From a virus, in IMG/VR virus record IMGVR_UViG_3300030107_001760, positions 1 through 29,927 of that record: 29,927 nucleotides of DNA; one strand, written 5' to 3'. Below are positions 1 through 29,927 of the stretch, piece after piece. The stretch's first letter is position 1; every line of letters starts with the position of its first letter. A program made the position numbers and the translations under genes. The notes under the pieces were generated by a model, which was given only the letters and a program-made list of their open reading frames with translations, had not been told where the DNA came from and searched no databases.

Positions 1-270
1 GAATTAGGTTCTGCTATACTAACAGTTAATGGTGAAGTCTCTATGACTACACTAGATATTGGTGGAACAAATGTAGGATCAACCGCAGCAGAATTAAATT
101 TACTTGATGGTTCTGCTAAATCAACATCATCAATTACTATTGCCGATAGTGATGCTCTTATAGTTATTGATGGTACAACTACGAAGCAAATACCAGCTTC
201 AGATATGAAAACTTATGCAGGTGGTGTTTCAACAGCAGACGCTACAGCATTAGCCGTTGCTTTAGGATAG
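1..270 (+). CDS. Tail fibre protein, C-terminal part (cut by window edge)
   Basis: Frame 1 is open from the first base of the window, so this is the C-terminal 89 residues of a longer protein whose start lies to the left. An ATG at 43 exists but has no good ribosome site and sits mid-frame. The visible part is Ser/Thr/Gly/Ala-rich with the phrase AAELNLLDG followed by a short beta-rich segment, a motif that recurs in long trimeric tail fibres of marine phages. It ends in TAG, and an AGGAG ribosome site for the next gene follows directly. Inference: a distal or shaft region of a receptor-binding fibre. The exact fibre type cannot be told from this fragment. Confidence 0.75.
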   Translation, partial: ELGSAILTVNGEVSMTTLDIGGTNVGSTAAELNLLDGSAKSTSSITIADSDALIVIDGTTTKQIPASDMKTYAGGVSTADATALAVALG

Positions 271-280
271 GAGATACATA

Positions 281-628
281 ATGGCAAATACGTTTAAGGT
301 AATTACAAAAGCTGGAGTAACAAGTGCTGATGTGATTTATACTGTTGCTGGTAGTACGACAACAGTTGTTTTAGGAATTATGATTGGTAATACTCAAAGT
401 TCAGATATTACTGCAACTTTAACTCTAGGCACAGATACAGGTTCAAGGGCAGGAGCTAATAATGAAGCTAACCAAGACGTTGAGCTTCTTACATCAACAA
501 CAATACCTGCAAATTCAACCTTAGAAATGATGGGTGGAAATAAAGTAGTAATGGAAACTACAGACACTCTTTCTTTAACAGCGAGTGCTGCTGCTGATAT
601 TGCTGTTTCAATAATGGAGATAACTTAA
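281..628 (+). CDS. Small virion structural protein, tail or fibre associated
   Basis: This 115-aa protein is almost wholly beta-strand and Thr/Ala/Ser-rich, with no charged clusters and no signal peptide. It starts at ATG after a clear AGGAG, and its TAA overlaps the next ATG (TAATG), so it is translationally coupled to the C1q-like fibre gene. Proteins of this size and composition (MANTFKV opening, IPANSTLEMM near the C-terminus) occur in the fibre regions of marine cyanophages and pelagiphages and are annotated there only as structural. A small jelly-roll or head-decoration-like fold is plausible but not demonstrable here. No catalytic motif is visible. Confidence 0.7.
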   Translation: MANTFKVITKAGVTSADVIYTVAGSTTTVVLGIMIGNTQSSDITATLTLGTDTGSRAGANNEANQDVELLTSTTIPANSTLEMMGGNKVVMETTDTLSLTASAAADIAVSIMEIT

Positions 629-1251
629 TGCCATATATAGGTAAAGAACCAAATGCTTCACCTAGTCAAACATTAGGAACAGGTGCCGCAGAAGATATTT
701 TATTAAAGCTAGATGGTAATGCTGTTGATTACCATATAGGCTTAGACGACTCTGCTGACAAATTAACTATAGGAAAAGGGTCAGCATTAGGAACTACCAC
801 AAGTATGACGTTTGATGAAAATGGTATTATCAATAAACCATTGCAACCAGCAACTTTTTGTCACCTATCTGGTAACCAATCAATAGCGAGTGGTAGTTGG
901 GTAAAGGCTGCTATGGCTTCTGAAGATTATGACCAGAATAATGACATGGATTTATCCAATTATAAATTTGTAGCTCCTGTAGATGGACTTTATTTTGTCA
1001 CATTAACTGGTGGTTTTCATATGGACACAGATAAATATATTGGTGTTGCAATATATGTTAATGGTGCTGAAGGATTAAGGGCTTGCCAAGTTACAGGAAT
1101 AACAAATCATCACCAATGTACTACTACTGGTGTTTTAAAATTAGATGCAGATGATTATATCGAATGGTATTTTCTACATATATTTGGTTCTGATGATAAC
1201 ATAACAGGTTCAAAAGAATATACTCATGCAATGGTACACTTATTAGCCTAA
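628..1251 (+). CDS. Tail fibre/adhesin with C-terminal C1q-like domain
   Basis: This 207-aa protein has an N-terminus of the MPYIG type shared with the fibre gene at 1508. It is followed by the phrase YHIGLDDSADKLTIG and a KPLQPA linker (about residues 35-75), which recur as an adaptor in marine phage fibres. Residues about 71-207 have the C1q/TNF-like jelly-roll pattern: FVAPVDGLYFV at 114-124, a VNG turn near 144-146, LDADDYIEW near 172-180 and a hydrophobic C-terminal strand. C1q-like domains trimerise and bind ligands, so this is probably a receptor-binding tip or accessory adhesin. It is coupled to the gene upstream by TAATG. Confidence 0.75.
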   Translation: MPYIGKEPNASPSQTLGTGAAEDILLKLDGNAVDYHIGLDDSADKLTIGKGSALGTTTSMTFDENGIINKPLQPATFCHLSGNQSIASGSWVKAAMASEDYDQNNDMDLSNYKFVAPVDGLYFVTLTGGFHMDTDKYIGVAIYVNGAEGLRACQVTGITNHHQCTTTGVLKLDADDYIEWYFLHIFGSDDNITGSKEYTHAMVHLLA

Positions 1252-1262
1252 AGGAGAAAAAT

Positions 1263-1508
1263 ATGGCAGATAAAGAATATAAAGTAACACTAAATGACAT
1301 TCAACAAAAAGCTATGAATGGTCAAATGGTTGATATTCAAACTTGGATTGAAACCGCTGTGCATAATAAAGCTCGAAAAGCTATTGATTACTATTGTGAT
1401 ATTGAAGGTATAAGTAAGAAGGCTTCTGATTCTACAAAAAATACAACAATAACTAATGCAACCATTGAGACTGCTGTTGAAAGAAACAAAAGACTTGGAG
1501 TAGGATAA
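1263..1508 (+). CDS. Small protein between fibre genes, possible chaperone or connector
   Basis: This 81-aa, mostly helical, charged protein has a strong AAGGAG ribosome site just upstream, and its stop overlaps the next ATG (TAATG). A predicted helix (about residues 8-50, with TWIETAVHNKARKAIDYYC) is followed by a Thr/Asn-rich stretch and a final helix ending ERNKRLGVG. It has no recognisable domain. Small helical proteins of this kind between fibre genes are common in marine phages, and I infer either a fibre-assembly helper or a connector. The function is unknown. Confidence 0.6.
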   Translation: MADKEYKVTLNDIQQKAMNGQMVDIQTWIETAVHNKARKAIDYYCDIEGISKKASDSTKNTTITNATIETAVERNKRLGVG

Positions 1509-2578
1509 TGCCATATTTAGGTGCTAAACCAACAGATGTTCCTGTAGGAAATCTAAACAATAATAAAAATTTATTAATTAATGGGTCAATGATGATTGCT
1601 CAAAGAAATGGTGGAGCAACAATTACAGATGGTACTACTTATACTAATAATGATGATTCGTATGTTTTAGATAGGTGGAATTTAGTAAGTGATGGTAACA
1701 ATATAGTAGATGTATCAAGAAGCACAACAGCACCTGATGGTGGCTCACCTAATACTATTGCTTTAGATGTAGAAACAGACGATAAAAAATTTGGTATTGT
1801 GCAATTTCTTGAGTCTGCTGACAGTCACGCTGCTATTGGTCAAACAGTATCTTTACAGTTTAAAGCTAAAGTTAGTAATGCTAGATTAACAGATGTTAGG
1901 GCTGCTGTTATTTCGTGGGATGGAACTGCTGATTCAGTTACAAGTGATGTTGTTAATGCATGGGAAAATGCCTCAACTGTACCTACATTAGCTACAAATT
2001 GGACCTATGAAAATACGGCTGCAAGTTTAGCTTTAACTACTTCTTTTGCTACATATACAATAGATGGTATTGCTGTTGATACCTCATCAACAAATAATAT
2101 TGCTGTGTTTATTTGGTCTCAAACTGAAACTAATAATGCTGGAGATATTTTATATATTACAGATGTTCAATTAGAAGTTGCAGATGTCGCTGGAACATAT
2201 GACAGAAAATCTTTTGCAGAAGAATGGTCCGCTTGTCAACGATACTTTTTTAGCACACTTGGAATGGATATAGCAAAAGGTGGTAACACAGGAGTTGCTA
2301 ATGGTTACTCTGTTGTAACTTTTGGTGATGATCAAGGAGACTGGGCTGTTACACATCCATTAACAATAGAAATGCGAACAGACCCTTCTGTCACTATTGT
2401 GAATACTTATCCAAATGGTTCAGCTACAGGTGTATTTAGAAATTTTAATGACGGAACAACTAGTGCCGTTACTGATGATTCAAAAGAATCTAATTTACGA
2501 GTGCAAGATACTTCTGTAGAGGCTGGTCATGCAAATGATGGACTTTTTGGAGCTTTAATTGCAGACGCAGAAATGTGA
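1508..2578 (+). CDS. Tail fibre with carbohydrate-binding-like beta sandwich
   Basis: This 356-aa protein begins MPYLGAKPTDVPVGN, parallel to the N-terminus of the gene at 628, which suggests a shared virion anchor. NLLINGSMMIAQR (residues 21-33) is a classic opening of phage fibre heads. Residues about 50-226 form a beta-sandwich pattern (DRWNL at 55-59, YITDVQLE at 216-223) like carbohydrate-binding modules. RKSFAEEWSACQRYF (233-247) is a widespread signature that follows such domains in phage fibres. The C-terminal 110 residues form a separate beta-rich domain and probably contact the receptor. The start is fixed by overlap with the previous stop. It most likely acts outside the cell in host recognition. 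Confidence 0.8.
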   Translation: MPYLGAKPTDVPVGNLNNNKNLLINGSMMIAQRNGGATITDGTTYTNNDDSYVLDRWNLVSDGNNIVDVSRSTTAPDGGSPNTIALDVETDDKKFGIVQFLESADSHAAIGQTVSLQFKAKVSNARLTDVRAAVISWDGTADSVTSDVVNAWENASTVPTLATNWTYENTAASLALTTSFATYTIDGIAVDTSSTNNIAVFIWSQTETNNAGDILYITDVQLEVADVAGTYDRKSFAEEWSACQRYFFSTLGMDIAKGGNTGVANGYSVVTFGDDQGDWAVTHPLTIEMRTDPSVTIVNTYPNGSATGVFRNFNDGTTSAVTDDSKESNLRVQDTSVEAGHANDGLFGALIADAEM

Positions 2579-2588
2579 GGATAAATAA

Positions 2589-2780
2589 ATGATTGTAACA
2601 ACAGCAAATAAGTATGAATTTACTAATGAAAATGGTAACAAAGTAGAAAAAATAGTTGCGATTATTGATGGTCAAGAAAAACACATACCATTAAATACAA
2701 AAAATAGACACTATCGTGCAGTTTTAAGGTGGGTAGATGCTGGTAACACTATTGGAACACATAGTTTTCCAACTGAGTAA
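2589..2780 (+). CDS. Small phage protein of unknown function
   Basis: This 63-aa protein is preceded by GAGGA and ends in TAATG overlap with the oxygenase gene. Residues 5-34 look like two or three beta strands (KYEFTNENGNKVEKIVAII) and the second half is one helix (YRAVLRWVDAGNTI). The sequence resembles small conserved proteins found beside tail-fibre genes in marine phages. I cannot give a function. Coupling to the 2OG oxygenase gene suggests the two are made together. Confidence 0.6.
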   Translation: MIVTTANKYEFTNENGNKVEKIVAIIDGQEKHIPLNTKNRHYRAVLRWVDAGNTIGTHSFPTE

Positions 2781-3358
2781 TGAAAAAACTTGAAGCACCA
2801 AACTCTCTTATTGGGTATGCAGATTTAGACGAAGAGATTTGTGATAATTTAATTAATTTTTTTGAACACGATACAATGTTTCATACAGTCAAAGGTGTAA
2901 CTGCTAACGAAAAAAACCCATCTAAAGATATAAAAGAATCTTTTGATAAAAATATTTCTGCAAATTGTAGTGATAAAACAATTTATAAATATCTTACTAT
3001 TTTGCATGATTTTTTAAATGATTATAAAAAACTTTTTCCAACTTTATCTTTTGTTAATATAAGAATAAGTGACTCATTTAATATACAAAAATATCCGAAA
3101 GATGGTGCATATAAAGCATGGCATTGTGAAAGAATGAATAGTGATGCAAAAACAAGTTTACGAGTATTATCCTTTATTACATATTTAAATGATGTTAATG
3201 TTGGTGGAGAAACAGAGTTTGCATTACAGCAAAAAAGAATTAAAGCAAAAAAAGGTAGAACAATTATATTTCCGAGTGAATGGTCACATTTACATAGAGG
3301 TGTACCTTCACCAAATCAAGAGAAATATATAACAGCAGGATGGTTTGAGTTATTATGA
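2780..3358 (+). CDS. 2OG-Fe(II) oxygenase, prolyl 4-hydroxylase-like
   Basis: This 192-aa protein has a double-stranded beta-helix core at about residues 95-192. The visible signatures are WHCE (H115, E117) as the first iron ligands, YLNDVNVGGETEF (135-147) as in prolyl-4-hydroxylases, HLHRG with the distal iron ligand H172, and EKYITAGW, where K182 is the likely 2-oxoglutarate anchor. Members of this family hydroxylate protein prolines or other substrates using O2 and 2-oxoglutarate. The first motif is HxE rather than the usual HxD, a conservative change. Its position among fibre and virion genes suggests hydroxylation of a virion protein or a cell-surface target, but the substrate is not shown by the sequence. 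Confidence 0.8.
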   Translation: MKKLEAPNSLIGYADLDEEICDNLINFFEHDTMFHTVKGVTANEKNPSKDIKESFDKNISANCSDKTIYKYLTILHDFLNDYKKLFPTLSFVNIRISDSFNIQKYPKDGAYKAWHCERMNSDAKTSLRVLSFITYLNDVNVGGETEFALQQKRIKAKKGRTIIFPSEWSHLHRGVPSPNQEKYITAGWFELL

Positions 3359-3822
3359 ATAAAGTAACAGCATATTTAATATTTTTATGGATAGTTGTTG
3401 TAGTAGTTGCTGCTTATCCTACTTTTGTTCAAGGACAAGTTATATGTAATGAAAGAGCAGCTATGCTACACAGTTTAGAAAATTCTTTTGGAGAAAAAGT
3501 AGCTGAACAAGGTGTAGATGAAGGGTTGTTAGTTGTTATTTCAGTTAACTTAGATGGTAAGTGGTCTTTACTTCTTACACCTAAAGGAAGAATAAATACT
3601 TTTTGTGTTCCTATAACTGGGAGCAACTGGACACAAGATAAAAATGTATCTCATGGAATAACATATAATGGTTCTGTATTAACTATTATGCAAGAAGATG
3701 ATGGTAATTGGAAAATGATTTATATGGATAAAAATACTGGTAAAGTAGATGATATTACTACTGGCTATGGATGGGAACGTATTATAAAATTTGATGAGTT
3801 ATTAGAAAATACTGAAGGCTAA
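3355..3822 (+). CDS. Exported or membrane-anchored protein of unknown function
   Basis: The 155-aa product opens with a hydrophobic segment (about residues 6-22, FLWIVVVVVAAYP) followed by VQGQ, consistent with a signal peptide or an N-terminal anchor. The mature part starts with ICNERAAMLHSL and contains beta strands with WSLLLTPKGRINTFCVP (about 71-87) and GSNWTQ, leaving Cys31 and a second Cys near 85 that could form a periplasmic disulphide. A pattern of N-terminal Cys, then an LTxPxGxxCxVxxGxxW-like motif, is familiar in small exported proteobacterial proteins of unknown role. It starts inside the oxygenase stop (ATGA overlap). It may act in the periplasm during entry or exit. Confidence 0.6.
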   Translation: MNKVTAYLIFLWIVVVVVAAYPTFVQGQVICNERAAMLHSLENSFGEKVAEQGVDEGLLVVISVNLDGKWSLLLTPKGRINTFCVPITGSNWTQDKNVSHGITYNGSVLTIMQEDDGNWKMIYMDKNTGKVDDITTGYGWERIIKFDELLENTEG

Positions 3823-3827
3823 GTAGT

Positions 3828-4271
3828 ATGGAAATTAGTAAAGGGTTGACAGCTGCTATATCTGAACTTGGCTTTCCAGTTGTTATAGCTTTAATATCTG
3901 TAATTATAATATATAAGTTAGGAGTTTTTCTTCTAAAGTTTTTTCAAGATCTTGTTGGTAAACAACAAACAGATCGTATGAAAAATATAGAACAAATTAA
4001 AGTTGATACAGTTAAAGCTATAGAACAACTACAAACAGAATTAGATGAAGAACAAAGAGATACAAGAAAAGAAATAGCTGAGATTAAAACAATGGTTGTT
4101 AGATTAATAGATCGTGTAAGATTGTTAGCTGAAGAAGTTTATGACCATGATGTTACAGCTCGTGCTGTTTGGCAGATTAATCCTAAAAGAGCTAAACATA
4201 GAACTAGAGCAGAACGTAGAGATCAGCTACAAGATGAACTTGCAGATATAGGTAAAAATGGTGATTCATGA
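3828..4271 (+). CDS. Single-pass membrane protein with long coiled coil
   Basis: This 147-aa protein has one clear transmembrane segment (about residues 14-36, FPVVIALISVIIIYKLGVFL). A long charged heptad-like helix follows (about 40-115, with DTVKAIEQLQTELDEEQRDTRKEI), and the tail is basic and then acidic. The arrangement resembles small phage membrane proteins annotated variously as holin-like or inner-membrane spanin-like. No spanin partner with a lipobox is visible next to it. It overlaps the next gene by ATGA. Role inferred only: membrane-associated, possibly in lysis or virion entry. Confidence 0.6.
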   Translation: MEISKGLTAAISELGFPVVIALISVIIIYKLGVFLLKFFQDLVGKQQTDRMKNIEQIKVDTVKAIEQLQTELDEEQRDTRKEIAEIKTMVVRLIDRVRLLAEEVYDHDVTARAVWQINPKRAKHRTRAERRDQLQDELADIGKNGDS

Positions 4272-4600
4272 AAAAGAAAAATACTGTATATATTTCTGAT
4301 AAAGAAATCAACTCATTACATAAAGATAGAATGTATTTGATATTTGCTCCAAGCAAAGAAAACCCTGAAGAATTTTCTGTTAAACTGGCAGATACAACTG
4401 AATTAGAATTAAACTCAGATAGACATAGCAGAATACTATATATTGTTATGGGATTAATGAGTATGATTGACGAAGATTTAGATTTTTTACTTGACAAAGG
4501 TGAAGAAATAATGTATAATACATTAACAGAACAAAGAAAAAAAGAGTTTGCTGACTCTAAAAACGTGGTGGTATTCAACCCCCATGATAGAGTTCATTAA
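4268..4600 (+). CDS. Hypothetical protein upstream of internal virion genes
   Basis: This 110-aa protein is basic at the N-terminus and otherwise acidic, with no transmembrane segment and no known motif. The first half looks beta-rich (YLIFAPSKENPEEFSVKLA) and the second half helical (ILYIVMGLMSMIDEDLDFLL). It starts by ATGA overlap with the preceding gene. The interval to the next gene (16 nt) holds its AGAGGAG ribosome site. The 3' half of this gene contains an exact sigma-70 promoter consensus at 4491-4519, so its codons may be partly constrained by a regulatory role. Confidence 0.6.
   Translation: MKKKNTVYISDKEINSLHKDRMYLIFAPSKENPEEFSVKLADTTELELNSDRHSRILYIVMGLMSMIDEDLDFLLDKGEEIMYNTLTEQRKKEFADSKNVVVFNPHDRVH
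4491..4519 (+). promoter_or_regulatory. Sigma-70 consensus promoter inside a gene
   Basis: TTGACA at 4491-4496 is followed after exactly 17 bases by TATAAT at 4514-4519. Transcription would start near 4526, about 90 nt upstream of the large virion gene at 4617. It lies inside the coding region of the 110-aa gene (codons for LDKGEEIMYN), so coding chance must be considered. It is nevertheless the only perfect match I found on the plus strand, and it sits in a sensible place ahead of the internal-protein block. Confidence 0.55.
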
Positions 4601-4616
4601 GTAGAGGAGAATAAAT

Positions 4617-6521
4617 ATGGCAAAGGGAACAAGTCAATTTGATGCTTTGGGTCCTATTAATCAAGAACCTAGTTTTGATCCTGCTGAGATTTTTGATCCA
4701 GAAGCAGCATCAGCTACTATTAATCCATCAGAAATAAGTGCTAATCCAGTAGATCTTTTTCCAGCATTAGATACTGGAATATCTACAAACCCTTTTGAAA
4801 GACCCGGAGCTAGAGTTGGTGTAGATCCAGAAATTACTCCTGCTCCTATAGGTACTTCACCAGATCCTACTGAAAGGACTATTCAACCTATAGGTACAGG
4901 CACAGGTACAGGTACAGATACAGGTACAGATGTAGCATCAGGTTTTAGAACTCCAGAACAAGAAGCAGCTGCTAGAGAATTATCACAACAGTTAGGTGTA
5001 TCTAGTTTAGCAGAAGTAACTCCTCCATCTCCTGCTACTGTTCAACCTTTAACTGCTTCTCAAATAGCAGAACAACCTACTCAATTAATGGATACAACAG
5101 GTAAATTGTTAGGTGCTTCTCCAGATGCTACAATAAGACAAGCTGCAACAACTCCTCAAGTAGGTGCTCCTACTGCTCCTACTACTCCTGATGCTACTCC
5201 TACATTAGTTGCAGGTCAACAAGCAGGTGTTACTGCTGCACAGTTAGCAGCTCCTAGTCAAACAGTTGCTGATATACAAGGACAAGTATCTCCAGAAGCT
5301 CAAGCAGTTGCAGCTCAAGCTACATTAGATCCTCAAGCAACTTTACAATTTCAACTAGAACAACTCTATCAAGGTTTTCAACCCGGACAAACACCTCCTG
5401 CATGGGCTAGTCCAGCTATGCGTAGAGCTTCTTCTATTATGCAATCAAGAGGATTAGGTTCTTCTTCAATGGCTGCCGCTGCAATATCACAAGCTATAGT
5501 AGAATCTGCTGTACCTATTGCTCAAGCAGATGCACAAAAGTTTGCTACTATACAATTACAAAATTTAAATAATCAACAACAAACAGCATTATCCAATGCG
5601 GCTACATTTGCAGCTATGGATACTAAAAATCTTGATGCACGTATGACTGCTGCTGTAGAAAACTCTAGAGCATTTTTACAAGTAGATACACAAAACTTAA
5701 ACAATCAACAACAAGCAGCTACCTTAACAGCTCAAGCTCATAACCAAGCATTGTTATCTGATCAAGCTGCTTCTAATGCTGCTGAAAATTTAAACACACA
5801 ACTACAAGCAGATGTAGATAAATTCTTTGCAAACTTAGGATCACAGATAGAACAAAATAATGCTAATAGAGTTATTGCTGTAGAACAATTTAATGTTAAT
5901 GCTGCTAATACTATTGAAATGTTTAATGCTAAACAAAGTGATTTAAGAGAAAAATTTAATTCTGAAATGAGAACATCAATAGATGCTTCTAATGCTCAAT
6001 GGCGAAGAAATATAACTACTATTAACAATGCTTCACAAATGGCTACGAATGAGTATAATGCTACACAAGTTAATAATAGAAACATAAGAGACTACAATAA
6101 TTTGTTTCAAACTTATAGAGATATAGCATCAAGAATATTTCAGACAGCAGAAAATAATGAACAAAGAGCAACCAGTTTACTTTTAGGACAATTATCTGCT
6201 TCTGCTAGTGGTGGCAGATCTGGAGATAGTGGTGGCGGATTAAGTGGAATAGGCAGTATACTAAAAGGTGGTGCAGAATTGATAGGTGCTTTTGGTGGTT
6301 TTTCTACTTGTTTAGTAGCTCAAGAAGTTTATGGAACTAAAGATATAAGATGGTTAAAGTTTAGATGGTGGATGTATCATGATTCGCCTAAATGGTTTAA
6401 AAAATTATATATAAAACATGGTTATAAAGTAGCTCAGTTTATTAAAGATAAACCAAAATTAAAAAAAGTAATAAAATATTTTATGGATAAAAAAATAAAA
6501 AAGGTAGCACACTATGATTAA
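4617..6521 (+). CDS. Internal virion protein, Gln/Ala-rich, with C-terminal CxxAxxVYG box
   Basis: The 634-aa product starts after AGAGGAG. Residues 1-130 are Pro/Asp/Ile-rich and disordered, with a short GTGTGTDTGTD repeat near 93-103. The middle (about 130-240) is Ala/Pro/Thr/Gln-rich, and residues about 270-530 form long Gln/Asn-rich helices of coiled-coil type. A Gly/Ser linker leads to a compact C-terminal box from C565: CLVAQEVYG, then WLKFRWWM, WFKKLYIKHG and KLKKVIKYFMDKKI. That Cys-led box (CFI/CWVA type) recurs at C-termini of many phage virion and tail proteins. I infer an internal or ejected structural protein comparable in place to T7 gp14/gp15. The precise role is unknown. Confidence 0.7.
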   Translation: MAKGTSQFDALGPINQEPSFDPAEIFDPEAASATINPSEISANPVDLFPALDTGISTNPFERPGARVGVDPEITPAPIGTSPDPTERTIQPIGTGTGTGTDTGTDVASGFRTPEQEAAARELSQQLGVSSLAEVTPPSPATVQPLTASQIAEQPTQLMDTTGKLLGASPDATIRQAATTPQVGAPTAPTTPDATPTLVAGQQAGVTAAQLAAPSQTVADIQGQVSPEAQAVAAQATLDPQATLQFQLEQLYQGFQPGQTPPAWASPAMRRASSIMQSRGLGSSSMAAAAISQAIVESAVPIAQADAQKFATIQLQNLNNQQQTALSNAATFAAMDTKNLDARMTAAVENSRAFLQVDTQNLNNQQQAATLTAQAHNQALLSDQAASNAAENLNTQLQADVDKFFANLGSQIEQNNANRVIAVEQFNVNAANTIEMFNAKQSDLREKFNSEMRTSIDASNAQWRRNITTINNASQMATNEYNATQVNNRNIRDYNNLFQTYRDIASRIFQTAENNEQRATSLLLGQLSASASGGRSGDSGGGLSGIGSILKGGAELIGAFGGFSTCLVAQEVYGTKDIRWLKFRWWMYHDSPKWFKKLYIKHGYKVAQFIKDKPKLKKVIKYFMDKKIKKVAHYD

Positions 6522-6813
6522 ACCTTCCTTACTAGATGTACTAAAAGAAAATAGGAAAGTAGATACTGATGAATTTGCTGTTGCTGTTGCAATTAAAAAT
6601 ATGGAAGGGTTTGTTAGCAGACCTCAAGCATTGATGGATCTACAAAGTGCTAAAACAAAAGGATCTCTTTCTACTGAAGAACAAGCTACATTAGATTTAG
6701 TATCTATTTATACTCCTTTACTTGCAAGATTTAAAGGAGATGAATTGTTACAACTTATAGAAGAAGATATTAAAAATCTAGTTAATGAGAAAAAACAAAA
6801 AGGACTAATGTAA
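6514..6813 (+). CDS. Small protein in virion operon
   Basis: This 99-aa, mainly helical protein begins inside the end of the previous gene (8-nt overlap) and ends in TAATG overlap with the next. The N-terminus is IKPSLLDVLKENR, and the rest alternates acidic and basic helices, ending NLVNEKKQKGLM. There is no signal peptide, membrane segment or known motif. Tight coupling on both sides places it in the virion assembly block, where a scaffold-like or accessory role is possible. Confidence 0.6.
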   Translation: MIKPSLLDVLKENRKVDTDEFAVAVAIKNMEGFVSRPQALMDLQSAKTKGSLSTEEQATLDLVSIYTPLLARFKGDELLQLIEEDIKNLVNEKKQKGLM

Positions 6814-7307
6814 TGGATTTAGCAGCACAAGTATTTATGAACCAACCAGTACCGGGTGAATCCTTAACAGTTAAATCTGGTAGTTATCCTTACGAAAATC
6901 CACCGCTAGTTACTTCACCTGCTCAAGCTTTTGAATATGTTATGGATGTATATGACTCAGGTAATAATGAAGATATACTAATGCAGTTTATTAGTGCTGG
7001 AGTTACGTTAGAATACTTAGCTAATGTTATTGTTCAAGCAGGATTTATTAATGGGATCTATACTGTAGATGTAGCCGAGATTATAAAACCTGCTGTCTTA
7101 TTACAGTTACTTGCAGATGCTAGAGATGCAGGAATACAAGGTATTCGTATTGTAGATGATGCACAAATCAATGAATTTTCTTCTACTGATTATATGGAAT
7201 TAAGAAATACTCTTAGAGGTCCAGAACCTATGATGGAAGAAACACCTATGGAAGTAGTAGAACAACCAATGCCTGAAGGAAGTTTCTTAGATATGGAGAC
7301 AACATAA
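6813..7307 (+). CDS. Hypothetical virion-operon protein
   Basis: This 164-aa acidic protein has a helical core (residues about 40-115, with FEYVMDVYDSGNNEDILMQF and VNGIYTV-like segments). The C-terminal tail is rich in Met, Pro and Glu (PEPMMEETPMEVVEQPMPEG). Such a Met/Pro/Glu tail next to internal-protein genes is common in marine phages and looks flexible. It is coupled by TAATG at both ends. I cannot name a function; a chaperone or minor structural component is possible. Confidence 0.6.
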   Translation: MDLAAQVFMNQPVPGESLTVKSGSYPYENPPLVTSPAQAFEYVMDVYDSGNNEDILMQFISAGVTLEYLANVIVQAGFINGIYTVDVAEIIKPAVLLQLLADARDAGIQGIRIVDDAQINEFSSTDYMELRNTLRGPEPMMEETPMEVVEQPMPEGSFLDMETT

Positions 7308-8761
7308 TGAGTTATCAAGATGCAAAGTTAGCGGTACAAAAACAAATAGATCGTAATAATGCTCAAAGTTCTGATAGTCCTAATCTTATTCAAAGTCTTG
7401 CACAACAAACTTTTGCAGGGGTTATATCAGAAGTAGGTAAGGATGCTGACTACTCAGCAGAAATTAAAGATCCTTTTTCTAGACTAATAGATCAAGCAAC
7501 TGGTGGTGCAATTACAAAAGCTAAAGAACGATTATTTAAAAAACAATTAGCTAGAGAAACTAAAACTAAACTTGCTCAGTATGAAGCAGAAGCTCCTCTT
7601 AGAGCATTAGAGTTAAACGATACAATTTTAAAAAATCAAAAAGTAAAAGCAGCCGCAACAAAAAAAACAAATACAAAACTTGCATCTGAAATAATGCCTT
7701 TTTTAAATGTACCAGATAATTTAAAAACTTCTTTTAGAGATATGTTAATAAATAATACAACTATTTTAAGTGGATTTGCAAATATAGTAGAACAAAGAAA
7801 AGTAGGTAAAGATATTGAAGTTAGTTTTATTGGAAAAGATCAAGATTATTTAAAAGGCATTAAAGTATCAGACACTATAATAGGAGATGATGGAAAAGAA
7901 TATATTGCTTATAATAGAACAGATAATGTTTCAAACTTTAAAAGATATTCTGCAAAGTTGCGTTCTAATGTAGTTAATTATTTAGATAATAAATTTACAG
8001 ATACAGAAAGTAGAGAATATAAAGCAGTACAAAATCTAAAAGAAACAGGTTTATTATCTTTAGAAGAAAAACAATTACTTATTCCTCATATGAGAGATGC
8101 TGTTACAACAAGAGCTGGAATAGACCCTGAACTTAAAAGAAGTGTTAATGCTATAATTGCTGGTCATACAACTATGAATGATAATATTGATAAACAAATA
8201 TTTCAAAAACTTGATGATGCATTAAAATTTACAATACGCAATAATTCAAGTGAGGTTAATAAAATTAATAGTCAAATAAATGCTCTTAGAAGATCTATAG
8301 CTGATGCTAAAGCAGTTCCAATAGCTGAAAGAGAACAAGGTTTAGAGGGTGAAATATCAAGACAAGAAAGAGTAATAGAAAATTTACAAAAGCAAAGACA
8401 AACTTTTCAATTTAATATACAAAAAGCAGAAACAAATGTTGCAGAAAGAACAGCAGTTAAAAGTTTATTAAAAAATAGAATTATTGCAAGAGCTATTGCT
8501 GATAAAAATTTAGATCAATTAAACCAACCAGATGTAGTTAGACAGTATGCAGCAGAAGTATTAAAAGATACCTCTTTTCAAAAGGAAGCTTCTTCTTTAG
8601 TAAAACAATTACAACAATATGGTTTAATTAGCAGATCTGAAAATGAACAAGAAATTAAATCTACTTTACAAAAAGATGAGGAAGATCTACCTCCGGAAAA
8701 CAAAGAAGAAGAAGAAGAAATAGAAGGCGGAAGAAAATTAAAAGTAAACAAAATTAGTTGA
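7307..8761 (+). CDS. Coiled-coil internal virion protein
   Basis: The 484-aa product is Lys/Gln/Glu-rich and mostly helical. Residues about 300-400 are a strong coiled-coil candidate (QINALRRSIADAKAVPIAE, then SRQERVIENLQKQRQTFQF). The last 35 residues are very acidic with a run of glutamates before a basic terminus. It has no membrane segment and no enzymatic motif. Lying between the 634-aa and 1,500-aa proteins, it fits the middle member of a three-protein internal/ejection set, as T7 gp15 does between gp14 and gp16. This is argued from position and size, not homology. Its TGA lies just before the next ribosome site. Confidence 0.6.
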   Translation: MSYQDAKLAVQKQIDRNNAQSSDSPNLIQSLAQQTFAGVISEVGKDADYSAEIKDPFSRLIDQATGGAITKAKERLFKKQLARETKTKLAQYEAEAPLRALELNDTILKNQKVKAAATKKTNTKLASEIMPFLNVPDNLKTSFRDMLINNTTILSGFANIVEQRKVGKDIEVSFIGKDQDYLKGIKVSDTIIGDDGKEYIAYNRTDNVSNFKRYSAKLRSNVVNYLDNKFTDTESREYKAVQNLKETGLLSLEEKQLLIPHMRDAVTTRAGIDPELKRSVNAIIAGHTTMNDNIDKQIFQKLDDALKFTIRNNSSEVNKINSQINALRRSIADAKAVPIAEREQGLEGEISRQERVIENLQKQRQTFQFNIQKAETNVAERTAVKSLLKNRIIARAIADKNLDQLNQPDVVRQYAAEVLKDTSFQKEASSLVKQLQQYGLISRSENEQEIKSTLQKDEEDLPPENKEEEEEIEGGRKLKVNKIS

Positions 8762-8772
8762 TAAGGATAACT

Positions 8773-11700
8773 ATGCCAACTTATAGCACAAATATAAATG
8801 ATTATAAAGGTAAGTATAATCCTGATACAGAAGATGTTTTTATAGTAGATGGTTATGGTTCTTATATAATACCTAAAGATGCTACTAATAGAGAATTAAA
8901 TAATTTAGTAGACGAAATACAATACTCTGAACAAACAACTTATGAAGATCTTGTTGAAAATAAACGTCTTATAGATGCTTATAAAAGAAGGTATCAAGAA
9001 GTTAATGGGGAAGAGTTTCAAGGAACTGACCAAGAAGCTGTAGATGATTATATGACAGACATGACTCGTATAAATTGGAACACAGTAGATTTTGTTCAAT
9101 CTGTATGGGATGTATATACAAGTGATAACGAACAATCTAAAGCAGACTTAGGTTATATGTTAGATACTTTTGATAGAGTAAAAGCTACAGGAGAAGGTAG
9201 TAGAGGTTGGTGGGCTAAAACAAAAGATATTGGAGGTGCATTAGCTACTGATGTAACTTTATATGCAGGTATAGCTACTGGTGGTTTAGGTCTTATTGGT
9301 AGATCTGCTGCAAAAAAAGTAGCTGCTGACCAAGTTAAAAAATCTCTAGTTAAATCTGCATTTAAACCTGTTCAAAGATTAGCAGATGTTGCTGTAAAAT
9401 ATCCTAAAAGTACAGTAGGTGCTATTGGTTTTGGTTATGGTGCTGGATATGAAGCAGGTTTTCAAGGCATTGCACAAAAGTCTGGTGTTGAACAAAAGAA
9501 AATAGATTTAGATATTTTAGATATAGAAGATGCAGGATTTGAAAAAAGAGATATTTTATTTGCAGGAGGACTAGGTGCTGGTGCAGGTATTGGTGGTACA
9601 GTTGCTGCTAATACTATTTCTAAAGTAGTTAAAAGCGTAATTAAACCTAAGTTTACTCCAACAGATAGATCTCAAAGATCTCGTAAAGAATTACTAAAAG
9701 AAATAGAAGAAGAAGGTATTAATCCTGATATTGCTAGAGATCCTAGTTCTGTTGAAACAATTATACATACTAAAAAAGTATTAAAGGATAGTAAAAAAAA
9801 TAAAGAACCTATTCAATGGTTAGATAAAGATCAAGAAAATATTGAGGTATTTGTAGGTAACGATAAACAATCTTATAAATTTTCAGATGAACAATTAGTA
9901 GAAGTAGAAGAGTTAGTTAATAAAAAATTAGATGAAACAGAAAAACTTAGTCAAGAATTACAAATGCAACCATCAAGAACACCTGAACAAATTCGTATGG
10001 ATGTTGAAAAAAAATATGCAAAGAAAAATAATATAAAAGAAACAGGTAGAGAAATTGAGTTATTAGATGAAGAAGGTAATATAGTTGCAACAACTTTTCT
10101 TAATTCTAAAGGTGGTATTGATATTCAAAAAAATATTTCTGATGATGCATTAAGAGTTATTTTATCTAATAATGATGCTTTTAAAAATAGAATTGATACT
10201 ACAATTACAAGTGCATATGATGGTTTGCAAAATAGAGTTGCAAGACAAATGACTGCTAATAGAGGTTTACCTGCTTCTTTAAAAAATAGATTAGATCAAA
10301 CACCTCAAGACATTAGAGGAAAAGTTTTTGGTGTTCAAAAAAATGTAGAAAAATTAGATAGAATTATTAAATCAGGTTCTGGTATTTCTTTAAGTAAAGC
10401 AGGACCTGAAATTCATGTAGCATTAAAACAGGCTTTAATAGATAACAAAGTTTTTGGAAAAGGTCCTAACAAACATAAGAATATTTTACATGAGTTTTTT
10501 AAAAATGATGCAGAAAAATTAAGCAAATTAGATACACATATAAAAGTTTTAAGAGATGATATTTCAGAAACAAGTAACCTATTATTACAATCAGGATTTG
10601 TTAGAGATGGTACTGAATTATATAATACTATTAAAAAAGGAATAGACCATCAAAAATATACTCATCAACAATTTGGTATCTATGAAAATCCAACAGCTTT
10701 ATCAAAATCTTTAGAACAACAAATAAAAACTTTAAATATAACTGATGATGCTGGTAATTATATTAAAGATAATACAGAAAAATTATCTCATTTAATTACT
10801 AAAGTAAAAAATAAATTTGATTTAAAAACAGATAGTGATGCAAAATTAGCACTACACCTTTTGCGTAGTAAAGATAAAAAAGCTTTTAATGAGCTTGGAC
10901 AACTTGCACCAAAAAAATTACGAGATAAAACATTAAAAGAAATAGCAGGAGATATTACTGATCCTCGACAAGTGTATACACAAACAGTTCTTAAAACATA
11001 TAAACTTGCACAAGATTATAATCTAAAAAAAGATTTAGTTCGTGAAGGACTTGGACAAGGTATAATGATTAGAGGTCTAAAACAACCTAAAGGAATTAAC
11101 GAACAGCTAGTTGAATTAGGAAAAACTAAAAGAACCTTTGCTTTATCTGATAAAGAAATAGATACATTAACACAAGAAGGTTTAAGTGATTTAGCAGATG
11201 ATCCTTTTAAAAATATTTTTACTAACGAAACATTTAAAAAAGCTTATAAAGTTGCAACTGAACCTTATAGTAGAGTAGGTACAGACAATGCTGTACTTAG
11301 AGGTATTTTAGGAACAACAGCAGCTTTTCATACCAATAGAATTTTATTATCTCCTACAACTCATATGAGATCTTTATTAGGTGGTGCAGGAAATAACGTA
11401 TCTAATGGTGTACTGCCTATTAGTATACAAACTTGGAATAAACAAATGGGTTCTAGAAAAGGTGTTTTTAGAGATGCTCTTCCATTTTTCCACATATTAG
11501 ATAATGGTTTACAACTACAACCTACAGATATAAAAAGAATACAAAAACTAATTAGACTAAATACATTATCTGGTGGTGCTAGATCTCAAGAATTTATACA
11601 AACATGGAACACTCTTAGAAAAAATACTACTGCATTAGATGCATTAGAAAAAGAAGCTTTTCTTGGTGTTACAGGTACAAAGACAGCACAAAAAGCTTTA

Positions 11701-13275
11701 AATAAATTATCACAAATTTATCAATTAACAGATGACTTTAACCGCATCAAAGCATTTGAGTTTGAATACTTTATGTTAGACGTAAGTTTTGGTCAAGGAC
11801 AAGATGCAAGTAAGTTAGTAAACTTTGCTAAAAAATTAGGTGTCTTTGATGCAGAAAATTTACCTATAACAAGTAGTGATCCTCAAGTAATAACTTTACT
11901 AGAACGAGTTGCAGCAGCTAAAGTTTCTATGTATAATCCAACGTATAACCAATTACCTAGACTTATTTCTAATTTAAAAAATGTAGGGTTAGGTAACTTT
12001 GTATCTCATCCAACTGAGGTTGTAAGAAACTATAAAAATGCATGGAAGTTAGCTGTCTTAGAAACATCTTCAGGTATTAAAGGACAGATGGGTAGAGGTA
12101 TGTTACGAGCTTCTGCTTTAACTGGATACTCTGCATTTAGTTTAGGAATACCTACAGGTGTTGGTTCTTTTATTTATGGAATAAGTGATGAAGAAGAAAA
12201 AGCTTTGAACTCTTCTTATATGACTTCACCCTATGATTATGGTTTTAATAATATGGCTAGAAGTGAAATTAAAGATGGTAAACTTGTTATGGCTAATACT
12301 GGTTGGACAGATGGTTTATCTGCATTAAGTAGACCTTTACGAGTATTTTGGAAACGATTACAAGAAAGTCAAGAAATTAATGATGGTGATCCTGAAATAG
12401 AAATGGCTGTTGTAGATGCTGTAAAAGCATTTTTAATACCTTATGCTAATCCTGCTCAAGGTCCTTTAGTTTTAATTCAAGCTGCACAAGCATTAGGTAA
12501 ACAAGTTAATGGTAGAGAATTAACGTATAGAGAAGAAAAAGATTTAGCTACTGCTATAAAATCTGTTTTTATGCCACAAATAATTATGGATGTTGATAAA
12601 GCTTATAGAAGGCATTTATTATTTTTTAAAGGAAAAGAACGAACAATATATGGAACAGAGGTAGATCCTGCTAAGTTTACTATGATGGGTTGGGTTACAA
12701 GTTTAAAAAATAAAACTGTTGATATTCCTGTTTCTGCTGGTTTTGGTCTTAAATTATTAAACAGAGAATCTAATGCTATTAATACAGACTTTAATAAAGT
12801 TAAAGATGATATAATGCAAATACCTGTAGGAACACAAGCTACTCCTAAACAACGTGAAAAACTTATTGAAGCTTATGAAAAATTTTTAAAAGATAAATAC
12901 GAAAATGGTAAAAAAGTTAGGCAGTTATATTTAAACTACAATACTTTAGCCACACCTAAAAATTTTGGTGGTGATTTATACAAATATAGATATGAATTAT
13001 TTGTAGACATAGCTACTTCAGGAGGTAGATCAAAAGAATTTACAAGGTTAAAAAGATATAGTGGTAAAAATTCAGAAAAATTTAAAGCTAATTTTAATAA
13101 AGATTTTATTGGTAATATAACACGTTCTGAACCAGTTGTAATTATATTAAGTGAACCTTTTTCTAATGAAGAATATAAAGACTTGAAACCTATTTTTGGT
13201 ACAGATACTTTATTAAAAATTAGAACTATGTACAAAACTAATGCAGCAAGACCTATAATAGAAGGAGATGAATAA
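8773..13275 (+). CDS. Giant internal virion (ejection) protein
   Basis: I chose ATG 8773 (1,500 aa), six bases after AAGGA, over an in-frame TTG at 8758 that would add five residues. The opening 35 residues include DVFIVDGYGSYIIP, a phrase typical of large marine phage virion proteins. Three glycine-rich hydrophobic stretches lie at about 154-180 (GGALATDVTLYAGIATGGLG), 214-233 (TVGAIGFGYGAGYEAGFQ) and 261-285 (ILFAGGLGAGAGIGG), separated by basic segments. The rest is a long Lys/Glu/Asn-rich helical body with another Gly/Ala-rich stretch near 1120-1150. No transglycosylase or peptidase motif is apparent, unlike T7 gp16. By size and place it is the candidate membrane-inserting ejection protein. 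Confidence 0.7.
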   Translation: MPTYSTNINDYKGKYNPDTEDVFIVDGYGSYIIPKDATNRELNNLVDEIQYSEQTTYEDLVENKRLIDAYKRRYQEVNGEEFQGTDQEAVDDYMTDMTRINWNTVDFVQSVWDVYTSDNEQSKADLGYMLDTFDRVKATGEGSRGWWAKTKDIGGALATDVTLYAGIATGGLGLIGRSAAKKVAADQVKKSLVKSAFKPVQRLADVAVKYPKSTVGAIGFGYGAGYEAGFQGIAQKSGVEQKKIDLDILDIEDAGFEKRDILFAGGLGAGAGIGGTVAANTISKVVKSVIKPKFTPTDRSQRSRKELLKEIEEEGINPDIARDPSSVETIIHTKKVLKDSKKNKEPIQWLDKDQENIEVFVGNDKQSYKFSDEQLVEVEELVNKKLDETEKLSQELQMQPSRTPEQIRMDVEKKYAKKNNIKETGREIELLDEEGNIVATTFLNSKGGIDIQKNISDDALRVILSNNDAFKNRIDTTITSAYDGLQNRVARQMTANRGLPASLKNRLDQTPQDIRGKVFGVQKNVEKLDRIIKSGSGISLSKAGPEIHVALKQALIDNKVFGKGPNKHKNILHEFFKNDAEKLSKLDTHIKVLRDDISETSNLLLQSGFVRDGTELYNTIKKGIDHQKYTHQQFGIYENPTALSKSLEQQIKTLNITDDAGNYIKDNTEKLSHLITKVKNKFDLKTDSDAKLALHLLRSKDKKAFNELGQLAPKKLRDKTLKEIAGDITDPRQVYTQTVLKTYKLAQDYNLKKDLVREGLGQGIMIRGLKQPKGINEQLVELGKTKRTFALSDKEIDTLTQEGLSDLADDPFKNIFTNETFKKAYKVATEPYSRVGTDNAVLRGILGTTAAFHTNRILLSPTTHMRSLLGGAGNNVSNGVLPISIQTWNKQMGSRKGVFRDALPFFHILDNGLQLQPTDIKRIQKLIRLNTLSGGARSQEFIQTWNTLRKNTTALDALEKEAFLGVTGTKTAQKALNKLSQIYQLTDDFNRIKAFEFEYFMLDVSFGQGQDASKLVNFAKKLGVFDAENLPITSSDPQVITLLERVAAAKVSMYNPTYNQLPRLISNLKNVGLGNFVSHPTEVVRNYKNAWKLAVLETSSGIKGQMGRGMLRASALTGYSAFSLGIPTGVGSFIYGISDEEEKALNSSYMTSPYDYGFNNMARSEIKDGKLVMANTGWTDGLSALSRPLRVFWKRLQESQEINDGDPEIEMAVVDAVKAFLIPYANPAQGPLVLIQAAQALGKQVNGRELTYREEKDLATAIKSVFMPQIIMDVDKAYRRHLLFFKGKERTIYGTEVDPAKFTMMGWVTSLKNKTVDIPVSAGFGLKLLNRESNAINTDFNKVKDDIMQIPVGTQATPKQREKLIEAYEKFLKDKYENGKKVRQLYLNYNTLATPKNFGGDLYKYRYELFVDIATSGGRSKEFTRLKRYSGKNSEKFKANFNKDFIGNITRSEPVVIILSEPFSNEEYKDLKPIFGTDTLLKIRTMYKTNAARPIIEGDE

Positions 13276-13697
13276 TGGCATATGGTGATCCAAGAACATT
13301 AGGACAAAGAACAGTTGCAACAGGTGTAGCAAGTAAAGGACTATTTACTAAGAGAGGTACTCCTTTAACTAAAGATATAACAACAACTCCTGAAATTAAT
13401 ATGCCTAAAGATGTTTCTGTAAGTGCTACACAAACTCAAGAAGAATTAAGAGATGCTCCTTTAGTTTCTGCACCAAGACCTAGAACACCTACTCCTGCTT
13501 TAACATCAGACCAAAATAATACAAGCTTAATTAATGGTGTTGTTAGTTTAGCAGCAGCATTAGGGGATATAGGTAAGTCAGATGCTAAAGAACCTGTTAA
13601 AGAAAAAAATATTTTAAAACTTGCTATGTCAGGTGTTGGTAAAGTTTTAGGATTTGAAGAAGGTGGTTTTGTTACTAGAAATAGAGGGAGTAAATAA
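13275..13697 (+). CDS. Small virion-associated protein with GGFV C-terminus
   Basis: This 140-aa protein begins by TAATG overlap with the giant gene and ends the same way into the holin candidate. The first 90 residues are Thr/Pro/Ala-rich and probably disordered. A helix (VVSLAAALGDIG) follows, and the protein ends with VGKVLGFEEGGFVTRNRGSK. The terminal (E/D)GG-x-V plus basic residues is repeated at the end of, and once inside, the 673-aa protein at 14875. Such a shared tail may be a virion-incorporation or sorting signal; that is inference. No enzymatic motif is visible. Confidence 0.6.
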   Translation: MAYGDPRTLGQRTVATGVASKGLFTKRGTPLTKDITTTPEINMPKDVSVSATQTQEELRDAPLVSAPRPRTPTPALTSDQNNTSLINGVVSLAAALGDIGKSDAKEPVKEKNILKLAMSGVGKVLGFEEGGFVTRNRGSK

Positions 13698-13906
13698 TGG
13701 AAGTACCTGATAAAAATATTTGGCAGAAGAATAGAAGATACATGGCATGGTTTGCATTACTTGTTATGGGTATTGTTACTGTTCTAGTATTTGCTTTTCC
13801 TTCACACATTAAACCTGCTGAAAGTATTATTATAATGATCTATGGTTCTTTGTCTGCACTTGTTGGTGCATACTTTGGATTTGCAAATGTAGGTAAAAAG
13901 AAATGA
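13697..13906 (+). CDS. Holin candidate with two transmembrane segments
   Basis: This 69-aa protein has the layout MEVPDKNIWQKNRRYMAW, then a transmembrane segment at about 17-35 (FALLVMGIVTVLVFAF), a short loop, a second at about 43-63 (SIIIMIYGSLSALVGAYFG), and a basic end VGKKK. Size, two helices and charged ends fit class II phage holins. The FxxxY-GAYFGF ending is familiar from marine phage holin-like proteins. It overlaps the next gene by four bases (ATGA), which encodes a second holin-like membrane protein. The cognate endolysin is probably the SleB-type gene at 17085-17537 on the opposite strand. Confidence 0.65.
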   Translation: MEVPDKNIWQKNRRYMAWFALLVMGIVTVLVFAFPSHIKPAESIIIMIYGSLSALVGAYFGFANVGKKK

Positions 13907-14286
13907 TTGGTGGCTTAATAGGTCCAATAGCAAACTTAGCTGGTACTTTTCTACAAGGTAGATTAGAAAGAACTAAAGCTAATACAGAGATGAAAGTTGC
14001 AGAAGCTAAAGCAAGAGCTACTGTCATGGAGAAACAAGCTACTGGTGAGATAGATTGGGATCTTGAAGCTATACGTGGAGCAAGAAACTCATGGAAAGAT
14101 GAGTGGTTAGTAATTTTATTTTCTATACCTTTGATACTAGCTTTCGTTCCTAACATGGAGTTAGTAGTATTAAATGGTTTTGAAGTATTAGAACAAATGC
14201 CTGAATGGTATCAATACTCTTTAGGTGTAATCGTAGCAAGTTCATTTGGTGTACGTGCAGCAACTAAATTTTTTAGGAGAAAGTAG
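13903..14286 (+). CDS. GTA_holin_3TM-like membrane protein
   Basis: The 127-aa product starts with a Gly/Leu-rich helix (MIGGLIGPIANLAGTFLQG). A charged helix follows (about 20-60, with EMKVAEAKARATVMEKQATG), then SWKDEWLVILFSIPLILAFVP (about 68-88), which is the signature of the 3-TM holin family first described for gene transfer agents. A last hydrophobic segment (SLGVIVASSFGVRAATKFF) and a basic tail FRRK close it. Known family role: holin-like release of particles. With the two-TM protein just upstream it would form a holin pair or a holin/antiholin pair. Assignment is by motif recognition. Confidence 0.7.
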   Translation: MIGGLIGPIANLAGTFLQGRLERTKANTEMKVAEAKARATVMEKQATGEIDWDLEAIRGARNSWKDEWLVILFSIPLILAFVPNMELVVLNGFEVLEQMPEWYQYSLGVIVASSFGVRAATKFFRRK

Positions 14287-14432
14287 TGGATATAAAATCG
14301 TTAAATTCAAAAGTAGTTCTTATTAAACCTGTTGCTCCTAAGTTATTAAAAGTACAAGCAGGACAAAATTGGTCTGCACTTACAGATAAAATACGTAAAG
14401 GTAAACCATTAACTATGAAAGGTAAGAAGTAA
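14286..14432 (+). CDS. Tiny basic protein, GTG start (48 aa)
   Basis: The frame starts at GTG 14286, which overlaps the previous stop (TAGTG), and ends in TAA overlapping the next ATG (TAATG). The product is basic: MDIKSLNSKVVLIKPV, then PKLLKVQAGQNWSALTDK, ending KPLTMKGKK. The AGGAGAAAG just before the GTG provides a ribosome site. Coupling at both ends is the main support. No function can be assigned. Confidence 0.6.
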   Translation: MDIKSLNSKVVLIKPVAPKLLKVQAGQNWSALTDKIRKGKPLTMKGKK

Positions 14433-14713
14433 TGTCAGATGAATTAAAAAAAGCTGAAGAAGATTTAGGCATAGCTAAAATAGAATTTGAAGAAAATCCA
14501 ACAAAAGAAAATATGAAAGCATGGAATAAAAAAGCTTTTATATTTAGGTCTTTAAAGGAAAAAGGTAAACAAAAAACAAAACCTCTGGCAGTAAGAGGAT
14601 ACGAGGCTGTAAAATCTGCTGAAAAATTTATAGTAGACAAGTACCAAAATATAAAAAAGAAAAACTATACTAATTTAGGATCAAGAAAACCTACAAAGAA
14701 TCCTTTAGACTAA
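14432..14713 (+). CDS. Small charged helical protein
   Basis: This 93-aa protein is acidic in the first 30 residues (SDELKKAEEDLGIAKIEFEE) and very basic afterwards (SLKEKGKQKTKPLAVRGYEA and a lysine-rich C-terminus). It is predicted to be helical, with no membrane segment. It is coupled at both ends by TAATG. Its reading frame is the same as that of the downstream ORF at 14720-14875, separated only by the tandem stops TAA TGA. Function unknown. Confidence 0.55.
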   Translation: MSDELKKAEEDLGIAKIEFEENPTKENMKAWNKKAFIFRSLKEKGKQKTKPLAVRGYEAVKSAEKFIVDKYQNIKKKNYTNLGSRKPTKNPLD

Positions 14714-14853
14714 TGACTAAGAAGAAGAAAAAGAAAAGCTATCAAAGCCCTGACACCTGCGGAGTATGCGGCAACGACAAGAAAGAAGCGAAAAGGAACA
14801 AAGCAGGGCAAACAGTTTGTGAAGCAACCGAAGAGAATTGCAAAGAAAGTTAG
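14713..14853 (+). CDS. Possible 46-aa Cys4 protein (frame A of a two-frame locus)
   Basis: ATG 14713 overlaps the previous stop (TAATG). The frame encodes a lysine run and then CGVCG with two further cysteines (C16, C19, C36, C43), resembling a zinc ribbon. Against it, the frame ends at 14853, whereas the next gene's ATG at 14875 is coupled to a stop in the other frame. The lysine run (14719-14737, repeats of AAG/AAA) is where a slip or sequencing indel could join this start to frame B. By hand count 14738-14851 is about 46% GC, well above its surroundings. Confidence 0.4.
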   Translation: MTKKKKKKSYQSPDTCGVCGNDKKEAKRNKAGQTVCEATEENCKES

Positions 14854-14875
14854 AAAATATAGGAGAGTTTCTTAA
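14720..14875 (+). CDS. Basic ORF without a start (frame B), likely the true product after a shift
   Basis: This frame is open from just after a TGA at 14714-14716 to a TAA at 14873-14875 that overlaps the next ATG (TAATG), the same junction used by nearly every gene in this operon. It has no ATG, GTG or TTG start. The product would contain IKALTPAEYAATTRKKRKG and QFVKQPKRIAKKVRKYRR, a plausible small nucleic-acid-binding-type basic protein. A +1 shift, or one surplus base in the AAG/AAA run, would attach it to the ATG at 14713 to give a 53-aa protein. I regard frame B as more gene-like than frame A, but cannot exclude dual coding. Confidence 0.45.
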   Translation, partial: RRRKRKAIKALTPAEYAATTRKKRKGTKQGKQFVKQPKRIAKKVRKYRRVS

Positions 14876-16896
14876 TGGTTGAAAGTTATAGGCAAGGTAG
14901 AGTACAAGGTTATCCTGAACTTAAAAGATCTTTAGCTAGTTTAGGTTTTAATCCTTTAGATAAATCTGATATTACTACAGGTCCTACTACTGGATCTCCT
15001 ACTGGTCCTACTACTGGTCCTACTACTGGTCCTACTAATGAGCAGGTAGAAAAAGCAAGAGAGCAAACAGAAAGTTTTATAAAAGATTTTGACATACCAA
15101 ATATGTTTGATACGTTTGATCCTTCTAACTCTTCAAATATAATAACCTCAGAAGATTTAATTAAAGCTGCTCAGTTTAGAGCAAGTCCTCTTGCTAGGTT
15201 TGGTCCTACTATATTAGGACAACTTAATCCTGTGTTTGGAATACTAGGAAGAATAGGAACTTTTTTAATAGATAAAAGAATAGAGAACGTATTAAATCTA
15301 AGAGGTGATGAAGATTTATTAAAGGATTGGAAAAAAGGTAAACGTAAAGAAGTTATAGAATCTTTAACTGAAAAAGCTAGGGTTGCAGAAGAAGCAGTAA
15401 AACCTGTAGATGTTCCTGTTGATATAGATGCAGCACAATTTGAAGGTGGCGATACTGGAGTGGGAGCAACCGCTATATCTCCTCAAGAGGCAGCAGCAGC
15501 AGCTGTAGCAGGAGGACAGAACATAGATACCTCTGGTCAAGGAACAACACCACAACCACCTACACCTGAAGCTCCAGATATACCAGACATTGAAGTTCCA
15601 GATACAGATCAAGGAGCTGCGGATGTTGCAGCAGGTTTTGGTATAACCTTTACTAAAGATGGTGGTAGAGTTAATAAATCTTTAGGTGGATTGTTAGCAA
15701 AACTACCAAGATCTATTTTACAAAAAACCTCTAAAAAACCTAATCTTCCTAAACCTAAAAGACTGGTAGCTAAAGATCCTGAATCTGTACGAAAAGAAAT
15801 GTCAGAGTTGATACCTGAAACAACAGAAGATATAACAACAATTACGACACTTTCTGACGAGGTTCCAAAAGATGAAAAACAAGTTGATGAATTATTAGAA
15901 TCTACACAAGATATACAAGAAGATATTATTAAACCTAAAAAAACTAAGAAAGCATATAAATTATTTAGAGTAAAAGATAATAAATTACATCCTTTATTTG
16001 TTGATACTACAACTTCTATTCCTTTAAACAAATGGTTAAAAGCATCTATAGGAGAAAAAACTAAAACAGGTCAAGTTAAAGCAAGAGGACAGTCAGGTCT
16101 TGCTTTTAGACCGGGTTGGCACTCAGGAGATTTTCCTGTAGCTACTCATATTGGTGGTAAAATAGATCCAAAAACAGGAAACAGAATTACAGATAGATCT
16201 TTTAAACCTAATGTAAGAGAAGATAATCAAGTTTGGGCTGAAGTAGAAATATCTGATGATATTGATTGGCAAACTATAGCTAATAGTAGAGCATCTATTA
16301 TAAAATCTGGTCCTAATAAAGGCAAACTAAATTCAAGAGAAGCACACATAACAGATCAAATTCCTGAAGGAGGTAATTATAGATATAAAACTAATCCTAA
16401 TATGAAAGGAAATTGGTTAATAAGTGGCGAGATAAAAGTTAATCGTATACTAACAGATGAACAGGTAAGAGAAATTAATAAACCTACAGGCATACAAGAC
16501 TTACCAAGAAAACACGAAGTAGTTCAAGATACTATAAAAGGTATGTTTATTAAACCTAAATCTAAACCTAAAGAAAAACCCTTTGAAGTAGAGTATGAGG
16601 GAGGGGAAACTATAATGGGTTTGAGTCTCGGAGATACAGCAGAAGAAGTAGCAGAAAGTCTTAATACAAAATTAACATTAAAACAAATAGCTAAAATACT
16701 AGATGAACAAGGTCTTGATTATGAGTATAATAATAGAGATGGTATTACTATTATGACTGAGGTAGGTCGTGATAAAGTATCCCAAAAATCTTTTAAAAAA
16801 GGAACAACATTTAAAACTCTTTTAAATTTTTTAGGTTACTCAAGAGGTGGACAAGTTCAAGACTTGCGAGATGGTGGTAGAGTTAGAAGTAAGTAG
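14875..16896 (+). CDS. 673-aa two-part protein: virion-type N-terminus plus mobile-element-type domain
   Basis: Residues 34-54 are TTGPTTG-type tandem repeats. A helical part with a hydrophobic segment (about 107-135) follows, then a Pro/Ala linker and a KDGGRV tag at 261-266. After a charged linker (about 290-355), residues about 358-548 form a distinct domain: YKLFRVKDNKLHPLFV, FRPGWHSGDFPVATHIG (H416, H425), VWAEVEI, YRYKTNPNMKGNWLISGEIK and VNRILTDEQV. I recognise that pattern from uncharacterised proteins of bacterial prophages and conjugative elements; its activity is unknown. The protein ends SRGGQVQDLRDGGRVRSK. Its ATG is coupled to the frame B stop, and its 3' end overlaps the convergent minus gene by 14 bp. 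Confidence 0.65.
   Translation: MVESYRQGRVQGYPELKRSLASLGFNPLDKSDITTGPTTGSPTGPTTGPTTGPTNEQVEKAREQTESFIKDFDIPNMFDTFDPSNSSNIITSEDLIKAAQFRASPLARFGPTILGQLNPVFGILGRIGTFLIDKRIENVLNLRGDEDLLKDWKKGKRKEVIESLTEKARVAEEAVKPVDVPVDIDAAQFEGGDTGVGATAISPQEAAAAAVAGGQNIDTSGQGTTPQPPTPEAPDIPDIEVPDTDQGAADVAAGFGITFTKDGGRVNKSLGGLLAKLPRSILQKTSKKPNLPKPKRLVAKDPESVRKEMSELIPETTEDITTITTLSDEVPKDEKQVDELLESTQDIQEDIIKPKKTKKAYKLFRVKDNKLHPLFVDTTTSIPLNKWLKASIGEKTKTGQVKARGQSGLAFRPGWHSGDFPVATHIGGKIDPKTGNRITDRSFKPNVREDNQVWAEVEISDDIDWQTIANSRASIIKSGPNKGKLNSREAHITDQIPEGGNYRYKTNPNMKGNWLISGEIKVNRILTDEQVREINKPTGIQDLPRKHEVVQDTIKGMFIKPKSKPKEKPFEVEYEGGETIMGLSLGDTAEEVAESLNTKLTLKQIAKILDEQGLDYEYNNRDGITIMTEVGRDKVSQKSFKKGTTFKTLLNFLGYSRGGQVQDLRDGGRVRSK
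14974..15036 (+). repeat. Tandem 12-bp repeat encoding Thr-Gly-Pro-Thr units
   Basis: Units of the type GGTCCTACTACT (one diverged to GGATCTCCTACT) are repeated about five times in frame inside the 673-aa gene. They encode a flexible TTGP linker. Copy number probably varies between relatives, and replication slippage is the likely source. Confidence 0.7.
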
Positions 16897-17101
16897 ATAA
16901 ACTTGTATCTAAAGATTCACTTAATTTTTTTAAGTGTGTTAGAAAGTTTGCTACTGCTGCTCTGTTTTCATTCTCAGATAAATCAACAGTTGCTTTTTCC
17001 CAATCTTCTTTATGTAAGATAGATCTTTCCAATTCAACTTTCCCATTATTTAAATATACACCATACTCAAATAATATTATTCTTTTATTTGTAGAACTCA
17101 T
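16883..17101 (-). CDS. Hypothetical protein at the end of the minus operon
   Basis: This 72-aa protein starts at ATG 17101 after AGGAAA and overlaps the preceding endolysin gene by 17 nt. The first half looks like beta strands (RIILFEYGVYLNNGKVELER) and the second is helical (NRAAVANFLTHLKKLSESLD). No known motif. It is the last gene of the minus-strand operon, and its 3' end overlaps the converging 673-aa gene by 14 bp. The position beside the endolysin may mean a lysis-related role, which is a guess. Confidence 0.55.
   Translation of the reverse strand: MSSTNKRIILFEYGVYLNNGKVELERSILHKEDWEKATVDLSENENRAAVANFLTHLKKLSESLDTSLSTYF
16894..16936. terminator. Two hairpins at the meeting point of the convergent operons
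   Basis: The first is a 6-bp stem TAGATA/TATCTA (16894-16899 with 16906-16911) around the plus-strand stop. The second is a 7-bp stem CACTTAA/TTAAGTG (16918-16924 with 16930-16936) with a five-T loop. Neither is GC-rich and neither is followed by a proper U run on either strand, so these are not classical intrinsic terminators. Their place between tail-to-tail operons is the reason to list them. The second lies inside the minus-strand 72-aa gene. Confidence 0.3.
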
Positions 17102-17537
17102 GGTTTCCTATACTTCCTAAATATTCTTTAGTGTGGCTCCAGAATGGTTCCACATAATAACTATGATAATATAAAGCATCATGCATCTCAACGGATGGTT
17201 CAAAGATTACATCCATTGCAACCTTTGAGGATATAATATATGCTTCTCTATCATCATACTCTTCTTTCTTTCCATCACAGTAATAAGAAAACTGACACTT
17301 GTGTCTAATCATCTTACCATTAATTTGTTTACCTTGATGAACAACTCCACATATAGTATCAGGAAAATTATCAGACTCTACTCTGTTCATAATAACATTG
17401 CCTACTGCTAACTGTCCTGATAGTGGCTCACCTCTTGCTTCAAAATATATAGCTTCTGTTAAACAATTCAACTCTGTAGGTGTATAACCTAAGACAGTCA
17501 TTGCTGTTGCTAGTGAAATTAAAAATGAATTTATCAT
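17085..17537 (-). CDS. Endolysin: SleB/CwlJ-type cell wall hydrolase
   Basis: This 150-aa protein starts after AAGGA. It has a hydrophobic N-terminus (residues 3-17, SFLISLATAMTVLGY) that could act as a signal or signal-anchor sequence. The Hydrolase_2 (SleB/CwlJ) motif follows: CLTEAIYFEARGEPLSGQLA, VGNVIMNRV and CQFSYYCDG. E28, E33 and E37 lie in the conserved block; the first is the probable catalytic glutamate. The family cuts peptidoglycan glycan strands and serves as lysin in many marine phages. The length is near that of a bare catalytic domain. The N-terminal hydrophobic segment suggests export without full reliance on a holin pore. The holin candidates lie on the opposite strand at 13697-14286. 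Confidence 0.85.
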   Translation of the reverse strand: MINSFLISLATAMTVLGYTPTELNCLTEAIYFEARGEPLSGQLAVGNVIMNRVESDNFPDTICGVVHQGKQINGKMIRHKCQFSYYCDGKKEEYDDREAYIISSKVAMDVIFEPSVEMHDALYYHSYYVEPFWSHTKEYLGSIGNHEFYK

Positions 17538-17546
17538 AGTATATCC

Positions 17547-19463
17547 TTATGTTATATCTACAACTTCACAAACATCTCCAGTACAATTTAAAGATTGTGT
17601 ACCAAGTGTGTTATCTTCTTTTTCATAGTCTCCAAGTTTATTCCAATCAACATTAGTAGGCATACGTTTTAACAACTCATTGTATTCCTCTTCAGTACAG
17701 TCTTGATAGGGAGCTTGTTGATATGTATGTTCAGACATAGGAAGAAAACTTACACCAGACATAGCTTCAAAGTTTGCATAAACAAATGCACCTACATCCA
17801 TCCATTCATCTTCTTTAACACTTACTGTAATAGAAGGTTTATGTTCACACCAATGTTCAGCATAAAGTTTCCATAACTTCATATGTTCGATTGCGTTCAT
17901 ATCGTAACGAGTAGTTGCTCTATCAGGTGATTTCATAGGAAAACTAAACACAGACATAGAGTCTGGTTTAAGTAACTCATCTTCAACTGGAAATCCTGCA
18001 TCTGTCATAAATTGCGTGAGAGGATCTTTTTTGTCTGCTCTAACTGTTCTGATGTAAAACGAAGAGTGGCGAGGGTGAATACCACTCGCAGCATTAACCA
18101 ACTGGCTGACAGTACCAGAAGGTTTAATACAAGTAATAGCAGCAGAAGGCTCGATATTAAAATAGTTAGACCAAACCTTATTAATATTATAAGCATGATG
18201 TCGAAGTCCGTCAAGAATTTTTTCCAAATCATCATTGGTTTGATTAGCAAGTATTGCATTGTCTAATATCCCTGTTAAGCTTACACCTAATAATCTTTCT
18301 TCTTCTGTATTCTTTTTCCATTGTCTACCTAACCCTTTCAAATCTGTAAAGCATGATTGTATTGTACCTAGTATAGTAGCAAGTTCTACTTTCTTTGTTA
18401 AAGTTTGAACAGTATCTTCTGCTCTAACAACAACCTCACTAAGGTTACAAAATTGTTTAGGTCGTAGTATGATTTCACTACAAGGATTAGTTCCATACTC
18501 TATAGTAGGATCTCTTCTATCATACTTAGCTGCTTGTTGTTGTGCTGATTGACGATTAAAGATACCACGTTCACCTGATTTACTTTCATATAAAGATGAC
18601 CACTCCCTAAGGAATGTACCTATATCAGGCTTCTCTGAATAACAAACAGAGTTATTAGCTAATGCTCTTTGAGGTTCTGTCTCCCACCATTGACCACTCT
18701 TAGCATGACGCATACGATCATCAGAAAGATTAGATAAACTAATTAAAGCTGACCTTCTTACACCTCCAACAACCACAACATCTGCAATCTTACACATCAT
18801 ATCATGGCACTCAACACTTGTAAGTTTTCTACCTTGAGCTTTCGTAAACATCTCAACAGAAAATCTAAACAAATCTTCAAGAGGTGCAGGACCACTAGCT
18901 CTGCCACCAAAAGTAGACAGACGAGAACCAGCAGGTCTTACTCTAGACATATCCCACAGAGGTATCATACCAGCATATAATAAATTAATTAGTTCTTTGA
19001 AAGCTTTGAACCAACCTTCTTTAGAATCTTGTACTATAATAGTAGTTTCACTTTGATATAATTGGTCAGGAATCGTAGGTAACTGAGAAACATATTGACG
19101 TTCAACACTAAACCCTACACCTGTACCATGCATAAGAATATATAAACATTCATCAAATGCTCTAGGACTATCAACAGGTAGATAACTACAATTATAAGCA
19201 GAGATATGATTACGTTCTAATGCAGTACCTGCTGTCATCATAGCTCTCATACTAGGCATAACTTCTAATGATGTTATTGCTTGTTCTAATTGTTTTAGTA
19301 TTTCTTCTTTGATTGTATAGCTGTGTTTTTCTTTTATGAAAGAAGAATAAAAATCCAGTAGTCGTATAACAGTCTCATTCCACGTTTCTCTACGACCTTT
19401 TTCTTCTGTCCAACGAGAGTAACGAGATTGGTGTATAAAACTTTGATAATCAGTTGGTAACAT
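17547..19463 (-). CDS. nrdJ: Adenosylcobalamin-dependent ribonucleotide reductase (class II)
   Basis: The 638-aa enzyme converts ribonucleotides to deoxyribonucleotides for phage DNA synthesis using vitamin B12. NCSYLPVDSPRAF places C92 as the first redox cysteine. NPCSE at 326-330 gives the radical site C328 flanked by N326 and E330, and C339 follows 11 residues later, exactly as C408/C419 do in Lactobacillus leichmannii RTPR. The C-terminal shuttle pair C627/C632 (CTGDVC) matches the C731/C736 spacing. No separate radical-generating subunit is present or needed. It is shorter than the 739-aa reference but keeps every key residue. It starts at ATG 19463 with AGGAG and overlaps the preceding gene by 14 nt. 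Confidence 0.93.
   Translation of the reverse strand: MLPTDYQSFIHQSRYSRWTEEKGRRETWNETVIRLLDFYSSFIKEKHSYTIKEEILKQLEQAITSLEVMPSMRAMMTAGTALERNHISAYNCSYLPVDSPRAFDECLYILMHGTGVGFSVERQYVSQLPTIPDQLYQSETTIIVQDSKEGWFKAFKELINLLYAGMIPLWDMSRVRPAGSRLSTFGGRASGPAPLEDLFRFSVEMFTKAQGRKLTSVECHDMMCKIADVVVVGGVRRSALISLSNLSDDRMRHAKSGQWWETEPQRALANNSVCYSEKPDIGTFLREWSSLYESKSGERGIFNRQSAQQQAAKYDRRDPTIEYGTNPCSEIILRPKQFCNLSEVVVRAEDTVQTLTKKVELATILGTIQSCFTDLKGLGRQWKKNTEEERLLGVSLTGILDNAILANQTNDDLEKILDGLRHHAYNINKVWSNYFNIEPSAAITCIKPSGTVSQLVNAASGIHPRHSSFYIRTVRADKKDPLTQFMTDAGFPVEDELLKPDSMSVFSFPMKSPDRATTRYDMNAIEHMKLWKLYAEHWCEHKPSITVSVKEDEWMDVGAFVYANFEAMSGVSFLPMSEHTYQQAPYQDCTEEEYNELLKRMPTNVDWNKLGDYEKEDNTLGTQSLNCTGDVCEVVDIT
18186..18214 (-). 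promoter_or_regulatory. Near-consensus promoter inside nrdJ
   Basis: On the minus strand TTGACG (18214-18209) is followed after 17 bases by TATAAT (18191-18186). It differs from consensus at one position. It lies within codons for ILDGLRHHAYN of nrdJ and would feed the endolysin about 0.65 kb downstream. A late-acting internal promoter for lysis is attractive, but a coding coincidence is possible. Confidence 0.3.
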
Positions 19464-19647
19464 CTAAGGGTAACTCCTCTTGGTTTTCATCTTGTTCTAC
19501 AGGTTCTGGTCCTTTATTTAAAGAGGTAGAGTAGTTTGTTATTTCTTCTCCTAGTCTTTTCAACAAAGGGTTAACTTCAAAGTATGGTTTTCTTTGTAAG
19601 TATTTTTCTAAACTTTGTAGTAATTCTATACTAAGTGGTATCTTCAT
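19450..19647 (-). CDS. Small protein upstream of ribonucleotide reductase
   Basis: This 65-aa protein has a good AAGGAG ribosome site. Residues 1-40 are helical (PLSIELLQSLEKYLQRKPYF), and the tail is acidic (PEPVEQDENQEELPLDV). It overlaps the nrdJ start by 14 nt, so the two are translationally coupled. No known motif. A role linked to nucleotide reduction is suggested only by coupling. Confidence 0.6.
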   Translation of the reverse strand: MKIPLSIELLQSLEKYLQRKPYFEVNPLLKRLGEEITNYSTSLNKGPEPVEQDENQEELPLDVTN

Positions 19648-19658
19648 TTGATTCTCCT

Positions 19659-20267
19659 TTATCTTCCACGTATTGCTCCTATATAATTAAATAGTTTCTT
19701 GGGGTTAGTTTTTACTTCATTTAGTTTATCCAATGGTGGATAGTAATTTCCTGAGATTGAAATTCTTGTTTCCTTACTAAGATTTCTAGATGTTGTGTGA
19801 GGAATATAAGTAGGAAAAATTATTAAATCTCCTTCACTTGGTATTACTTTATGAAAATGTCTATACGTATCTATTTGTACTATCGCTACAAAATCACCAC
19901 TATTCTTTGGAAAATTAACCCAATATACAAATGATAATCCTGCTGGTCCGGGATCTTGATGTGTATGAAACATTGTAGATTGTTCTGGTTCTACTAAATG
20001 TGTCCATGCTTCATCACCCATTAATAAGTAAGGATTGATAGACTTTATTACATCATCTATTTTTTCTAGTAGGTGATTGATAGCTGGTGTTTTTGGTAAA
20101 ACAACATCTTCAATACTAGGGTCCATAGCATTAAAATTTAATTTATTAGCAGACTGTTCTATCGCATCTTTTTTAATTTGTTTATTATCTACTTCACTTA
20201 AAAGATTATGTCGAGACATACCTACTAAACAAATAGGTGAAAACTTTCCTGTAATATAGTCTGTCAT
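19659..20267 (-). CDS. 2OG-Fe(II) oxygenase (PF13759-like)
   Basis: This 202-aa protein has the order of motifs of the phage 2OG-FeII_Oxy_5 group. FHTHQDPGPAGLSFVYWVNF gives the HxD pair H103/D105 and the first core strand. GDLIIFPTYIPHTTSRN gives the distal iron ligand H157, and ETRISISGNYY gives R168 as probable 2-oxoglutarate anchor. The first 80 residues are a helical lead-in. The family performs O2-dependent hydroxylations; substrates of the phage members are mostly unknown. It is coupled by TAATG to the SufT-like gene upstream and lies just before the RNR pair. It is a different subfamily from the oxygenase at 2780. Confidence 0.8.
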   Translation of the reverse strand: MTDYITGKFSPICLVGMSRHNLLSEVDNKQIKKDAIEQSANKLNFNAMDPSIEDVVLPKTPAINHLLEKIDDVIKSINPYLLMGDEAWTHLVEPEQSTMFHTHQDPGPAGLSFVYWVNFPKNSGDFVAIVQIDTYRHFHKVIPSEGDLIIFPTYIPHTTSRNLSKETRISISGNYYPPLDKLNEVKTNPKKLFNYIGAIRGR

Positions 20268-20560
20268 TACATTAATCCTAACTCTAACTTAGCTTCTTCA
20301 GACATCATTCTTTGATTCCATGAAGGGTGGAATACAAGATTAACATATGCTGTATCAATACCTTCAACAGTTTTAACTGCCATTTCTACTGACTTTAATA
20401 ACTCACCTGCAACTGGACAGGCAGGACTTGTTAGTGTCATACTAATATCTACATGATTATCTTTTTCTATAACATCATAAATTAAACCAAGCTCATAAAT
20501 GTCTACAGATATTTCAGGGTCATAAACTTTTTTTAAAGCTTGTTTAATCTCTTCTCTCAT
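20267..20560 (-). CDS. SufT/MIP18-family (DUF59) Fe-S assembly-like protein
   Basis: The 97-aa protein is a complete single DUF59 domain: KVYDPEISVDIYELGLIYDV (residues 11-30, DPE at 14-16), then MTLTSPACPVAGELL (41-55) with the invariant Cys48, then VNLVFHPSW. The end MMSEEAKLELGLM is typical of the SufT branch. Cellular relatives help mature Fe-S proteins; here it may keep a host or phage Fe-S enzyme active during infection. In this window the Cys-bearing nuclease at 23522 is a possible client. It is coupled by ATGA to the MazG-like gene and by TAATG to the oxygenase. This is an unusual auxiliary metabolic gene for a phage of this size. Confidence 0.85.
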   Translation of the reverse strand: MREEIKQALKKVYDPEISVDIYELGLIYDVIEKDNHVDISMTLTSPACPVAGELLKSVEMAVKTVEGIDTAYVNLVFHPSWNQRMMSEEAKLELGLM

Positions 20561-20949
20561 ACCAAACCTTTCATGGTTGGTGGTTTATAATTATCAGACT
20601 TTAATACTTTACCATCTGCTCGATAGATAGGTTTACCTTCATCATCAAGTTTAGACATATTAGAATTATGTACTCTATTAAATGCAACATCAAACTCCCA
20701 TCCATAGGTTACACACATTCCTACGCAAACATAAACTAAATCACAAAGTTCTTTTAAAACTTCTTCATCCTCTTTTAATCGTATAGCATCCATTACTTCA
20801 TTGTATTCTTCTCTTATTAAATCTCTTCTTAATTTTTTTAAAGCATGGATCTTATGATTAGGTGCAGGAAAAGATTCATTGATAGGATGTCCAAATGCAC
20901 TATGAAACTTTGTAAGTTTATCTTGTAGTGTTTCTGATTTAGTCATCAT
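20557..20949 (-). CDS. MazG-like nucleoside triphosphate pyrophosphohydrolase
   Basis: This 130-aa all-helical protein carries the metal-binding signature REEYNEVMDAI (E47, E48, E51) followed by LKELCDLVYVCVG (E67, D70), the EExxE...ExxD pattern of the MazG/PRA-PH family. The C-terminal part FNRVHNSNMSKLDDEGKPIY is shared with phage-type members. The family hydrolyses NTPs or dNTPs to monophosphates; phage copies are thought to tune nucleotide pools or alarmones. It overlaps the DUF3310 gene upstream by 11 nt and lies in the nucleotide-metabolism block. Confidence 0.8.
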   Translation of the reverse strand: MMTKSETLQDKLTKFHSAFGHPINESFPAPNHKIHALKKLRRDLIREEYNEVMDAIRLKEDEEVLKELCDLVYVCVGMCVTYGWEFDVAFNRVHNSNMSKLDDEGKPIYRADGKVLKSDNYKPPTMKGLV

Positions 20950-21202
20950 TAGATACTTCCTCTATTAATTTATTTAAATACCATTGAGCTTTTTTTAAAT
21001 CTTCTACTGGTTTATTTTTATAATTGTATCTCCATAAATACTTTTCAACATTACCTTTAAGGTATCCTCTAAAACCTTCTTTACTCATAGATGCACGAAT
21101 ACTATCAATACATTCTATACCATATTGATTATAATGTTTAGGTTTGTTTACCACATCTTCTTCAGTTGCTTTTCTAGTTAAGATATTACTATACACAGCC
21201 AC
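20939..21202 (-). CDS. DUF3310 protein, nucleotide-kinase-associated family
   Basis: This 87-aa protein starts at GTG 21202 overlapping the previous stop (TAGTG), with AAAGGAG just upstream. It shows the full DUF3310 pattern: VNKPKHYNQYGIECIDSIRA (residues 18-37), GFRGYLKGNVEKYLWRYNYK (43-62) and EDLKKAQWYLNKLI (67-80). The family includes the domain seen in the T7 gp1.7 nucleotide kinase region and stand-alone phage versions. Here it sits with MazG-like and RNR genes, so a role in dNTP supply is likely. The molecular activity of stand-alone DUF3310 is not settled. Confidence 0.8.
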   Translation of the reverse strand: MAVYSNILTRKATEEDVVNKPKHYNQYGIECIDSIRASMSKEGFRGYLKGNVEKYLWRYNYKNKPVEDLKKAQWYLNKLIEEVSNDD

Positions 21203-21594
21203 TACTTATCTCCTTTTTGTTGTACACTTTTTAAATATATATCAAAAAAATAATTCATATCTACTATAGCTAAAGGTTTTTGTCTATTCATTTTAATAAT
21301 AACAACAGACTCATGAGGACCTTCATGTTCTTGGCATTGAGCATATGCATCATAGATACCTTTAAACTTTTCTTGGTTCTTACATTCTATATTAAAAGGA
21401 AAAACCTTTTGTGCAGCAGGAGAAAATTTTATATCTGCTCCAGTCTCTCCCATGATTGCACCTTTAATATCTCCCTTTGATAGAAAAGAAATATGTAAAA
21501 CTTTATCTGCAATAGAATATAATTTATCAACAACAAGATTTTGCAATGCTCTACCTTTAGCTTTACGTGATCGTGTGCTCATTTTACCAGACAT
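21202..21594 (-). CDS. Small PD-(D/E)XK nuclease, resolvase-like
   Basis: This 130-aa basic protein has a GRALQNLVVDKL helix near the start, MGETGADIKFSP with D54, and FPFNIECKNQEKFKGI with the E70-C71-K72 active-site doublet, followed by AYAQCQ. D54...E70-x-K72 matches a PD-(D/E)XK fold, and the pattern is that of small phage endonucleases often annotated as Holliday-junction-type resolvases. It probably processes branched replication intermediates before packaging. AGGAA lies six bases before the ATG. It starts inside the end of the previous gene (11-nt overlap). Confidence 0.65.
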   Translation of the reverse strand: MSGKMSTRSRKAKGRALQNLVVDKLYSIADKVLHISFLSKGDIKGAIMGETGADIKFSPAAQKVFPFNIECKNQEKFKGIYDAYAQCQEHEGPHESVVIIKMNRQKPLAIVDMNYFFDIYLKSVQQKGDK

Positions 21595-21952
21595 TAAATG
21601 TTCCTAACACTTTCTTTTCTATATACTCCGCAGTTTTTGGAGCTACTGTTTTCATCTTAGGTAGTTCGTAGCCAATAAGAGAAGGAGAATACACCACTAT
21701 TCCCCCTCTCTCCAACGACTGTGTTACCACCTTAACATCTTGATCTACCTTACCAACATTACTATCATAGGTAGAGTCAAGCCAAAATGCAGACTCAGAA
21801 GAACCATGTGTTTTTTTTACCCGGACTCCTAACACATTGTCTGCATGAAGCAAGGGATCGCCTTCATGCTTATCATTGTCTGACATTAAGTACATTATAG
21901 CACGATTAATTTCAATGTCAAGCTTTTTTACTGTTGTTTGAAAAATAATCAT
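21584..21952 (-). CDS. Conserved-looking phage protein of unknown function
   Basis: The longest frame (122 aa) starts at ATG 21952, overlapping the helicase stop (ATGA). The first 22 residues overlie an exact sigma-70 consensus at 21921-21894, and a second ATG at 21886 (MSDNDKHEGDPL) could be the true or an additional start, practically leaderless from that promoter. The body is mixed alpha/beta: VLGVRVKKTHGSSESAFWL, then QSLERGGIVVYSPSLIGYEL. No known catalytic motif is visible. Lying between helicase and nuclease, it probably serves replication or recombination. Confidence 0.6.
   Translation of the reverse strand: MIIFQTTVKKLDIEINRAIMYLMSDNDKHEGDPLLHADNVLGVRVKKTHGSSESAFWLDSTYDSNVGKVDQDVKVVTQSLERGGIVVYSPSLIGYELPKMKTVAPKTAEYIEKKVLGTFNVW
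21894..21921 (-). promoter_or_regulatory. Sigma-70 consensus promoter at the head of the 122-aa gene
   Basis: TTGACA (21921-21916), a 16-base spacer and TATAAT (21899-21894) match consensus exactly. The start point would be near 21887, one base before ATG 21886 of the shorter reading of this gene. It would feed the nuclease and nucleotide-metabolism block downstream. It lies in sequence that the longer frame translates, so chance has to be considered. Confidence 0.55.
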
Positions 21953-23544
21953 TCTAAATCTTCATCAATTTCGTGAACCTCTTCCATTCTACCAGTAGTT
22001 CTATCATAATATAACTTACTAGCAGGACCAGTCAAGCCACTAAATCTATTCTTAATGACTCTGATTGTTGTTGTATGTCTTTCTTTCTCATCTTCATGTT
22101 GACCATTACGTTCTAAACCAAACACAATATCAGATAGCTGACCTATAGAAGCAGACCCTCTAAGCTGACTAAGAGAAGTGGCAGCACCCTCTTCATGTCC
22201 AGAAGATGTTGGTCGTCTAAGATGAGATACAAGAAGTAAACTAATATTTAACTCTTGCACTACAGTACGTAGCTTAGTCATAATCTCATCTAATGCTCTA
22301 CGTTCATCTCCATTCTGTTGATCTGAAACAATAATACTTACATGGTCGAGAACAATATACTTACAAGCCATAGCTTTAGCAAAGTATCTAACTCTTCCAA
22401 TGATTGTATCTACATTATTAGAACCAAAGTGGTCATAGAAAAACAACCTGTTAGTCCCTAATGTTTCATCAAAAGATTGTTTAAACTCTTCATCTGTAGT
22501 CTCAGAAAAAACATCTGGCAAGTGTAAAGGTTTGTTAGCTGATAAACTCATCATAGATAAACCAGATCGTTTGACAGACTCTTCCATAAACATCATACCA
22601 ATATTATCATTAGTAGATTGTAAGATATGATATACTAACTCTTTAAGGAATTGTGATTTACCTAGACCAGAACCTGCGGTAATAGTTACTAGCTCTCCCA
22701 TACGAATACCAAAGGTAAGTTTTTGTATACCTTCATAAGGATAGTTAACAGCAGATTCTGTAGCACCTTCCATAACTGTGTTCCACATATCTGCACCTGC
22801 AACAATACCTTCAGGTGTATAGGTCTTAGCATCCCACCAGTCACTAACAAATTTCTTTGTAGCATTATTGGAAAGATACTCATTAGCATCTTTGTATTGC
22901 ATAGGCATGATCTTAGCTTTAGGTGCTAGTATCTCAGACACTTTCTTTGCAGCCTTGCGACCTGCTTCATCATTGTCAAAAGATATAATGATGTTATCAA
23001 ACGACATCAAGAAGTCATAACATTTTGAAACATCTTTTGCAGCACCTGCCGCACCAGTCTTAACTGAAACAACAGACCACTTACTGCCTAGCATTTGGTA
23101 AGCAGATAAAGCATCCATCTCACCTTCAACTAAAGTAATATACTTACCCCCTTCTCTACTGGCTTGTTGACCAAACAACATGGAAGAAGAAATATCTCCT
23201 TCAGTAAAGAAGTCTTTTGAATTAACAAGTCTAACCTTGTTAGCTATATGCATACCTTCATTATCGTAAAAGGGATAGAAATGTTTTGTAGGATTAGATG
23301 TGACACCAAACTTACGACAGGTATCTTTACTAATGTTACGATTAACTATATCTTGTAGCACTCCCTCTGATAATTTAGTAGGTTTTACTAATTGTGGTGT
23401 TGCCATGTAATCTCCTTTTGGTGGTTTATAATAATTACAGCCAGTTGAAAAACATTTTTCAGAGCCATTAGCCCACACCCCTACATTATCTTTTGATCCA
23501 CAGACAGGGCATGGAATGTGTTTAATAAAGTTTTGTTTCTCCAT
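21949..23544 (-). CDS. Replicative primase-helicase, T7 gp4-like
   Basis: The 531-aa protein combines three parts. A zinc-binding primase head at 10-40 has C12, C15, C31 and C36. A TOPRIM core has VEGEMDA (139-145) and the metal site DND at 190-192. A DnaB-type (SF4) helicase has Walker A GSGLGKS at 291-297 (K296), Walker B YIVLD at 396-400 and the LLLVSH sensor ending at H441. It unwinds DNA and lays primers at the fork for the family A polymerase. It is close to the 566-aa T7 protein in length, and all motifs look intact. It overlaps the nuclease gene upstream by 23 nt and ends in ATGA overlap with the next. Confidence 0.93.
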   Translation of the reverse strand: MEKQNFIKHIPCPVCGSKDNVGVWANGSEKCFSTGCNYYKPPKGDYMATPQLVKPTKLSEGVLQDIVNRNISKDTCRKFGVTSNPTKHFYPFYDNEGMHIANKVRLVNSKDFFTEGDISSSMLFGQQASREGGKYITLVEGEMDALSAYQMLGSKWSVVSVKTGAAGAAKDVSKCYDFLMSFDNIIISFDNDEAGRKAAKKVSEILAPKAKIMPMQYKDANEYLSNNATKKFVSDWWDAKTYTPEGIVAGADMWNTVMEGATESAVNYPYEGIQKLTFGIRMGELVTITAGSGLGKSQFLKELVYHILQSTNDNIGMMFMEESVKRSGLSMMSLSANKPLHLPDVFSETTDEEFKQSFDETLGTNRLFFYDHFGSNNVDTIIGRVRYFAKAMACKYIVLDHVSIIVSDQQNGDERRALDEIMTKLRTVVQELNISLLLVSHLRRPTSSGHEEGAATSLSQLRGSASIGQLSDIVFGLERNGQHEDEKERHTTTIRVIKNRFSGLTGPASKLYYDRTTGRMEEVHEIDEDLE

Positions 23545-24361
23545 GTAATTCTTTTACCTTTGGTTCTTTTTCTACAGTCGTTAAATATTTTATACCATCA
23601 CTATACTTAAACATTCTTAAATCAGGAAAGCAATCGAATTTAAATTGGCAGTACCTACAAATTCTAGCTAACTGTTTGTTACCACTCTTACCTTCTGCTA
23701 TTGGTTCAGCACAAGGTTTAGGTTTAGTATCTTTATTACTAATAGTTTTTCTTAAAGATTCTATTCTACCTTTTGCATTTATAATATCAAAGTTTTCAAT
23801 TTCTAATAATGCAATCTCTCCTGTAGCTTTGTTCATAGCTAAGAAGAAACCAGTATCTTTACCTTCTGCTTCAACATAACCACTTAACTGACCAATATAA
23901 CCAAACTCATCATCATTGTCAAATCCATTTTTAAATTTTTTAAAGCCATAGTTACTGGCAGATTTAACATCAACAACTTCACCATCAATCTTACAATCGA
24001 GGTGTCCCTTAACTCCATTGATAGTTACCTCTTTCTGCTCTGAGGTAACAAGATGTCCTGCTTCTCTGGTAAGAAACAATACTAACTCTTCAATGATAGA
24101 TCCATATAAGAACCTCATCAAAGCATCTGGAGGTAGTTCTGATTCACGTTCAGGTCCATTGATCTCCATCCATATTCTTCTATCAGGTTTTCCAATAGAG
24201 GACATACGTAAAGATTTCTTTCTATCTGAACGACTCTGTTCCAAGTAGATTTTTAAAACATCTTGTATATTATCTATAAATAAAGAGAGATGTTCTTCTT
24301 TAATTTTCTTTGGTTGTTTAAGTCTATCTTGTATATCTTTTACTAAAGTATTAATATTCAT
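23522..24361 (-). CDS. PD-(D/E)XK exonuclease, Cas4/RecB-like
   Basis: The 279-aa protein has the RecB-type core: E91/E92 in a helix, GHLDCKIDG with D122, VVDVKSAS with D131 and K133, and GQLSGY with Q158 and Y162. Near the C-terminus C235-x2-C238-x5-C244, plus C217, forms a cysteine cluster like those holding an Fe-S cluster or zinc in Cas4/AddB-type nucleases. In pelagiphage-like genomes such a protein takes the place of T7 gp6 exonuclease in recycling host DNA and in recombination. RBS GGGG lies before ATG 24361. The possible Fe-S cluster is of interest because a SufT-like gene lies in the same operon. Confidence 0.8.
   Translation of the reverse strand: MNINTLVKDIQDRLKQPKKIKEEHLSLFIDNIQDVLKIYLEQSRSDRKKSLRMSSIGKPDRRIWMEINGPERESELPPDALMRFLYGSIIEELVLFLTREAGHLVTSEQKEVTINGVKGHLDCKIDGEVVDVKSASNYGFKKFKNGFDNDDEFGYIGQLSGYVEAEGKDTGFFLAMNKATGEIALLEIENFDIINAKGRIESLRKTISNKDTKPKPCAEPIAEGKSGNKQLARICRYCQFKFDCFPDLRMFKYSDGIKYLTTVEKEPKVKELHGETKLY
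23894..23922 (-). promoter_or_regulatory. Near-consensus promoter inside the nuclease gene
   Basis: TTGACA (23922-23917), 17-base spacer, TATATT (23899-23894), one mismatch in the -10. It is embedded in codons for FDNDDEFGYIG, about 0.35 kb before the primase-helicase start. It fits the series of TTGACA promoters on this strand but may be fortuitous. Confidence 0.3.
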
Positions 24362-24365
24362 AGTT

Positions 24366-24434
24366 ACCCCTTTCCCTCGTACACTATGATCGCTGAAAGC
24401 TTTGCTAGGATGGATCCACTCTCAACCCCAAATT
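24366..24434. other. GC-rich intergenic element with two palindromes
   Basis: This is the only intergenic stretch that breaks the AT-rich background: about 52% GC by hand count. It contains the 8-bp palindromes AAAGCTTT (24396-24403) and TGGATCCA (24411-24418), seven bases apart, between CCCC runs at both ends. On the minus strand it forms the leader of the nuclease gene. It has no intrinsic-terminator U run and no tRNA-like TPsiC motif. An operator, replication site or structured RNA leader are all possible. Confidence 0.35.
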
Positions 24435-24442
24435 AGTATTAA

Positions 24443-24874
24443 TTAATCAAAGTCACTATCATCATCATCTCCACCTGAATATTCTACAAGACTTATGACC
24501 TGTACCTTATTCAAGTATAAAGATGTACCATATTGATTAACCATTGGATGATCTTGATTAAAAGATATTTTAGCTTTGATAGAACTTCCATTACCTATCA
24601 TAACATTATCTGCATCAAAATCATTTTTCTCTACATCCATTACTGGAACCTTACGTGTTGTTCTCGCAACAACAAAGGGTCCACCAGAAGGATGACCTTC
24701 TTTTTCTTTTAGTTTAACACCTTTACTTTCTAATAGTTTCACATCAGCAGCAGGAATATTTCCTATATCTATCTGATACTTATTACTATACTCATCAGGT
24801 TTGTTTAGTTTCTGCCAATAAGCTTTACCACTTATCACAGCTTTTTCATAAGTTCTTTTCTCTTGTTGTGGCAT
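24443..24874 (-). CDS. Single-stranded DNA-binding protein, T7 gp2.5-like
   Basis: This 143-aa protein has an OB-fold-like central region with aromatic residues (YWQKLNKPDEYSNKYQIDI, residues about 19-37; YGTSLYLNKVQVISLVEY near the end). It ends in the acidic tail GGDDDDSDFD, the hallmark by which phage and bacterial SSBs recruit polymerase and primase-helicase. It coats single-stranded DNA at the fork. It is headed by a strong promoter (24936-24908) and RBS AGGAG, and followed by a GC-rich gap, so it may be expressed more strongly than its neighbours. Confidence 0.8.
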   Translation of the reverse strand: MPQQEKRTYEKAVISGKAYWQKLNKPDEYSNKYQIDIGNIPAADVKLLESKGVKLKEKEGHPSGGPFVVARTTRKVPVMDVEKNDFDADNVMIGNGSSIKAKISFNQDHPMVNQYGTSLYLNKVQVISLVEYSGGDDDDSDFD

Positions 24875-24907
24875 TTTTTACTCCTATAATTTATGACAAC
24901 TTTATAT

Positions 24908-24936
24908 ATTATAACACAATAAAATATATTTGTCAA
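24908..24936 (-). promoter_or_regulatory. Strong sigma-70 promoter for the SSB gene
   Basis: TTGACA (24936-24931), a 17-base spacer and TATAAT (24913-24908) match consensus exactly in a true intergenic gap of 70 bp. The start would be near 24901, giving a leader of about 26 nt with AGGAG before ATG 24874. The -35 flank CTTGACAAAT is shared with the promoter at 28621. This is the best promoter in the window along with that one. Confidence 0.85.
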
Positions 24937-24944
24937 GTCTTTTT

Positions 24945-25412
24945 TTAATTTAATTCAAATATTTTTACGTTATGACAATCAGCTCTTACTTTGTAACCAT
25001 TGCTTGTATCTACTTCTCCTTTCTTAAAAAACCTAGCCTTCTCAAAATATTCTTTTTTATCTAACATACCTAAGTACCAACCCACAGTTAAGTTACCTTT
25101 AATCCTGACAAAAGCATAGGCATCACATTTTTGTTTAGTGTTAGACTTAGATATACTACAATCATATTCTGGTAGAGGTTTAACTGAGGTTTGTTTAGTT
25201 TTAACATCAATCTTTTTACCATCTGGAGTAATCAAATCATAGTCATAAGTATTTTCCCATGTTCCCCCTAACACTTGTAAAGCTATTTGTTCTCCAATAA
25301 AACCTGCAATAGAACCATCACCTCTGAGTATGGAGTTTCTAAGCACTCCCATCTCATCAGCTTTTTTTCTGGCTTTATCAATCATCTCTAAAGATATTTC
25401 AATTTCTTTCAT
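24945..25412 (-). CDS. PD-(D/E)XK endonuclease next to DNA polymerase
   Basis: This 155-aa protein contains GFIGEQIALQVLGG with E41, YDYDLITPDGKKIDVKTKQ with D57/D59 and the D69-x-K71 pair, and a C-terminal beta-rich part (KGNLTVGWYLGM). The E...D...DxK order is that of restriction-endonuclease-like folds. It could play the part of T7 endonuclease I (host DNA breakdown and junction resolution), though I see no direct gp3 similarity. It starts by TAATG overlap with the polymerase stop, so the two are coupled, and the SSB promoter follows it. Confidence 0.7.
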   Translation of the reverse strand: MKEIEISLEMIDKARKKADEMGVLRNSILRGDGSIAGFIGEQIALQVLGGTWENTYDYDLITPDGKKIDVKTKQTSVKPLPEYDCSISKSNTKQKCDAYAFVRIKGNLTVGWYLGMLDKKEYFEKARFFKKGEVDTSNGYKVRADCHNVKIFELN

Positions 25413-27142
25413 TAGTGTGTCTCACTCCAGTTGTTTCCTATTTTTGAATCTGCATTGAGTGTAACTCTTAGATTAAGAAGTTTACCTACATCTTGTATAG
25501 TTTTGTCTGCAAGTTCTACTACATTTTGTGCATCCTTTCTTTCTACTTCGTACTGTAATTCATCATGTATTGTGTTTACTAATTTAGCTTTAAGTTTTAA
25601 TTTTTTAATTTCTTTATCTAATAAGATAGACCATTGCTTACAAACAATAGCACCTGCACCTTGCAATAATGTATTAAGAGATGATCGTACTTGTCTAACA
25701 TATAATCTTCTTCCATCAATACCTCTGATATATCCTCTTGTTGATTTTCTTTTGACAGCATTAATTAGTTTATTAAGTTGTGGCATATTACCTAAGAACT
25801 TTTGTTTTAATTGTTCTCCTTCTTTATGTGAGCCACCAACAATGGCACCTAACTTGGCAGCACCTGCTGAATACAAGAAGGCATAGATAAAAGTCTTAGC
25901 TTGTGCTTTTGTTTCTAGCCCTGCTGCTTTTTGATTGAAGAGATGGGGATCTCCATTGACAACAGCATCTATATATTTTTCATCCTTCATATAATGAGCT
26001 AACATTCTCAGCTCTAATCCTTTAGCATCCATACCAACCAAAGAATACCCATCAGGAACAGTCCAACATGACCTACATTCCACACCATAAGGTTTATCAT
26101 TGGATACAATGTTTGCAATGTTAGGATTGTTGTGAGTCATTCTACCAGTTACAGCACCCATAGTGTAAACATCACCATGAATCCTGCCATCATCTTGTAA
26201 AGCATCCAACCAACCTTCAATAGTCTTTGCCCTAGTCTCTAGCATCTTCCATTTAGATACCCCTTTAATGGCTCTAGGAGCCTTGTCAGGGATCGTTTCT
26301 AAATTTTCCTCTGTTATACGTGGTTGACCCTTCTTCGTGAAGTCTATGGGCTTCCATCCGTACATATTAAGCCTATCTATAATCTGTTTAGGACTACCTA
26401 AATTGAAGGGTTCAAATTCAATAGAGCTAAAACAACCCGCTACTACATCCTCGTAGTTGTGTATATGCTTGATACCAACACTAGATATTGTGCCATCCTT
26501 CTTTATTTTGGGTGAAACTTCTTTTATTAATTTAGGTTTAGGTAAAATCTTTTCACGTATTTCTTTTAGTATCTCATTTGATTGGCTTTTAACATCAGCC
26601 ATCAGGCAATGTGCTTTCTTTTCATTAAGATAGAAACCATTTCTCATTTGATTACCTATGATCTCTGCTATCTCATGCTCAAGTCTAATAGATTGTTCAG
26701 AGAAATCTAACTTTTCTTTTGCTATTAAATGTTTATATAACTTAGCTGTTACTTTAACATCTTGTACACAATAGTCAACCATTTCAGGAGTTAACTTACT
26801 CCAATCATTGTGTTCTCCCTTAGGTAGATTAAGGCGATCACCCCATGAGGACAATGAGTGACCGCCTTTTCTATCAGGATTGAACAAGGTAGAGAGGACT
26901 AGAGTATCTACCACATTTTGTTGTTCAATTCCTGTTAACCACAATTTATTTAACCAATGCATATCAAACTTAACAAAGTTATGTCCAATAATTATATCGT
27001 CTGGTCTTATGTTTCTTTTAAAATCTTTTTCATTTAAAGTTATAATTGTCTTATCTGTTTCAAGGTCTTGTAATACTGCAACCCATATTGTGTCTACATT
27101 ATACAAGCCATTTGTTTCAATGTCAACAACTATTTTTCTCAT
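25412..27142 (-). CDS. DNA polymerase, family A, with 3'-5' proofreading domain
   Basis: The 576-aa protein replicates the phage genome. Exonuclease motifs are intact: Exo I DIETN (D7, E9), Exo II NFVKFD (D60) and Exo III YCVQD (Y124, D128). Polymerase motif A is MDAKGLELRML (D372, E377). Motif B is KAQAKTFIYAFLYSAG (K412, K416, Y420), and motif C is HDE at 526-528. The residue matching E. coli Pol I 762 is tyrosine (Y420), as in T7. Two positions are odd: the usual motif B arginine (E. coli R754, T7 R518) is K412, and the YG of motif B reads Y424-S425. No 5'-3' exonuclease domain. ATG 27142 overlaps the previous stop (ATGA). Confidence 0.95.
   Translation of the reverse strand: MRKIVVDIETNGLYNVDTIWVAVLQDLETDKTIITLNEKDFKRNIRPDDIIIGHNFVKFDMHWLNKLWLTGIEQQNVVDTLVLSTLFNPDRKGGHSLSSWGDRLNLPKGEHNDWSKLTPEMVDYCVQDVKVTAKLYKHLIAKEKLDFSEQSIRLEHEIAEIIGNQMRNGFYLNEKKAHCLMADVKSQSNEILKEIREKILPKPKLIKEVSPKIKKDGTISSVGIKHIHNYEDVVAGCFSSIEFEPFNLGSPKQIIDRLNMYGWKPIDFTKKGQPRITEENLETIPDKAPRAIKGVSKWKMLETRAKTIEGWLDALQDDGRIHGDVYTMGAVTGRMTHNNPNIANIVSNDKPYGVECRSCWTVPDGYSLVGMDAKGLELRMLAHYMKDEKYIDAVVNGDPHLFNQKAAGLETKAQAKTFIYAFLYSAGAAKLGAIVGGSHKEGEQLKQKFLGNMPQLNKLINAVKRKSTRGYIRGIDGRRLYVRQVRSSLNTLLQGAGAIVCKQWSILLDKEIKKLKLKAKLVNTIHDELQYEVERKDAQNVVELADKTIQDVGKLLNLRVTLNADSKIGNNWSETH
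27098..27126 (-). promoter_or_regulatory. Exact sigma-70 consensus inside the start of DNA polymerase
   Basis: TTGACA (27126-27121), 17-base spacer, TATAAT (27103-27098). The bases also encode the Exo I motif VDIETNGLYN, so the -35 is dictated partly by D7-I8-E9 codons. It could provide extra transcript for the downstream nuclease and SSB genes, or be a coincidence. It shares TTGACATTGAAA and TATAATGTA with the promoter at 21921. Confidence 0.4.
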
Positions 27143-27336
27143 TCAGCATCCTTGAGTTTTTGTTTTGATTTTTCTATTTCTTCTGACAACTCTGTTAATC
27201 TTTCAACTCTATCAAGTAAGAACCAGTCTATATTTTTTCTTGCAACACGTAAACCACCTGACATAGAAGGTCTAAAGTTTTCTATAAAATCTTTTCTTAC
27301 AATTTTATAAGCATCTAATACATCTTTTGTAATCAT
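27139..27336 (-). CDS. Small helical protein coupled to DNA polymerase
   Basis: This 65-aa protein is nearly all helix: ITKDVLDAYKIVRKDFIENF, then WFLLDRVERLTELSEEIEKS, ending in a charged heptad-like stretch. It starts in ATGA overlap with the 44-aa gene and ends in ATGA overlap with the polymerase gene. There is no known motif. Coupling suggests a polymerase accessory factor or simply cotranslation. Confidence 0.6.
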   Translation of the reverse strand: MITKDVLDAYKIVRKDFIENFRPSMSGGLRVARKNIDWFLLDRVERLTELSEEIEKSKQKLKDAE

Positions 27337-27467
27337 ATCTTCACCTCTTTTGCTTCATAACAGTTCTCAAACCTTGCAATATATATTATATCAGGTTTGT
27401 TGTCAACCTTAATAACATCAAAAGGTTTATTTCTAACTTGTTTTTTTTCTCCATTTGATTTCTTCAT
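27333..27467 (-). CDS. Tiny protein of 44 aa
   Basis: ATG 27467 lies six bases after AGGAG, and the TGA overlaps the next ATG (ATGA). The product is basic and mixed: MKKSNGEKKQVRNKPFDVIK, then PDIIYIARFENCYEA. It overlaps the gene upstream by 35 nt in another frame. Ribosome site and coupling are the support. No function recognised. Confidence 0.5.
   Translation of the reverse strand: MKKSNGEKKQVRNKPFDVIKVDNKPDIIYIARFENCYEAKEVKI
27378..27406 (-). promoter_or_regulatory. Near-consensus promoter ahead of DNA polymerase
   Basis: TTGACA (27406-27401), 17-base spacer, TATATT (27383-27378), one mismatch in the -10. The start would be near 27371, 35 nt before the 65-aa gene that leads into the polymerase gene. 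It lies within the 44-aa ORF. The place is sensible for a replication promoter. Confidence 0.4.
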
Positions 27468-27588
27468 AGTTACTCCTGTATTCATCTGATGTATACTTCT
27501 GTCTTTCTTTTCTAGCAGAAGGTATTGACCAACGTGGTTTTTTACTTTGGTTTTTAGAAGGTTTTAATTTTTTACTCTTTAACTTCAC
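27433..27588 (-). CDS. Tiny basic protein of 51 aa, GTG start
   Basis: GTG 27588 overlaps the previous stop (GTGA), with AGGAG upstream. The product is strongly basic with Trp and Tyr residues: LKPSKNQSKKPRWSIPSARK, then YTSDEYRSNYEEIKWRKKTS. It could bind nucleic acid. It shares 35 nt with the 44-aa gene in another frame. Both frames look usable; this one has the more protein-like composition. Confidence 0.5.
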   Translation of the reverse strand: MKLKSKKLKPSKNQSKKPRWSIPSARKERQKYTSDEYRSNYEEIKWRKKTS

Positions 27589-27818
27589 TTAACTCTCCTA
27601 TGTTCTAACTCTCCTATACTCCAATAGTATCTAGGTTTAGTTCCTTTATGACTCTCAATTAAGATAGCAGGATTATCTCCTGTATCTTCCCAGTATTGTT
27701 TACCTGTATATTGCCAAGTGTAACCTTCTTCTTTAAGCTTGTCAACCTTATTAAAAAAATCTGCATTAGCTGTAGCAAACACAGACCAACCTAAAAGTAA
27801 TATAACTATCATATCCAA
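27585..27818 (-). CDS. Small exported protein
   Basis: The longest frame (77 aa) starts at ATG 27818; a second ATG at 27812 forms an ATGA overlap with the upstream stop and may be the real start. The N-terminus is a signal peptide (MIVILLLGWSVFATANA, probable cleavage after ANA), giving a mature protein of about 58 residues with FFNKVDKLKEEGYTWQYTGK and RYYWSIGELEHRR. It would act in the periplasm. It follows a small membrane protein gene, so the pair may modify the envelope of the infected cell. Unknown family. Confidence 0.6.
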   Translation of the reverse strand: MDMIVILLLGWSVFATANADFFNKVDKLKEEGYTWQYTGKQYWEDTGDNPAILIESHKGTKPRYYWSIGELEHRRVK

Positions 27819-28021
27819 TTATAAATCCCCCATATTCCTGCGGTTAAATAACAAATCTCCATTAACATTCTTGGTATATCTTTATCTTGTTTAGCGAACC
27901 ATATCCAAGCTACACAAGAGAATGAAGATATAGCCCACCCAATCCATAGTAAATGAACATGACCAGATGTTAGTAACAAAAGAGAACATACTGCTCCTAC
28001 AAAAGCTAACCAGCGATACAT
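27809..28021 (-). CDS. Small membrane protein with about three transmembrane helices
   Basis: The 70-aa product is strongly hydrophobic: LAFVGAVCSLLLLTSG (about 5-20), LLWIGWAISSFSCVAWIWF (about 24-42) and ICYLTAGIWGIYNWI (about 56-70), with a charged KQDKDIPR loop. The ribosome site is modest (GGAAA). Immediately before it on the mRNA, a strong AGGAG precedes a nine-codon ORF at 28053-28024 that could be a leader peptide. In layout it resembles small integral membrane proteins of marine phages. Function unknown; superinfection exclusion is one possibility. Confidence 0.6.
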   Translation of the reverse strand: MYRWLAFVGAVCSLLLLTSGHVHLLWIGWAISSFSCVAWIWFAKQDKDIPRMLMEICYLTAGIWGIYNWI

Positions 28022-28055
28022 AATTAATTTCCATTTTGGTTTAATATTTCCATAA

Positions 28056-28187
28056 CTATACTCCTCTCATCATCTTCAATAATAACTTTAAATTATCAAG
28101 TTCTTCACGCAACTCTGCTATTCTTATGTTAGCTTTTTGTAATTGCTCTTGTAACTCTTTAACATTTTGTTTATACATTTCTTCCAT
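28056..28187 (-). CDS. Tiny coiled-coil protein (43 aa)
   Basis: This frame encodes MEEMYKQNVKELQEQLQKAN followed by IRIAELREELDNLKLLLKMM, a clear leucine-heptad coiled coil covering nearly the whole protein. Alternative starts are ATG 28190, 28193 or the internal ATG 28178, which has GGAA upstream. It overlaps the gene upstream by 17 nt. A dimerising adaptor or inhibitor is plausible. No homology recognised. Confidence 0.5.
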   Translation of the reverse strand: MEEMYKQNVKELQEQLQKANIRIAELREELDNLKLLLKMMRGV

Positions 28188-28365
28188 CATCATCACCAAA
28201 TATATTCATTATTAATATATCAATAATATCTCTATACTCCTCTTGAGAATAACAATCTATTTTAATTTCTTTAACCAACTCAATAAAGTGTTCTAATTTA
28301 TCTGCCCTAACTACTAACTCCTCATTAGGATTTAGTACATGATTAAAGTCATCTTTAGTAACCAT
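28171..28365 (-). CDS. Small acidic protein
   Basis: This 64-aa protein is acidic: VLNPNEELVVRADKLEHFIE, SQEEYRDIIDILIMNIF and an FGDDDG end. It lies one base after the previous gene, within the promoter-28621 transcript. It has no cysteine pairs and no membrane segment. Small acidic early proteins of phages often bind and inhibit host enzymes or mimic DNA; nothing in the sequence proves that here. Confidence 0.55.
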   Translation of the reverse strand: MVTKDDFNHVLNPNEELVVRADKLEHFIELVKEIKIDCYSQEEYRDIIDILIMNIFGDDDGRNV

Positions 28366-28366
28366 A

Positions 28367-28564
28367 TTAATCTACTCTATCAGATAAAGGATGAATTTCT
28401 GTATCAGTTATTTCAAAGTATTCTATAGCAGGATGATCGTCTATTGTTAGTTCATCAATAACATCATCTGGATCATAACCCTTTGATAAATCTAACATAA
28501 TTGTTACAAATACTCTATTAGGAGTGTTACTAATATTATTTTTAGCAGGTCTTATAGTAGTCAT
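28367..28564 (-). CDS. First gene of the promoter-28621 transcript, unknown
   Basis: This 65-aa protein starts after an excellent AAGGAG within the leader of the strongest-looking early promoter. It begins TTIRPAKNNISNTPNRVFVT, then turns acidic with GYDPDDVIDELTIDDHPAIE, and looks like a small alpha/beta fold. Being first on a consensus promoter, it is likely made early and in quantity. No known family recognised. Confidence 0.6.
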   Translation of the reverse strand: MTTIRPAKNNISNTPNRVFVTIMLDLSKGYDPDDVIDELTIDDHPAIEYFEITDTEIHPLSDRVD

Positions 28565-28593
28565 TTATGCTCTCCTTTATGTCTACTTATTCT

Positions 28594-28621
28594 ATTATAC
28601 ACAGTTATAAAAATTTGTCAA
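28594..28621 (-). promoter_or_regulatory. Strong sigma-70 promoter of the early minus operon
   Basis: TTGACA (28621-28616), a 16-base spacer and TATAAT (28599-28594) match consensus exactly in the largest intergenic gap of the window (28565-28679). Transcription would start near 28587, with AAGGAG before ATG 28564. GTTATAAAAAT repeats lie in and just upstream of it and may be operator sites. This promoter probably drives the run of small genes into DNA polymerase. Confidence 0.85.
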
Positions 28622-28641
28622 GTATTATCTGTTATAAAAAT
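28604..28641. repeat. Direct repeat GTTATAAAAAT in the promoter
   Basis: GTTATAAAAAT occurs at 28604-28614, inside the promoter spacer, and again at 28631-28641, just upstream of the -35, 27 bp apart. A third shorter match GTTATAA lies at 28661. A spacing of 27-30 bp puts the copies at roughly three helical turns, suiting a repressor or activator. Low-complexity AT sequence makes chance repeats possible. Confidence 0.35.
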
Positions 28642-28679
28642 CATATTAATATATTGTTGTGTTATAATTACAACTGTTA

Positions 28680-28856
28680 TTAATCTTCCACTTGATATTT
28701 ATATTTTCCTTTTTCAAAATCTTCTCTCTCTTTCAATACTTTAATTACAGTTTGTTCAACAAGCATTTCAAACCAATCACTTTTTATAAGTTCCTCCAAC
28801 CTAACTGTTATCATTTCTTCTAACAAGTCTGCTACTCGTTGACTAGATTTCTTCAT
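28680..28856 (-). CDS. Small helical protein (58 aa)
   Basis: ATG 28856 starts a frame overlapping the upstream zinc-finger gene by 14 nt. The product is amphipathic helix: SSQRVADLLEEMITVRLEEL, SDWFEMLVEQTVIKVLKERE and a charged tail KGKYKYQVED. It is the last gene before the promoter gap. No known motif. Confidence 0.55.
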   Translation of the reverse strand: MKKSSQRVADLLEEMITVRLEELIKSDWFEMLVEQTVIKVLKEREDFEKGKYKYQVED

Positions 28857-29028
28857 CTACTTCTCCTGTTCCATTACATTCATAGCAAGGTATGACCCTC
28901 CAATCTGGAGGTTGACTATTAAAAATATGTTCTTCAAGCTCACCTGTACCACCACATTCCTGACATTCTTTTTCCTGTTTCTCAATAACAAGATTAGTCA
29001 TTGTGGTTTGCTCTAATATTTTAGTCAT
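28843..29028 (-). CDS. Small DnaJ-type zinc-finger protein
   Basis: This 61-aa protein has two CxxCxGTG halves, C22-x2-C25-GGTGE and C48-x2-C51-NGTGEV, the DnaJ central-domain pattern reduced to one zinc site. Small proteins of this kind (for example anti-TRAP) bind proteins or RNA. It is acidic apart from the finger. Its start sits in the AAGGAGATAACTAATGA junction that recurs in this region. It overlaps the zinc-ribbon gene upstream by 8 nt. Confidence 0.7.
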   Translation of the reverse strand: MTKILEQTTMTNLVIEKQEKECQECGGTGELEEHIFNSQPPDWRVIPCYECNGTGEVDEEI

Positions 29029-29176
29029 TAGTTATCTCCTTTGGTAAGTATACTACATGAAAAGAACCACAATTAGGACAGGATAAATTTGTTTCCATAC
29101 AATAGTCCTCATCTTCATGGTCAATATCATGGTCAGCACCCCATATTAACTTTGTGTTACAATGCCAACAGTTCAA
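29021..29176 (-). CDS. Small zinc-ribbon protein, TTG start (51 aa)
   Basis: TTG 29176 overlaps the previous stop (TTGA), with GGGGGA upstream as ribosome site. The frame encodes NCWHCNTKLIWGADHD and ETNLSCPNCGSFHVVY, giving C3-x2-C6 and C33-x2-C36. CWHC-x-LIWGxDHD followed by NLSCPxC is a pattern I recognise from small zinc-ribbon proteins in many phages. The role is unknown, perhaps regulation of transcription or a protein contact. Confidence 0.7.
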   Translation of the reverse strand: MNCWHCNTKLIWGADHDIDHEDEDYCMETNLSCPNCGSFHVVYLPKEITND

Positions 29177-29370
29177 TGGTGCATCCCCCAATTATGGTAA
29201 TCCTCAATGATACTATCATCATCAATAGTTATCTCATCATCCTGTAGTTCAATACCATACTCTTCCAAAAAGTTTTCTTTTAAAAGTTTGATATAATCTT
29301 CTTTACTTTCAGCTTGTAAATTATTACCTCCAAAAGTAACAGTAATTGTTGAAGTATATTCTTTACTCAT
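29173..29370 (-). CDS. Small acidic protein
   Basis: This 65-aa protein has a beta-strand opening (KEYTSTITVTFGGNN), a helix (ESKEDYIKLLKENFLEEYG) and a very acidic tail (LQDDEITIDDDSIIEDYHN). It begins in TAATG overlap. It has the same opening pattern (M-S/T-K/R-E, beta hairpin, then SKED/SEKE helix) as the gene at 29519-29698, so the two may be diverged duplicates. An inhibitor or DNA-mimic role is only a suggestion. Confidence 0.6.
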   Translation of the reverse strand: MSKEYTSTITVTFGGNNLQAESKEDYIKLLKENFLEEYGIELQDDEITIDDDSIIEDYHNWGMHH

Positions 29371-29539
29371 TAGTTTTCTCCCTCATTAGCTAGTTCATAC
29401 TTAACAAACTTTAGTTTCATTCTATCATCTGGATCAGGAAAAGGAAATCCAAAATGTTCCCATACCTCTGGCATCTCATCTCCATAGAGGTATACCCAAG
29501 TAGGTTTCTCTTTACTCATTAGTTATCTCCTTCATTAAC
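29359..29539. repeat. Repeated gene-junction sequence
   Basis: Two copies (29508-29539 and 29359-29390) of a roughly 32-bp sequence span a stop/ribosome-site/start junction and read ...NEG(D/E)N* followed by MSKE. A third shorter copy of AAGGAGATAACTAATGA is at 29025-29041, where it is read in a different upstream frame. The copies bracket the small genes like cassette ends. Confidence 0.55.
29370..29519 (-). CDS. Tiny acidic protein (49 aa)
   Basis: ATG 29519 overlaps the previous stop (TAATG) with GGAGA upstream, and the TAA overlaps the next ATG in the same way. The product is MSKEKPTWVYLYGDEMPEVW then GFPFPDPDDRMKLKFVKYEL. It ends NEGEN, as the upstream protein ends NEGDN. No known family. 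Confidence 0.6.
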   Translation of the reverse strand: MSKEKPTWVYLYGDEMPEVWEHFGFPFPDPDDRMKLKFVKYELANEGEN

Positions 29540-29698
29540 AACTTCTATTTTATCAATAGTTTCATCTAAATAATCTACATCAAGACCATTATCCAAACCA
29601 TCAGTAAACATATCTTCAGCTTCTTTTTCTGAATTAGCTAAAACTGTATATTCTGTTATCAAAGTACAGCTTGTAGTTATTTTATATTCTCTAGTCAT
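29519..29698 (-). CDS. Small acidic protein
   Basis: I prefer ATG 29698 (59 aa), five bases after GGAGG, to the longer frame from 29716 that would begin MMMEVH and overlie the ribosome site. The product has beta strands (TREYKITTSCTLITEYTVLA), an acidic helix (SEKEAEDMFTDGLDNGLDVD) and the end EVVNEGDN. The strand-helix-acidic tail order matches small phage proteins that add periodic 'ANSEKEAEE' helices. Possible paralogue of 29173-29370. Confidence 0.6.
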   Translation of the reverse strand: MTREYKITTSCTLITEYTVLANSEKEAEDMFTDGLDNGLDVDYLDETIDKIEVVNEGDN

Positions 29699-29909
29699 GT
29701 GTACCTCCATCATCATCTACGTTAGGTCTATTCCTACCCATAGCAAACTCACCTAGAGTTTTCTTTTTATCTTTAGTTTCAATAGCCATAGCCCATAAAG
29801 AACAGACCACAACAGTAGGTAAAACAAACACCATCTGCTCTGTTAGAAATGCAACTGTCCAACAAGGTACTAGCACCACTAAAGATTTTTTAATTAATGC
29901 TACTATCAT
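29691..29909 (-). CDS. Small membrane protein
   Basis: This 72-aa protein has two hydrophobic segments (ALIKKSLVVLVPCWTVAF, about 4-21; MVFVLPTVVVCSLWAMAI, about 26-43) and a hydrophilic, cytoplasmic-looking tail (KDKKKTLGEFAMGRNRPNVD). The TAATG at its start shows that another minus-strand frame (…RLGIV then stop at 29911-29909) comes in from beyond the window. GGGGA provides a ribosome site. Function unknown; small early membrane proteins may block superinfection. Confidence 0.6.
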   Translation of the reverse strand: MIVALIKKSLVVLVPCWTVAFLTEQMVFVLPTVVVCSLWAMAIETKDKKKTLGEFAMGRNRPNVDDDGGTHD

Positions 29910-29927
29910 TACACAATCCCCAATCTA

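What the first reader, a model, noticed from the sequence alone, without database searches (positions are those of the whole stretch)
14875..16896. Fusion of a virion-type segment with a mobile-element domain of unknown activity
The 673-aa protein carries a (D)GGRV-basic tag both at residues 261-266 and at its very end, the same tag that ends the 140-aa protein at 13275. An internal 'terminal' tag suggests that a second protein (residues about 290-673) was fused on. That second part has a domain (358-548, RPGWH, VATHIG, YRYKTNPNM) I associate with bacterial prophage and conjugative-element proteins. If packaged in the virion, it could be an effector delivered into the host.
Basis: partly seen in the sequence, partly recalled or inferred. 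Interest (0 to 1): 0.6.

Follow-up and report, generated by a model that had tools for sequence, protein, structure and literature searches.

The report
Modular phage effector with ADP-ribosyltransferase-like domain
A marine phage protein carries an unnamed protein module, shared by at least 100 phage sequences and folded roughly like ADP-ribosylating enzymes, set among short glycine tags that tend to mark where such modules are joined, so it is probably a swappable effector that the virus uses against its host.

Summary
DGGRV occurs at residues 262-266 and 666-670 of the 673-aa protein, and residues 357-549 form a real domain. No Pfam or NCBIfam model matches it; only PHROG 30118 (function unknown) does well, E=4e-50. 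At least 100 IMG/VR loci encode relatives. The module stands alone (189-218 aa) or sits anywhere in unrelated proteins of up to 3,900 aa, many with known effector domains of phage 'polyvalent proteins' (ART-PolyVal in 7 of 27 carriers scanned), often beside terminase, portal or head genes. The closest relative found of this phage has, in the same gene slot, a tandem ADP-ribosyltransferase-type protein with GG tags at start, middle and end: same slot, different cargo, same tags. Across 60 carriers GG tags cluster at the module's edges (24 sides against 8 expected, p<=0.0005). Two independent AlphaFold models (full module; a 105-aa solo relative) resemble mainly ADP-ribosyltransferases, Arr in both, but scores are modest (Z 4-6) and the usual first-strand catalytic residue is not conserved. 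Best reading: an exchangeable late-gene effector module with an ART-like fold, plausibly packaged in the virion. Catalysis and packaging are inferred. The 'virion-type' N-terminal half is unsupported: it has no detectable relatives.

The parts
14875..16896 (+). 673-aa protein (P0001), last gene of the + strand (late-type) gene block; its 3' end overlaps the convergent gene 16883-17101 (-) by 14 nt
14875..15657 (+). residues 1-261: N-terminal part without detectable relatives
   Evidence: no Pfam or PHROG match and no IMG/VR relative for the N-terminal query
14973..15037 (+). 12-bp tandem repeat, 5.4 copies, encoding a TTGP-type linker near the N terminus
15658..15672 (+). internal GG tag DGGRV, residues 262-266, inside an exact 17-nt direct repeat (15657-15673)
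15673..15942 (+). residues 267-356: charged, low-complexity linker between the internal tag and the module
   Evidence: by reading; no family match except E>=0.18 coiled-coil-type noise
15943..16527 (+). the module, residues 357-551: family of PHROG 30118, predicted ART-like fold
16528..16842 (+). residues 552-656: C-terminal part without detectable relatives
16843..16884 (+). C-terminal double tag RGGQVQDLRDGGRV, residues 657-670; second exact 17-nt repeat copy at 16869-16885
   Evidence: counterpart FNKGGQVRPMYDGGLV at the end of the slot protein of the closest relative
13275..13697 (+). 140-aa protein whose C terminus carries a tag of the same kind (GGFV, residues 130-133)
16883..17101 (-). 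72-aa convergent gene; its homologue (40% identity) flanks the same slot in the relative L114, which fixes the synteny

Best explanation
The 673-aa protein is a GG-tagged modular effector of the phage 'polyvalent protein' type, made as the last gene of the phage's late-type gene block. Its cargo is an undescribed domain with an ADP-ribosyltransferase-like fold. GG tags mark joins between exchangeable modules: at this gene slot one phage lineage carries this module and its closest known relative carries two ART-PolyVal-type modules with the same kind of tags. Shown: the module is real, widespread, mobile and fused to many partners; the slot swap; the statistical link of tags with module edges. 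Supported but modest: the ART-like fold. Inferred: the protein is packaged in or with the virion and enters the host with the DNA, where the module acts in NAD+/ADP-ribose or nucleotide/RNA chemistry on a host target, or undoes such a host defence.
For: Module: PHROG 30118 E=4e-50; at least 100 relatives in IMG/VR, 9 in bacterial MAG contigs; carriers from 189 to 3,939 aa with the module near the N end, middle or C end. Partners: among 27 carriers ART-PolyVal in 7, DUF7178 in 3, Cell Wall Hydrolase in 3, and LPD39, Zeta_toxin, PBECR5, Peptidase_M78 in one each; DarB-like antirestriction, ParB C-terminal domain and virion RNA polymerase PHROGs in one each. Gene context: the neighbours of 41 carriers are rich in terminase, portal and head genes. 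Slot swap: L114/L195, the closest relative found (RNR 76%, primase 67.5%, polymerase 56% aa identity), has no copy of the module but at the same convergent slot an 822-aa protein with ART-PolyVal E=3e-10 plus a second module matching the ART region of L009 at E=4e-34 (the L009 region passes the Pfam cut-off), and GG tags at its start, between the modules and at its end. Tags: 33 in 6,425 aa of the 60-aa flanks against 85 in 74,396 aa elsewhere and 5 in 11,661 aa inside the module (Fisher p=1e-10); 24 tagged sides against 8.2 for random placement, p<=0.0005. Fold: full module pLDDT 92.5, 30 of the 31 listed entries with Z>=2 are ART-superfamily structures, best RES 4.6, Arr 4.3; solo relative, separate alignment, pLDDT 91.2, Arr-2 Z 5.3, Arr 5.0 and 4.7.
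Against: No fold match reaches Foldseek significance (best E 0.28 and 0.44), and Z of 4-6 can be a common arrangement. The fold rows come from chains that Foldseek pre-selected. The position expected for the first-strand H/R of ARTs is not conserved (R in 35 of 58, else K, T or E). In the window the tags are about 90-106 residues away from the module. Carriers of 2,000 aa or more show no tag enrichment (0 of 18 proteins). No virion proteomics. In the window this is the only recognised domain of the protein, so the defining multi-domain state is not shown for this copy.
Confidence: 0.5

Rival explanations
1. The module is a virion structural or assembly domain (head, neck or ejection machinery) and not an effector; the ART-like resemblance is only a common small beta-sheet arrangement.
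For: Carriers lie beside portal, terminase and head genes; some carriers match tail tape-measure PHROGs (2 of 27); Z-scores are modest; the classic catalytic position is not conserved.
Against: The module also exists as small stand-alone genes in non-structural regions, e.g. the 106-aa early gene of Kayfunavirus Pisces between SAM hydrolase and protein kinase, and beside RNA ligase, NADAR and nucleoside deoxyribosyltransferase genes. It varies freely in position and is missing from the closest relative. Several fully invariant polar residues (R412, H416, H425, K505, T506, N507) look like an active site, not packing.
Confidence: 0.15
2. The module is a nucleotide or ADP-ribose handling enzyme used for counter-defence or RNA repair (removing or processing ADP-ribose or RNA ends), not a transferase that attacks host proteins.
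For: Solo relatives lie next to RNA ligase genes in L201, L202, L212, L219, NADAR in L210 (E=5e-46), nucleoside 2-deoxyribosyltransferase in L212 and L218, phosphoesterase in L200 and L203 (by sequence). Iyer et al. 2022 (PMC9503650) link the H-H-h clade of ARTs and NADAR with RNA repair and soluble ADP-ribose derivatives.
Against: Only about 25 solo loci, some related (L201 and L202); NADAR occurs in about half of medium and jumbo phages (PMC9503650), so one adjacency is weak; no background rate was computed; the large carriers sit in virion gene blocks, which fits delivery but says nothing on the reaction.
Confidence: 0.2
3. The GG tags are not join marks but a shared functional signal (a packaging or targeting tag, or a processing site for a peptidase) that happens to lie in linkers.
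For: Tags recur at protein ends in unrelated proteins of the same phage (13275 and 14875) and of its relative; 11 of 57 carriers have a tag in their last 40 aa against 3.0 in shuffles. Iyer et al. 2017 (PMC5512222) propose processing of polyvalent proteins by built-in metallopeptidases.
Against: The copies within one gene can be exact DNA repeats (17 nt in the window, 17-18 nt in L195, 51 nt in L085), with somewhat more codon identity than codon usage predicts (221 against 178, pairs not independent), which fits duplication or recombination. The two ideas do not exclude each other.
Confidence: 0.25
4. Ordinary linker composition: marine phages use Gly-rich linkers and the tags are chance.
For: GG pairs are common, and some GGx[VIL] matches lie inside domains (19 in 11,661 aa).
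Against: Enrichment at module edges by random placement (24 against 8, p<=0.0005); DGGRV never twice in 20,000 shuffles; the same double tag at the end of the slot protein of the relative.
Confidence: 0.05

Closest known systems
Phage polyvalent proteins (Iyer et al. 2017, PMC5512222)
   Same: Modular proteins of portal-terminase phages that mix effector domains; carriers of this module contain ART-PolyVal, LPD39, PBECR5, Zeta toxin, peptidase and cell-wall hydrolase domains and lie beside virion genes.
   Different: No Pfam model matches this domain, LPD models included. The window protein has one recognised domain only. The GG-tag grammar did not surface in the searches made of that paper (terms glycine and linker: none).
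ART-PolyVal (PF18760), N4-like/Tox-ART-HYD2 ARTs of polyvalent proteins
   Same: Occupies the same gene slot in the closest relative, with the same kind of tags; often in the same protein as this module.
   Different: No sequence similarity detected: the window protein does not match PF18760. ART-PolyVal has an H-Y-D active site (PMC5512222); this module lacks a conserved first-strand H/R.
Rifampin ADP-ribosyltransferase Arr and RES-type ARTs
   Same: Best-ranked or near-best folds for both models (Arr Z 4.3 and 5.0-5.3; RES Z 4.6).
   Different: 4-14% identity, no significant Foldseek E-value, and the conserved residues of the module (R-P-G-W-H, H-I-G, Y-K-T-N) have no demonstrated counterpart.
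PHROG 30118 and PHROG 12224 (unknown function)
   Same: Family members by sequence: 30118 matches all 27 carriers scanned, 12224 matches 24.
   Different: These are unannotated clusters; no function or fold is given.
DUF7666 (PF24703), N-terminal domain of some RIIB and repeat proteins
   Same: Viral predicted-structure hits with probability about 0.98-0.99; similar motif order by eye (YK-F, G-H, AEVE).
   Different: Profile comparison is not significant (P 0.13 with the full module, 0.009 with the short family), so kinship is a lead only.

Membership tests
PHROG 30118 domain family | Full-length profile match | tested here: met
   E=4e-50 over profile positions 6-185 of 194; 58-sequence alignment with 20 invariant columns
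Polyvalent proteins | Several domains of disparate activity in one polypeptide (2 to 15 by the authors) | tested here: inconclusive
   Many carriers meet it; the window protein shows one recognised domain, and its N- and C-terminal parts match nothing
Polyvalent proteins | Encoded by a phage with portal-terminase packaging, near virion genes | tested here: inconclusive
   Met for the carriers; the window does not include the portal and terminase genes and its large + strand proteins have no family match
Polyvalent proteins | Packaged and injected with the DNA | not testable with these tools
   Needs virion proteomics or delivery assays
ADP-ribosyltransferase superfamily | ART fold (split beta-sheet core) | tested here: inconclusive
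   Two independent models rank ARTs first or nearly so, Z 4.6 and 5.3 at best (6.4 for 2aua, a protein of unknown function), but no significant Foldseek E-value
ADP-ribosyltransferase superfamily | Conserved catalytic triad, H-H-h, H-Y-[EDQ] or R-S-E (PMC9503650) | tested here: inconclusive
   By sequence the first-strand residue is not conserved (R365 in 35 of 58); H416 is invariant and could be a second-motif residue; no coordinates were available for a residue-level superposition
ADP-ribosyltransferase superfamily | NAD+-dependent transfer activity | not testable with these tools
   Needs a biochemical assay
ART-PolyVal PF18760 | Pfam model above gathering score | tested here: not met
   No match of the window protein at E<=1
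LPD1-LPD40 domains | Match to a Pfam LPD model | tested here: not met
   No Pfam LPD match at E<=1; it was not checked whether Pfam holds all 40 LPDs
DUF7666 | Pfam match or significant profile-profile match | tested here: not met
   No Pfam match; hhalign P 0.13 and 0.009

The most novel reading that the evidence does not exclude
The module is the founder of a new ART-superfamily clade with an unusual active site, and short GG tags, sometimes exact DNA repeats, are a general joining syntax by which phages shuffle effector modules at fixed gene slots.
Probability: 0.3. Interest if true: 0.75.

Novelty: new variant of a known kind. Interest (0 to 1): 0.5.

Why it matters
A module in at least 100 phage sequences, unmodelled in Pfam, with a recognisable fold lead and cheap solo versions of about 105 aa in cultivable coliphages, makes a testable new candidate for how phages act on host NAD+/ADP-ribose or RNA metabolism. 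The same-slot swap with a different effector and conserved tags offers a way to find further effector modules: look between GG tags.

Tried and rejected
Relatives of the N-terminal 302 aa, the C-terminal 120 aa and the 1505-aa protein in IMG/VR: none found. Sequence search of the PDB with the domain profile: none. Foldseek against PDB: not significant for either model. DUF7666 kinship: suggestive by structure, not significant by profiles; T4 RIIB itself has no DUF7666 match. Records of the two Aeromonas/Achromobacter phages fetched for DUF7666 gave no match. The idea that the tags are DNA-level repeats only: codon identity is just moderately above expectation, so most of the similarity can come from the amino-acid tag. 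Conjugative plasmids as main home of the domain: rejected, only two plasmid records match. BC2332 (2aua), the best row for the short model, has no known function, so it was not used as evidence.

Full report
What was checked. The ORF 14875-16896 encodes 673 aa. DGGRV stands at residues 262-266 and 666-670, and RGGQV at 657-661. Shuffling the protein gave one DGGRV in 24 of 20,000 trials and never two. The two copies are an exact 17-nt DNA repeat. The 140-aa protein at 13275 ends with a tag of the same kind, GGFV, but not the same letters.

The domain. No Pfam model fits (best E 0.18, coiled-coil-type noise), nor any NCBIfam model. PHROG 30118, of unknown function, matches residues 357-549 at E=4e-50. 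A three-sequence profile found at least 100 relatives in IMG/VR (80 kept) and nine in bacterial MAG contigs. In the annotated phage collection the window protein itself has one match, Roseobacter phage CRP-212 gp38, a 1203-aa protein encoded just after the portal and a small ORF. Among plasmids there are two matches.

Modularity. The module stands alone in L013, L073 and L089 (189-218 aa) and elsewhere lies at any position in proteins of up to 3,939 aa. The flanks differ: against 20 viral records the match never extends beyond about residues 323-592. Carriers also contain ART-PolyVal (7 of 27), DUF7178, Cell Wall Hydrolase, GP88, LPD39, Zeta_toxin, PBECR5 and others. This is the company described for polyvalent proteins by Iyer et al. 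2017 (PMC5512222). Neighbouring genes of 41 carriers include many terminase, portal and head genes. That is the context which Iyer et al. 2022 (PMC9503650) take as a sign of packaging.

The slot swap. The polymerase of the window led to L114 (IMGVR_UViG_3300020477_000148), the closest relative found: RNR 76%, primase 67.5%, polymerase 56% identity. Its replication genes keep the order of the window, and the 72-aa convergent neighbour of the 673-aa gene has a homologue there (40%). The slot next to it holds an 822-aa protein. This has an ART-PolyVal domain at 216-354 (E=3e-10) and a second module, from about residue 490, that matches the ART region of carrier L009 at E=4e-34. GG tags stand at its start (MYDGGLVYMQDGGDP), between the two modules (MYDGGIVQHMSEGG) and at its end (NKGGQVRPMYDGGLVLA). 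The module of the window is absent from that record. BLASTP between the two slot proteins finds the end tag as its top, non-significant, match (E 0.068). So the cargo differs and the tag style is kept.

Tag statistics. In 60 non-redundant carriers the stricter tag [DEKRNSQAMY]GGx[VIL] occurs 33 times in 6,425 aa of the 60-aa flanks, 5 times in 11,661 aa inside the module and 85 times in 74,396 aa elsewhere (flank against elsewhere Fisher p=1e-10). Moving the module at random within each protein gives 8.2 tagged sides on average against 24 observed (p<=0.0005). All of these come from carriers under 2,000 aa; the 18 longer ones show none. Typical edge tags read F/Y-A-x-GG-x-V. Of 26 exact direct repeats of 15 nt or more in 48 carrier-type genes, 7 have both copies on tags against 0.035 expected, but codon identity is only moderately above what codon usage predicts, so amino-acid constraint explains most of it. 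In the window the tags are about 90-106 residues from the module, so the window copy itself does not add to the edge statistic.

Fold. AlphaFold2 with 57 relatives gave pLDDT 92.5. Foldseek found nothing significant in the PDB. The second look by VIA-align listed 31 entries with Z>=2, of which 30 are ARTs (RES, Arr, cholix, exotoxin A, PARP, DarT, diphtheria toxin), best Z 4.6. A test independent of this was made with a divergent short family (105-114 aa) found in Vequintavirinae, Kayfunavirus and IMG/VR, related to the module at E=1e-19 by profile comparison. Its own alignment gave a model of pLDDT 91.2, and the rows were 2aua (unknown function, Z 6.4), Arr-2 5.3, Arr 5.0 and 4.7, then Tse2 and CDTa at 2.2-2.4 beside three other rows. 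Arr thus appears for both models. I take an ART-like fold as likely (about 0.65) but not shown. The strongly conserved residues are R412, G414, H416, H425, G427, W454, Y502, Y504, K505, T506, N507, M510 and W514. The first-strand position that is H or R in ARTs is not conserved, so if the module is an enzyme, its active site differs from the standard ones or was not identified here.

Clues to function. The short family sits next to RNA ligase genes in four loci, NADAR in one, nucleoside deoxyribosyltransferase in two and an ART-PolyVal gene two genes downstream in one, and in phage Pisces between the SAM hydrolase and protein kinase genes of the early region. This points to nucleotide, RNA or ADP-ribose chemistry, but no background rate was computed and some loci are related.

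How it most likely works. Made late, possibly packaged, delivered with the DNA, then acting on an NAD+/ADP-ribose or RNA-linked host process. Shown: module, modularity, partners, gene context of carriers, slot swap, tag enrichment. Supported: ART-like fold. Inferred: packaging (about 0.55), ADP-ribosyl transfer as the reaction (about 0.35). The window phage has a primase closest to Pelagibacter phage HTVC115P (52%), so it is probably a marine short-tailed phage; the host is unknown.

Noticed in passing
L196-L226 (e.g. L201:362-1823, L210:2501-3282, L212:1292-3225): A 105-aa solo branch of the family lies beside RNA ligase, NADAR, nucleoside deoxyribosyltransferase, phosphoesterase and ART-PolyVal genes.
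   Followed up: partly
L105:1456-1776 (Escherichia phage Pisces): A solo 106-aa member is the second gene of the genome, between SAM hydrolase and protein kinase: a likely early anti-host gene in a cultivable coliphage.
   Followed up: partly
L001:12184-15795 and L063:7481-10969: Carriers next to the portal also hold a DDIPAxLSEGE[FY]V-x-PADVVR segment near GG tags, a motif that I associate from memory with phage structural proteins.
   Followed up: no
window 8758-13275: The 1505-aa protein (probably a large internal virion protein, by position and size) is weakly similar (20%, E 5e-5, residues 701-1349) to L010, whose large ORF carries this module; it has no Pfam match.
   Followed up: partly
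window 2780-3358 and 19659-20267: Two proteins that read like 2-oxoglutarate/Fe(II) oxygenases (H-x-D/E ... H patterns); not tested.
   Followed up: no
window 20267-20560: 97-aa protein that reads like an iron-sulfur assembly factor of the DUF59/MIP18 kind; unusual in a phage, not tested.
   Followed up: no
BFVD matches of the module: Predicted structures of DUF7666 proteins, including RIIB proteins of some phages, resemble the module; if true, part of the RIIB family would have an ART-like domain.
   Followed up: partly
window 14973-15037: 12-bp tandem repeat (5.4 copies) encoding a TTGP linker near the N terminus.
   Followed up: no
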